DNA of 64,000 bases from Lotus japonicus (taxonomy: Eukaryota > Streptophyta > Magnoliopsida > Fabales > Fabaceae), in contig NC_080044.1 in assembly GCF_012489685.1 (NCBI RefSeq), positions 27,384,369-27,448,368 on the forward strand, read 5' to 3'. Position numbers and translations under genes: made by a program. Below, piece after piece: positions 1-64,000 of this stretch (position 1 is the first letter of the stretch; the number at the start of each line of letters is the position of its first letter). Below the pieces are notes generated by a model, which did not search any database, had not been told where the DNA came from, and worked only from the letters and a program-made list of their open reading frames with translations.

Positions 1-1016
1 GGAAGGAGTCTTAGAAGCAGCAGAGAAATCCATTTTCAACTTTTTATGCTTAGTCAATAAAGAGTTATACTTATCCATAATATCAGACAAAGCATGTTTT
101 AGTTCAGAGGTTGAGAAAGAAGCGAATACCTCATTTTCATCGTCTGAGTTAGAATCTTCTTCTGATGCTGAGTCAGAGTCAGTTGCATCTTTTGACTCTG
201 CTTCTTTGTCTTTGACAATAGCCATGAGCCCTTGAACTTCACCATCAGAGTCAACATCCTCTGACTCTGAGTCGTCAAAAGTCACCATCAGACTTTTCTT
301 TGTCTTGAAGTGCTTCTTTGGCTTCTTGTCCTTTTTCAGCTTTGGACAGTCACTTTTGTAGTGCCCTGATTCTTTGCACTCGAAGCATGTGACTTCCTTG
401 ATTGAGGACTTCTTCTGGCCTGATGAGGATTCAGACTTTCCTTTGGCCTTTCCAGAGCTTCTGTACTTGCTCTGTCTGTGCTTCCAGATGCGGTTGAGCC
501 TTTTTGAGATCAGAGTCAGCTCATCTTCATCAGAATCTTCTGATGCTTCTTCAGATTCTTCTACTTCAGCTTGAAGAGCTTTTGACTTCTAAGATTTAGC
601 CTTCTCAGATTTGGATTTCAAGGCTATAGATTTCTTCCTCAGATCCTGCATCTCTGAGCGCTTCAGCTCATGACATTTCAATATGCTGATGAGTTCTTCT
701 AAACTCATACGCTCAACATCTCTTGTAAGCTCTATTGAAGTCACTAAAGGCATCCAGCTTTCAGGAAGACTTCTGATGACCCTTATGACATGATCTTTTG
801 TAGTGTAGCTTTTGTTGAGAGGTCTTATTCCAGCTACAAGCAACTGAAATCTGGAAAACATATCCTCAATGGACTCGTTAGGTTCCATGATAAAGCATTC
901 ATACTTCTGGATCAAGGACAACGCCTTTGATTCTTTCACTTTCTTGTTTCCTTCATGAGACATCTTCAAGGATTCAAAGATGCCCTTGGCAAACTCACGA
1001 TCTGTAAGGAACTGGT
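1..1016 (-). pseudogene. Sirevirus gag fragment, inverted relative to pol
   Basis: Read on the minus strand, about 1016 down to the window edge is one frame that encodes the nucleocapsid/capsid part of a Ty1/copia gag. The capsid-like stretch (UBN2/gag-polypeptide type) lies at 589-1016. An acidic and serine-rich linker follows, then a CCHC zinc knuckle at about 347-391 (CFECKESGHYKSDCP), then a long D/E/S-rich tail. One in-frame TAG sits at 589-591, and the 5' end is cut at about 1016, where the sequence switches to plus-strand reverse transcriptase. The knuckle would bind the element's RNA during particle assembly. The gene continues beyond the left edge of the window. The opposite orientation to the adjacent pol means either an inversion or a junction of two elements. 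Confidence 0.85.
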
Positions 1017-1038
1017 TCTGGGAAACTGGTTCTGGGAA
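1011..1038. repeat. 14-bp tandem duplication at the gag/pol junction
   Basis: The unit ACTGGTTCTGGGAA occurs twice head to tail, at 1011-1024 and 1025-1038. It lies exactly where minus-strand gag similarity stops and plus-strand reverse transcriptase similarity begins. A short filler duplication is a common scar of end-joining repair, so it probably marks the rearrangement breakpoint. Confidence 0.75.
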
Positions 1039-1207
1039 ACAAAGATGAACCAGTCAGAACCATATCAGCATTTAGACCCTCTGAAGAGACTCTGCTAAGT
1101 CTGAAGGGATTGGTATCCTTAATTGAACCAAAATCTATCGATGAAGCTCTTCAAGACAAAGACTGGATTCTGGCAATGGAGGAAGAACTTAATCAATTCT
1201 CCAAGAA

Positions 1208-1212
1208 TGATG
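1208..1212 (+). repeat. Target-site duplication TGATG, left copy
   Basis: TGATG precedes the solo LTR and recurs directly after it at 2425-2429. The flanking codons belong to one continuous reverse transcriptase frame, so the 5-bp duplication is secure. Confidence 0.9.
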
Positions 1213-2424
1213 TGAAGGTATGAAAAACGGTAGAAAGGGGGGGTTTGAATAACGTTTTCAGAATAAAACTTCCACCTTAAGATTTTATCAAATGTTTCGA
1301 GACACAAGTAAAATGCTTAAAATAAGAGATCAGAAAAGCACACAAGGATTTTATCCTGGTTCACTTGATAAATCACTCAAGCTAGTCCAGTCCACCCGTG
1401 AAGGTGATTTCTTCCTTCTTAGAATGAAGGCAATCCACTAATCAGATAATTGTTACAACTGCACTTGAAACCTACAAGTGACTAACAATACACTGACTTA
1501 GCTCACACTAAGATTCATTCTCTTAGTCTTCTCTAGGATCCGATCAACCTTGATCTCCTAAAGGTAAACGAAACAATAGTTTAAGAAATATTGTTTACAA
1601 GGAAATTGCTTCTTAAAAGCTTTTAGTAAACACAATGAATTTAATGAAGAAAGAATGCTTAGAAGATTTGAGTATAACTTGCGCGTATAAGATTCTTCCA
1701 AAACACATCTTTCAATCTTCAGCCTCTATATATACTCCAAGGATTAGGGTTTGAACATTGCATGGGAATGCTACCGTTCGAGGGCAGATCTGGGATTTCC
1801 AGCTTCTGCTGTGGCTGAGAAGGTTAGGTTAGGTCGTCAGGATAGTACATTAGCTTTTGTACTTTGGATAGTGACTTGACCTTAACCTAGTAGACTTCTG
1901 ATCAGACGAATGCTTCGTGTTGGAACTTGTGAAGCTTGTTGATCAGAGTCAGAGGGAAGCATGGATCCTCTAACCGTTGTATCTTCTGATTCTGAACTCA
2001 GAGGAAAAGTACTTGGTCTTCAGAGCCATTTTGCTTCTGGACTTCAGAGTCTTCACTTTTCAGCTTTTGGATCTTCAGAGTCTTCTACACCATCAGAACA
2101 TCTGAACCTTCAGAGTGTCTGGGTTATCAGAACGTCTGGATCTTCAGAACTTCAAGTGAGTTGAGTCCACGTCATAGCTTGATTGACTTTAGATCTTCTG
2201 AAGCTTTTCTACTGTTCAGATTGAACATAGGGATTGCAAAAGCGTTGCTAGGGTCACTCTTTAAGCACAGTGCTTCTGATTGGTGTGAGATTAGATTAGG
2301 GTTAGAGCCTGTAAGAGCACACTCAGAAAAACACGTTAGAGTACCACAATTGTTCATACTAAAATGTTAACTTGTAATCATCAAAAGATAGAGTTGTACT
2401 ACACGATCAAAACTTGATCTTACA
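1213..2424 (-). mobile_element. Solo LTR of a Sirevirus, inserted in pol
   Basis: The 1,212-bp insert begins TGAAGGTATG and ends GATCTTACA (TG...CA), flanked by TGATG on both sides. Read on the minus strand it is closely similar to the LTR at 8473-9723: TGTAAGATCAAG start, the GGAGTATATATAGAGGCT promoter region with a TATA box at about 1726-1735, and a C-rich end before CATACCTTCA. No internal region is present, so it is a solo LTR left by LTR-LTR recombination after an insertion of the same family in reverse orientation. Confidence 0.92.
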
Positions 2425-2429
2425 TGATG
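2425..2429 (+). repeat. Target-site duplication TGATG, right copy
   Basis: Right-hand copy of the 5-bp duplication; the reverse transcriptase frame resumes here. Confidence 0.9.
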
Positions 2430-3871
2430 TTTGGAGCCTTGTAAAGAAGCCTCAAGGTGTTCACATCATTGGAACTAAATGGGTTTTCAGAAACAAGCTA
2501 AATGAAAAAGGAGATGTAGTCAGAAACAAAGCAAGGCTAGTTGCTCAAGGCTACAGTCAGCAAGAAGGAATAGATTACACTGAAACTTTTGCTCCAATAG
2601 CAAGATTGGAAGCTATCAGATTGTTGATCTCATTCTCTGTGAATCACAACATAATCCTTCATCAGATGGATGTTAAGAGTGCCTTCCTGAATGGATACAT
2701 CTCAGAGGAAGTATACGTGCACCAACCTCCTGGCTTTGAAGATGAGAATAATCCTGACCATGTTTTCAAATTGAAGAAATCCCTCTATGGTCTGAAGCAA
2801 GCTCCCAGAGCATGGTATGAGAGATTAAGCTCATTCCTTCTGGAGAATAAGTTTGTAAGGGGTAAAGTAGATACAACTCTCTTTTGCAAAACTTATAAAG
2901 ATGATATCTTAATAGTGCAAATTTATGTTGATGATATTATATTTGGATCAGCTAATCCATCTATTTGCAAAGAATTTTCTGAGATGATGCAGACTGAATT
3001 TGAAATGAGTATGATGGGAGAACTCAAGTACTTTCTGGGAATACAAGTTGATCAAAAACCAGAAGCTACTTACATCCATCAAAGCAAGTATACAAAGGAA
3101 CTTTTGAAGAAGTTCAATATGACAGAATCAATAATTGCTAAGACTCCTATGCATCCTACTTGCATTCTGGAGAAAGAAGATGCCAGTGGGAAAGTATGTC
3201 AGAAGCTATATCGTGGAATGATAGGTTCACTTCTATACTTAACTGCATCTATGCCAGATATTCTGTTTAGTGTACATTTGTGTGCTAGATTCCAATCAGA
3301 TCCGAGAGAAACTCACTTAACTGCTGTTAAGAGAATTCTCAGATATCTGAAAGGTATCACTAACCTTGGCTTGATGTATAAGAAAACATCAGAGTATAAG
3401 CTTTCAGGTTATTGTGATGCTGATTATGCTGGAGATAGAACTGAAAGAAAGAGTACTTCTGGAAATTGTCAATTTCTGGGAAGTAACCTAGTCTCATGGG
3501 CAAGCAAGAGGCAGTCTACTATTGCACTATCTACTGCAGAGGCAGAATATATCTCAACAGCTATTTGTAGCACTCAGATGCTCTGGATGAAACATCAGCT
3601 AGAGGATTATCAAATCCTTGAGAGAAACATTCCAATCCATTGTGAGAACACTGCTGCAATTTCACTAAGTAAGAATCCAATCTTACACTCAAGGGCTAAA
3701 CACATTGAGGTAAAGTATCATTTTATTAGAGATTATGTTCAGAAGGGCGTACTTCTTCTGATGTTTGTTGATACTGACCATCAATGGGCAGATATCTTTA
3801 CAAAGCCCTTAGCAGAGGATAGATTTAATTTCATTCTGAAAAATCTGAATATGGACTTTTGTCCAGCATGA

Positions 3872-4296
3872 AGATGGATCAGAACCTGGCTACGATGCTT
3901 CTCTATCAGAAGATGTCTAGTTCAGAAGGTAACTCTATCATAGGTTAAGTACCCATTGGTGCTTACTCTGAAACTGAGACAGTAAACGTGTGTCAGTTAC
4001 TATGATACATCGTCCCTTGTGCCCGTGCTGACAATCTGTTGTAATGAGTGTAGATGTGCTTCTCTCCACCGTGTGATATGTGTATTAACTGTTCGTAATG
4101 ATGTCTTTAATTTTTAACCGTTGATTTCACTTTGCTTTTTAATCAACAACGGTTACCTTCTAAAACCACTATGCACACACGTTTCCCATCACTTTCGGTT
4201 TTACTTTCTCTCTCTTGCTTTTATAAAACCCTCATCTTCTTCAATTCTCTCTCGCCTTCGACCCTTTCTCTTCTACCCAAACCTTCATCCTCAACA
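3872..4296 (+). other. Pol/env spacer of Sirevirus element 1
   Basis: No convincing gene lies between the pol stop and the likely env-like start. A TATA-like TTTTATAAAAC stands at about 4219-4229, some 70 nt before the ATG at 4297. Parts of the spacer (for example the CCGTTGATTT stretch near 4120) recur at 9859-9868 before the env-like remnant of element 2, so it is an element sequence and not host DNA. Confidence 0.6.
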
Positions 4297-7071
4297 ATGG
4301 TGAATCAAGAAAGAGCTGACTCCGGTGACAAGTCTGATTCCGCCGATGGAAGAGTTTTCCTCAGAATGGTTGTGGGTCTTCCAACAGGGCAAGTGGGTTC
4401 TGTTCTGCGTCCTCGTTCGACTGAGAGTGCCCAACATGAAGTGCAAGATGCTGAGGATGTTGTCCCACTTTCTCAGAGACAATGTGTGGTCACCTGTTGC
4501 TTTTCTCCTGAAGAACTCCAGGTTCTTGCTGAATGGAGATTTGATTTTGATGTCATTGCTGCAATTGGGTTTGACTTGCGTCCTGAGATTCAATCACAAG
4601 GCTGGGAAGGGTATTTTCAAAGGATTAGTGGTCCTGTGTATGATAAGCTTGTGAAGGAATTCTGGAAACACGCAGATTGCAATGAGCATCAAGTAGTATC
4701 CTTTATTCTGGGCAAAATGATCATCATAACTAAGAAGACAATTGCAAGGCTTCTGGGTCCAGAATCAAGCAAGGGTTACAGGTTCCAGTTGCAAGAATCA
4801 AAGGTCTCAACCAACACCAAGGAGAAAGTCAACATGGCTCTCTACTCTACATGGAAGCCAGGAAAGAATGACTGCAAGACCAAAGAGCTTCACCCTGACT
4901 TGAGAATCTGGCACAAGATTCTTCTGCACTGCATCAAACAGAGACCAAAGGGAAGCTCTCCTGATTACATCAACTTCACCCAGAAGGTGTTGTTGTTCTT
5001 CGTCAAGGACCACAAGAAGGTGTGCCTACCTTACTTCATCTTTTATTATCTAAAGGAGTGCATCAAGAAGTCCAGAACCACCGCTTCACCAAAATCTGCC
5101 ATAAAATGCATACCTTTTGGTAGTTTGCTTTCTGACTTCTTTGTGGAAAGCAAATTGGTGCATGCCCTGCGAAGGTTGGGATGTTCTGAAGAATTGACAA
5201 CAATTGTTGGAGATACCTTCAATGCCACATCCTTGAAAAGAATGGGCATGATCGAAACCAAAGTTGAATCCAGCACTGCTGAAGGAAGGCCAAGGAAAAG
5301 GATTCCTCTAAAGGACTATCCTCTCTAGTCCAAGGCTGATGATCCAGAGGCAATCAGATACTATCTTGAGGATCTGAAGCAGCAAGGCTTTGAGATTGAT
5401 GTGAACAAATTCTTCAGAAATCTTCCAGAGCCTCCGGACTTTGAGTCCCCAAGGAAGAAGAAGACCAAGAGGTAGCAAGTTGAAGCTTCTGAGGAGAAGG
5501 ATCCCTCTGATGGTGATGACAATGATGATGATGATGCTCCACCGCCTAAGAAGAAGGCCAAAAAGGTCAGGATTGCACCTGAAGTAGTTCTCGTGGAAAC
5601 TACTCAGGAACATGCTAGATCTGCACCCTCCATCAGAATCACAAGATCTGCAGCAAGAGCTTCAAGTAAGTTTGCTGCTCTTTCTAATGATGATTTAAAT
5701 TTGCTTGATGCAACCCTTGATGCTACCAATCCTGAACCATCACCAATTCATCAAAAAACCTCTCACCTTTCACCCCCTAGAGACTCCTTCTTTCAACCTA
5801 CCATTGAGGAAGAACCCCTCTGGAAAATGCTTCAAGCCAGCAAACCCTCTGCCTCCACCACACCTATCATCCTTCCATACCATTCAGAAACCTCTGAACC
5901 ACAAGCCTCTGAACAACAAACCTCCGCACCACAAGTTACTGAACATCAAGACTCTGATAAAACCACTGCCAATCCACAATCACGTCATCCATCTGATCGT
6001 GACAACCTCTCTCCTACTCCATCTGTATTCTTTCCCACAAATGTTCCATTTTCTTCTCCATCCAACAAGTCAGAAGCCTCTAGGCAATTCTTTCAAATAG
6101 CTAGAGAAATGCTCTCTGAAATCCCTGAGCATTTCATCAATGTTCCTAGTCCTCGCCGCTACCCTGGACCTAGGCCAGAACCTCTGGTTTCTCCTAATTT
6201 CCCCATCCAGGCAATTCATCTAGCCTCAATGCCTTCTCCTCCTCCTCCTCCTCATCCTCTTTCTCCTCTTCAAGAGAACGATGAGTCAGTCTCCAACCAT
6301 TCACCAGATAACACACAGAATCCTGAGACTGAAACTCTTCAACCAAACCCTGAGACCAATAACTCTGCACCTCAGACTCTACAGATTGGCTCTCCCTCTG
6401 AAGTTGCCAGCAGCAACCACTCCTCATCACCTGAACCAAACCTTTCCCTTATTCCCTACACTTACTCTGGACCAACCACCCTCCTTGACTGCATCAATGC
6501 ATTTAATCATGAAGCATCATTAAGGATCAGCAATGTGCATGGTCGCACTGACCTAAGTGCAAGTCCAGACCTGGTCGTTGAAGAATGGGAATGTCTGTGT
6601 TCTTGGATGGTTGACCAAGTTCCTCTGATGATGGGATTTCTCAACTCTAAGAAGGCAAAATGTGTTGAAGCTGCTACTCAACCTCTCCGACGAAGAGAAC
6701 TTATGGCTGAACAGCAGATAAGGGAACAACTCTACTCTGCTATTGAAGAAGCACGAAAGAAGAAAGAACAAGAAGAAGAAGCTGCAAGGATTGAAGAAGA
6801 GCAACGTGAAGTTGCAAGGTTGCAAGCTCTGGAGCAAGCTGCTACACTTCAAGCTGAAGCTGAGGTTCTCAGAAATCAAGCTTTTAGCATTATTCCAGTT
6901 GCTTCTGCATCCGGTCAAGCTCCTCACTCTGATCAAGCTACAACATCTGCTCCACCTCAGTCAGATCCTAGGATTGATCTCATTGAACAACGCCTTAATT
7001 CTCATGATGGAATTCTTCACGAGCTAAAACAGATGTGCAATGAGCTTCTACAGAGAACACCTAATTCTTAG
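4297..7071 (+). pseudogene. Sirevirus env-like ORF with two in-frame TAG codons
   Basis: One reading frame runs from ATG 4297 (good context, ACAATGG) to the stop at 7071, interrupted only by TAG at 5326-5328 and TAG at 5473-5475. An in-frame ATG at 4171 would add a leader; 4297 is preferred because the second element has its ATG at the matching place (10054). The N-terminal third resembles the 'putative plant transposon protein' domain common in env-like ORFs of Sireviruses. The middle holds a lysine-rich, Asp-rich patch (about 5440-5560) and a long Pro/Ser/Thr-rich region (5740-6470). The C-terminus has a strongly charged coiled coil (about 6700-6880) and ends QRTPNS. The function of such ORFs is not established; I see no clear signal peptide plus membrane anchor. 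Both stops being TAG in an otherwise open 900-codon frame is notable. Confidence 0.8.
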
Positions 7072-7289
7072 ATTTTAGGAACTCTCTTTTCTTTTATGTT
7101 CTTCTCTATCTATTTTATTTTTCTTCTTATTAAACTATGTTTCTTCACCCTGCTTTTCAATGTTATGTTTATTCTATTACTTTTTTTATTATGTGCTGCA
7201 TAATAGTTGTTCATCATAAAATGTTTTAAACTTAACAAACAAACAAGTTATTTTTATTAATGGGCATTTCATACATATGCATCTTACAA
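7072..7289. other. Convergent 3' region between env-like ORF and antisense ORF
   Basis: AT-rich stretch with no gene. It lies between the ends of two convergent reading frames, and the comparable stretch 10485-10698 in element 2 is also AT-rich, so it probably serves as a 3'-end-forming spacer. Confidence 0.4.
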
Positions 7290-7679
7290 TTAAAAAGGAG
7301 GATTTCTCCTCAAGGTCCTACATTCTCTACGCATTGCCGCTTTCTCAAGCTTCAGACGATGCTGCTCATATTCCAGATGATTCAAGGTCAGACGAAACTC
7401 CTGCTTCTCAGGACCCTCTGCCATTGATGCCAGTGCGTCCCCCACCTTATGTCTCCTCACCATGTTATCCAGCTCCCGCTGTAAGAGGTCTTGTAGCTCC
7501 TCTACAAAAGCAAGGAAGCCTCTGAGGATCTTGTCCATTTCTGGACTCAGATCCATTCCCAATAGCCGGTTGGTCAGATCATATACTGTTGGTTCTTCCG
7601 GATGGCGCACGTTCAAGAACAAACTCTCTTCAAATGCCTTCTTCCTCAGCTCTTCGATACAGACTATGAAGGAAGCCAT
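7290..7679 (-). CDS. Conserved antisense ORF of the Sirevirus 3' region, copy A
   Basis: A 129-codon ORF opposite to the retroelement's sense strand, intact from ATG (7679) to TAA. It is predicted soluble and helical with many charged residues (EELRKKAFEESL near the start) and ends RRNPPF. I do not recognise a known domain. A second element carries a homologous ORF (10699-11100) with matching start (MA-F...ELR-AFE), matching middle (FL-FV-EL) and the identical RRNPPF end, although the two are diverged. On the minus strand a TATAAATAG box at 7733-7741 lies 54 nt upstream. The 3' end coincides with a small inverted repeat (AGGAGGATTTCTCCT). Additional antisense ORFs are known in several plant LTR retrotransposon lineages; the function here is unknown. 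The maintained frame is the main evidence that it is, or was, a real gene. Confidence 0.65.
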   Translation of the reverse strand: MASFIVCIEELRKKAFEESLFLNVRHPEEPTVYDLTNRLLGMDLSPEMDKILRGFLAFVEELQDLLQRELDNMVRRHKVGDALASMAEGPEKQEFRLTLNHLEYEQHRLKLEKAAMRRECRTLRRNPPF

Positions 7680-7732
7680 TGCTAGTTGTGTTCTTCTGTA
7701 ACTGGGATGTGAAGACTGTTATGCTTTAACCG

Positions 7733-7741
7733 CTATTTATA
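7733..7741 (-). promoter_or_regulatory. TATA box for antisense ORF A
   Basis: Minus-strand TATAAATAG, 54 nt before the ATG at 7679. A start about 30 nt downstream would leave a leader of roughly 25 nt. The same nonamer stands 52 nt before the homologous ORF B. Confidence 0.6.
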
Positions 7742-7936
7742 AGCTCAAGTCAGTCTCTAGACGTTAATGCTGAAGCAGTTTCTCGAGGATCATTTATTGG
7801 TAACAGTAGCTTACCTTTACTCCATTGGCCTGTGGTAAACGTTCTACATATGCATTAACTCATTTCATTAATTGGCTAATTTTTATGTCAACTTTTTTTC
7901 TTTCCTTCTCCATCTTTTTGAAACTTAGACCTTCTC

Positions 7937-8472
7937 TAAGGGGGAGTACCTTGTACTTCAAGCTGAGTTTTTCACACCCCATGCTTTTTTCTTATGAAAA
8001 AAAAGGGGAGTATAACCCAGTTTTTTTATGTGTAAGCTGTGTTAGTGTGATTTCTTTTTCTTTTGGAGAATTTAAGAGTTCCACCTTTATGACCATAGAT
8101 GTGTCACTGGGCAAATACAAGGAATACATTTTCACTTCTTCTGAAGTGATACTAGTTGACTCTAATGCCTTTACTCTGCTCTTGATACTTATGCGCTCTG
8201 ATTATCTCACTATATCTATGTCAAAAATTATCACTCTGAACTCTTATGATTTAGCTCAGAATCTAGATATTACTAATATTTTCATTAAGTCCTAGATTCA
8301 GGGGGAGCTAAGCTCAGAATCAAGCTGTGACTTGGATTCAGAATGAGCAAAATAAACCATTCACATCAGGATAAGTCTAATTCTTTTCTCTATACTCTGA
8401 GTGAATTCAGTTTATTGTTTAAGAATTGTTCATCAAAATACTTGGTTTTGTCATCATCAAAAAGGGGGAGAT
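7937..8472 (+). promoter_or_regulatory. Multiple polypurine tracts before the 3' LTR
   Basis: Purine tracts AAGGGGGAGTA (about 7938-7948), AAAAAAAAGGGGAGTA (about 7997-8012), CAGGGGGAGCTAAG (about 8299-8312) and AAAAAGGGGGAGA (about 8459-8471) precede the LTR. The last one abuts the LTR start and is the expected plus-strand primer. Repeated copies of this tract upstream of the 3' LTR are a Sirevirus hallmark, and the same sites recur in element 2. Confidence 0.8.
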
Positions 8473-9723
8473 TGTAAGATCAAGTTTTGATCATGTAGTA
8501 CAACTCTATGTTTTGATGATTACAAGTTAACGTTTTAGTATGAACAATTATGGTACTCTAACGTGTTTTCTGAGTGTGTTCTTGACAGGCTCTGACCTTG
8601 ATATAATCTCACCCAAATCAGAAGCACTTTGCTTAAAGAGTAACCCTAGCAACGCTTTCGCAATCTCTATGTTCAATCTGAACGTAGAAAAGCTTCAGAA
8701 GATCTGAAGATAGCTAAGCTCTGATGTGGACTCAGCTCACTTGAAGTTCTGAAGATCCAGACGATCTGAAAACCCAGACGCTCTGAAGGTCCAGAAGCTC
8801 TAAAGGTTCAGAAGCTCTGATGGTCAAGAAGCTCTGATGGTCTCGATGCTCTGAAGATCCAGAAGCTGAAAAGTGAAGACTCTGAAGTCCAGAAGCAAGC
8901 TTGCTCTGAAGACCAAGTGCTTCTCCTCTGGGTTCAGAATCAAAAGTTACAACGGTCAGAGGATTCATGCTTCCCTCTGACTCTGATCAACAAGCTTCAC
9001 AAGTTCCAACACGAAGCGTCCCTCTGATCAGAAGTCAACAAGGTTAAAGGTCACGTCACTATCCAAAGTACAAAAGCAGTGTACTATCCTGACGACCTAA
9101 CCTAACGTTCTCAGCCACAGCAGAAGCTGGAAAACCCAGATCTGCCCTCCAACGGTAGCATTCCCATGCAACGTTCAAACCCTAATCCTTGGAGTATATA
9201 AAGAGGCTGAAGACTGAAAGATGCGGTCTAAGAAACATATACGCGCAAGCAATATTCAAATCTTCTTAGCAATCTTTCTTCAAATAGAACCAAGTGTGTT
9301 TACTATCAGCTTTTGTAGAAGCACTTATTTGTAAACCCAATACTTTCAAACAGTTGTTTGTTTTACCTTTAGGAGATCAAGGTTGATCGGAGCCTAGAGA
9401 AGACTAAGAGAGTGAATCTTAGTGTTAGCTAAGTGAGTGTATTGTTAGCCACTTTGCAGGTAGCAAGTGCAGTTGTAACAAACTCTGATTAGTGGATTGC
9501 CTTCATTCTAAGAAGGAAGAAATCACCTTAACGGGTGGATTGGATTAGCTTGAGGGATTTATCAAGTGAACCAGGATAAAATCATTTGTGTGCTTTCCTT
9601 ATCTCTTATCTCCGCACATTTATCTTGGCGATCGAAGAGATTTGTTTAAATCTCAAGCGGGTTAAGTTTTAAGTTTTAAAACGCTATTCAAACCCCCCCT
9701 TTCTATCGTTTTTCATACCTTCT
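8473..9723 (+). repeat. 3' LTR of Sirevirus element 1
   Basis: About 1.25 kb from TGTAAGATCAAG to CATACCTTCT, following the polypurine tract directly. A TATA box, TATATAAAG, is at 9195-9203; a C-rich run (about 9692-9699) lies near the end. The expected terminal CA reads CT here, perhaps by mutation. It is highly similar to the reverse-oriented solo LTR at 1213-2424, so both belong to one subfamily (A). Confidence 0.88.
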
Positions 9724-10053
9724 AACGCATGTAAGATTTATTCTAATACCTTGTTCGTTGTGCCTCTCGGGAATTTCTGTTGTAATGATAAATACCACTT
9801 GATTCTCCACCGCGTGTTATTAGTAATTAATTCTTATTATTGCCACATTAATTTTCAACCGTTGATTTTCACTTTTATCTTTGATTCCTTAACTACTCAC
9901 TACTCAGCGGTTACTTTTGAAAAATCACTATTTACCCACGATCTCACACACGTTTCCATCACTTCACTCATTCACACATATTTTCAAAATCTTGAGTGTT
10001 TGCTTTCGCTCTCCTTCTCTCTCTTCCTTCACCAAAAACCTTCATCACCATCT

Positions 10054-10484
10054 ATGGATTCATCAAAAAACCACAAGCAAGCTGCCACTTTGGAATATCT
10101 CAACTCCTTTTCTCAGGAGGGTCGGATCAAAAGTATGGAGGAGACCTTCAAGCTACATATGAGGATGAGCTGGCAGAATGGGCTCAAACAAATGATGAAT
10201 ATGAAAATGTCGTGTCTGAAGAGAGCACTCGTTTAGCAGCTCTGCTCCAGAAAGACAAGTCCCCTCTGCTGGACTCTGAGGTTGGTGGCTCTGCATCTGT
10301 TCCTACTCATACCTCATAATCTGCTCAGACTGCATCGCCTGCGCCTACACAATCTGATCTTGCTGTTATTGTGTAGAGACTTAATGATATGAAGACACAA
10401 TTAGATAACCAGGCTGTGTTCAACAAGAGTGTGGAAGCAATGTTTGGAGACATCCTGAAGAGGCTTCCAGATCCCAAACCCTAG
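10054..10484 (+). pseudogene. Degenerate, internally deleted env-like ORF of element 2
   Basis: ATG at 10054 (ATCTATGG context) matches the preferred start of the env-like ORF of element 1. Coding similarity shifts frame near 10110-10130, meets a stop at 10317-10319, then a TAG near 10374-10376, and ends at 10482-10484. The last part (a helical tail ending LPDPKP) corresponds to the C-terminal tail of the element 1 protein. The large N-terminal domain and the Pro/Ser-rich middle are missing. Confidence 0.65.
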
Positions 10485-10698
10485 TCTACTTGGATTTCTC
10501 TCCATTTCCCTTTGTTTTTAACTTTTAACCTTTTATTTTATATCTTGTTGTTTTTCCTGTTTACGTCAGTTCATATTTTACTTATTATCTTTTATAGTTT
10601 TCATCGTCTGATCAGTTATCACCATTTTCTAACACATCACACATACATAAAATGCTTTAAAAATAAATTCTTTTTATTCATTGAAACTTTTGGTACAA

Positions 10699-11100
10699 TT
10701 AGAAAGGAGGATTTCTCCTCATCTCATGGTATCGGTCGAGCATTGCAGCCAACCGCCTATCTATAGGCTGCCTCTGAACTATTAGACGCGCCATTTCATC
10801 CTTACATTCTTCCTGCCGCTCCTCTGTATCTTCTGCTCGAAGCTCCAGCTCCGTCTCCCAACCACCAATCATCATGGTGATTTCTACTTCAGCATGGAAG
10901 ATCTCGCCCAGTTCCTTCACGAACTCCAGAAATAGTCGAAGAGTTGGGTCCAGAACTGGATCCTGAACCATGTTAAGTAGCTGACAGATCAGCTGGTGGG
11001 TGCTGATCATAGTTGTGATCTTGTAGTATAGTGCAGTATACAGATTTTGCTCGAAGGCTCGTTCCCTCAATTCGTTAAGAGCTCTCTCAAACCTTGCCAT
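10699..11100 (-). CDS. Conserved antisense ORF of the Sirevirus 3' region, copy B
   Basis: A 133-codon intact ORF on the minus strand from ATG 11100, homologous to the ORF at 7290-7679. Both begin MA-F, share ELRERAFE/ELRKKAFE near the N-terminus, an LF-FVKEL/AFVEEL centre and the terminal RRNPPF, with little identity elsewhere. It is charged and probably helical, with no signal peptide or membrane segment. Although its own element's env-like gene has decayed heavily, this ORF has no stop or frameshift. A minus-strand TATAAATAG lies 52 nt upstream of the ATG. Function unknown. Confidence 0.65.
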   Translation of the reverse strand: MARFERALNELRERAFEQNLYTALYYKITTMISTHQLICQLLNMVQDPVLDPTLRLFLEFVKELGEIFHAEVEITMMIGGWETELELRAEDTEERQEECKDEMARLIVQRQPIDRRLAAMLDRYHEMRRNPPF

Positions 11101-11151
11101 GTTGTTCTTTTCAAGTTCTCTGAGTATGCAAGCTTAACCTCCGAAAATCTT

Positions 11152-11160
11152 CTATTTATA
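11152..11160 (-). promoter_or_regulatory. TATA box for antisense ORF B
   Basis: Minus-strand TATAAATAG, 52 nt before the ATG at 11100; same nonamer and nearly the same spacing as for ORF A. Confidence 0.6.
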
Positions 11161-11394
11161 CTTCAGGAACGGTTGCTAGCATTTATCATTGAAAAACCTT
11201 CCCAAGACACCGCTACCAAGATCATCTTTGAATGTCTTAAATTCACTTGGCCGGTAGTAAACGTTGATTCTTTATTCCCCTCTTTTGGCCGGTGTTCTTC
11301 GCTTCTTTTATTTTCCCCTTATCTATTTTTCTCTGATTATATGTGTGTTTATTATTTAACTTATTCTCCTTATTTGTTTTGTGAACTTAGTCCT

Positions 11395-11916
11395 TTTCAG
11401 GGGGAGTGCCTTGCACTTCAATGCTAAGTTTTTCACACCCCTATTCTTTTTGCTTATGACAAAAAGGAGGAGTACAACCCAGTTTTTGATGTGTTATTTT
11501 TCTTTTGGAGAATTTGAAGTTACATATCGTTATGACTATAGATCTTTCATGAGGCACTAGCAAGGAATACATTTCACTTCTTCTGAAGCGATCATATGCT
11601 CTGATTCCCTTAATGCTCTGATATACTATATGTCATATTATCCTTTAAATTATTGACTCTGATTGATACATCACTCTGATCATTTATTCATTTTAGCTCA
11701 GAATCTAGACCATTCTAACGTTTTCAATAAGTCATAGATTCAGGGGGAGCTTAGCTCAGAATCAAGCTCATTACTTGGATTAAGAAGGAGCTATTTAAGC
11801 TATACATATCAAGATAAGTTTAACTCTGATACCTTAAACTCTGAGTGTATTCAGTTTATTGTTTAAGAATTGTTCATCAAAATACTTGGCTTTGTCATCA
11901 TAAAAAATGGGGAGAT
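11395..11916 (+). promoter_or_regulatory. Polypurine tracts of element 2
   Basis: CAGGGGGAGTG (about 11399-11409), AAAAAGGAGGAGTA (about 11460-11473), CAGGGGGAGCTTAG (about 11743-11756) and AAAATGGGGAGA (about 11904-11915) occupy the same order as in element 1; the last touches the LTR. Confidence 0.75.
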
Positions 11917-13119
11917 TGTAAGACCAAGATTTGGTCAAGTGGTACAACTCTATGTTTTGATGGTAACAAGTTTTTTTATTATGTGTGAACAATTATGGTA
12001 CTCTAACATTTGTCTTTTAAGTTGTGGCAAACAGGCTCTGACTCTGATTTTAAGGCTCAACTTTTATCAGAAGTTAAAGACTCAAGAGTAGCCAACGTTA
12101 CGCTTCTGCATTCACTACGTTCTTCTGAACGGTAGCAAACACTTCAGATGGTATGAAGATTTAAGCTCTGATGTGGACTCTAAAGACTCAAGCGCTGAAA
12201 CTCTAAAGACCAGATGTTCTGATGAACGGTCCAGAAGCTGAAGGCTTGGAAGCTCTGAAGTCCAAGAACAAGTTGGCTCTCAAGATCTGAAGCACTTCAC
12301 ATTCTAAAGACCAGAAGTTCTGTTGAACAGTCCAGAAGCAGAAGTTCTGAAGATCAATGGATCCAAGCTTCGCTCTGACATTGATCGCATAAGCTTCACA
12401 AGTTCCAATATGAAGCGTCGCCCAAGATCAAGAGTCAACTAGGCTAAGGCAAGTCATTGTCATTCGTACAAAAGCAGATGTACCTTTCTAACCGCCTTAC
12501 CTACAACGCTCAGCCATAGCAGGCTCTGGAAATTCCAGAACTGCCCTCCAACGGACAGATTCTTTCAACGGAAACATCATCTACACCTTGGAGTATTTAA
12601 AGGCTGAAGAAAGAAGAAATCAGCTAAGAAACTATTGTGCATACAAGTGAAAAACCTTCAAGCGAATACCTAAGCAATATGTCTTCATTGTTCTTATTGT
12701 GTTTACTTCTGCTAGCTTAGTAGCATCTCTTTGTAAACCAAACTTATTCACAAACTCTATTTGTAGTTCCTTAAGAGACCGGTGAGGTCAGTATTCTTGA
12801 GAAGACTAAAGCAAGGTTGTCTTAGTGTTGCTAGTTCTTAGTATTGTTAGTCACTGAGCAAGGTGTGCTAGTGCAGTTGTAACAATCTTGGAATAGTGAA
12901 TTTCCTTCATTCTAAGAAGGAAGAAATCACCTTAACGGGTGGACTGGACTAGCTTGAGTAACCAGGATAAAATCTTTGTGTGCTTATCTTTATCCCTCAC
13001 TCTTAGCACTTTACATTCTTTCACCCAAAAGATTCTCAATATCATTGAGAGAAAGCGGCTCAGTTTTAAAAACCCTATTCAAACCCCCCCCCCCCTTTCT
13101 AGTGTTTTTCATACCTTCT
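11917..13119 (+). repeat. 3' LTR of Sirevirus element 2
   Basis: About 1.2 kb, TGTAAGACCAAG to CATACCTTCT, with a TATA-like TATTTAAAG at about 12594-12602 and a long C run at about 13084-13095. It aligns along its length with the LTR at 8473-9723 but is clearly diverged. Its 3' end (TAGTGTTTTTCATACC) matches the partial LTR at 63581 better. Confidence 0.82.
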
Positions 13120-14066
13120 CTAATTTTTTCGCTGCTCAAATCCAAACCCATGCCAAACTGAGGATGATTGGTTCAGCGTACGGTTTGAAGATTTGAAGAT
13201 CGACGAACCGAACATGTGCAATTATTAATATAAAAAAAGTCATACACATGAGTGAACTCGTGAGTCTCATACATTGTTACTCTAAGTAATCCTAGTTGTC
13301 TCAACGATCACATACATTGTTTCTCACTTGCTTTCACATTTGCTCTGTGCTCACAACCTCAAACACAAATCCTTGCAGTCGTTCCACTTCTCATCGTCGT
13401 TCATCATCTCCGTCGTTCAGTTCAGGTGCTCCTCACCGTTTATCAAAATCGTTTTTTGTTCCTTATAGTTCATCATCATCGTCATAGATTCACAGAGATC
13501 TCGCCCTCATCCGCAAACTCCATGTCATCGTTGTAGTTTGCATTTTTCATGCCATGCAAATGTTTGGAACCGATGAACCAAACCGAACTAGACTATTCAT
13601 CATGAATTTAATTTGGTTTGTTTTTTTTTTTTGTTGAAAACTAAACCATATTAAATCGACCAAGTTTTATTGATTCATTTACTTTTTTCACCTAAAATCA
13701 TACCAAACCGAATCGTGAACACCCCTATCAGCAACATTAATGGACAAATTAGTATTAGGTGTGTTCGAGGGACAAGTTGTTATGGATTATGCTTGACTTT
13801 ACCCAACCTAAATATTTGATGGATCAAATTTGAAACCCAAACCCTGAATGAAGAAACCCGATGAGATGATTAGGAATTATAAAAAAATAGGTACACACCT
13901 AAATTATTTGTACGAAATTTTGCATGGTACAATATTTCAATCTAACTATAAAATTAGATGCATTTTAATAAGGGTGTTCATGAGATGAATTGTGCTCCTC
14001 TTTCACTTAACCCTAAATAATAGTTGGGTTATTTTTGAAACAAACTTCTTTCATAAATCCGAATAA
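13120..14066. other. Gene-poor AT-rich stretch
   Basis: No gene recognised. A Ser/Pro-rich open stretch at 13296-13487 is low complexity and unsupported. Words such as AACCGAAC and GTGAACACCCCT near 13560-13740 look like decayed DNA-transposon sequence. The right edge is the 3' flank of the Helitron, whose host base on this side is A at 14066. Confidence 0.5.
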
Positions 14067-14077
14067 CTAGAATACAA

Positions 14078-14094
14078 CCCGCGTGTTGCACGGG
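14078..14094 (-). other. Helitron 3'-terminal hairpin
   Basis: On the minus strand CCCGTGCAACACGCGGG can fold with a short loop, and lies 7 nt before CTAG. An almost identical hairpin stands at 52323-52339 before another CTAG. Confidence 0.75.
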
Positions 14095-15220
14095 CGAATA
14101 CAACTGATGTTATTTGTAGTGTATTTATTTTAAAATTCTTTATAATCGTACTGGTTGTTGTTAAGACATGGAAATTGGATCACTACATGAGTGTTTAGTG
14201 CTAAATTTAACTTACTATTATTTTGTAGTAAAATCCTGGCGCAAATAAAATAAGCTTTTGCTTTGGAAATTAAATAGTCAAATACATGATTTAAATTGCA
14301 TGAAATGAAATATAAGCTACACATGGAATTGCTTTTTCTATTTTTCTGTCTTGTTATTCTTTTCAGCTTCCTTGTGATGTTTGTGTTGCTATCTTTGGCT
14401 CTCTTAGAAGGGGTTGTCCTTAAGGTTTGAATCAAAATTTGATCTTCATCGAAGGAAGTAATGTCATTTGTGTCGTTGCTTTCTTCCAGATCAAATGATG
14501 CACGCTTTCTCAGCTTTGTTGATGTTGAGTTTTTTTTCTTTTTAAACACCAATGGTTCTTCTTCTTCATCAGATGATATTTGTTGTGGTGACATTGGCTC
14601 CTTTTGTAATGAAAGGAAAGATATTTATGTTGTTTACCTTTTGTATTGTTTTATGGGTAGATTGTTCCTTTGTATCGTTGTTTGGCACGAAAGTGCGTGT
14701 TACTGTGTAGTTATGTGACCCCTCCTTCAAGTTGTGATCTGAGAGCTTTATCTCGAAAATAAGTTTTTGTTTACACAAATTTTGCAGTACTGGTGGGATC
14801 TCTGTATTACTGGCATGTTGTAAGAGTTTTGATGCTGTAGTGTGCAAGAGTTGTTGGGCATCTCTATCAAACAATGTCAGTTTTGCAGCTGCAGTTTCAT
14901 CTGACACTTGTAATTGTATCTTGAACCTGTTTTTTTTTTTGTTCTATTATGATACTATGGCAAATAGAATGATAATTAAATGACATGTATGTTTTTATGC
15001 AAATTTTGTTTTACCTTGGTGTTGGGTATTTTGCAGGTTCCTTACATGTGCGGCACATGAACTGATCTCCTCTTTCAATTAGTTTCTTCATGCATTTGTG
15101 ACATGCGATGTAGCTCCAGCCAAATGTATCATCAATATCATTTATAGTTGCTGATATTGTGAACATTTTCTCCTATTTTTTTACAGATAAGAACAAAGAA
15201 ATGTAATACGTTGTCTTATA

Positions 15221-15234
15221 AACATAAGATAATT
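15221..15234 (+). repeat. LINE target-site duplication, left copy
   Basis: AACATAAGATAATT is repeated exactly at 18510-18523, after the poly(A) tail of the LINE. Confidence 0.9.
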
Positions 15235-15242
15235 AAAAGATT

Positions 15243-17617
15243 ATGATAGAAGGCAGAAATGGAGGCTATGGCAGGGAGGCTCCGCCGTGGTGGCAGCGAC
15301 CATGGAGTCACCGGGCAAGGAATTTCGCACGGCGTAAGGAAGAGGAGCAAACAGGGCGACGACGTGAACATTTTTTCTGGGGTTCCAAACAACCTTCAAA
15401 CCAGAATGAGGGACAACAACTTTATGGAGGTGCTCGTGCTAGACAATGGAAGCAAAATGGAGCTTCTAGGAATTATTCAGAAAGAGAGATCCGGAGAGAT
15501 AGATCAGGGAGGTTTCAATCGAATTGGCAGCCACCACCAAATTATCAAGGGGGTGCTACAAAATCCAGGCAACAGCAAAGATCCAATCAGTTAAAGGAGT
15601 CCTTTTCAGTTTTTGTGGATGGTTTGGGAGATAGGATGACACTACAGAAATTAAGAGCAATCTTTGTGAAGGCAGGGAGGCTTCGGCATGTGTTTATTCA
15701 ACAAAAGAAGAAATATCAAAGACGTTTTTGCTTTGGATTCTTGCGTTTTTACAGTGATGTTGAGGCATGGAAGGCGATTCACATGTTCCATGGCATGCGG
15801 TTAGACGGTAATTATCTTGTGATTCAGAAAGCGAAGATTCAACGACCATCTTCCTCACCTACGGTTCCTTCATCAGGGACACATAATTTTGAAGCCAAAC
15901 GGAAGGTGTGGAGACCAAAAACACAGCACCAGAAGAATGACCAAGGTTTGCTAGAAGATAATAAGGTTATTTCAGTTCAGACACAAGGTGCTGCTTTCCA
16001 GTCTGAAGAGTGCCAGCTACGTCTCGCTGCGTCTGATGTGGATGAAAAATGGGTCCAGAGATGTGCTAGGGCACGCACTTTGCTGTCTATGCCTGTGGAA
16101 GTCTTACAGGAACAATTCAGTCAGATTGGCTTGTTTAACTTTCGATTAATCCCGCTTGGTGCAGATGAAGTGCTCTTGGAATTTGAAAAGAAGGAAGAAA
16201 TGGAATAGGCAATTGCAGAGTGCAGCTTTTTCTTAGAGCAAAAATTGTACGATATTAAGCCTTGCACTGTCTTTTCTTTTGGCATCGTACAACATGTCTG
16301 GATTCGTCTGTGGCAGGTTCCGTTGGGTTTATGGACTGAATCGTTTTTCACTTCTGTTGGAAATAGGCTAGGGACCTATGTTATGTCTGATTCTGCTACC
16401 TGTTTGCGCCATAGAGCTGATTTTGCTCGCATTTTGGTACGTATGCATCATCCGATTCTACACAGTTTTACCATGTCGGTTGATGTTAGTGGAACATCGT
16501 GCTAGTTCTGGTTGAGAAGGATCTGGTAGCGTATGACTATGGGACGGTAGAGGCCATGTCGTCGACGCCAGTCAAAATCTACAACTCAAAGGATGATGAG
16601 AGCTATGATGACGGGAGTATGGGGGACGTTGGTAGAGAGGATGGTGCGGGTTTGTTGGATGTGCAAAACCCTCATGAAGAAGATTACGAATCTGCAGTTG
16701 ATGATTAGGTTTACAGGGACGGCGTGACGGAAGGCTTACAGTTTTGTGGCGGTTCAGCGTCGGAGGGAGCGATGGCGGCTATGTGCGGGGTGCTGCCGGA
16801 GGGGGAAAATTTTCCGGCGAAGGAGGATAAGCCAGCGGCAGTTACGGAGATGATCAAGGCGTCAGTTACGGGTGAGGGAGTTGAGAAGAATTCGAATTCA
16901 AATGATTCAGGAAATATTCAAATCGTGGAAGCCATCAAGTCAGGGGAGGAGCAGAAGGAACGTTTAAAGGTGCTCATTGATTCTCGTTATACGTTAGAGG
17001 AGATTAAGGAGTGGAGGAACAATTTAAAAGCTGAAGATATCTGTTTTAATGGGAATCAAATCTTAGATAAATATATTCAAAATCAAGATAAAGGATTTGC
17101 AGTTACTGGTTATTCTTTTAATGCTCAGGATCTGATTCAGAAATCAAATATTTGTTGGCCTTTAAAACAACCAAATTAGGCCCCGCAGAAATTAACTCAG
17201 TTAAATGGGGTTGGGTTATGTTTTCCTGGCATAACAACTCAACAAAAAGGGTTTTTGGGTATTGAGAAAACTTCAGCATCTTTGCCAGCTTCTGAGATGT
17301 GTGGCATTACGGACGTTTTTGTTCACACGTCTCCGCACCAAATAATTCGTCAACGCGCATCCCCTTCTGCTACTGTGCGTCTCACCTCTTCTCTAGTGTC
17401 GCCATCCCCAACGTGCTTCCCTCTCACGTGTTCCCCTGGCCCTCATGCTTCTGTTGATCTGGCGACGCCGGCAGTAAAGAACTCACCAAACACAAAGTCT
17501 ACCACGAAGAGTTCTCAGCGAGGACGCCCCAAGGGAAGTAAAAATAAGCCTCAACCTCTCCCAATCGATTTTTTAGAGCTTGTACAGGGGGAAAATGGAG
17601 TGTCAACTAGGGCTTAG
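15243..17617 (+). pseudogene. Plant LINE ORF1 (RRM-type nucleic-acid-binding protein)
   Basis: From ATG 15243 a basic, Arg/Gln-rich leader precedes an RNA-recognition motif at about 15606-15840 (FSVFVDGL at one end; FCFGFLRFYS is the RNP1-like strand). A DUF4283-like region with WIRLWQVPLGLW follows (about 16280-16350). The frame is broken by TAG at 16206-16208, a stop at 16503-16505 with a frame change, and TAGs at 16706-16708 and 17177-17179. Near the end lies an AT-hook-like RGRPKGSKNK (about 17521-17550), then TAG at 17615-17617. ORF1 proteins bind LINE RNA; this one is not functional as it stands. Confidence 0.8.
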
Positions 17618-18509
17618 AGAACTTGGCTACTTGGTAAACAATTGGGATTGAAACCGCGAGGGTCGGAAGTGTTGATGCTTCGTGGTTTAGAGGCTCAAAT
17701 TCGTCAAAATCATCCCCATCTCAACTAATATGGTCCTCATTCGTAGGAGGAGTGTTGATGTTATTTTGTTTTTCGCTGCTATGATGTCTGGTCAACTTGA
17801 TCAACTGATTGTGTATTCAGTGGGTAAGGACAGTGGTTAAGGATCAAAGCTCTACCAGTATTTGGATTCTGCAATCCCTGATTTCAAGCACTTATGAAGC
17901 TCTTTTTTTACAGCAGTCCAAGACTCATATACTCAAAATATTCAACATTTACATTGGTTTTTCTAAAACCGTTGGACTTTGACCACTTGTAATGTCTGGA
18001 TATTGAGATGGCAGCATGGCTATTATATGTTGGGGCGTGTATTATGGCTTGTTTGGATATGACTGCTGCAATTTTGTTGTTATGCGTGATTGCTGAAGCT
18101 GGATCTCGTGGCACCATGTGTTTGAAAGTACTGGTCATGACTTGCAGTTTTGTTTGTTGTATTTGGCATACCATTTATTATTTCTTGGTGGCTTAGTTGG
18201 CTGAAGCACCTTCTCATTTTGTAATATTGGCTTCTCATAGGTTTGTACTCTTTTTCCTTGCTTGGTTTTTTCCCTCTGGGTTTTTTCTTCCAATGTTTTA
18301 ATGAGGCATTCCTATGAGTCGTTTTTTATGCCAATCGGTGATGCCTGGGGTTTAGGTCACCTGGTGTGTTGGGTGCTATGGATTTGGGTATAATGATGTT
18401 CATACTGGGATCTTTTGTCATTTTCATTCTTCATGCTCATGAGGGGTATGTCCTCATAAGTTCCTTTACATCTTTCAATAATATTTTCATCTTAAGTTTT
18501 CAAAAAAAA
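17618..18509 (+). other. LINE 3' region and poly(A) tail
   Basis: No gene. T-rich 3' untranslated-type sequence ending in CAAAAAAAAA, followed by the right target duplication. Confidence 0.7.
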
Positions 18510-18523
18510 AACATAAGATAATT
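18510..18523 (+). repeat. LINE target-site duplication, right copy
   Basis: Exact copy of AACATAAGATAATT at 15221-15234. Confidence 0.9.
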
Positions 18524-19833
18524 CTTAAATATTTGTAGTTATGATTTTGATAACATACCTGTGTGGTTGCTTCCCATTTCATGGCCATTATATTGCGTAA
18601 ATTTTTCCTGTTTCTGACCATTCTATTTTCAATGCTGTCATTTTGTTGAGTTGGTAGCTCTTTTATTTTATTGTGTTGATTTGGGGCCCTGAGTAATAAG
18701 TGAGTGAGAAATCATGTTTTTTTGAATTATTAAATGGTTTTTTATTTCAAATGTTTTACCAGTTTGCATTTGTGCAATATCGTAGTCAAAGTAAATTCAT
18801 GTGCTGCTCAACGTAGAGTTGATCGAGTACTCATCTGTGATATGAAAATCACAAATTGGTTTGCATATTAGTTATATATAAATTTAAATTAATGAACTTT
18901 TTAAATCAATCTATGTATTAGGTACCTCTAAATTTCTTTACCAAAGTTGAGGTAATTGCAGTAACACTTGTCCCGTCCATCTTGCTAAGCCACATGTTGT
19001 GAAATTTGTCAGCTTTGGTTGTCCAGAAGGTGACTTTGACTTTTTTATTCCTGAATATTGGATAACATGTTAGAACAATCTTTAATCTAAATAATAGTAA
19101 TGTGTAAGCAAATGTAATTTTTCTTAACTACTATAATTAGATTGTTTTAATATAAAATCTGTAAATATGATTTACTCTTTTAAGATCAACTCCAATCTAC
19201 GAATTCTTGTTGGATTGCCAGCAACGTAAACATGCTCTTCCTGTCCAAAACCATCAACTGTTCCTTGATGTCTGAAAAGTGAACTAAAATTTGTTAGAGG
19301 AGTGTTTTGCAATTAGCATTTTTGAATAAATGGTTCTCAGAGTTGAATTTTTTACTAGATAAGAGATTTGTTTGGTCAACCCGCTCTGAAAGATCTTGAA
19401 TTGAAGCAAACTCAAAGTAATGACGGAGAATGAATTGGGGGTAATCAAGCAGTTCATTTATAATTGTTGTGCAAATGGACCATCCCATGGTTTTTCCCTT
19501 GACTGGCCTATATGTCTCATTAGCTGCAGCTATTTTTAAATGTTGAATGGTGTACATATGTCCCTCTTGTAACATGTGTTTAAAATTTGAAATTAAGTTG
19601 TTGCGGACTCGAACATGTAATGGTGTTTCCTTTGTAAAATGGTAGAAGAATTATTCTGTTAGTTTCTCAAAGTAGATTCACAAGAATAAAACAAATATAA
19701 ATATATAATAGATAAAACAATAAAGATGAGAAAGTTGCAATAATTAGTGTTTGTAAGTTTCTGTCAATTTTGATATCAACTTAGTTTCTGTCATGATACA
19801 TATTTATGATAGAGCCAAAATTGGTAGATCAAC

Positions 19834-20100
19834 TCAGTTTTTTGTTTTTGTAAATGTGTGTATATCACAAACCAGATTGACCAAGAATTGATCGAAGGAA
19901 ACACTCCCTTTTTCATTTATTAAGGACGAATTAGTAAGGTTTTCTTCTTCAAAAAGAGATATCATGCAGATCTTGGCAAGACAATCTCTGTCTATTTGAT
20001 AATATAAATTTGATTTCCCAAAGAAAACCTTTGATTTTATGGGTTGTTGAGATGGTGGTGGTTCTGATGGAGGAAGGACGATGCGGTTGAGGAGGATGAT
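19834..20100 (-). other. Unassigned open stretch in the long RPA intron
   Basis: A minus-strand frame without stop encodes a plausible protein segment: a proline-rich start (LPPSEPPPSQQP), then FFGKSNLYYQIDRDCLAKI, an acidic helix and a terminal QFLVNLVCDIHTF before TGA at 19834-19836. Its composition is more protein-like than the surrounding intron. I recognise no family. It may be an exon of a captured gene fragment or a chance ORF. Confidence 0.3.
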
Positions 20101-20189
20101 TTTATGTTTGTAACATGAAAAACCAATCTTGTTTGTTTGATTTTTTTAAGAGTGTTAATTGTTTGGGTTTGATTTTCTTGATATTTGAA

Positions 20190-20490
20190 GAACAATGTGA
20201 AAATGATGAACATGGTGAATATGAAGATTATTGGTGAAGAAGATGATAGGGTATGATAAAAAAATTAATTTTTTTAATTTAGCGTGTGATTAAAAAATAA
20301 AAAATGGCTAAATACTGACAAGTCATCTTACAAGCTGACATGCCACATCAGCGGTCAAAATGGTCAAAGGATGAAAATCAAACGGTTTACTAAGTTAAGG
20401 GACGAAAACCATCAAAATTTTAATACAGGGACGGAAACCAAATTATCGCTAAAGTTCAGGGACTAAAAACTTATTTAACCCTTCTAGTAT
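20190..20490. repeat. Decayed dispersed repeat
   Basis: Repeated phrases (AGGGACGAAAACCATCAAAA, CAGGGACGGAAACC, CAGGGACTAAAAACTTATTT) resemble the ends of a common plant dispersed repeat. No second end or target duplication was found, so the class is uncertain. Confidence 0.35.
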
Positions 20491-21842
20491 ATAAAAGAAA
20501 TAGCAAACTTAAATATAATATGACTTCTCCAACCAAGTGTCAGATTGAAACATTGTTAACTTGTCACAATTTAGAACGGTTAAGTAGTTTTGCTCCTATC
20601 CATTAAATCATAAAGGAACATCCTATATCACATTAGTTACACATGATTAGTACGAACTAAGAAATTTGATGATTGAACTTTTAACGTTTAGCGAATAATA
20701 ATAGACATGAAATCAAAAAACAATTTTAAATTTACAAATTCACTATTTAAGAGGAAGATAGTTTTTTAGTGGCTGAACCACATAATTAGAAGCAATATTA
20801 ACAAATAAGAGCCATTTTTTTTTAAGGGGGACGCGAAGAAGATAGAATGTGACTGAGAAATAATAGGTAGTAGATGTTTGAACCATAATTCTTTTTTTGT
20901 TAAATAGTAAATTGAAGTATGCATCACTAAATATATATATATATATTTTACATAAAATTAAATATTGAATCTGGTTCCAATACATGTAACACTATAATGT
21001 TGTTTAGATCATGATTACCTTTTCATCTAGTAGAATCATTTCCAAATACAATGGCTCTTTCTCATTTTGTGGGGTGAAGGCTTCCCACAAACGAACTACT
21101 CGAACTTTGATAAACCAGTCATCGCGCTCAATTATCAGATCTTAAAGTAGATTGTGCTCCATATGTTGTTTTGTCTATTGATATTTTTCCTGAAATGAAG
21201 AAAGTAATAGTTATGAATTTCTATTGTGAGTAGTGAGTGTGTTGTGTTGGTTATACTAATTTTACTATGATCATAATGTATGTCCTTTGTGGGGCATAAA
21301 AATGTAACTGGTGTTTTAAATAGTAATCATTGATCATATTTATTAATGGTACCGTTAAACCAAAGAGAAAGAAAACGGATAAACGGCTAGGCCATTTTAA
21401 AATTTACTTTTTGTTTAAATTAAATTTATGCTATTGAAAGAGTATTTTATTTGTGTTTCTATATTACTTTTGTACTTTATGTCTATCACACGTGCAATAT
21501 AGTCAGCACAATTGGCCAATTCAATGTATATCAAGAGGACTTTTTATTTCCCAACAATATTTAAGATCAATGGATCCAAACCTGTTTTGTTTATTGCCAT
21601 CACATCAATTACCAGCCCTAGGGTCCGTGGCCATCCAAAATCTGGACATAATTAGTTATAATATACATGCATGGTTTTAAAAATATGCTGATCGGTAAGA
21701 ACTTTTTCAATAAAGTCATTTTTCCTCATTTCCAATGAAAAAGAAACGTGTTTCGTCTATATATCTTTCTCACACTAAATGTAATTGTTGAATAAGTGAA
21801 AATGTAATTGTTGTGTTTTAAGTTGTAATTATGATTTGACGT

Positions 21843-21950
21843 CATTATGATTTGTATTAGTAACCGGTGTGACATCTTAGTCAGCTCCAAGTACCACCTG
21901 CAAGAACCACATGGCATGAAAATCAGAAAACCATAAAAGGAGTGGAACTC
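21843..21950. repeat. Tandem segmental duplication, copy 1
   Basis: About 107 bp with AACCGGTGTGACATCTTAGT and CCAAGTACCACCTGCAAGAA. A second copy lies at 22082-22168 and continues at 26193-26210 on the other side of the 4-kb LTR. Confidence 0.75.
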
Positions 21951-22081
21951 CAACTAAGTTACATCACATGTAAAGAAATTCATGTTGCTAATGATTTTAA
22001 AAAGTAGTTGAAGAACAAAGAAGACACCTTTTTCCATGAGTTATAGGTCAATTATCAAAATTTAGGATTCAAATTTGGCAT

Positions 22082-22168
22082 AATTGTGATATGTATTGGT
22101 AACCGGTGTTACATCTTAGTCACCTCCAAGTACCACCTGCAAGAACCACATGGAGTGAAAATGAGAAA
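22082..22168. repeat. Tandem segmental duplication, copy 2 (left part)
   Basis: Diverged copy of 21843-21950, interrupted at 22168 by the solo LTR; the remainder (ATAAAAGGAGTGGAA) resumes after 26192. Confidence 0.75.
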
Positions 22169-25100
22169 TGTAAGGCCCAAGTTTTTAAGCTTATGCTAAG
22201 TGAATAAATTTCTTATTCACGATTAGGGTTGATGTAATGTGAAGGGAAACCTGAACAAAAGTTTATTAAATGAAATATATTTATGAAGGAGAAAGTTCGG
22301 GAAAAGTTTAAGGATTGCATCATGATCGACAAAAGTTATAGCACGATCGTTATACGCGTAAACCTAGGTCAGAAACCCTAGTAAATAGCTAGTTTTCACT
22401 TTTAGGCACGATGGAAGTTAATTCCAAAAATCTTCAGAGAAATGTTAGAACTTCTCTTTTTCCATATATCACAATCGTTTCGAGGCGAAACTCTAGGATC
22501 TACGAATGTCCGATTCCAATCATCGGAAGTTTGCCGAAACCGAAACCCTGGTATTTCAAAACCCTAGAATCACCCGACTAAGAGGACTTTTTCTATTCGG
22601 AACATCAAATGAAGATTCCACACGCGTACACCCATTTCTCTTGATGATTTCAATCTTTCTTCAGAAGGAAGTTTTCTATTCCGACATTCGATGCAAAAAG
22701 CAACTTATCGGGTAAAATAGTTTTACACCGACTTTGCATTAGTTGCCAAAAATGCAAGGAAACCTCTTTTTAGTTTTGGAATTCTTTCGCCAAAACATAT
22801 CTTAGAATTCATGGAGAATGACGCCAGAAAAATCAGATTCGCGAAACTTTCATTTTACCGCGTTTTGCCAACCTCTATATATAGCCAAGAAATGAGAAAA
22901 AAAACACAAAACCATACCCATTTTCTCTCTCAAGGCCGCGAGTTTGCTAAGGAGGGGAGGAGAAGAGATTTTGTTCAATCCTTGCTTGATCGTTGATTAA
23001 TCAGTTGTTGCTTCAAGGTTTCGAGGTATAGTCGCTAATCCTTACCTCTGATCGCTTTTTCCATAGCTTTTCTGTAGACTTTTCTGAGCTGATAGTTTTG
23101 AGGTTTTTGCAAAACTATCCTGAATATTTCATTTTTGATTCTAAACATCTTCCTTACGTGCCCAAGATCACTTCTGCCGGATTAGTTTTTCCGTTATGTC
23201 GCCGAAACTCCGCCGGAATCAATTTTAGCCTCAAATACCCATTTTTGGAGTAAAGCTTCAACCTTTGGGCTGAAAACTATCGCCTTAGCTTAGTGCTAGT
23301 AGGATTAGTTGTCATAAACGCCGTTAGTGACGTCCCTGTCAAATTTGCTTTTTGGGATTTCAGTTTTGAAATTCTAAGTTAAAAATCTTGACCAAAATAC
23401 CCCTGCGACAGTTTTTGATCCGATAATTTTTCCGAGTTTAGAATACCCTTAGTTACGGCTAATGAAAGCATAGGAACCAAGTTTGATCGAAGAAAAATCG
23501 AGCCCCACAATTACCAAAAGTGGCCGAGCCCTATAGGGGGGAGGAGGAAAATTCCTTTTTCGAAAACTTGTCCTTTCGCGCTAGATTATCGTACCTCGGA
23601 GTATGTATTACTTCGTGTAACCTTAGTAAGTATTGATAGCTTAGTTTCCGATAGATTCTGATAGTATTTCTGTGGTTTTGCTCTAAAGGTGATTTCGAGG
23701 AATTCCCAGAGGAGCAAGGCTTTGTTTGTGAAGAAGTGTTAGAAGATCATCCTGGAGAATCTTCAGGTGAGGGCTACTCACTGAATCTCTAGTTAATGCT
23801 TAGGGTCGATGCTTTCGACATTGTTTACTGTTTATGCACTTGTTTGTGTTTGATTGGAAAAATGTTTTCTGAGGCTTCGGCTGACAATGTAGATGATTCA
23901 TCTACTGAATGTTTTTGAGAGTGAATTACATGCTAAGTGCTAAGTGGGTAATTTAGGATGTGTGATGCATGCCTTATATGTTAAGTGCTATGTGGTTATT
24001 GCATAATATGTTGATATATGACATGTTGATTGATTGTGCTGAGTTAATTATGCTTTTGCAATGAAATCTGAGTTTCTGAGTAGTGAGAATAGCGAGCAGG
24101 TCATGCCGATTTTATTTTGAGAGTTTTGAGAAAGTTTGATAGGACGAATGAGATTCGGGCCTTGTTATGGTTTTGATGGATCGAGACATTCTCTGGAGTC
24201 ATTTGGGGATTAGGAGATCCCGAGAACTTATAGGATTTGCGATAAGACTAAAAGGATAATTATTTTGTAAAGAAAACTCATAAGACATTAAACAACCTCT
24301 AAATCTTTAAATAAAGATAATAAACTCGAAAGGAAGCTTTGGATGCAAATCTTAGTTTTGGAAAACGAGAAGTGTCGTCGGATCCAGGTTTCTGGGAAAC
24401 CATTGTGCGTTGGCACTTTGCTCGATGAGCAAGTTTTATTGGTTGGCAATTCCAAGGGATGAGCCGAGAAGCTTCACTGAGGCGTGAGACCTTGTGAATG
24501 CGTGATACTCCACTGAGGCGTGAGACCTTGTGGAAAGCATGGATCTTCACTGAGGCGTGAGACCTCGTGAATAGCATGAAGCTTCACTGAGGCGTGAGAC
24601 CTTGTGAATGCGTGATACTCCACTGAGGCGTGAGACCTTGTGGAAAGCATGGCTCTTCACTGAGGCGTGAGACCTCGTGTACAGCATGAAACTTCACTGA
24701 AGCGTGAGACTTCGTGCAAGTGTGTAAATTCACTGGGGCGTGAGACCCCGTGAAAGCATAAAACTTCACTGAAGCGTGAGACTTTGTGAATGTGTGAGAC
24801 TCCACTGAAGCGTGAGACTTCGTGAGAGCATTGATGACTCGAAGAGTTATCGTGAGTGTTTGCACTCATTTTATGATTAATTGTATTTTGTCGCAGAATA
24901 GACTTTTACCTTAGGGTATGCTTTTTAGAGACAATAAGTTAGCTAGAACACGTGGCGACGTGTCGAGTGAGGTCGGAGACGTTGTTTGGCTAATCACTTT
25001 GCATTCATGCATACATGGGAGGTTAATACACGGCGTGATTACCGGACCTTCGTCGGTTTCCAAAAATGGTCATAAGACCCGGAATGCCGTGTAAGAGCGT

Positions 25101-26187
25101 TTGTAGACGACTCTTGTAGCAGACCAAAATGGCAGACCTTCGGGTTTACTGCTGATCTGGCTACCTTTGTTTGGTGTAAGAGGCACGCGGACAGAAATGG
25201 TCCCACCGTTGCTGGTGCTAGGATTGATCCGTTTGATGTCCATCCGTTTCCGGAATGCATTTGGTTAACTGGGTTAACCGCCATATCATTTCATGCAACA
25301 TGCATACTGACTTAGTTGTTGAGTGTGTTTGATAAGTGATAAACCTATTTGATGCATGTTATTTGTTATTATTGTTGTTTATAATCATTGTGGAGTATGC
25401 AACCTTAGGATGTTATCTCTAGCTATAAGCCTAAATGGCTATTCTATTATTTGTATCTATCCGTGCTATTATTTACATAATTCTTTGGAGTTGACCCTCG
25501 CGTCTTCTGTGTGTGTTTTGGCGGACAAACGCCCTTTGTCAGATGTCTTTGGCGGGCTGGTTCACGACGGTTCACCCTTCGGGGGAAACTAGGTTGAGAT
25601 GCTGGAACAGGAGCGCATCGCGGTTGCGAGAGGAGGACGGATGGTGTACATAGACTAGGTCGTTCTGGATTTCGAATTCGGACGACGATCATGCTAGCAT
25701 GTAGGATTGAGTGTTAGTGTGAGTTCCTCGAGATGGGATTAGTGTAGGAGTAGAGTCTTAGCTCTGAACATCATTTGTTCTCTCTGGGAACAGGGTAGTT
25801 TCCCGCCTATAGCTTTTTGTGTGGTTTCTTTATGGGAATCACAGAGAGTTGGTTGGACTTAGGAGGTCTTTTCAGGCCGATGGGTCAGCTTATTCTCAGT
25901 TTTGAGGATGGTGTTGCGGACACTTCACCCTTATATTTGGTTTGTATATTTTGCCTACGGGCGTTACATCTTTCTCTTTTCCCGTCACTGGAAGTTTACT
26001 CGTGACGTGGTTAGTTACTTACAGCGGGGGCTGTATTATATATTGTATATTAGTTCTGTTGTCTCTCGCATTTGCGTTTATTTAATTCAGTTTTGTCTTA
26101 GTTATTATCAAAAAAAAATATTCACGTTTTTCTGCAATAAGTTTATTTTGATTACTAAAGTGACGCCACCGAAATCGGGGTGTTACA
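22169..26187 (+). mobile_element. 4.0-kb solo LTR of a large LTR retrotransposon
   Basis: The 4,019-bp insert starts TGTAAGGCCC and ends GGGGTGTTACA. It is flanked by AGAAA on both sides (22164-22168 and 26188-26192), which is the 5-bp duplication of an LTR retrotransposon. There is no gag or pol, no primer site and no coding region. A TATA element, CTATATATAGCC, at about 22875-22886 gives plus-strand sense. The GTGACGCCACCGAAATCGGGGTGTTACA-type end is familiar from large plant Ty3/gypsy LTRs; assignment to a lineage is inference. The interior carries a tandem hairpin array (24475-24824). It could alternatively be a non-autonomous large derivative lacking its own LTR pair, but no internal repeat pair was seen. 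Confidence 0.8.
24475..24824 (+). repeat. Ten-copy tandem array of covarying hairpins
   Basis: Ten copies of a 36-37-bp unit start at 24475, 24511, 24548, 24585, 24621, 24658, 24695, 24731, 24767 and 24803. Each holds CACT-stem-CGTGAGA-stem-GTG, where CAC pairs with GTG and a 4-bp stem closes the invariant 7-nt loop. Stems are GAGG/CCTT (copies 1, 2, 4, 5), GAGG/CCTC (3, 6), GAAG/CTTC (7, 10), GGGG/CCCC (8) and GAAG/CTTT (9). All ten pair, counting G-U. Copies 1-3 and 4-6 form a higher-order repeat of about 110 bp. Confidence 0.85.
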
Positions 26188-26204
26188 AGAAAAGGATAAA
26201 AGGA

Positions 26205-26819
26205 GTGGAATAACGTACAACCAAAGAAGTTGTTTTGTTGTGTGTAAGAGGTCTTCACACAAACTTGTTTTTTTTACTATTGTTGCGTTATCATCACAGT
26301 CATAACTCTGCAAGAAAAGAAGAAGATGAATTCATCAACATTGATTTTAAAGTTTGTACCAACTTACAAATGAAGCTTCAAATTATCTAGTTTATAGGCA
26401 TAATAAATAAGAGAAATATAATAATAATTGGTAATCGAAGATCTTGAGCAAGCATATGGCAAGAATGAGACAATATATTAGGAGGGGATTTGAGCTGCAG
26501 TTAATATAGGCTATCCTCTATAGCTTGTTGAGTTTTCCATCATTTGCACCAGATTTGGTATGATGTTGAAATGGTGGTCTTTACTCTCAAGCAATATGTG
26601 TGTCCATAATTGATTCTCGCACGACTTATCTGTTATTCACATAATGATTGCAACCCATGTTCAGCATGAAAGGAGCATTGATAAACACTACAACATAGGC
26701 ATGATGCTGGAAATTCAAAGATAAGGGAAGGGGCATGAATTTTTTACCATGGTTTTATCTTTGCATGTATGATGATGGTAGCATAGTCTTAAAGAATCTC
26801 CTTATAGATAATGTTTAAA
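26205..26819. other. Noncoding Helitron interior
   Basis: No gene recognised. Helicase similarity of the Rep/helicase gene stops at its edge (about 26820), so the rest of the helicase domain has been deleted or replaced here. Confidence 0.45.
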
Positions 26820-29800
26820 ACCATGTTATCCATTGGTTGGTCATCATCGGTGTTGCGATACTAGAAGTAGCAACTGCAATGGCTATCTTCCCTTCAGATC
26901 TCACTTTTGCAAGGATGGTTCTCCAAAGGTATGTTTTCCCTATTCCACCTGAACCATTCACAAATTACAACTTACCCAAATTAGAGTTGATCGATTGAAG
27001 AACAACATCATGAATTCCTCTTTGTTCTGAATGTAGACCATAGAACAGTTTACAATATTCCTCATGCATTTTCAACTTGTCATAGTTCAACTCTTTACTG
27101 ATAAGACGGTTGGTCATCTGTGTCCTTAAATTGCCATCAGGAATGGGCATTCCCTGGTAATCTTCTAGCGATTTCCCAGCTTTTGCAAGAGTCTTTTCCA
27201 TTCCCAATAGTGCATAGTTTTTCACTTGTTCATCTGACAATTGAAGGTTGGGGAAGTTTAATAAGCGGCGTTGACTGTATAAAATGTCTTCAGAAAGTAT
27301 CTTCCAATTTGATTCCCAAAGTCGTTTTGGATCAATGACCTCACCGTGTATCAAAATTATTGTAAACAGTTCTCGAAGTTGTATTCTAGTATGCCAAATT
27401 GCACTTTCTTTTATGCAATCATCCCATTCTTTATCATCGTCTAATAAACCTAGAGTATAACATGCACTCTTGAAAGTGGGATGTAAATAACCGTCAACAG
27501 TTCTTAATTCTTCATATGAACAACTACCTCGAACAATGTTGAGAAGGATTCACAAATAATATTTTTCTCCACTTGTTGGCTGCACATAGTATATTCTACC
27601 AAGACATCTGCCCTTACGCCTCCTTGTCCAAATCTTCTTGCTTTTTTTCCAAACATATTTTGTAGGGAATTCAGAATATGTGAGTTTCCGAGCCTCCATG
27701 TCCTCATTATTCATTTTCATCCACTCAGTAAACATGGTCCTTTCAATTCCTCGCTGAAGTAAAATATTATCAACCCGCATACCTTCTGGAAAGTAAATTG
27801 TTTGTTGCCCTGGGAGGTAGAAGGATAGTCGCTCGACTGCCAGTTCTCGATAAAATATTCTAAATTCAAAGATTCTCGAAGCAGCCTCAGAAGGAGAAAT
27901 ATATCTGCAATCAAGGTATTCTTTTATTTCATCACGTGCTTTCATCAATTTTTGTGAAGTACTTCTTGAGTTGCCAGCATCAGATGTTACTGCAGTAACT
28001 CGATCAGGGCCTTTGTTGATGTATTTGAATAAATACTTAATTGATCTTGATCGGTTGCAGAGCTCAACATTTATATGTGCATCATATTTAACCAAGAAAT
28101 TCCTATTATAAGGGACCACACTACGATTGTCAAGTTCAATGTCATTTTTCACAATGCGTCTACCATTGTTCCTACGCATACATTTAGGGAAACCTTCTTC
28201 GTCAAGTGATGTTTTGACACGAAATTTCTTTGGATAATGCTTTGAGCATTTTCCATCCACCATACAAGGAGAGTTTTGGTTTTGAATGCTACAAGGTCCA
28301 TGAACCATGAATCTGTCTACTGCACTTAAAACAACAGGATCAAGCTCTTTATCTGGAATTTCAGCTGAAATAATGTGATCAATCTCTGATGCTAGCTGGA
28401 TTTTGTCATCTGGATGCAAGAAAAGTAATATATGTGTGTGTGGCAATCCTCGCTTCTGAAATTCAACTGTATACACCACTAATGGTAAATAAAAAATAGT
28501 AAAAGTCAAAAATATGATCCTAATAATTCCACTAAATATTATAAAATTTAAAACACAAGTTATTCTTTCAGCAAGAATTTTTTTTGTCTAATGTCATCAT
28601 AACAAAACATTGATTAATGCATTTGGTGCTCAAACAGAGTAGATTATTTATACTATATTAGGATGAATAGTATACCTGCAACAACTCTTCCAAAGATGTG
28701 TTGACGTTTTATGACGTCATTAATAAGTTCGTTTAACTTTATGGAGAAAACCTGGCTGAATATGTCAGGTCTATCTCCACTCTTTTGTCCTTCAATACTT
28801 TTAGTAAAATATTCGATCTCAGGCCACTTTGGATTACATGTAAACGTGATGAATAAGTCAGGATATCCAACGTAACGACATATTGCCATCTCATCCTGTG
28901 TATAAGCATAAGGTTAGATCCATGACTTGGAAGACTATAGTATTGAATGTTGTTAATATGTGAGCATAAGTAAATCTATGTGTTGATGGTCTATTAACTT
29001 TTGGCATAATGATGAAAGGAGTTTTGTTTGAAATTAAGTCACAAAAATATTGATGGTAGTGATGTTCATGATGAAAGAAAACATATAGAACAAAAGAGAT
29101 TAACATTTGTTGTTTACCTGGTAATTTTAGACCCTGTATCGAGGGCCACCATAGTAACTTGAAGGCAATATTGTCATTCTACCAACTTTATCTGTCATCA
29201 CATCTCCTTGGTTGATGGCATCTTGTAATCCGCTATATAACTCTGCACGTATTTGTTTTTGATTGTTTCTAACCCAGCTAAGATTTCGTTCTTCTATGCA
29301 AGGATAAGCGTCCACCAAAAATTGTTGGAACAAACGACCAGCTCGAAGAAAAACTTGTGACTCTCTAGCTCTTTGTTGTAAGCGAAAAGCATAATACTCC
29401 CTAATTGTAACTGTTTCTTGTTTGTAGCTTTTTCCATTCTCTGGATTATGATGACTTATCCCCAACCTAAAACCATCCTCCCCATATGGGAATAATAAGG
29501 GATATTGTAGTGCCATGAAACTTGGATGCAATTCTGTGATTCTTTGAAGACCACTGGCTTTGTGCTAAATAATAATGTCACGGTGTGTTTCTACATGTGT
29601 TGATGGTTGAATTAAGAGTGCAGCAACTTCTGAGCAAGAAGGTAGGTTATATTGTCTTCCATTAGATGACCTATTGCGAATCAACCTTAGTTTCAAATCT
29701 TGAATTCCATGTTGACAGTATGTATCTCGAACTATTCTATAAGATTGAACCAAGACATTGTCCTCACCAACATGTGCAAAAGATCTCTTACAAGGTTCTC

Positions 29801-30297
29801 TTTAAGTGAATTCTTTCCATTATCACGCTGACCAAGTCAAAATCGATTGCCAATTTCATTTTCAGTGTCATGAACATAAAGTTGTGCATATTTGGGATTG
29901 TTCCCATCTACAGGGGCTAAAGAACCAATCAGGTGGTGAGTCTGGCTGTTAATGTGAAAAACATAAGGACCACTTTGTTTGTTGATTTTTTTGTGCACTT
30001 TCCCACCCATAGATGTAAAAGCAAAAGCAACATTATATCTGAATATGTCGGCGGAAATGCTTTGCGTCGCTACTTCCACAATAATCAAGCAAATCATTCA
30101 ACAAAGTTGGAGGCGGTTTTAATAACGGGAGTTGAACACGTCCCTCCATGCAACACATGAAGAATTTTGGATTCTTAGGTCGTCTACTCTTTTCTGTTCT
30201 TTCTTCATACCAATGGAGCACTCCACAAGAACCACAAATGCATGTCGGTCTTCCATAATTCCAAGGTTCTGCAGTTTTTTCTGTTACAAAAAAAACA
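26820..30297 (-). pseudogene. Helitron Rep/helicase (RepHel), broken and truncated
   Basis: Minus-strand pieces in order. Around 30033-30297 is the N-terminal region (NPKFFMCC). 29837-30097 has VAFAFTSMGGK and IGSLAPVDGNNPKYAQLY, in a shifted frame. Then 29565-29753, and 29127-29531 with MHPSFMALQYPLLFPYG. 28653-28889 has DLFITFTCNPKWPEI. 27550-28509 holds the HUH motif (GLPHTHILLF) and the Rep tyrosine region (YLFKYINKG). 26965-27354 is the linker, and 26820-26964 the PIF1-type Walker A (GSGGIGKTY). Rep would nick and join DNA strands in rolling-circle transposition, with the helicase unwinding them. The frame changes near 30040-30090, and helicase motifs beyond Walker A are missing. The gaps 28890-29120 and 28510-28652 may be introns. 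Confidence 0.88.
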
Positions 30298-32110
30298 TGT
30301 CAAGTTTAGCAACAAAACCATTAAGTGTAAAAAATATTTTCTTTATGAAATAATCAAAAATAAATTAAATAGTTACCTGTTAGCTAGCGAATCCGATTTG
30401 AAATAGTTGTTGCATACGAAGATGCATGTCCAATAGTAGAAGACGAAACTAAAAGGCAAAAAAGTAAAGTAAATTGAAAAAATGCAGGTTTAAATTTAAC
30501 ACAAACATATCAACCACATATTTTAAATTATTTTTATTCTTAATACCTGATTTGCGGGTGGAATTCTTGTTTCTTCCCAAATTCTTCCTTTTAGACCTAG
30601 CCTCTTGAAACAACGCGGCCTTGTCCATAGTGCAGGTTTGCACTTCAAAATAAATGAACTGAAGAGAATATGGAATGTAATATTGGTGAGTAAAGTGGTG
30701 ACATAAAGTTAAGCCAAATCTTGGCAGTAATTAATCCTTGAGAACACTCACCATTTTGAGTATGAAAATCCATTACATAAGCATTAACTGAACTTCTATC
30801 GGATGCAAAAACCATCGGGAAATTAACTCCTACAACATAAACGAAACAAATAAAGTTAAAAAGATTAAAATATATTAGGCGAAACATGTCATAGACCTAT
30901 CAACTATATCATTTTCTTAAAGCATTTTGTGTCATAAACAATGTTAGCATGTAAATTCCATGCATTACATTGAAAAATGATGGATGTATGTACCTTTAAA
31001 TTCCTTTAGTCTAATTTATTACGCATATATGAGTTTAATCTTTCATAAGCATTGACCAAAACCTTTATTCATACCCATGCTTGAAGCAGAAAATGCACCA
31101 TTCCTCCTCATATCAAGTCATTTCTTTCGTCTTAATCTTGCTTGTCGGAAGTAAGCAACCCTTTGGGATCAATGTTGTTCTGCTTCTGCCAATAGGTATA
31201 ACACACATTGGGAAATAACTATTAACAAAATTTTTTTTAGAAAGAAACAACATCATGTGTTTATATTTGTTTTGTAATTCTAAACCTTGGAGGCTTTGAA
31301 AGAGTATGATGTTACAATGTTGCTTACTAAATCATGTTCCAAATGGTGCTCCTCAATGAGCAAAAATAAACGTGTTAAAGCAGACAAAATATACATTCTT
31401 GGTTGCATGCATGTATATTATAACTATAGGAAAATACAACATTCAGGACCAGCTACAAATCACAGTCATGTTTAGAATTGTAATAAAACACAATCAAATA
31501 ATCTTATTCAACTCTCACAATTACTAAATTTTAAATGTTTAAATGCAAATGAGCCCAATTTTTTGACTTAGAAGAGTAAGATCCAATATTTTTAAAAGAA
31601 CAACAATTTGGGCATATAGAGCTAATATTTCTATATTATTTCCAGATCCTTGAACCTCAAATACTATGCTAAAATAGAAAAATTCAATCTAATTACTGTT
31701 TTTTTAAGTCTTAACAACAACCTCCTACTGTTTCATCCGCTATAATAATTAGGAAATATGAAGAGAAATCTTCTTATAGATTAGACTTTTCTCATAGAAG
31801 GTTAATTTTTGGATCACAAAAATATGCTAACAATATAACACCAAGATATAAAGTGACATTAAACTCACCAAGACATTGAAGCATCTCACCATATGCGCAA
31901 TTTCTGCATCCGGTTTCTTGGCAACCATCTTCATGCGTCTATTTAACCTCTCTATCTTGCTCTTTAATCTACAAAAGCCATATTCAAATTGGGGACAAAT
32001 GTATCCATGGACAAACACCGCAGATTCACTGTTATTCATGGTAGTACAATAGAAAACAAAGAGAAAGATGCAAATGTGAATTGAAAGTGAATTGAACTTG
32101 TATGTCTATG
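30298..32110 (-). other. Helitron region upstream of RepHel with possible 5' exons
   Basis: Minus-strand segments that look like exons: 31860-32039 opens with MNNSESAVFVHGYICPQF and ends at a possible GTGAGT donor. About 31090-31190 encodes VAYFRQARLRRK but contains a stop. 30449-30643 encodes a Lys/Arg-rich stretch. They may be N-terminal parts of RepHel or of another Helitron ORF. No frame joins them without breaks, and nothing more can be supported. Confidence 0.35.
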
Positions 32111-34222
32111 CATATTTAAACACATTACAATGTGATAACTATTTTGAATCCTTTTCATAACGTTCAAATTTGAATCCCAACAAATTTGCATCCATTTAAG
32201 TGGATGTCAACAAATTATTCTTATATATATAAGTGTGTTAACTCTGTTTGAATTTGGTCTTGTAACGTTCAGATTTGAATCATAAATACGTGATTGATAT
32301 GTATAAATATATTTATAATAGTGTACAATGACCTTATAGTTAGTTTTTTTGGAAGCTGTTGATATTTTCTCTCCAGAGCAAGTTGATTTATGAAGTCTAA
32401 GCCTGTCTAATCAGCCATTCCACGTATCTGCAAGAAACATATTAAACAAAGTTACATAAGCAGCATAGGGAGGTTGAGAGTTTCTTGTGAGAACTTCCAG
32501 AAGCATGTAATTGAAAACTAAAACAGCAATTAACTCTAACAAATTATGTTTCTTAAGTAAAAATGAGTTCTAAGTCAGCATTCCAAAATAGTACAAATTA
32601 TGTTTCTTGGTGTAACAACCTTTTTAGAGTAAAATCTGTCCATGAAAATGTCATCAAAGAAAAAAACTCATGTACCTCTAATCTTTTATTCCAGATCAAC
32701 TATTGGCTTCTCAATTTTACAAGCTTTGGTTTCTTGACCAAGGGCTTAAAGTGAGACAAACAATCAGATATCCACTACTAATATTTGGATCAATATTATC
32801 GAGCCATGGATAACCAAGCTTCTTGTTCTTAATCTTTGCAGCAACATGAAACCTTTCCTTTTATATTTCTCAAACCGCTTAAATGATTTGACCACACAAA
32901 AAGTTTCGCTTTGGATAAAATTCCAAGAAGATAGAATGTGGTTGAGAAATAATAGGCAGTAGGTGTCATAGGATGTGTCACTCATTCTGAATAGCTACAT
33001 ACATGTAGTTTGATGAGTGAAAATAGGTTGAGAAGATGACATTAATGTTGCAAAGGAAAAATGACTATTCACTACTTTTTTATTCCCCGAAAACAAAAAA
33101 TGAACTGATGCTTGACACTCTAGTAACATACATGTGGGAGAACCATTTGTGTCAATGTTGAAAATAAAAAGTTGATATTGAGGAAATGGTTCAGTAAAAA
33201 GAAGATTGCGGAATGAATGAAGTGACAACTAAGAAAGATGCTTACATGACGAAAATATTGTGAAGAAAAGGATTAAGGTGGAAGCTATACAAGTTGAGCT
33301 TCAGAATTAATAGATATAATAATATATGATAGTGAAAGAATAACATATCTCAAGCTATTTTTCAAATGTAGGGATAACAAAAGAAGATAAGTGATAATAG
33401 AATAGGTAAACCACATCTCTCTCAACCTCTCCTCCTCCGCCCGCAAGTATGTGCAAATCACTAGGGGGGACGAATGTCTAAAGCGTGCGTGCGAGAACAA
33501 TCAGAAAGATATATAACCACATTAATATAATTTTCACCTATATATACCGGAGTCCTTAACAACTGACATACACATTTCAAATTGCAATAGAATTGAGGGT
33601 AGTTTTTTTCCAATCTTGTTACACAATTGAGGGAAGTTTTTTTTTTCCAATTTAGATACGCACTGAAACCAAAAATTTATCACTTGGAAGCATTTCATGA
33701 CCATAAAATGATAGCATAAAAGCTCACCCAAAATCCTTTCCGCATTCTCGAAAGTATCACTTGAGGTGCGTCCGTCAAATGCTGGATTCTGGAATCTTAG
33801 GATGCGAGCGCGCAGGGAGGCTGAGACGTGCGTCAATTGCTGATTCTGGACTCCGAGGAGGATGCAACACAGGGAGACAGGCGGAGGCGCGCGTCCGTTG
33901 CTGGATTTTGGACTCCAAGGCGAGGATGTGAGGACGCATGGGCGGAGGATTGATGAGGATCGATTGAGAAACGTGTGCGGTGGGCGGTTGTCGCCGACTT
34001 CATTGTCAATGTTTCATATCCGTCGGGATCTCGTCCATGGCAGAGGGTGAATCTCGTTTGGTTTCCACATAGAGAGGAGAACGTTTAGTGGTTTAGAGTG
34101 GTATCTTCTATTTGCTACCTGTTGTGAAGAATTGAGCGTGACACGTATGTAAAATGGCTGAGCTGGACCCTATTGCTAGAAATATAATTGTTGATGTGGC
34201 GGCGCTATATTGCGCGCTTCAC
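32111..34222. other. Helitron 5' region, mostly noncoding
   Basis: No gene recognised. 32926-32975 repeats a segment at 20833-20884. 33780-33960 contains two diverged copies of a GC-rich phrase (GCTGATTCTGGACTCC / GCTGGATTTTGGACTCC). The segment up to 34222 continues directly into the Helitron 5' terminus once the hAT is disregarded. Confidence 0.5.
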
Positions 34223-34230
34223 AATTACTA
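34223..34230 (+). repeat. hAT target-site duplication, left copy
   Basis: ATTACTAT, repeated exactly at 40670-40677 on the other side of the hAT element. Confidence 0.93.
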
Positions 34231-35728
34231 TTAGAGATGGCAGGAAAACCCAAACCCGTGGGGCCCGACCCAAACCCAACCCGAAATTTCGGGCGAAACC
34301 CGATTTCTTTGGGTTTAGGTTTGGGTTTGGGTTTCACCCGAATTTTAAAACATGTTTGGGTTCGGGTGTGAGATTGATTAAACTCGCACCCAAGCCCAAA
34401 CCCGAACCCGAAGCCTTATGTATGTAATAACCAACCCTTATATATATTATTAGTTACTAAGTTGGGTTTTCTTTAAGGGAAAAAAAAAAACTCAGTGTTC
34501 TTGACTTCTCATCTAGGTTACGCACCCAGCCTTCATCTTTGCTAAGGTGTTATTGCTTCTTGAAACCTTGATTTCGTATATGCGCTTGCATTTTTATCCT
34601 ATGTCATGTTGTTATTTTTCTAAAAAGAAATTGTTATTATAAGCTTTCTTTTTGTGTGCGTGTGGTTGTTCATTTTACTCTAATTATGATGTTCATTCTA
34701 GTCTTGTGTGTGGTGCGGCTGTCATGCGCGTGAAGATGGTGTATTGCTTTATTAGTCAACTTGTTTGTGGTGCTATTATATTTCTCATTGGCTGCGTTTC
34801 CAAATTGAGGGGTTGGGGGAGGTGGCTAACATAGTTTATTTCCATTGATTGTTGAGTGTTTGGTGTGGAAAAGAGGATTTCAGGAGCTGTTTCAATGCTT
34901 CAACATACACGCTGTCATAGTCATATTTTGGGGGTATTTTGCTGCTATGATTGTTTACAGTATTCTGAATTAGTCTGTTGTAATTGAAGGGTGGGTTCTT
35001 GCCTGTCTATTTTTTTTTTTGCTGTAATTTTACACTAGTTTGTTACTTTCTTTCCTCTCTTTTTCTTCCCTCCCTTTGTTTATGGGTTAGCACCAATCAA
35101 TATATATTTTTTGCATATACAAAAATGATGTTCATTCTAGTTTATACATAGTTCATATGAAAATCATTATGCTCATTTGTTTGTCATTGATGTTACAAGG
35201 AAAATGGATGAAGTGAATACATCTCCAGAAGAAACATGTCAACCAACTCCTGAAGAATCTTCTAATCCTACTCCTGAAGGTACCACATTTAATGATTCAA
35301 CTCATGCTCAGCAAGTTGGTGATATAGATAGAACACTAGAACCTGAACCAAAGAAGCTAAGAAGTTTAGTGTGGAGTGAATTTAATAGGACGGTAGAGGA
35401 AGATGGGAAAGTTAAGGCGCAATGCATACATTGTCTCAAAAAACTTAGTGGCGAGCCAAAGAATGGAACAAATCACTTGCACGATCATTTAAGTAAGTGT
35501 GTTCAAAGGAAGATTAAGACGAGAGCCCATGACAAAGGGCAGACATTCATCATGCCTATAACCACACAAGGCAAGCCAGAGATAGGATTCGAAAATTATG
35601 ATCCTGAAGTTACAAAGAAGTTGATTGCAAATGCTATTATCATGCATGACTATCCACTATCAATAGTGGAGTACGTTGCTTTTAGGCAAGTATTAGGTTC
35701 TCTCCAGCCATTGTTTCAAGTTCCAAGT

Positions 35729-36048
35729 TGGACTGGGCGAGACCCCAGGGGCCCTCGCCCAGGGATGCCCGCCCCAAAGCGACACACCAGCCTGGGGGTT
35801 TGGGCCTCCTCCAAGAGGCCCAACCGGCCCACTAAGGGCAGTTAGACAGGCTAGGCCCAATCCCCAGCCTATAAATAGGGGGCGGTTACCAATTGTAAGG
35901 GACTCTTGGCTCATTTCAGGAATAACAAACTCTAGATTCAGTTACATTCTCTCTCTAAGCGGCTACACACTCTCTCTCTTTAGATTCTCTCATTGCAATC
36001 TTCTCACTCTACGTACTATACCTTCTTTCTATGTTCTTGGCTGGAACA
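35729..36048 (+). repeat. Left LTR of the small retroelement
   Basis: 320 bp; contains CCTATAAATAGGGGG (TATA) at about 35868-35882 and CT-rich microsatellite near its 3' part. Confidence 0.85.
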
Positions 36049-36067
36049 TTTGGCGCCATCTGTGGGG
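36049..36067 (+). promoter_or_regulatory. Primer-binding site candidate
   Basis: TTTGGCGCCATCTGTGGGG begins directly after the left LTR; TGGCGCC...GGGG is a common primer-site form in plant Ty3/gypsy elements. I cannot assign the tRNA with certainty. Confidence 0.6.
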
Positions 36068-36194
36068 ATCCGTAGATTTCGATTCCCAGACTACGTGGAT
36101 TGTTGTTTTTGGTTGAGAGAAGTTCGGAATTTTGTGCAATTTCCTCTGATTCTCGTGTTTTTTGGTTGAATTTCTGGTTCACGGTTGAAATCCG

Positions 36195-36800
36195 ATGAAG
36201 ACTCGTTGTCGTCGACGCAACGAGACGTTGGAGCAGAGGCGCAGTTCACCGCCGCGTCGTGTGAGGGGAAGGTCGCGTCGTGAGGAGGCTCGTCGTGAAC
36301 AACCTGAGCAACCGACTCCTCCTCCGCCTCCACTGCCTCCTCCTCCTCCCTCTCCGACGCCTCCATTACCTACTCCACCATCCTCACCTTCGCAGCAAGG
36401 ATCTCCAGTGCGCTCACCGAAAGCTTCAGGAGGCGGATCGCCGTGACCTCAAGCTCCAATCACTCACAGAGACTGGAGACGCTTGATCCGCAACGTTGAC
36501 AACATACGACGGCGGAATGATTACTTGCAAGAGCAGTTAGATTACTATCGCCTTGAGCAACAGGACGAAGGAGAACGGGAAGCGGAGGCTGTAGCGGAGT
36601 TTGAGCCGTTCTCGGCGGCGGTAAGGGAGGTAGCCATACCTGACAACATGAAGAATCTCGTTCTGGAGACGTATAGCGGAGAGACATATCCGAAGGATCA
36701 TCTGCTCTATTTCAACACAAAGATGGTGATAAGTGCAGCTTCTGATGCAGTGAAGTGCAGGATGTTCCCGTCAACGTTAAAAGGCACGACGTTTTGGTGC
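36195..36800 (+). pseudogene. Truncated gypsy-type gag
   Basis: A start at 36195 gives an Arg-rich leader followed by a proline-rich stretch to a stop at about 36446. A following frame from 36483 encodes a coiled segment and then the gag core: LETYSGETYPKDHLLYFNTK and ISAASDAVKCRMFPSTLKGT. These are typical of the Retrotrans_gag domain. The similarity stops abruptly at about 36790, where plus-strand gag meets a minus-strand coding fragment. Capsid formation would be its role. Confidence 0.75.
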
Positions 36801-37267
36801 AACCGGCAGGGAGCGACGTTGATCTCCTTCATCACTTGACGAAGGAATGGGGAGAAGGGTAGCTTGATCTCCAAATCGAGGAATAGGTACTCATAAACAT
36901 AAAAATAATGGGGTTTCTTTGCACCGTGGTCAATCGTGCGGCGCAGCCAGGGGCGGTATCTGTTTAAGCACTTTCCAGTAACAAGGATGTCCTCAAGGGA
37001 CTTTTCGTAACAAAGCCCACCGGCCTGGCGGGCGGTCTCGACGACAGATTCATCGGAGGCTTGCTCTGAGGGCTGGCAAATGGCCTCTTGAGTAGGACTC
37101 GGGTCTACAGGTTCAAGAAGGGTGGCGAACACCCGACGCCAAAAAGGCTCGATGGCCTCTCCGCTAAGGGGAGCCCTTCCTGGAGGAGGAGGGTCAACCA
37201 AGGGAGAAGATGCAGGGGTAGTGTTTTGATAACGGGAAGATTTTTGTAGGCGACGTTGGGGAGACAT
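36785..37267 (-). pseudogene. Antisense plant-transposon-type coding fragment
   Basis: On the minus strand an ORF with a natural ATG at 37267 (MSPQRRLQKSSRY) runs without a stop past the gag junction. It has a Pro-rich leader and then FYVYEYLFLDLEIKLPFSPF followed by INVAPCRLHQN. These match the 'putative plant transposon/gypsy-type' N-terminal domain found in extra ORFs of plant retroelements. Beyond about 36785 the frame simply reads the antisense of gag and is not meaningful. Lying opposite to gag within one LTR pair, it is either a natural antisense ORF joined by deletion or an inverted fragment. Confidence 0.6.
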
Positions 37268-37299
37268 TCTGCAGAGGATGAAATGGAAAGGGGCACGGG

Positions 37300-37967
37300 C
37301 ACAAGGATGGAAGAAGTGGTATCGAGGTATTAGCTTTTTAAAAGGTTTGGAGAGGCAAAGTGAGGGAGCAAGGTTCAAGGATTCTGAAAGTGACAAATGA
37401 TGGGAGAGGGGGGTTTTATGAAGAGGAAGGAGGTAGCGGTTGAGATCGTGTCCGCGTGTAAGGATAGTGGGAGATCGTGCCCCATGATGACAAAGTGAAA
37501 TGATTACTTTGGGGAAAGAGATGCGGATTTTGGGGAAGTGGGAGCGGCGCATTAAATGGGAAGTCACAACGGCTGATTGGTTTGAATTCAAATCAACAAG
37601 CTTTATTGTGATTTGAGGGGACGTTTCGAGGGCAGCGGTTGAGATTCTGCAGATTCGCTGACATTTGCAATTCTTCAGCATATTACACGCGGCCAACACG
37701 CGTCAAGCCACCATGATTCACGGCGGTCACGGCTGCAGCTGGGTGAGCGAGTCAAGAGTTGTCGCCGCAAGCCCACCTGTGGACTTGTTGACTCAGAGGG
37801 ACCTGTCGAGCAAGTCAAAATTTAGCCTTAGCTTTACTTATTATGCCATGTTGGCAACCTATCTTGTTCACTAACCTTGGTATTAGTTAGTTTTTCTCAT
37901 ACTTGTCACCTTTGTTTTAAAGACACTCTTAACTCTCATGCTTCGAGCTCGGTGTCTTGTGGACTTG
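37300..37967. other. Noncoding interior of the small retroelement
   Basis: No gene supported. The end before the right LTR lacks the purine tract expected for plus-strand priming. Confidence 0.5.
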
Positions 37968-38292
37968 TGGACTGGGCGAGACCCCAGGGGCCCTCGCCCA
38001 GGGATGCCCGCCCCAAAGCAACGCACTAGCCAGGGGTTTGGACCTCCTCCGAGAGGCCCAACCGGCCCACTAAGGGCAGTTAGACAGGCCAGGCCCAATC
38101 CCAGCCTATAAATAGGGGCGGTTACCAATTGTAAGGGACTCTTGGCTCATTTCAGGAATAACAAACTCTAGATTCAGTTACATTCTCTCTCTCTAAGCAG
38201 TAACACACTCTCTCTCTCTCTCTCTAGATTCTCTCATTGCAATCCTCTCACTCTAGGTACTATACCTTCTTTCTATGTTCTTGGCTGGAACA
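37968..38292 (+). repeat. Right LTR of the small retroelement
   Basis: 325 bp, direct repeat of 35729-36048; has an expanded CT microsatellite (about 38209-38226) compared with the left copy. Confidence 0.85.
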
Positions 38293-40669
38293 CTTCTCGA
38301 AACATGATCAAGAAGGAAATTTTGAAAATCTATGATATTGAGAGAGAAGTTGCTATGAAGATGTTAGACACTCATGAAGGAAGAGTGGCCATTACCACGG
38401 ACATGTGGACTGCAAGCAACCAAAAAAAGGGGTATATGGCGGTCACAGCTCACTACATTGATGACACTTGGACTCTACAAAGTCGAATTTTGAGGTAATA
38501 AAGTTTAGTTTTTAACTTTATTTTATTTGTTGTTTTTTATGATAAAATAAAATGATAAGAGGTAATATTGTTATTTTAGGTTCATTTATGTTCCAGCCCC
38601 TCACACTGCTGAGAGACTTGGTCGAATACTTGTTGATTGCTTGATGGACTGGAACATTGACACGAAATTGTCTACTATTACATTAGATAACTGTACCACT
38701 AATGATAAAATGATAACGGAAGTTAAGAGTAAGTTGCAGTTGGGGTCTTTGATAAGAGATAGGTCTTTACTTCATATGCGTTGTTGTGTGCACATTCTAA
38801 ACTTAATTGTTAAAGACGGGTTGCAAGACGTGAAGGAGGGGATAGAAAAAATTCGGGATAGTGTAGTGTATTGGAGTGGTACACCAAAAAGAAAGGAGAA
38901 ATTTGAAGAGACAGCTAAACAATTGAGAATTACTTGCACTAGAAGCTTAGCCTTAGATTGTCCAACTAGGTGGAACTCAACTTTTAAGATGCTTGAGATT
39001 GTCATACCATACAAGGATGTATTTATTCGGCTATTTCAACGTGATTCTCAATACCATAAATTGATGAGTAAAGGAAAATTGCCAAGTGATGAACAATGGC
39101 AATTTGCAAGGGATGTTTGTGGGTGCCTAAAATTGTTTAATGAAATAACTGAGCTGATTTCTGGTACGAAATATCCAACTGCCAATCTTTATTTTTCTAA
39201 GATTTGTAAGATTAGGTTGGAAATAATTGCATGGAAGAAATCCTCCAACAAATTGATTCATGAGATGGCAAAAATGATGATGGATAAATTTGAAATCTAT
39301 TGGAATGTGATTCATGATATTGTGGGTGTTGCTACAGTTCTGGATCCTAGGTACAAGACAACATTTCTTGAGTTTCATTAAGCAAAGTTGTATCCCCAAG
39401 ACTCAACTGCACAAGTTCAAAGAATTCGAGATTTGTGTTATGATCTGCTTTCTGATTATCAGCATTCTACTAATTCTAGTGAAAACTCTTCATTGGTTGG
39501 TAGCAATGTTGTTATTCATGACCCTCAAGAGGAAGAATTTTAGCAGTATGTTAAGAGGAAGCAAGTAAGTGAATCTTCATTTGTTAAATCTAAGTTAGAT
39601 CATTATTTGGGTGAGAATGTTATATCAAGAACACCAGATTTTGATATTCCAAATTGGTGCAAGACAAATGGAGTCATGTATCCAACACTTCAAAAAATTG
39701 CAAAAGATGTGTTAGCTATTCCTATCACTTAAGTAGCTTCTGAATATGCATTCAACACTGGTAGTCGAATTTTGAGCCCTCATCGTAGTCGACTTCATTG
39801 GACTACTTTAGAGGCCTTGATGTGTGCTAGAAGTTGGCTATGGTATGAGCAAGGTAGAGTTTTAAACTATTAATTCAATATCATGTTTAATATTAAATAA
39901 TGTTTATATATTGTCAACTAATCATTCTTTGGTATTCTATATGGGATATTTATAGGTACTATGAATTCTAGTGTTGCACAAGAATATGCTACTGTATTGA
40001 AAGAAATGGATTCTGATGATGAAAGTATTTTATACTTCAATTGCTTTAAACATTTTAAGGTTTGATGTCTTATTTAATTTTTTCTTACTTCTTATTACAG
40101 CTGAACTGGTGGGTAATTTTTCGAGTTATAATATTCAAGATGATTAGCTGCTGCTTCTATGCTTTAATGCAAAAAAAATGGTTAGTATTGATTAAAACAA
40201 CTTGTTTCAATAGTGTTTTAAGCAAATTACTAATCAACTTAATGTGAATGTTACATATGCCTATGTTCGAGAGGTGGTGTTGCTTGGACAGTGAGATTGA
40301 GCCATTGAAGATGGTCTATTGAATGTTTTTATTATTTTGTTATATTATTTGTGGTTGTTGTTGTTTGTTGAAGACTTTGACTGAGAAGTTTAATTATAAG
40401 AATATTGAAGAATGAAGTTTAATTAGACATTTGGAATTTGGATGTTTATAAATCCATGAATTATGTTGTTACGTACATGTTGTTTTCAGGACAGGTTTTT
40501 AGTTTTTTGCGGGTTTGGTGCTCATATCGGGTTTTGGGTTTGGGTTCGGGTGACCCGAAACCCAAGGGTTTGGGTTTAACTTTTGCACCCATATTGGGTT
40601 TGGGTGTTAAATTTGGGTTCGGGTGTGGGAGTGGTCAAACCCGCACCCATGGGGTCGTCGCCATCCCTA

Positions 40670-40677
40670 ATTACTAT
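40670..40677 (+). repeat. hAT target-site duplication, right copy
   Basis: Exact copy of ATTACTAT. Only 11 more bases separate it from the Helitron 5' terminus at 40688. Confidence 0.93.
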
Positions 40678-40951
40678 ATTATAATAGATGCTGATGACTT
40701 GAGAGACGTTTGGTAGATGGGCATCTCAAAATATTCCAGGGAATGTGAGGTTGGGAATGTAACATTCCCATGTTTGGTAGAAATTTTACATTTTTTATTC
40801 CCGGGTATGAAAGATTCCCAGGTAAGTAAATTACACATGATTTTTGAAATTTCATTCCCATCTCAAAGAAGGGAAATCTTACATTCTCATGAGAATGAAA
40901 GTTATTTTCCACTGTCTCTCTTTTCCATTACTTAAATTCTTACATTCTCAT

Positions 40952-43398
40952 GGGTTTCATTTAGTGTACACAAGAAAATTCTTGTGTAAGGTTGCACCAC
41001 CCTAGATTTACCTGTTATCACAAGTTTACTATCATGTCACTTTTTTTTAATTAAAAAGAGTTTAAAAAAAAAGTCTTAGGGCCTGTTTGATTTCTGTTTT
41101 TAAAAATAGTTTTCTGTTTTGTAAAATAAAAAACAAAAAAAACATGTTTGATAAAACTGTTTTTTAAAATTAATTTAAAAACTGTTTTCTATTTTTCTGT
41201 TTTAAAAACAAAAAAACCAGAATAGAAAAAAGTTGTTTTTGTTTTTTTATTTTCTCATTTCTGTTTTGGAAGAGAGAAAACACGGAGAACAACCTGTTTT
41301 GTGTTCTCTCATTAATGGCACAAATGTAATTATTAGAAACTAGAAAAATAAGGGTTTCAAAGTTGAACGTTTCTTCTTTCTTCTCATCTCCTCTGGTTCT
41401 TTGATTTTTCTCCCTGTTTCTATGGAACGTGATGCTTCTCCACCGAACCAAAAGTCTCCATAACCTACCATAATTTCCGTCTTTGTTTTCAACACATCAC
41501 ACCCTTCCCCTCCAAGTTTCAGATCTGAAATACAAAGCCTGCATATTTCATCATTCCATTCCGGTTACTGTTCACAATGCCATCTGGGCTAATTTTGATC
41601 TAAGTTAATTTGTAGTGTTTTTTTAATTTGTTCAGTTCCATTAGACAAGGGAAGATGAGAAAGGGTAAGGTGACAATTTTTAATTCCTATTAGTCATCCA
41701 GCAAATAACTCGTGAACATGAACCCTCAATTCTAAAATGATCTGAACTCAATTGACTATGAAATATGAATACATGGAGTGGTGCCTTTTCTTGATGCTTA
41801 AATTCCTATAAATGGGTTGAAGTTTGAAGGTAGGTAGCTATGCTTATCTAGCATACAAGTACTGCAAGGTTAGGACTAAAATTGTCATCTAATGGTTGGG
41901 CATGGATCTTCAGATGCAAATGAATGTGATTCCAATGTATTGTTCTGTATACATTTTATGCTCTCTATTAATTCCATTTGACTTATAAAAAAATAAGATA
42001 AATATATGAAGAAATTTTTCAAAAATCTTATGATGAAAATTAATTAAATTCATATCAATAATTTAGCACACAAACAAACGAGTTTTCTATTTTTTAGTTT
42101 CTAAAACATGTTTTTGGAAGAAATTTATCAAACAAGTTTTTTTATTTTTTTATTTCTAAAATTGTTTTTAAAATCATATTACCAAACAAATTTTTTTCTT
42201 TTATTTTTTTGAAAAGTAGTTCTTAAAAACTCTTTTAGAAAACAGTTTTGAAAACAAAAACATTGAAAACACAATCAAACACACCCTTAATCTACCATTA
42301 CCATCCTTAATCTTCTTCTTTCATATTGACCCAGAAATTCATCTTCATTCTTCATCTTCTAAATCAACATTTTTTCAGATTTTGGAACCCCCAAAACCCA
42401 GACCTCACAGCCACTGCTGAACCAACACCGCACCACCACTACCAACCCCACCCGACCGCACCACCACCTCAACCACCATCAAGTTTATGTCTTTTTCTTC
42501 GGATCTGACCCTTGTTCAACATTGAAGCTCAAAGATGAGAAAAAAAGGTGAAAGCTTCAAGCTATTCAACCAGATCAGAAGAGAAAACAAAATCAAAGCT
42601 TTTCAATTTCATAAACAGAAAGCAATGAAGCTGGAACAAAACCACCCCCCATCAACGACAATAAAGGACGATGAATATTAATTTACAGTGAGAAAAACAG
42701 AAACTTGTAAGTTCAAACTAGTGCAGAGAAAGTACCCAGAAGGTTAAGGGGAAAATGGGGAAGATGAAACAGACCCAAATGAAAAAAAAGGAACAAGAGA
42801 ACAAAAAGTGAAAACCTTTAGTACTCACAAAATGAATGAGTTGAAAAGGCAAAGGAAGTAGGAGGAATCTTAGAAGAAGGATTCTCCTGAGAGATGCGAT
42901 TTTGTTGCCTCGTTCATGTGATGTCGACATTGATTTATTCATTCGAGTGTTTCTAGTTTGCTTCAGATCTGACCTCAGCATCTAAGTCTGTGGCAAGCCG
43001 TCATTCCTCCTTGCTTCGCCGTCGTTCCTCCTTGCCCCGCGGTCGTTCCTCCTTGCTCAAGCCCAGCCGCAGCTCTAGGTCTACTTCCATGATAGAATCG
43101 GTAAAATCGAAAGCTCCTTACGCTGCTGTTATTTTGGTTGGGTGGGGTTTTGGTGGAAGGTGGTGGTGATTGTTGAGGAAGGATGAGAAAATCTGGTGGT
43201 GGCGGATGGCATTGAGGTTGAGGTGGTGGTGTTGGGTTTTTTCTTTTTGTTGAACAGAGGTGGTGGGTTAAACCAGGGTTAGATAATTAGTTAACAAAAT
43301 TAAAAAAAAAATTACCTAGAAAGTAACCTGCTATAACAGGTGAATCTAGGGTGGTGCAATCTTACACAAGGATTTTCTTGTGTACACTAAATGAACCC
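40952..43398. mobile_element. Long-TIR DNA element (MULE-like or foldback)
   Basis: The left end, 40952-41019, and the right end, 43331-43398, are inverted repeats of about 68 bp with few mismatches; both ends read GGGTT(T)CATTTAGTGTACAC inward. Inner parts (about 42440-42490 against 43135-43260, CACCACCACCTCAACC) also tend to be inverted. No transposase was recognised. No clear target duplication was found next to these limits, so the class is open; long TIRs favour a Mutator-like or foldback element. Confidence 0.7.
41079..42286. mobile_element. Nested 1.2-kb TIR element with TTA duplication
   Basis: Begins GGGCCTGTTTGATTTCTG and ends CAATCAAACACACCC, inverted to each other, with TTA immediately outside on both sides (41076-41078 and 42287-42289). 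A 3-bp TTA duplication and GGG(C/T)-rich ends point to a PIF/Harbinger-type non-autonomous element. The subterminal regions are A/T homopolymer-rich. No coding region was found. Confidence 0.65.
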
Positions 43399-43724
43399 TT
43401 AAATGATTTTGAAAAACATTCCCGGGAATAACTTATCCTAACCAAACACATTTCCATTTTACCCGGGAATGACTTTACTGGTAATGAGATTTCTGGAAAA
43501 AACAGCCACGTGAAATAAATGAAATTGGCCCATGATGGTATGGTTTACTATACACCCTAACCTAATTTCCATTCAAGTTCAAATTTTAATTTGCATTTTC
43601 ATACCAGCGTTGAGCTTTCATTGACTGCACCATAGCTTTCATTGACTACACCATCTTCATTTCTCGTGCTAACCAGTAAAACCCAGCATCCCAAAGTGAA
43701 CGATCAAGTAACACTCGTGAAGCC
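43399..43724 (+). promoter_or_regulatory. Upstream region of the phosphoribosyltransferase-like gene
   Basis: About 330 bp between the TIR element and the ATG at 43725. A direct repeat, AGCTTTCATTGACT, occurs at about 43613 and 43633. The first part (43410-43500) looks like old repeat sequence with CCCGGGAAT words. No clear TATA box. The nearby TE may delimit the promoter. Confidence 0.4.
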
Positions 43725-46700
43725 ATGAAAGTTCTGCTAAATCCCCAACCTCTTCTCTCCCCATCGCACTCTATTTCACCCCAAAAACCCCGAAACTTCA
43801 CTCTCTTCCAGGCTCAGCCATGTCCCAAATATCGCCGCCGTTGGATTGGGCGGCGATGTCTGTCGTCCTCGCCGATGGCCGTGCTGGATTCCGACACCGT
43901 CGAGAAGCCCGGGGTTCCGGAGTTCGACCTGCAGAACCCGTCGCTGTCCTCTTCGTATCGCAGTCCGGCATTGCCGAAGCCGAACCAGACTGTGCTGGAA
44001 GCACAAACTAGGGTCTGCACCGGCCCAACGCAGACTCGACCGCTCGATGAACAACAAGCCTTCAAGGTGTTCGAGACTATTCTTCAATCAGGTTCTTATT
44101 TCTTTCACCTCATATGAATAAGCGCTTGATCATGGTCTCTAGTTTTGATAGAATTGATGATAGAACAAGTTAAGGCTATGTTTGGACTGACCAATGGAGT
44201 GGAATGGAATTGACTGATATTAGGTTCTGTTGTTTGGATTGTTGATTGTTGAAAATAGGATGGGATGAAATAGTACATGATGATTCTATTTCTATCCAAT
44301 TCACTACTTTTTCTTGCTTTATATAAATAGAATGGAATTATTGATGGAATAAGTTAAGGCTATGTTGGAATGGAGTCTAGTGGAATAGAGTTGAATGGTA
44401 AGATTACTTAAAGTAGAATTAAATGAAATGGAATATTGTCGAGTGTCTTCCATTCCATTTTATCGTATACCCTACCTTTTCTTCCTTTAGATACATGTCT
44501 AAGGGTTTGTAAATGAAGAGCTTGAATTTGTGCACTAGTATTTTCTGATTTCTGTGTATTTAATCTTAGCTAAGGGAGAACTCAAGGATGAGGAAGAAGT
44601 TTCTAAAGCGCAACTTGGGGCATTTTTCGCGGCAATGACCATCCGTGCGAATGCCTTTCCAGAAGCGACACAGTGGAGTGAAGGGGAAACAAAGGCAATG
44701 AAGATGTTCTGGCCACTTCTGGTTAGAGTGCTTCCACCTGATGTGGTTTTTGTGGCAGACCCTGAAGGATCGATGATGGGGGTAGGGAGCTCAATTGGAC
44801 CATCGTATGTTGGCAATGGCACCAGCGAAATGAGATTAGTTGGTGCTCTTAGAGAGGTGCTGGCTGGAGGCCATCTTGGATTTGAGGAAGTCCAAGGTTT
44901 GTTGAAGGATGTTCTTCCCTTCCAAGAGGGAGGTGAAAAACATCAAGGAGTAAGTGAGGCTTTGCTTGCGGCATTTTTAATAGGTCAAAGGATGAACCGG
45001 GAAACTGACCGTGAACTAAAAGCATACTGCCTTGCATTTGATGATGAATGTGGTATAAGTTCTAATCTGATCATTTAATTTTATTGTAGCTCATTTTCTG
45101 TTACTTTCTAGATCATCACAGCTAGAATCCCCACTGTTGATATTCTCAAGTTTCTTTTCAGGTCCCCCTCCGGTTGCTGATGTCAGATCATTAACTCATT
45201 ATGGCGAACCTTATGATGGTAACACACGCTTCTTCAGGAGTACATTATTTGTGGCCGCAGTTAGAGCTTCGTATGGTGAATCTTGCTTGCTTCATGGTGT
45301 AGATTGGATGGCACCTAAGGTGTGTGAATTTTTCTCCAATAGCTAGCTGTTTTTAAATTTCTATCTTCAGAACTGACTAACTGAAGTTAATTTTCTCCTT
45401 TGATATTTTATCTTTTATTTCATGTAGAGAATCAGATTTTATTTCGGGGTAATCTATTTTTGTTTTTTTTTTCAGGGGGGAATAACTGAAGAGCAGATGT
45501 TAAAGTATATGGGGGCAAATATAAACTTATCCCCTATTAAGGCCAAGAAACTTCTCGAGGTAATTTTATCTAAATATTTTGTAGCACTAGCATAATGGTT
45601 TTTCTCTATTCTTTTGGCCACTATATATAATGCTATCTTTGTGCGTTTTTCATTCCAGGATGATGAAGTTGGTTTTGCTTATGTAAGTCAGCGTGAAGCT
45701 CGTCCATCTCTGTAAGAGCATCTCGCCATATATTATTTAGTCTAAACCTTATTTACTTCATAAGAGAGAGGGGCTTTCATTGGAAAATGTTTTGATGCGT
45801 TTTATCCCCCTTCAGAATATCAAAGTTTGGCAGGATAATTAGTTTTTGATAAAGTCCTGTCCTGGTTACTTATCTACTTATAGAAACTACAGTGACATTG
45901 TAAAATTGCTTAGAACTATAGGGACTAAATTGAATTTGTGTGGTGGTAAAACTATAGGGACCAATCAGATGTTTGGCCGAGAAGAGAAAATGGAAAGAAA
46001 TGATAGAAAGAAAATGGAGAGAAGAAAAATGGATGGACAAGTATAGCGTATTGGTAAATAAATGTGTTGCGTAAGAAAGAAGATCAAAAGAAAGTTATTT
46101 TCCATCATTACCCCTTATGAATATGTTCCATTGTAATCTTTCCCCTAACATGGGAAGATATTGTTAAAGATGATCTCATTATCAATAATATCCCTCATAA
46201 TTTAGTTTTTGATCAAGCTCAATGGCGTAGTGTGATCCATATAGCCGACTTCACTTAGTGGGATAGGCTTTTGTTGTTGTAATCTTTACCCCTAACAAAT
46301 GCTTTTGCTATTATGCTACATCTTCTCTTTCTTTTTTGAAATGAAAACCAAGGGAAAATTTCTCCTTTTTCACCCTGACATTGAGAATAAAACTTATCAG
46401 TAAGACACACCCTTGTTTTTTTCTCTTCCACACTATTTTTTCCCTAATAAACTAGGAAAAACTCTATTTTCTCGTCACTTTTTATCTTTCCAAATGATGG
46501 GTGATTTAACCTAAGATATATTCCTATATAGGAAATGTTCAGTATGGTCTTGATATCTATGTGTAAATGTATAACAGTATATTGGAATAGAGTTGGCTAA
46601 ACTTGTTCTTTTTTCTGCAGCTACTCTTTAAATAAGATAAGGGAGCACATAAAGAAACGCCCTCCGCTTGCAACAACTGAAAAGGTTCAGCAATATGTAA

Positions 46701-49700
46701 AGGTTGGACTTGGACTTATTTTATCTATTAAGTGATATTGATCTCTCTTAGTTTATTTCTGGTGTTTATGTAAATTTAAAAGGCACCATCATACAGAAGA
46801 ATTGATTCTCTGTTCTTAAAGTCTCAAAATATTTTAAATTCATCACACATTTTCTATTTGTTAATTATAGATGTTTCATAATCCATTATTTGTTAAAAGA
46901 ATGCACAAATGATTTTACAACAGCATCATACTTCCAAAATGAAAGGAACCCAACCCAGAAACTGTTATTATTCAATGATAGAACCCTAATCCCCAATTAC
47001 GGAATTAGAAAAAATACAGGAGAGAGATCCTCCCTCTAACCGGATTCTGAAATGATACCCAAAAGATGCAAAAGATACCTCATACTCTCTCCAACTCCGA
47101 CTATCTTATTTATAGTCTAACTAACTCTAACCCCCAACTAACTAACTACTAACCACTAACTACTAAGAACTACGGGTACCTGTCACTTAATAACATAGAG
47201 TATCGAGTTGCACACTCTATATACCAGATTCACAAGGTAAGAGAGTTTTACGAACATGGAAGTTGCTATTTAAATCATTAAAATAATTTACGGTAATTTT
47301 GGGGAAATTTGAGTGTTTCAGAAGAATATTTTTGTATAGAAATAGTAGTTCAATGGTAGTGGGGAAATTTCAGCTTTAAGGAATGTTAACAAGTTATACT
47401 AAATGTAAATTTTTCCTTGATGTTAGAAATTACAAAAAGAAGTTGTTGGTGAAAGCCTATAATTGGAAATATAAACTTCTGGTTGCTGAAAGACAAAAAA
47501 GGGGCCAGGGGAACAGTTTCCTCTTTAGATGCCTAGAGCGTACATTTTTTATATTTATCACACATAGTTGATAGTACACTTACATTAACATGAATTTTGT
47601 TTTCTGCACTTTTAGATCACTTTTATCGAAATCCTAGGGGTCATGTTATTGTGGCTTGCAAGTTGTGACTATTTCAAAAATCAAAGGAGGAAACAAAATT
47701 TTGGTTGAATTTTATGCAATTCTGCATTTTGAATTTTAAACTGAACAGAGTGAATAGTAGAGACCAGAAGTAGGAATGAAGGTTTTTTGTTATAAACCAA
47801 AGATAGACTAATTGAACTGGCTCAAGGTATGGGTACAAAGAATGATTATTATTATTTTTTACCTTCCTTTAAGAGGTCACCATCTGCTTATGTAGTTTAA
47901 AACTATCTTTTTTTTTCAACAGGCAAGTGGTAAGGAAGCTATTGTTGCTGGATTTTATCATGAAGGTTATGATGAATCATTGTTAATGCTCATGAAAAGA
48001 AGGGGTGTACATTCTGGTTTGGTAGTGAAGGTTGGATTTCACTTTTTTAACATAAAATCTGTGATCCTTTCTGTCATTTTTTGTTTTTTATAAAAAAGTG
48101 TACTATGGGTATTATTACAAACTTTTGCTTATCACCTTTTATTATAATTAGTTAAATAATGTCAGAGTCAATGCCAGGGAGAAAATGAACTGATGAGTTT
48201 GTTATACTTATATCTGTTAGTCAGTTGTTGTAGGCTGTTAGTATGGTATGGTTAGTTAGAGGTTTGTTAATGGTAAGAAGAGGTCTATTACAGGTTGTAA
48301 AATGGTCTAGAGGCCATATAAAGCCTAGATGGTATAGAATAGGGCATAAGAGGAGATCTTGTTAAAGTTGACTGGGCAATACTGAACAGAGTATTCAGCC
48401 ACTCAACAAACCGGAAGGCTGATGAGATTTTGCTCTAATTCAACTAGGTGCAATATACTACTTAATCCAAGATGGAAAATTGTTCGGCGTAAAACAAAAC
48501 TGACAGTAGCTTAGCGCAGAGTCCTAGTGTCAAGCTGAACAACAAGTTGACAGAGGTAGCAGAGAGCTGCAGTAAGGGAAACACTCAAGGCTAGTACCTT
48601 ATGCTGAATATTACAAGAGAGGAAGAATTGGGCTTTGTTTCATGCGATGAGAAATACAACCCCAGGCATTTTGCAAGAATAAACACCTTTGAGGATTTTG
48701 TGTGAACTTGTTGCAGTACAAGACACAACAATTGAGGATTGTGAGAACTCAATCCAATGGGAGGAATCATGACCGTTAGATCTAATCATGAATGGTCAAG
48801 ATTAAAACATTAAGTAAGTCACATGACATTTTAAGTGGTCATGTGATTATCACATGACCATTAAATTTTAAGTGGTTTATATTTGGGGGGTTTATTGTTA
48901 TGATCTATGTCAAGAGAAAATGAACTAAGAAATTGGTAGAGCTGTTAGTAAGTCATTACAGGTTTCTAGTATGGTTAGTTAGAGTTTTTTTTATTTGTAA
49001 AAGGGTCTTGAGGCTTATTAAATGTAGCTGGTAGAGAATAGGGGGCTTGCTGAAAATGAGGACAGTAGGAGAGTAGCAGAGCCTTTCGAATTGCTTTGAG
49101 AATGTTGGCAATCTTGTATTCTTCCTTGTATATTTTGTGACAACATTGACTCCAGTACTGAACCATTGATTCTTCAATCAGACCAATTTCTTTTTGTTAA
49201 TTTTTCTCTACCTGTGTAAATCATCCTAATATATTAATATTTAAAGAGGCTTAGCACACCTTAGCAAAAGAAGTCACTCCATGTAACCTTGATTATGCTC
49301 ATATTGTAGGGAGAGGAAGGGGCCCTCTCAATGACTACAAGATCGCGATCAGGTAACACAACTAAGGGACTTCCAGTGAACTACTGTTCAGGTTTTCGTT
49401 CACTCAACACTTCATCCACATCAGAACCTGGTGGTATGTATTTTGGTTTCCTTATTTACTTCTATATATTATTTAGGCATAAATAATTATATGTCTAAAA
49501 TGTCTGTTTCTATAACCTTTGTTGGTTTTTACTTTTGTCTTTCTTTCCAATGCCATTGACAACACTATCACTGCCAAACTGCGAGTTTCTTACTAGTAAA
49601 GTAATAATTTTGCACTACTACTTATCATAGGTTGATACAACTAAAATCTTGTTATTTAATATTGTAGGAGTGACACGTCAAGGTTTTAGTCTCAAGGTCA

Positions 49701-50819
49701 AAGCCAAGGACTACGGTTTCAAACCCACTGACACACCAAGAACTGATAGATCTGTAAAGTTCTCTAGCATTTCGTGTTTTTCTTCTTTTTGCCATATTTT
49801 GTTCAACATCTGGAACTTATTAGATATATGCTTGCAAGCCACTGTATGTTGAGTTCAACATTTTTCCGTTACTGTTGTAAGGGGTTGCTTGTTCTTTAAA
49901 CAGTGTGTTAGATGAATTAGATATAATCCATTTAAAACTTATTACCCATATTCATGTGATTCTCCATCACTTCTTTTGGGTTTTCCTGGTCAAGCTGTGG
50001 TTGAGTTCATGGTTACCTCTTCTGCTTCTATAGACCAGTTGAATGCCTTTCATTATTGTTCGTTATTGGAAACATTTGCTTGTTTTTTGCTCAAGCATCC
50101 CTTTTCCACCTAATAAGTAACCATGTGAAGGAGTGAGTGTTCATGGGTGAAAGGAGACTATCGCATTCAGAAAAATTAATGAAAATAAAACATTTAATGT
50201 TTCCAATCTCTGAGCCATTAAACTGAGGAGAACCCTGGTAAAAATGTTAATTCTAATTTATTAGCCAGTATAGTGATCTTTGCCCAAGTAATTTTAGAAT
50301 CAATTATCTCTTCATAAGCTCTGATCATCAATTATCTCTTCATAAGCTTTGCCCAACTACTTTACTTTCAAACAGTGTTTGAATAGTATATATTTTATCA
50401 CTTAAGCTATCTTTAATACTTGCATTTGTGTGTGCTGTTTTCCTGGTCTGCTAGTTTTGAATTGTATGCTTCCCTCATATCTTTTTTGAATTCTTTAACT
50501 GAATGTATTCCTTTTTCCTTTCAATGATGTGTTGGAATTTTAGTGTCCCATCAAACCATTATATTTTAACCGAATGTATTCCTTTTGAAACTTTCAGATC
50601 GCAAAAAACATTGTATACGGTTTAGAAGCTCTCTGGGGAAAAAAGGGACCAGCATATGATCGAATTGTCTTGAATGCTGGAATGGTGGATCATTTGCTTG
50701 GAGTTGATGGTGCAGAAGACGTATCTGCAGCCCTAGATCGAGCCAGAGAGGCCATTGACAGTGGTAATGCTCTGAAACGGCTCTTAAACTATATCAAGGC
50801 CTCCCACAGAGTTGATTGA
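43725..50819 (+). CDS. Anthranilate phosphoribosyltransferase-family protein, plastid-type, ten exons
   Basis: Exons 43725-44091, 44570-45052, 45162-45319, 45476-45559, 45659-45711, 46621-46702, 47923-48030, 49310-49433, 49668-49753 and 50598-50819. All introns are GT/AG and the total is 1,767 nt (588 aa). The first about 60 residues are Ser/Arg/Pro-rich with few acids, as in a chloroplast transit peptide. A TrpD/thymidine-phosphorylase-type helical N-domain follows (GFFAAMTIRAN-like, exon 2), then the PRT domain. Canonical TrpD signatures are altered: where GTGGD is expected the protein reads HYGEPYDG, and where KHGN is expected it reads LHGVDWMAPKGG. This matches the divergent plant TrpD-like paralogues better than the tryptophan-pathway enzyme, so the substrate is uncertain. 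Introns 5 to 7 carry old repeats. The family assignment is strong, the reaction is inference. Confidence 0.88.
46180..46285 (+). repeat. SINE-like 3' end in intron 5
   Basis: CACTTAGTGGGATAGGCTTT followed by TGTTGTTGT resembles the 3' end of Au-type plant SINEs, which end in a TTG repeat. The tRNA-like 5' part was not found. Confidence 0.4.
48175..49180. repeat. Pair of diverged direct repeats in intron 7 (TRIM candidate)
   Basis: Two segments, about 48178-48420 and 48910-49180, share GAGAAAATGAACT, TATGGTTAGTTAGAG and a (C/T)TAGAGAATAGGG-type phrase in the same order. About 0.5 kb without coding lies between them. A direct-repeat pair of this size suggests a terminal-repeat retrotransposon in miniature, though ends and target duplication could not be fixed. 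Confidence 0.4.
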
Positions 50820-51649
50820 ATTAGTCCAAAAAAGCATTGCAAATAACATTTAGGTCCCAAATAATGAACAGTTTTTTTTTAGAAGAGAAACTAGTTGATT
50901 TATGAATCGTTTGAGGTTTAGGTTGTGTTTGTACAACTTTCGCCAACATGCTTGGACACCACACATTGCAGTGATTGTAAGTAATTTCACGTGCTAGTTG
51001 TCAATATTAAATTTTTTGTGCATTGTTTTATTAGAAGTTGATTATTTGTTATTTTGTTCTAATCGCTTATTAGAGAATCTTAAACTTTACTCACCAACTT
51101 GTTATGGGCCATATTTAGCGTGCTTGATAAAGTTGTGTAGTTGTCTATTTCTTCACGTACAATTTGGAGCAAATCACTGTTTTCATGAGCTAAAAACACT
51201 CGCATGAAGGTCTTTGAAGCATCTGTCATGCACTCGGATCTCTTGACATTAGCTTGGCACCATATGAATTATTGGATGTGTCCACATTGCAGGTAATTGA
51301 CCAATTGGTGATGGTGACATGGAAACTAGGGTAGCAATACATCAAATCAAGTGGTTGAACCCTACCTTCTCAATTCAAATTAGTTCTTGAAGCCTTAATT
51401 CTTAATCCCAAATTCGTTTATCTATTCCTATTTTTGCCTTCTTTGATTGCCGTAACTAAAATGTCGCAAGTCGTCATTCCCAGATCAAGTTGAAGGGTTG
51501 TTGTTCCTGGCACTGAAAAGAAAACAGATCATGAACCTACAGGCAAGTTCAAGACCGCAACAACCAAATACAATGCTCAATTGAGCAGCAATATTATAAG
51601 ACAGGCTGGATATAACATCCCCTGTAAAGACGCTAACAGCTAGACTCGA
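50820..51649. other. 3' flank of the phosphoribosyltransferase-like gene
   Basis: AT-rich; probably includes the 3' untranslated region. No further gene seen. Confidence 0.5.
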
Positions 51650-51689
51650 CCGGCATCCTCAATCCTCGACCCTCCTCTCCTCTAAAAGC

Positions 51690-52000
51690 ACCTAAATAGG
51701 ATCAGAGATTTCACCCCTTATTTGCTAAAGAATCTGCCAGTGTTACCTTCCCGGTAAGTATGTCTTATTCCCAGGCAGTTTACTTCTTTCATCAATACAT
51801 CAATTTGATTTAGCTCATTGATCAACTTCTATGGTCTTTTATCACTTGATTCAACCCACCCTATTGCAACTGAGGCATTGCTTTCAAGGATCACATTCCT
51901 GAAGAAGAATTGCTAGCAGAAGGTTAGCCCGTGTAGTATCGCTTTTACCTCGGCCTCATAGGCCCCGCCGCCAAAGTCAATTCCAAGTGCAAAGTACCCC
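51690..52000 (-). pseudogene. RNase H-like fragment of a LINE (RVT_3 type)
   Basis: On the minus strand, from about 52000 downward, the frame encodes FALGIDFGGGAYEAEVKAIL, then an ILESNASVAIGWV strand and VNCLGIRHIYREGN. These are the order and motifs of the RNase H-like domain at the C-terminus of plant LINE-type reverse transcriptase ORFs. Stops interrupt it (for example after HGLTFC) and the start is missing. It is a short relic. Confidence 0.65.
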
Positions 52001-52309
52001 CAAGAATTTATTGTTAAACGTCTATTCAACAATTTTTAAATAAATTACATAAATTGTTTTTTTATCCACAACCTAATCAACCGTGATTATGTTCAGGTTT
52101 TCAACTCAAAATCTTATTCAAGATTTATCTATTTTAAATTTTCTATCTGAGCAAGAAACTGACACATCTAAAATCAATCCAAATAATTCTAGATTAATTT
52201 ATAAAACTCAAAATAATATTTTGAACCCATATTTTCAAATCAATTTTCGAAATTTAATTAATTTTAATTAAAAATCAATTTATCTCTATCTTTTTTCTCT
52301 TAATTAAAA

Positions 52310-52339
52310 CTAGTGTTTTTTACCCGCGCGTTGCACGGG
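52310..52339 (-). mobile_element. 3' terminus of a second Helitron
   Basis: Minus strand: hairpin CCCGTGCAACGCGCGGG (52339-52323), 9 nt, CTAG (52313-52310), then host T. The hairpin differs by one base from that of the Helitron ending at 14067. The element would extend rightward; its 5' end could not be located with confidence, and the region up to about 53.8 kb has no recognised gene. Confidence 0.65.
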
Positions 52340-53830
52340 AAATTTGTCTATTGTATTTGATACATCGATTAATATTTTAAATTATAAAATATTTAAAATA
52401 CTAAGAATGTAATAATAATCATAATAAAGATGTAGATATTTAAAGAGCACAAATTCAGACACTCAATTTTAGTGTTTTGTAAGCATACACTTCATTAACT
52501 AATATAAAGTTTTTGAAAAACACTGAAGTTAATAAGCCAAAAGCTTTAAGTTTTGCATATGTGACGTATAGCTGAATTTTGTTTGTGAAGATGTATACTC
52601 ATGTTGCATAAGGGGTAATGCTTTTGTGTTTTAGATATGTAACAATACATAAATATATAATTATTGTTTAAATTATTAAAAATACAGTTAAGTTATATAA
52701 AGAATGAATTTTTTTTTAACTCCTACAAATTTTCATTTTACATATAAAATGTTCCTCCTCGTGAGATCTCGTAACTCTAATTTGTTAGCACTAAAAAATT
52801 TATGTCATAATTTTATAGTACATATGTATTAATATTTTTTATTCCTCGTACTTTTCTTACTATCCAATTATTATAGTTATAAACACATATAAATATACAC
52901 TGACTATTTAGAATTATTCAATTTGTATATATTTTATTAAAAACAACATTCAATACGATGCTATAACTAATAAAATAGGGTCAGGAATAACAAAGTGAAG
53001 TATGCAACTTTAGATGACACTATGTTAGAGAACTATATCACTGTTGATTAAACAACAAAACTACATGCATATGTATACAGTAACAAACACTGAAGTTGTT
53101 AAATTCTAGAGTGCAGTCCACAATATAGAGAAGGCAAATCCAAAAAAAGAAAGGTGAGCAATAACAATGATCACAATTCAAATAACATATCAAAAACATA
53201 AAACACAAAACGGTTTTTATTTCTATGTTAGCTTACCTCTTCAATCAATTTATTCATCATTCACGGTCTCTGAAACAGACAGCTTGAAGGTCATCCTTGA
53301 GAAGGATCTGTGCGAACATAGCAATTTCAAAAATTCTCACATCGAACCTGAGTCAAAACACGTTTACTCTTTGTCAGTCAGGAAAAAGTTAAGTAAAAGT
53401 CAATCATTCAATCAAGAAGACAATCTCCATGGATTAAAGGTAGCATAAAACATCATAAATAGAACAAAATTTTGTATATGAAAAGGGAACAAAGCAAGTA
53501 GATACTAATAGAAACAAATCTAAATTATATCTCAATGAGATAAGACTACTAATAAACTAATCTAACAAATAACAATAAAAACAAAACAAAATCATTAAAA
53601 AATAGTTTTTTATATATGATTTTTTTTTCACGGATAACTATATATTATTTTATAACTTTTTAAAATAATAATTTTAGATTTTAAAATATTTTAACCAAAA
53701 AATAGTTGTTATCCTATTTTCTCTAGCTATAAAATAAGGAATAAGGAAGGTGATGAGTGATGACCTAGTTAAAATTCTCCATAGCTAAAACAGTCAGCCG
53801 CTAGAAATTCAAATTTGCATTTGCTGAACG
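52340..53830. other. AT-rich region, possible non-autonomous Helitron body
   Basis: No gene recognised. A plus-strand open stretch at 53167-53448 encodes 93 residues without a known motif and is not supported. The last 100 bases hold the promoter-proximal region of the PPR gene, without an obvious TATA box. Confidence 0.4.
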
Positions 53831-55720
53831 ATGAAGCTCCTCCGTCATCACCACCGTGTTCCATTCACCGCCATCCTTAAAACCACCTTTCACTCACCGC
53901 CACCCCCAAAACCTTTCATTCATCACCGTGCTTCATTCACCGCCAACCCCATAACCACCTTTCGCGCCATGCCGCCAAACGTTAACACTCAAAACGTCAT
54001 GATCCGCCGCTTTGCCTCCGCCGCTGGAAATTCAGAATCAGAATCGCCGGACGTAGATACTTACAACAAGATGATAGCGGCGAGTTGCAAGGAGAATAAG
54101 GTGGGTGAAGCGCTTGGGTTCTTGAAAGCAATGATTGAGAAAGGTATGGAGTCGAATTCGATTCCGTTCAATGAGGTTATTAAAGGATTGTGCGCTGAAG
54201 CGTGGTGGATGAGAGAGGCTCAGAAGCTCGTTGAGGAGAAGAATCTGAATCCGGAGAGGGCTTTGGGCGTTTGGATCAACATCTCTATGCTTGAGAATCT
54301 GAGACATGCTGTTGAGCTTTATGATCAGATGCGTGTGAGGGGGTTGAGTCCCAATGAGAGTACCTACACGACCCTCATTGATGCCATATGCAAGCAGGTT
54401 CCGGTTGGTAATGAGGCTTATACGTTTTTGAGGGAAATGATTGATAGTGGGTTTTCGCCCTCGCGGCTTCATGCTGATACGTATGAGAAGCTTATAGAGG
54501 GCATGTGCGATCCCTGGAACCGAAGTCCGTCTGAAGCTTTTGATCTGTTCCGAGAGATGTTGCGCCGGGGTGTGTCGCCAAATAAGCATACTTATAATAG
54601 TTTGATGAATGTTTATTGTGTTGTTGAAGGTGAGTTCAGTAAGGCTTTTCATATACATGATGAAATAATGAAGAAGGGGTTTTTGCCTGATTTTGTTTGT
54701 AAGTTTTCACCGTCTCTTGTTACTTACAACGCGCTTATTTATGGGTGTTGCTCTTTGGGGAGGGTTGAGGAGGCTGTGGGGATTATGAGGGGCATGGTTG
54801 AGATGGGTTTGTCCCCTGATGATGTTAGTTATAGCCTTGTTATATCCGGGTTTCTCCGAACCGGGGAGATGAAGAGGGCGTTTGATATGTTCCATGAAAA
54901 GGAGATGAATGAAAACGGAAAATATTGGCAGCACGGCCTGTTTGATATTTATTCATCACTTATGGATGGCGACCTGTTTGATGAGGTTATGTATACTAGT
55001 TTGATAAATACTTATTTAGATGAAGCTGAATGGCTTAAGGTTGTTAAATTGTATGATGAGATGTCATCTCATAGCGATTTGCCATATTCTCTTACATATA
55101 TTTTGCTTTTAAATGGACTTGATAAGAAAGCTTGGACAAGAGAAACTAAGAAGAACGTTCTGAACTGGATATATGGTATGTTTTGGCATATGGAATCTTA
55201 TATTCCTACTTATTTAACATATGATATTCTGATAGAGAACTGCAGTGATAATGAGTTTAAGAATGTGGTAGGGCTTGTCAAAAGTCTCTACATGAGGGAT
55301 GTAGAGAATATTGAAGCAGAAAAAGCTTATGACACAATGCTTCAGTGGAATTATAAGGCAGATGGAACAGTTTGTAATTTATTAATATTTGAACATTGTA
55401 GATGTGATAATGATAATGTCCATAAGGCGTATAATATGTACAAGGAGATGGTGCATTATGGTTTTGCTTCTCATATGTTATCAGTACTTGCTCTTATTAA
55501 GGCTCTATCTCAGAAAGGAATGGACAGTGAGCTGAATTGGGTGATTCAAAACGTATTGAGGAGCTGTGATCTCAATGGTTCTGAGCTACATAAAGCACTT
55601 AATGAAATTGACATCAAGAAAGATAAAATTGATGCTCTTATGAATGTGCTAGCTGAAAAAGCCATGGATTGCCTGTTACTTAATGGTGGTAAGTGTTCAT
55701 ATGCTTCAGCAAGTGCCTAA
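53831..55720 (+). CDS. P-class pentatricopeptide repeat protein, probably mitochondrial
   Basis: An intronless ORF of 629 aa. The first about 70 residues are rich in His, Arg, Pro and Thr and poor in acids (ending IRRFASAAGNS), consistent with an organelle, probably mitochondrial, transit peptide. Repeats of about 35 residues follow: DVDTYNKMIAASCKENKVGE at about residue 74, then STYTTLIDAICK, HTYNSLMNVYC, LVTYNALIYGCCSLGRVEEA and VSYSLVISGFLRTGEMKRAF. Later repeats are degenerate. No E/E+/DYW extension is present, so it belongs to the P class, whose members bind organelle RNA and act in processing, stability or translation. One repeat contains an extra stretch (SPSRLHAD). The ATG at 53831 is the first in frame. 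It is intact, with no close neighbour. Confidence 0.92.
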   Translation: MKLLRHHHRVPFTAILKTTFHSPPPPKPFIHHRASFTANPITTFRAMPPNVNTQNVMIRRFASAAGNSESESPDVDTYNKMIAASCKENKVGEALGFLKAMIEKGMESNSIPFNEVIKGLCAEAWWMREAQKLVEEKNLNPERALGVWINISMLENLRHAVELYDQMRVRGLSPNESTYTTLIDAICKQVPVGNEAYTFLREMIDSGFSPSRLHADTYEKLIEGMCDPWNRSPSEAFDLFREMLRRGVSPNKHTYNSLMNVYCVVEGEFSKAFHIHDEIMKKGFLPDFVCKFSPSLVTYNALIYGCCSLGRVEEAVGIMRGMVEMGLSPDDVSYSLVISGFLRTGEMKRAFDMFHEKEMNENGKYWQHGLFDIYSSLMDGDLFDEVMYTSLINTYLDEAEWLKVVKLYDEMSSHSDLPYSLTYILLLNGLDKKAWTRETKKNVLNWIYGMFWHMESYIPTYLTYDILIENCSDNEFKNVVGLVKSLYMRDVENIEAEKAYDTMLQWNYKADGTVCNLLIFEHCRCDNDNVHKAYNMYKEMVHYGFASHMLSVLALIKALSQKGMDSELNWVIQNVLRSCDLNGSELHKALNEIDIKKDKIDALMNVLAEKAMDCLLLNGGKCSYASASA

Positions 55721-56351
55721 TATCTTTGGTTTTGCTTGTTGAACTCTGTTACCATGCATAAACCTGGAGCTGACTCTACCAGCTTGCATCTAGCATGATT
55801 TGGCTTGGAGGACTTGCATATGGAAAGTTCTTTACCAGGTTAATCATTTCCCTTATCTAGCATGATGTGTCTTGGAGACTTAAATGTTTTTAATCTCATT
55901 TCATTGTTTGTTTGTAGATTTACTTAATATTATGACACTAATGCAATGAAAAAGTTATTTCTTTCTTAGGTCCCACCTAATGTGTCCGAAGGATTAGAGA
56001 TTCTATTGAGTTTTTTTTTTTTCAAATAATGCACAATTATTTTTTTGAGAAGTATGGTTTGTTTTGGCAACGTGGGATGGTGACTTGGCCTACTTTGTAA
56101 AAGCAAATTAGTGGCCGACATAATCCATCACAAGCTAAAAATAGCTGTCAAAGAAAATTATGGTTCTCTCTTTCCTTCAACACCAAAATACCAAATCACA
56201 CCATTGTTATCATATTAAGGAATTTCATTGTTCTTTTATCTTCCCATATCTATGTTCTTAGTTAAGGCCATATCAGTTTGTATCTTAATGAGGCTGGCAA
56301 TGACTTTAAAGATTACCATTTCTGTAAGAATTCTTTACTACATCACTAAGT
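55721..56351. other. 3' flank of the PPR gene
   Basis: No gene; AT-rich. It ends where CACTACAAC (56352) may begin a CACTA-type element. Confidence 0.45.
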
Positions 56352-56800
56352 CACTACAACATTTTGGTCCTACGACAACGCCTTTCATTGCTACGCATGA
56401 TAAACCGTTGCCTTAGAGGACGTAAGAAAACGGTTTTGCTTTTGGTTTGCGTAGTTGGTCAATTTTTCATCGGAAACGGTTTTCTTATACCCACGGTTAC
56501 AGAACCGTTCCCCATTAGAATTAATTTAATTTCAAATTAAAATGTTTTATTCCCAAATAACCAAATATACACTTAACCCCTTTTTTTTACCAAAAAATCG
56601 TTAAATCCCTTTTTTCATCGTAAAATTCTCTCTATCGATCGCATCTCGCATTCTCGCTCCATCAATCCGCATCTTGCTCCATCGATCTGCATCTTGCTCC
56701 ATCGTTCGCATCTCACATTCTCACTCCATCGATCCGCATCTTGCTCCATCGATCTGCATCTCGCGAAGCTCCATCGATCTTCATCTCGTGCAAGATCGAG
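56352..56800 (+). mobile_element. Possible CACTA terminus with adjacent tandem repeat
   Basis: CACTACAACATTTTGGTCC begins at 56352. Subterminal repeats of AAACGGTTTT type in both orientations follow (56430-56520), as in CACTA ends. From about 56640 to 56795 a roughly 20-bp unit, GCTCCATCGATCTGCATCTT, is repeated about seven times with variation. The opposite end was not identified. Confidence 0.45.
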
Positions 56801-58243
56801 CACACGAACTGCTCCTGCTTCAATCGACCAAGAGATCAGTTCTACCAATCGAGCTTCACTCTTCCCTTAGCTTCAGTTCTGTTAATCGAGCTTCACTCTT
56901 CCCAGGTATGCGTGCTATTGAAATTAGGTTAGTTCTGCTAGGCATTTTGAGTAACAAGAATTGAAGCGCTAATGAAATTTGGTTAAAAATTGTCTGGAAT
57001 ATCATCTCCTATGCATTTAGGACCATGAAACTTCTTTAGTTTATGAGGAATCAGTGTTGATGGTATACTTTCTGCTATATCATCCCCTAATTTGGTTAGT
57101 TTTTCTGTGTTTTCCGTGCTTTACTCAATTAGTTGAGGATAGTTTATTTGATTTGGTTGCTGAACATGGCATGCCCTGTGTATATGTACTGTTTGATCTA
57201 TTAATCTGTTTTGATTTGAGTACAAAATTTTCCACATTTGAATTGCATTTCCTTTGGTGTTTGAACATGTCATAAGCTTGCAGTGGCAGCTAAATTACCA
57301 AGATATTCGACCAAACTTAGCATTGGTTTCTATAACATAAAGTACCTTTCAGCTATTGACCAGAAAATTTGAAAAATAACCCCTTTCTGTGAATTCTTGT
57401 ATTTTTCTAGTTGTAGTCCAATTTGGAAAAGCCTTTTAAGGGAAGTGATTTCTGTTCATAGCATTCTTTTTCTCTAATTTCCTCAATTTTTATTCACAAG
57501 AGTCCACACAAAGTTTGTTTTAGTATAAATAACTATTCTGAGTTAACTGCTTCTTTATCAATTTATATTCTCTTGTTGAATCTGCTTCTTTATCAATTTC
57601 TAAAGTTTCTTTGTCTTGAATTGTGCAGCACTGCCAAAAGCATCTCTCTACCCTTACATATATTTTATGGCAAGTTTGATAATTGACACAGTAATCTACA
57701 CATCTCTAATTTTGTGAGATTTCACTTCTTGGAGGTTACTCTTAATACCATATTTAATTCTGGAACTTTCAGTTCAGTTTTAGCTTTAAATCTATTTAAA
57801 ACTAATTAAGAATGTAGTTAAGAAGTCGTGCTCTTTATGTGTGCAGTGGACATAAGTTCTTGAAATTGACTGCCATGAACTGAAACTAATATGGAAAAAG
57901 TTTTGATCACCACCCAATTCCACCTTCACCAAAGAGAGATATAGGAATAAGAGTATCATGCATGGCATGAACTTACATAAACTCCTCTCCAAATCATAGC
58001 TAATCCTCTGAAGCATTAATCGTAAAATTTTATTGAATATACAAAACTCCATTCACTATTTTCCCCAACTATAACAACTTATATCTCCCACAATATAGTT
58101 TTTGTCTTAACAGATATGCAAATTTCAGTTTCTTATGGCTTTTCCTCTTCATTTCTAACTTGTCAAGACTCAAGAAACAAACTATATCTGAATGCAACCT
58201 TAACTATAGTTGCATACACACGGAGAGTTGCATATGACACCCT
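56801..58243. other. Intergenic, no gene recognised
   Basis: AT-rich sequence with only short chance ORFs; nothing supportable. Confidence 0.45.
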
Positions 58244-58334
58244 CCGGTCACATATATAAGCAAAAAACACTTTTTAGATACATTCATTAAATGAATGAAC
58301 CTAAAAAGTGTTTTTTGCTTATATATGTGACCGG
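58244..58334. repeat. Perfect long hairpin (MITE-like)
   Basis: Arms 58244-58277 and 58301-58334 are perfect 34-bp inverted repeats (CCGGTCACATATATAAGC...). The loop contains the inner palindrome CATTCATTAAATGAATG. The near-perfect symmetry suggests a recent small foldback MITE. Its transcript would be a long hairpin suited to small-RNA processing. Confidence 0.85.
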
Positions 58335-58509
58335 GGGTTGTATCTATCTATTTTAAGGTAGACGATTTCAATGCAAAAAGAGAGGAAGATGTAAGTGCAT
58401 ATGCTGGTTAAGTGGTTATGTGGGTAAGATAACTTCTAGAACTTCGTTTTTTGTCTTCGATCATCATAAGATCGCTATTTGTTCTTATATGACCGTGAAC
58501 TTGTTGTAG

Positions 58510-59166
58510 GATCGGCAGATATGCTTGGCAGAGCTTTGACAGCAGTATTATGGGGAATAATAGCTGACCGTTATGGTAGAAAACCCGTTATAATTACAGA
58601 GATCATCTCTGTGTAAGTATACATGTCACTGAGGTGAATCCTTTGGTTCAAGCTATACTATATGTGTTTGCCCCTAACGACAGTTACTTTGATTTCAGGA
58701 TCATTTTCAGCACCCTTTTGGCCTTAGCACTAACTTTTGGATGGCTGTGTTTATGCGATTTGTTCTTGAAGTTTAAATGGTTTGCTTGTTCCAATGATGG
58801 TACACACACCATCCTCCTGTTTCATCCCCTAAAATTGAAAGAAAGCTTTTAATTTGTGAATTTGGATATGAATTGATTTGTACATTATATGCATGTCTAA
58901 GTCACAACTTCCTCTATTGACAGGCTTATTGTACTGAAATATTTCGAGAAGAAAAGCAAGCTCTAGGACTCTCTACGGTAAGCCACTCTAACCTTCTCCT
59001 ACTATCATTTCCTTATAGGTTTTCAGTTGGAGTTGGTTCAGCTAGTAAATAAAAAAAGGAGCAAATTTCCATCATAGTAATTCAAAATTTCATCTGATTT
59101 CAGTATAGTGCAGCTTGGGGCATAGGTCTAGTCCTTGGGCCAGCATTATTAAGTTATTTGGCTCAG
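58510..59166 (+). pseudogene. ZIFL-type MFS transporter fragment
   Basis: Four exon-like pieces with GT/AG limits: 58510-58612 (GRALTAVLWGIIADRYGRKP, the MFS signature loop), 58699 to about 58800, 58924-58977 (YCTEIFREEKQALGLST) and 59104-59166 (AAWGIGLVLGPALLSYLAQ). They match the order of exons in zinc-induced facilitator-like transporters. The second piece needs two single-base shifts to stay in the family frame (near 58728 and near 58772), and no first exons or later membrane segments are present. It is a relic of about four exons, perhaps moved here by a transposon. ZIFL proteins export zinc, potassium or organic anions across membranes; this copy cannot. Confidence 0.8.
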
Positions 59167-60390
59167 GTACTTCTATATTATTTTCCTTATGATGCAAAAA
59201 TACATTTAAGCATAGTCTTGGATTTAGCATAAAGACATGAGATAACTTCTTTTGAGTGATATTCAATTTGAATCCATAAGCTGTACATTGAGAATGCTGA
59301 TTCCTAAAACTTAATGTGTAAATAATGGATTGAAAATGATACATTCTAGAAATCCTTCTTACATATTGAAACAAATTACATCTTTCTTTTTTACTCTCTT
59401 ACATTTTTTTTATCTAACACTTTGTGAAATTCAAATTGTAGCCAACATTGGAATACCCACATCTATTTCCAAGTGATTCCTTTTGGGACAAGTAACTAGT
59501 TCTTTTCCTGATTCTTAGTCTACTAACCTTTTGGGACCAAAGATTTTGACATCTACCCTTAGTTGTCGTTAATTGTTGATGGGCGAATGCTATGTTGGTC
59601 GGTGATTTCAGCATATGCCTAAACTGACTCAATTTGGTTGTATGCCGACACTAAGTGGTGTTAGTCTTTCTGACGCTAAATTTAAGTGAGTTACGTTTTT
59701 AAGCTTTGCGTCGCCTTTTTCAACACTAAAATACTGATAGTGTTGGTGTTGTGGCCGACACTAATTTTTTAGGCTAAAGTGGCTCTTTCTTGTAGTGAAC
59801 TTGGAGCGAAATCCATCGTGTATTCCACCTTTGGGGAGATTGAGGAGAAGGATTCGCACGAATAGGCAAGCAACAAAGAAGTCCACCAAAAGAATCAAAT
59901 ACCACATTTTTACCAAACATTTGAAGACATTATGTTTATGAGTGCTTTCACTTATATAAGAATCACCACCACATGACCATTCTTCCTCTGAGTTGAAGCT
60001 ATCCATACTTGTAGGACACATCGCCTGAGCATCAGTGCAGAAAATATTTTCAATACAACATGTCGTTATCATGGTTGCACTCACCATAAACTCTAATATT
60101 CCTTATTGGCGGAGTGAAAGAGAGTTGAAAAAGTAGAACTTCCACCGATGACCCAAAAACTAAAATCCACCTAAGGAACCGAAAACCATAATTTTACACA
60201 AAACCTTATGACATTATATGTTGTTGTGTGACATCTTTAATATTATTTTAAAAGTTACCCCACCCATTCTTATCTAATGTTAGAATCCAAGTCACACTTT
60301 TAATACCAAACATTACCCATATTAAAATTTAGCAAGCCAGAAACGAGTAAAATGAGAAGGGTAAAACAACTGCAAGTTGGTTGAAACTCA
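59167..60390. other. Intergenic with a CACTA right end
   Basis: No gene. About 59640-59797 repeats GCCGACACTAA/GTGTTGG-type words and ends CTTTCTTGTAGTG at 59797, the mirror of a CACTACAAGAAAG terminus. Its left end was not found, and the adjacent trinucleotides do not match those at 56352. Confidence 0.45.
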
Positions 60391-61003
60391 GGTAGCACAG
60401 TAATAATTTCGTATCTTTTAAAATACTTGTTTATACATGTCCTGCCTGATCTTCAGCAATTTTCACGGACACCCTCTATCTCTTCCCCTGTCACTATCTG
60501 CCTTCTATAATTCCACTCTTCTCTCTCCTTCCAAATTTTTTCTTCTTCTTCTTCCCTTTACTTAATGGTCTGTGACTCTCTGCTTATGTCACGAGTTTCC
60601 TCGGGTTCTCTCTCCCTCCCTTCACCAATTGGTTCCTTTCCATTTTCTAACCCCTTTTCTAAGTTCCAACACGCAACCCTCAACGTCACACACCCTCTTC
60701 CACATTAATTAATACCCTATATCTTACTATTCTTTTTCATTCATCTCTTTTTCTCTCTTGATATTCTGAGTCTTCTCTTCTCTTATGCTCTGTCTCCTTC
60801 ACCTTTCAACCAATCAACCACAGATCAAACATCCCCTTTATTCTCCTCTACTCATCATTTTTATTTCACCCTTTTCATCAGTCAATACTTTCCCTCTGCT
60901 TTGATTTTATTCCTTAATTTGTGTTCACACAAAAAATCATCTTTATTTTATCCCCTGCTTTATATACTAACCCTGAAACAGAGCTTTTGCTGTTTTGTTC
61001 CAT
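60391..61003 (+). promoter_or_regulatory. Upstream region of the SMR-type gene
   Basis: A strongly pyrimidine-rich stretch (CTTCTTCTTC, TCTCTCTCC; 60480-60950), as in many plant promoters and leaders. A TTTATATAC element lies at about 60959, only 45 nt before the ATG. Which transcription start is used cannot be told from sequence. Confidence 0.4.
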
Positions 61004-61324
61004 ATGGGGCTTTCTGAAAACGTGCAAGTAGAAGGAGCCTTTGAATCAGATAACAGAAAATGGGTAATTGCTGGAATTGCTTTACGTGCACCCTTGAAGC
61101 CAATATACACTGCACATGTGGAGAAGGAAATCAGAGAAGACTCTGAACCAGAGGAGTGTTTAACAACGCCAACAGGTGAGGAATCAAGGATACCAACTGT
61201 GTTCACGTGTCCACCTGCTCCAAGGAAGCGAAAGCCTTCTTTGCAGTGCAATTATCGTGGTGTGGTGAGAAAGTTCTTCACGCCACAGGAGTTAGAAACT
61301 GTGTTCATTCAAAGGGCTAATTGA
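61004..61324 (+). CDS. SIAMESE-related (SMR) cyclin-dependent kinase inhibitor
   Basis: An intronless ORF of 106 aa from ATG 61004 (MGLSENVQVEGAF). Plant SMR features in order: an N-terminal WVIAGIALRAPLKPI stretch, an acidic block, TTPTGEESRIP, the CPPAPRKRK motif shared by SIAMESE-related proteins, and a C-terminal RKFFTPQELETVFIQRAN segment of the cyclin/CDK-binding type. Architecture and size fit the SMR6-like branch best; the exact orthologue is inference. SMRs are nuclear and restrain CDK-cyclin activity, promoting cell-cycle exit and endoreduplication, often in response to stress. It is intact, with a long 3' flank free of genes. Confidence 0.82.
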   Translation: MGLSENVQVEGAFESDNRKWVIAGIALRAPLKPIYTAHVEKEIREDSEPEECLTTPTGEESRIPTVFTCPPAPRKRKPSLQCNYRGVVRKFFTPQELETVFIQRAN

Positions 61325-63580
61325 ATTGAATTGAATTGAATCACACAAGATATGGAAAAGCAGAGATTAAAGTAGCAAGTGGTGTTGTCCTCTCTAGCTA
61401 GCTTTTAGCATTTTCCTTAATTAATTGTGTACCTTAGTTTTTTTCTCTAGTTGAAGTGTTTTTTATGTTTTATCTTGAGTTACTAGACTTTCCTTCTGTA
61501 GTTCAAACTTCAAAGATTAGGACTATTTTGTACAGAGCAGGTTAAAATGAATAAAATTGCACCTTAAGCTTAGCTCCCATGATTGATCTTTCTTTTGAGT
61601 TTTCTGCTTTTGGTCATGATTCATGAGGCTTTATTGGTTCAGACTTCAGATTTGCATCCACTAAAAATCATTTTTTTCTAAATAGAAGCTACAGTGGGCC
61701 GGTTTGTTTGCATTCTAAAAAGAAATTTTAAAATTGAATGAAAAATTAATTTAATTTTAGTGATTTTTTAGAAGTGAAAAGTAATTTATATTTGTTCATA
61801 AATAGTTTTTTTTTTGACGGTCATATTTGTTTATAAATAGTTAAATACAATAAGTAGATTCACTTGTTTTCCGAAGAAGAGAAAACAAAAATAGATTCAT
61901 TTTAAAATGTGATTTTAAATTGTTTGGATATAAAATCAATATGTGTTTTTTTATGGTCAAATTACATTAAAGGACAGTTAATTTTTTTTCATAAACATGT
62001 TTGAGTACAAAAGCACTTTATGTTATCTAAAAAAAATGTAAGGATAAATAATTTGAATTTAAGTAATGTTACCTCAATTTCTCTTCTTTCATATAATTGA
62101 TTTTTCCAGAAGCTATTTAAAATATCTTAATCAAATTTCTGATTTTTTTTAAATTAGCATATTTCATGGGTTCCTATTTCATGACCGGTAACGGTGGGAC
62201 ATATTTGGAAGAAAAAAAATGCCACTGCACACGAACACGCGTAGGAATGAGACATTTGAAGTCAAAATCAAAGGCATGTTAGCCATTGTTTAGTTGCCAA
62301 ATGCGAATAGAGGAACACAATCCTTTTCAAAGAGGTTGGCATATGTTGCACGGCTACTTGTCATCATTGATTGACCGAGACCAAAGCTCCACATAACTCC
62401 ATTCAAGTCCTACCAGACCATCTTCACTTTTGAGATCATATAATTTAGAAAGGTTAATTAGTCATTAAATTTGTAAGTGACTTTAATTGGTCATGGTTAA
62501 GTGTCCCAGTAAATAATTGTCATGTGTTGCCGAGACTTATTAACAACAGAGAAGGCGACATTTGGAGATCGTGGTTGACGAACGATGAAAATGATAATGT
62601 AGGTTCTAACATCTTTACTTTAGAATAAAATTGTAGTGGTGTAAAAAATAAGTGTTGAGAACTGAGTTGAAGGATTACTTTACAAATATTGATAACAATA
62701 TTAATATTTAAAATTTATGAAAAAAAATATTAATATAAATATATAAATATTAACTCAATCAGAGAGCATGTATATTTATTTATAGATCATTATAAATTCT
62801 GCGTCTTGGTTTAAGTACCACAAAAACAAAAAACAAAAAATGCCCCATCTGTCATGTGTCTAAAGATCATTTGTTTTTTATGTACCAAAAAAAAAAGATC
62901 ATTTGTTTTTAAGCACATTGCTCAATGCAGATAAGCATTGAATTATGTATTAATATAAACTTTGTCTGAAGTATTTGATCATAAATCATAATCATATCCC
63001 TCTAATTGTTAATATCCGATGTTCTGGAAATCAGACGAGTTACTTGACTTATGGAGGCACCGGCTTAAGATTGTTAATTACTGGACTTGTGGAGGCGCAC
63101 CGGCTTAAGATTTGATGGTTGAACAATAACCAAACCTAGATTATTTTTACTATAATATTCATATTTTTAATATTACATGCTATAAATATGTAACATATTT
63201 TCACAAGTTATAGGCTGTTTATATTTATATATTTTATATGATAATTAAAAATAAATAATAAAAGCTTAAAATATTTTTAAAATAAAAAGTAAAACAAAAA
63301 TACAATTAGTAAAAAAACTGACTGGTTTAATCCAGCTTTTATTAGTAGTTAATTTTCACCAATTCAACTGGTTCTTAAATCTATCAAGTTTTTAAGTTAA
63401 CCTAACCGGTTAACTGATCATTAACCCAATTTTCTGGCAATTCGCACTAAAATTTGTTTAATTAACCGATATGATTCGGTTTACCGAACACTAGTTATTT
63501 TAATTAAAAATATAAATGACAGTTAGCTGTGGTATCCTATTATGAAAAATAACATTATGTTTTTTTTTGTTGCACTAAGA
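61325..63580. other. Gene-free AT-rich 3' flank
   Basis: No gene found. A small diverged tandem repeat (GGAGGCACCGGCTTAAGATT and GGAGGCGCACCGGCTTAAGA) lies at about 63053-63113. The end abuts an LTR. Confidence 0.5.
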
Positions 63581-64000
63581 TGAAGGTATGAAAAACACTA
63601 GAAAAGGGGGGGTTTGAATAGGGTTTTGAAGTAAAAAAGGTTTCTTTTTTTAGTTCACGTAAACTCTCGGTTACAAAGGTAGAAGAGTAAAGAGTAAAGA
63701 GAGAAACACAAAAGGATTTTATCCTGGTTCACTTGAACAAACCCTCAAGTTAATCCAGTCCACCCGTTAAGGTTCGTCGAATGAAGGTAATCCGCTAATC
63801 AAATGTTGTTACAAATGCACAAGCACACCTTGCTCAGTGACTAACAATCCTAAGAATTAGCAAACATCAAGACACACAAGTCTTAGTCTTCTCAGGGCTA
63901 CTTACCTAACCGGTCCCTTAAGGAAATACAATCAAGAGTTTGAAAGTTGTGTTTACAAGATATTTGCTTCTAAGCAAGATTGCTAAGGGTTTATCGCTTG
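63581..64000 (-). mobile_element. Sirevirus LTR, partial at the window edge
   Basis: Begins TGAAGGTATGAAAAACACTAG with a G run, then sequence matching the reverse complement of the 3' part of the LTR at 11917-13119, including the phrase ATCCTGGTTCACTTG. It belongs to the older subfamily B and runs off the window. Whether internal element sequence follows cannot be seen. Confidence 0.8.

Follow-up and report, generated by a model that had tools for sequence, protein, structure and literature searches.

A tandem hairpin array in a Lotus japonicus retrotransposon LTR is probably selected for structure and is one of several hairpin chains sharing a site in the LTR family

Palindromic repeated motifs (RMs) have been described in the LTRs of plant Sireviruses (Ty1/copia), for example CACCGGACTGTCCGGTG (PMC2829016; Bousios et al., Genome Res 26:226, 2016, as cited in PMC10760457). 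Like the array of ten small hairpins analysed here, the Sirevirus motifs are several short inverted repeats (3 to 14 per LTR in a table of PMC2829016) that differ in sequence between elements and are predicted to fold. The original prediction that no system of this kind had been described was therefore too strong. The Sirevirus motifs are the closest known relatives in anatomy, and they fail as a family for our array on position and on arm conservation. PMC2829016 places the Sirevirus palindromes 5' of TATA, whereas our array lies about 1.6 kb downstream of TATATATA, the word from which the start would be reckoned. Their consensuses, as given there, have a CGG-CCG core in all but one case and no bulge; here, in contrast, there is no CGG-CCG core, the arms vary pairwise, and a bulge and a GNRA-type loop are retained. 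Sirevirus palindromes have been interpreted as DNA cis elements and as smRNA-rich regions (PMC2829016; PMC10760457). Here, by contrast, a single LTR family has unrelated arrays at one and the same position. Maize Ty3/RLG elements are reported to be generally without an obvious structure peak (PMC10760457).

Several other systems share a feature with this locus and differ from it in another. Retroviral psi packaging signals have tetraloop hairpins in the 5' leader, as is proposed here, and a GNRA-type loop has been reported in HIV-1 AUG hairpin oligonucleotides; psi, however, comprises few distinct hairpins whose binding by Gag/NC has been studied (PMC7599994), whereas here 4-13 tandem copies of one hairpin stand in a putative leader. 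The plant pararetrovirus leader, with its ribosome shunt, resembles the putative leader here in its length, structure and Met-tRNA primer site, but it forms one large stem-loop preceded by a short uORF, and not a chain of small hairpins (PMC5902531). The stem-loops of enod40 RNA, derived from tandem repeats, are likewise structured modules akin to repeats or transposable elements, yet they are single modules in a host RNA, whereas here an array is under paired change within the element (PMC10578108). No LTR leader with tandem hairpins that covary was described in the titles and abstract openings searched, all from the open-licence literature. To our knowledge, the cis-acting RNA of plant LTR retrotransposons has hardly been mapped.

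The array stands in the window, a stretch of 64,000 nucleotides, within an element that the original prediction called a 4-kb LTR; its TG..CA termini, its length and the target-site duplications on both flanks confirm this description (Table 1). The window covers positions 27384369-27448368 of contig C4. The genome searched was the window's own (553.7 Mb, 65 contigs), and with the LTR as query at least 87 matches were obtained from the 40 scored of 12,156 first-look candidates. One relative, on C5, has two LTRs and a 5-bp duplication, GCTGA. Directly 3' of its 5' LTR (L015) lies TGGTATCAGAGC, which we take to be the usual Met-tRNA-type primer site, and a 71-aa piece before its 3' LTR (L014) looks by eye like a chromodomain, a mark of Ty3/gypsy chromoviruses, with only CPxCG_zf (E 0.071) returned by Pfam for this one piece scanned. 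A protein search with a spurious minus-strand ORF that spans the array (24584-24865) listed 159 candidates sharing words with it, none of them at E <= 1.

Table 1. Features of the LTR and its hairpin region, in window positions.
Feature	Position	Strand	Basis or remark
Solo LTR of LTR retrotransposon	22169..26187	+	4019 bp, TGTAAGG...TGTTACA; relatives genome-wide
Left target-site duplication AGAAA	22164..22168	.	flanks solo LTR
Right target-site duplication AGAAA	26188..26192	.	flanks solo LTR
TATATATA, putative TATA box	22876..22883	+	sole exact TATATATA/TATAAA word in LTR
AGGTGAG, 5'-splice-site-like word	23765..23771	+	with TCGCAG 24891-24896 could bracket array
Two AATAAA words just 5' of hairpin region	24310..24324 (24310, 24319)	+	possible poly(A) signal
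Short hairpin GGTTTC-TGG-GAAACC, 5' of array	24387..24401	+	by reading
Short hairpin GTGC-GTTG-GCAC	24405..24416	+	by reading
Short hairpin TTGCTC-GAT-GAGCAA	24418..24432	+	by reading; resembles type B TTGCTCGTTGAGCA hairpin
Type A array, ten bulged 22-nt hairpins	24475..24824	+	tandem-repeat scan and motif search
Type A unit			stem CAC-(bulge U)-GRRG / CYYY-GTG; loop C-GUGA-G-A
Hairpins 1-5	24475-24496, 24511-24532, 24548-24569, 24585-24606, 24621-24642	+	
Hairpins 6-10	24658-24679, 24695-24716, 24731-24752, 24767-24788, 24803-24824	+	
Small hairpin ACTC-GAA-GAGT, 3' of array	24837..24847	+	by reading
Small hairpin GAGTG-TTTG-CACTC, 3' of array	24854..24867	+	by reading; similar in other copies
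TATATATT, looser TATA-like word, 3' of array	26037-26044		by reading

Ten units with a CGTGAGA loop were found where they had been predicted, at spacings of 36, 37, 37, 36, 37, 37, 36, 36 and 36, and TRF called the array at 24469-24831 with 10 copies. CGTGAGA also stands at two further plus-strand positions of the window, 24821, where it overlaps the last unit, and 52760, and at one minus-strand position. The loop is present in all ten units, as claimed, but need not consist of seven unpaired bases: in the fold of CGTGAGA, a C-G pair closes a GUGA (GNRA) tetraloop and an A is bulged, on a stem with a bulged U. The claim of paired inner-stem changes also holds, with the four inner pairs intact in all ten units (arms GAGG/CCTT four times, GAGG/CCTC twice, GAAG/CTTC twice, GAAG/CTTT once and GGGG/CCCC once). 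TRF gave a second period of 110 bp as well: units 1-3 are near-copies of units 4-6, and the ten units cannot count as independent. Perfect arm matching by chance has a probability of 0.0012 for ten units and 0.007 for seven (duplicate triplet removed), and linkage makes both values over-optimistic. All inner-stem wobbles in the window are C to T changes within CpG (CTCG to CTTG), which deamination explains as well as RNA pairing does; the argument from wobble pairs to a plus-strand RNA is therefore not supported by the window alone, and we discarded these wobbles as strand evidence. Rfam returned no match at the gathering threshold across the whole window, and none up to E = 1 for 24340-24900 or for four other copies (L082, L083, L090 and L062); the unit had 0 matches each in viral contigs and GTDB genome contigs. 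The window copy by itself is thin evidence for selection on structure and, because of the duplicate triplet and the CpG wobbles, we analysed other genomic copies, the check that the original prediction had proposed.

Genome-wide, CACTGRRGCGTGAGACYYYGTG, the pattern of the unit, is matched exactly 11,633 times, and the reversed control 0 times. We read 100 loci (298,016 letters, some overlapping), the type A loci being picked for holding at least one unit that matches the pattern, and obtained 36 type A arrays. Units were detected by at least 16 of 22 consensus matches plus a neighbour within 120 bases, a rule that misses strongly decayed units. One LTR was kept per recognised pair (L014/L015, L029/L030, L042/L048), while L062 and L063, which lie 6.9 kb apart and are possibly another LTR pair, were both retained; several arrays are near-identical, and the arrays are thus non-independent. 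Removal of 3 non-array matches reduced the 276 scanned units to 273, and one unit of L072 with a one-base stem deletion, which counts against selection on structure, was dropped before counting, leaving 272. The arrays contain 4 to 13 units each and differ by whole units.

Across the seven inner pairs of these 272 units, 1892 of 1904 stem cells are paired (1747 Watson-Crick and 145 G-U), the others being 6 A-C and 6 of other kinds. Five of the seven inner pairs show two-sided alternatives. At p3, G-C alternates with A-U (29 of the 36 arrays have A-U), at p2 A-U with G-C (11 arrays with G-C), at C3 C-G with U-A (5 arrays with U-A), at A2 A-U with G-C (4 arrays with G-C) and at p1 G-C with A-U (3 arrays with A-U); the wobble intermediate is also present at p3 and p1 (G-U) and at C3 (U-G). 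The outer pair x2 alternates between U-A and C-G, yet is often unpaired, and the haplotype AAAG/CTTC, found in 3 arrays, breaks p1. Genome-wide, C3 is U-G in 511 and U-A in 456 units, mostly copies of few ancestral units; 99 of the 100 U-A units listed are a single 22-mer. The bulged U is retained in 265/272 units, the CGTGAGA loop in 241/272 and a GNRA-type loop in 264/272. The 31 other loops are CGGGAGA (11), TGTGAGA (7), CATGAGA (5), CGAGAGA (4), CGTGATA (2), CGTAAGA (1) and CGTGAAT (1). Both the closing pair and GNRA are present in 23 of these 31 units (4 of the 7 kinds), compared with a share of 0.38-0.48 expected from random single changes; a p-value is withheld here because units are non-independent.

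The word TATATATA is present in 30/30 LTR copies (L001-L030) and CTATATATAG in 29/30, consistent with the earlier placement of the array downstream of the LTR's TATA word. Transcription would start about 30 nt past TATATATA, and with the AATAAA pair as a poly(A) signal U5 could begin at the array. In the window, a pyrimidine-rich stretch follows TATATATA; such a stretch after the TATA box is typical of plant leaders. There are 62 ATGs from 22918 to the LTR end, 7 of them within the array. As to the strand, when the CpG pair p1 is left aside, type A wobbles comprise 15 G-U and 3 A-C cells, or 11 G-U and 3 A-C array-pair combinations; 12 or 13 of the 15 G-U cells come from two inherited kinds, at p3 and C3, as do 9 of the 11 combinations. 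In the type B chains described below, G-U occurs in 12 pair columns and A-C in 4. Fold z-scores are more extreme on the minus strand in 30/30 array or chain segments, presumably owing to a G+T-rich plus strand whose shuffles pair well, and are about equal between strands in the window's own four array windows; we rejected them as a strand test, as they favour the minus strand. On the wobble pattern and the position of the putative promoter, plus-strand RNA is likely to be the selected molecule.

These observations bear on the possibility that the hairpins are cis-regulatory palindromes acting as DNA, either factor-bound dyads or cruciforms, with no RNA role. The inverted repeats are mostly Watson-Crick and more prominent on the minus strand, and TATATATT, which may be an alternative promoter, would put the array upstream of the start. 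Protein-bound DNA dyads usually have conserved arms and a free spacer, whereas in the present units it is the arms that change, pair by pair, and the bulge and loop that stay. Palindromic arrays have been described in LTR control regions (PMC2829016; PMC10760457), but the Sirevirus motifs lie upstream of TATA, and our array is downstream of TATATATA in all 30 copies. The excess of non-CpG G-U over A-C on the plus strand (mostly from p3 and C3) also argues against action as DNA, which we consider unlikely.

We assumed most copies to be immobile, and private changes were hence taken to be neutral. Among private stem changes in type A, 9/13 break pairing and 4/13 keep it (0.18-0.43 kept expected at random), as in neutral decay. 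In contrast, variant kinds common to at least two arrays keep pairing in 8 cases and break it in 1, and the contrast between shared and private changes gave a one-sided Fisher p of 0.010 with a hand-coded shared list. Similarly, breaks number 1 in 84 cells for haplotypes found in at least 3 arrays versus 9 in 168 for private haplotypes. The expectation that changes in other copies would keep pairing more often than break it was thus borne out for the shared kinds and not for the private ones. In a tree-aware covariation analysis of 71 distinct units, p3, C3 and A2 came out top of 300 column pairs, all three being stem pairs, but no single pair was significant (E about 0.07 for p3, 2.7 for C3 and 4.3 for A2). 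Co-changes mapped on the tree numbered 3 against 1.03 expected (p = 0.07, borderline), and 4 against 1.46 expected with the two outer pairs included (p = 0.046). The comparison of LTR copies within this genome supports selection on structure and not on sequence.

A neutral tandem repeat, in which a few old paired accidents were spread by duplication or transposition and the wobbles are CpG decay, is a rival explanation. The units are strongly related, the window requires two arm-pair changes only, with its inner-stem wobbles in CpG, and the single-pair tests on the tree were not significant. Yet five inner pairs vary two-sidedly, sequence-unrelated chains at the same place do likewise, shared and private changes differ, and stem pairs take the top three of 300 ranks. 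We therefore regard neutrality as quite improbable.

The first 28 LTRs of 2,773 listed through a mark just 3' of the array were used to survey the site, 8 of them previously collected with a type A array and 20 new. This sample misses the L042 subfamily, and two of its members, L091 and L092, 6.9 kb apart, may be one element. By reading, the 20 new LTRs comprised 1 with type A (L100), 4 with type C and 15 with a type B chain only, so that a type A array is present in 9/28 sampled LTRs and other hairpin chains at the same position in 19/28. Type B is a chain of mixed short hairpins, and type C is a tandem array of about 60-nt hairpins (L082, L084, L089 and L090). Several copies combine types (L012-L015, L029, L030, L068, L080 and L100). 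Both stems of type C show paired changes (GAATC/GATTC vs GAGTC/GACTC, and AATCC/GGATT vs AACCC/GGGTT), and a unit with a broken loop-closing pair, AATCA-GAG-GGATT, occurs in 3/4 type C copies.

The type B analysis covered 38 of the 42 stretches extracted, identical rows having been removed, and excluded partial matches. Over 41 pairs, 97.9% of cells are paired and the covariation score is 0.055, each value reached by 0/500 shuffles; two-sided changes in 4 pairs were reached by 10/500 and the number of pair types by 182/500. Examples are GGAAA/TTTCC to GGGAA/TTCCC and GAGTAT/ATACTC to GAGCAT/ATGCTC. On a tree built from the upstream flank (32/38 sequences, 40/41 pairs), we counted 5 co-changes against 0.61 expected (p = 0.0005), and columns changed 0.53 times in stems versus 1.95 in unpaired positions. 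In sliding controls, a shift of -3 columns scored 4 co-changes and +3 scored 3, against 5 for the true structure, and the -3 slide had 14 two-sided cells versus 8 for the structure; the co-change scores of the two slides probably reflect block changes within one loop, and the co-change test is not clean.

Hairpins may also be created and repaired by mutation without selection, when template switching during DNA replication or reverse transcription copies one arm onto the other (PMC8794818). This process yields paired stem changes too, and an error-prone spot could seed hairpins at one place in unrelated arrays. It is, however, expected to lose bulges and to copy several bases at once, and its signature of inverted-copy tracts and perfect stems was not seen here: changes are two-sided at single pairs with neighbours and the asymmetric loop intact, the bulged U that arm copying should remove is retained (265/272), wobble intermediates exist at C3, p3 and p1, changes in type B are fewer in stem columns than in unpaired columns, and 26 segments lying further 5' in these LTRs gave z-scores of -1.49 to 2.14 on the plus strand. 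We consider template switching very unlikely. Equally doubtful is splicing control, in which the chain would lie in an intron from AGGTGAG (23765) to TCGCAG (24896) and its structure would keep some genome RNA unspliced: both words are single in the LTR (AGGTAAG and AGGTATG were searched there and are absent), AGGTGAGGGC is retained in 26/30 copies and the genome contains 2,773 copies of TTTTGTCGCAGAATNGACT, an acceptor-like 19-mer, but the sites were read by eye, acceptor-like TTTCAG also stands at 23358 and 25870, the L042 subfamily is without TCGCAG in the roughly 140 nt read past the last loop, and splicing control would still be RNA-level and overlap the explanation we prefer.

Taken together, the array is real and probably selected for structure, and it is one of several hairpin chains that share a site in this LTR family. 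Selection at the RNA level is, on the comparison of copies, probable, and the balance tips towards the array being one version of a hairpin chain under structural selection in the 5' leader RNA of the retrotransposon. The genomic RNA of the element would carry this chain in its 5' leader. In transposing lineages, selection would keep about ten repeats of the short stem with its bulged U and GNRA-type loop and let the stem bases drift through paired changes under the kept fold, and other hairpin chains may stand in the place of the type A array. The repeats could then offer multivalent binding either to the Gag nucleocapsid, in packaging or in dimerisation, or to an RNA-binding protein of the host. 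A kept loop and bulge on a pairwise-drifting stem, repeated 4-13 times, would suit a protein that reads shape and loop. Gag nucleocapsid would be the likeliest partner because the RNA that is packaged would have the array in its leader; a role in Gag binding and packaging specifically is a tentative assignment, and the array may instead bind a protein of the host or control splicing or translation. Packaging signals are seldom tandem arrays. It is also conceivable, if doubtful, that the site is an exchangeable multi-hairpin leader cassette, at which unrelated hairpin families are amplified and swapped; an RNA-binding protein, Gag or a host factor, would then need multivalent local structure with a defined loop and not a particular sequence.

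With 11,633 exact units and 2,773 LTR marks in one genome, decaying copies provide an internal neutral control, so that selection on RNA structure becomes directly measurable. If unrelated arrays truly replace one another, structure would be kept without sequence, offering a target for tests of packaging, translation and silencing, and the finding bears on why retroelements retain hairpins that possibly feed host small RNAs. An exchangeable cassette, if true, would turn over fast while serving packaging or countering silencing, and its thousands of copies in one genome would record in nature how RNA structure evolves.

Among the related LTRs examined in the same genome, four (L082, L084, L089 and L090) carry a third type of array, type C, which consists of tandem units of about 60 nt with two stems per unit. 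Its sequence is unrelated to that of the window's array, yet it occupies the same place in the LTR, and paired changes are seen between its units. A divergent subfamily (L042, L048 and L062-L064) shows loops with GNRA variants (CGGGAGA) and outer stems of CGC/GCG and CAT/ATG; in the LTR pair L042/L048, repeated GTGTTGTATTGACCGACAC hairpins lie upstream of the array.

One relative, L014/L015 (G000:C5:22988583-22999415), has two LTRs separated by just ~3 kb. Because of this short spacing and the numerous stops in the 1.5 kb examined, the element is probably non-autonomous or decayed.

Inside the window's solo LTR, an exon-like stretch surrounds AGGTGAGGGC, which is retained in 26 of 30 LTR copies. 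A short coding exon is one possible reading of this stretch, a splice donor of the leader another.

Exon-like stretch and other features of the window
Feature	Position	Strand	Remarks
17-bp-unit tandem array	8743-8896		unit GAAGCTCTGAAGGTCCA, 7.4 copies
Open frame with RRM domain	15243-16208		RRM_1, E 6.2e-9
Exon-like stretch	23680-23795		
Helitron-like gene pieces	26965-29531	minus	adjoining the solo LTR
Helitron_like_N	27550-28509	minus	score below Pfam's cut-off
Helitron_like_N, second match	29127-29531	minus	Pfam

Finally, several LTRs are hybrid (L012-L015, L029, L030, L068, L080 and L100), with a few units of type A, the 22-nt bulged hairpins with a CGTGAGA loop, followed by a type B chain of mixed short hairpins. 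These LTRs look as if recombination had swapped their hairpin arrays.
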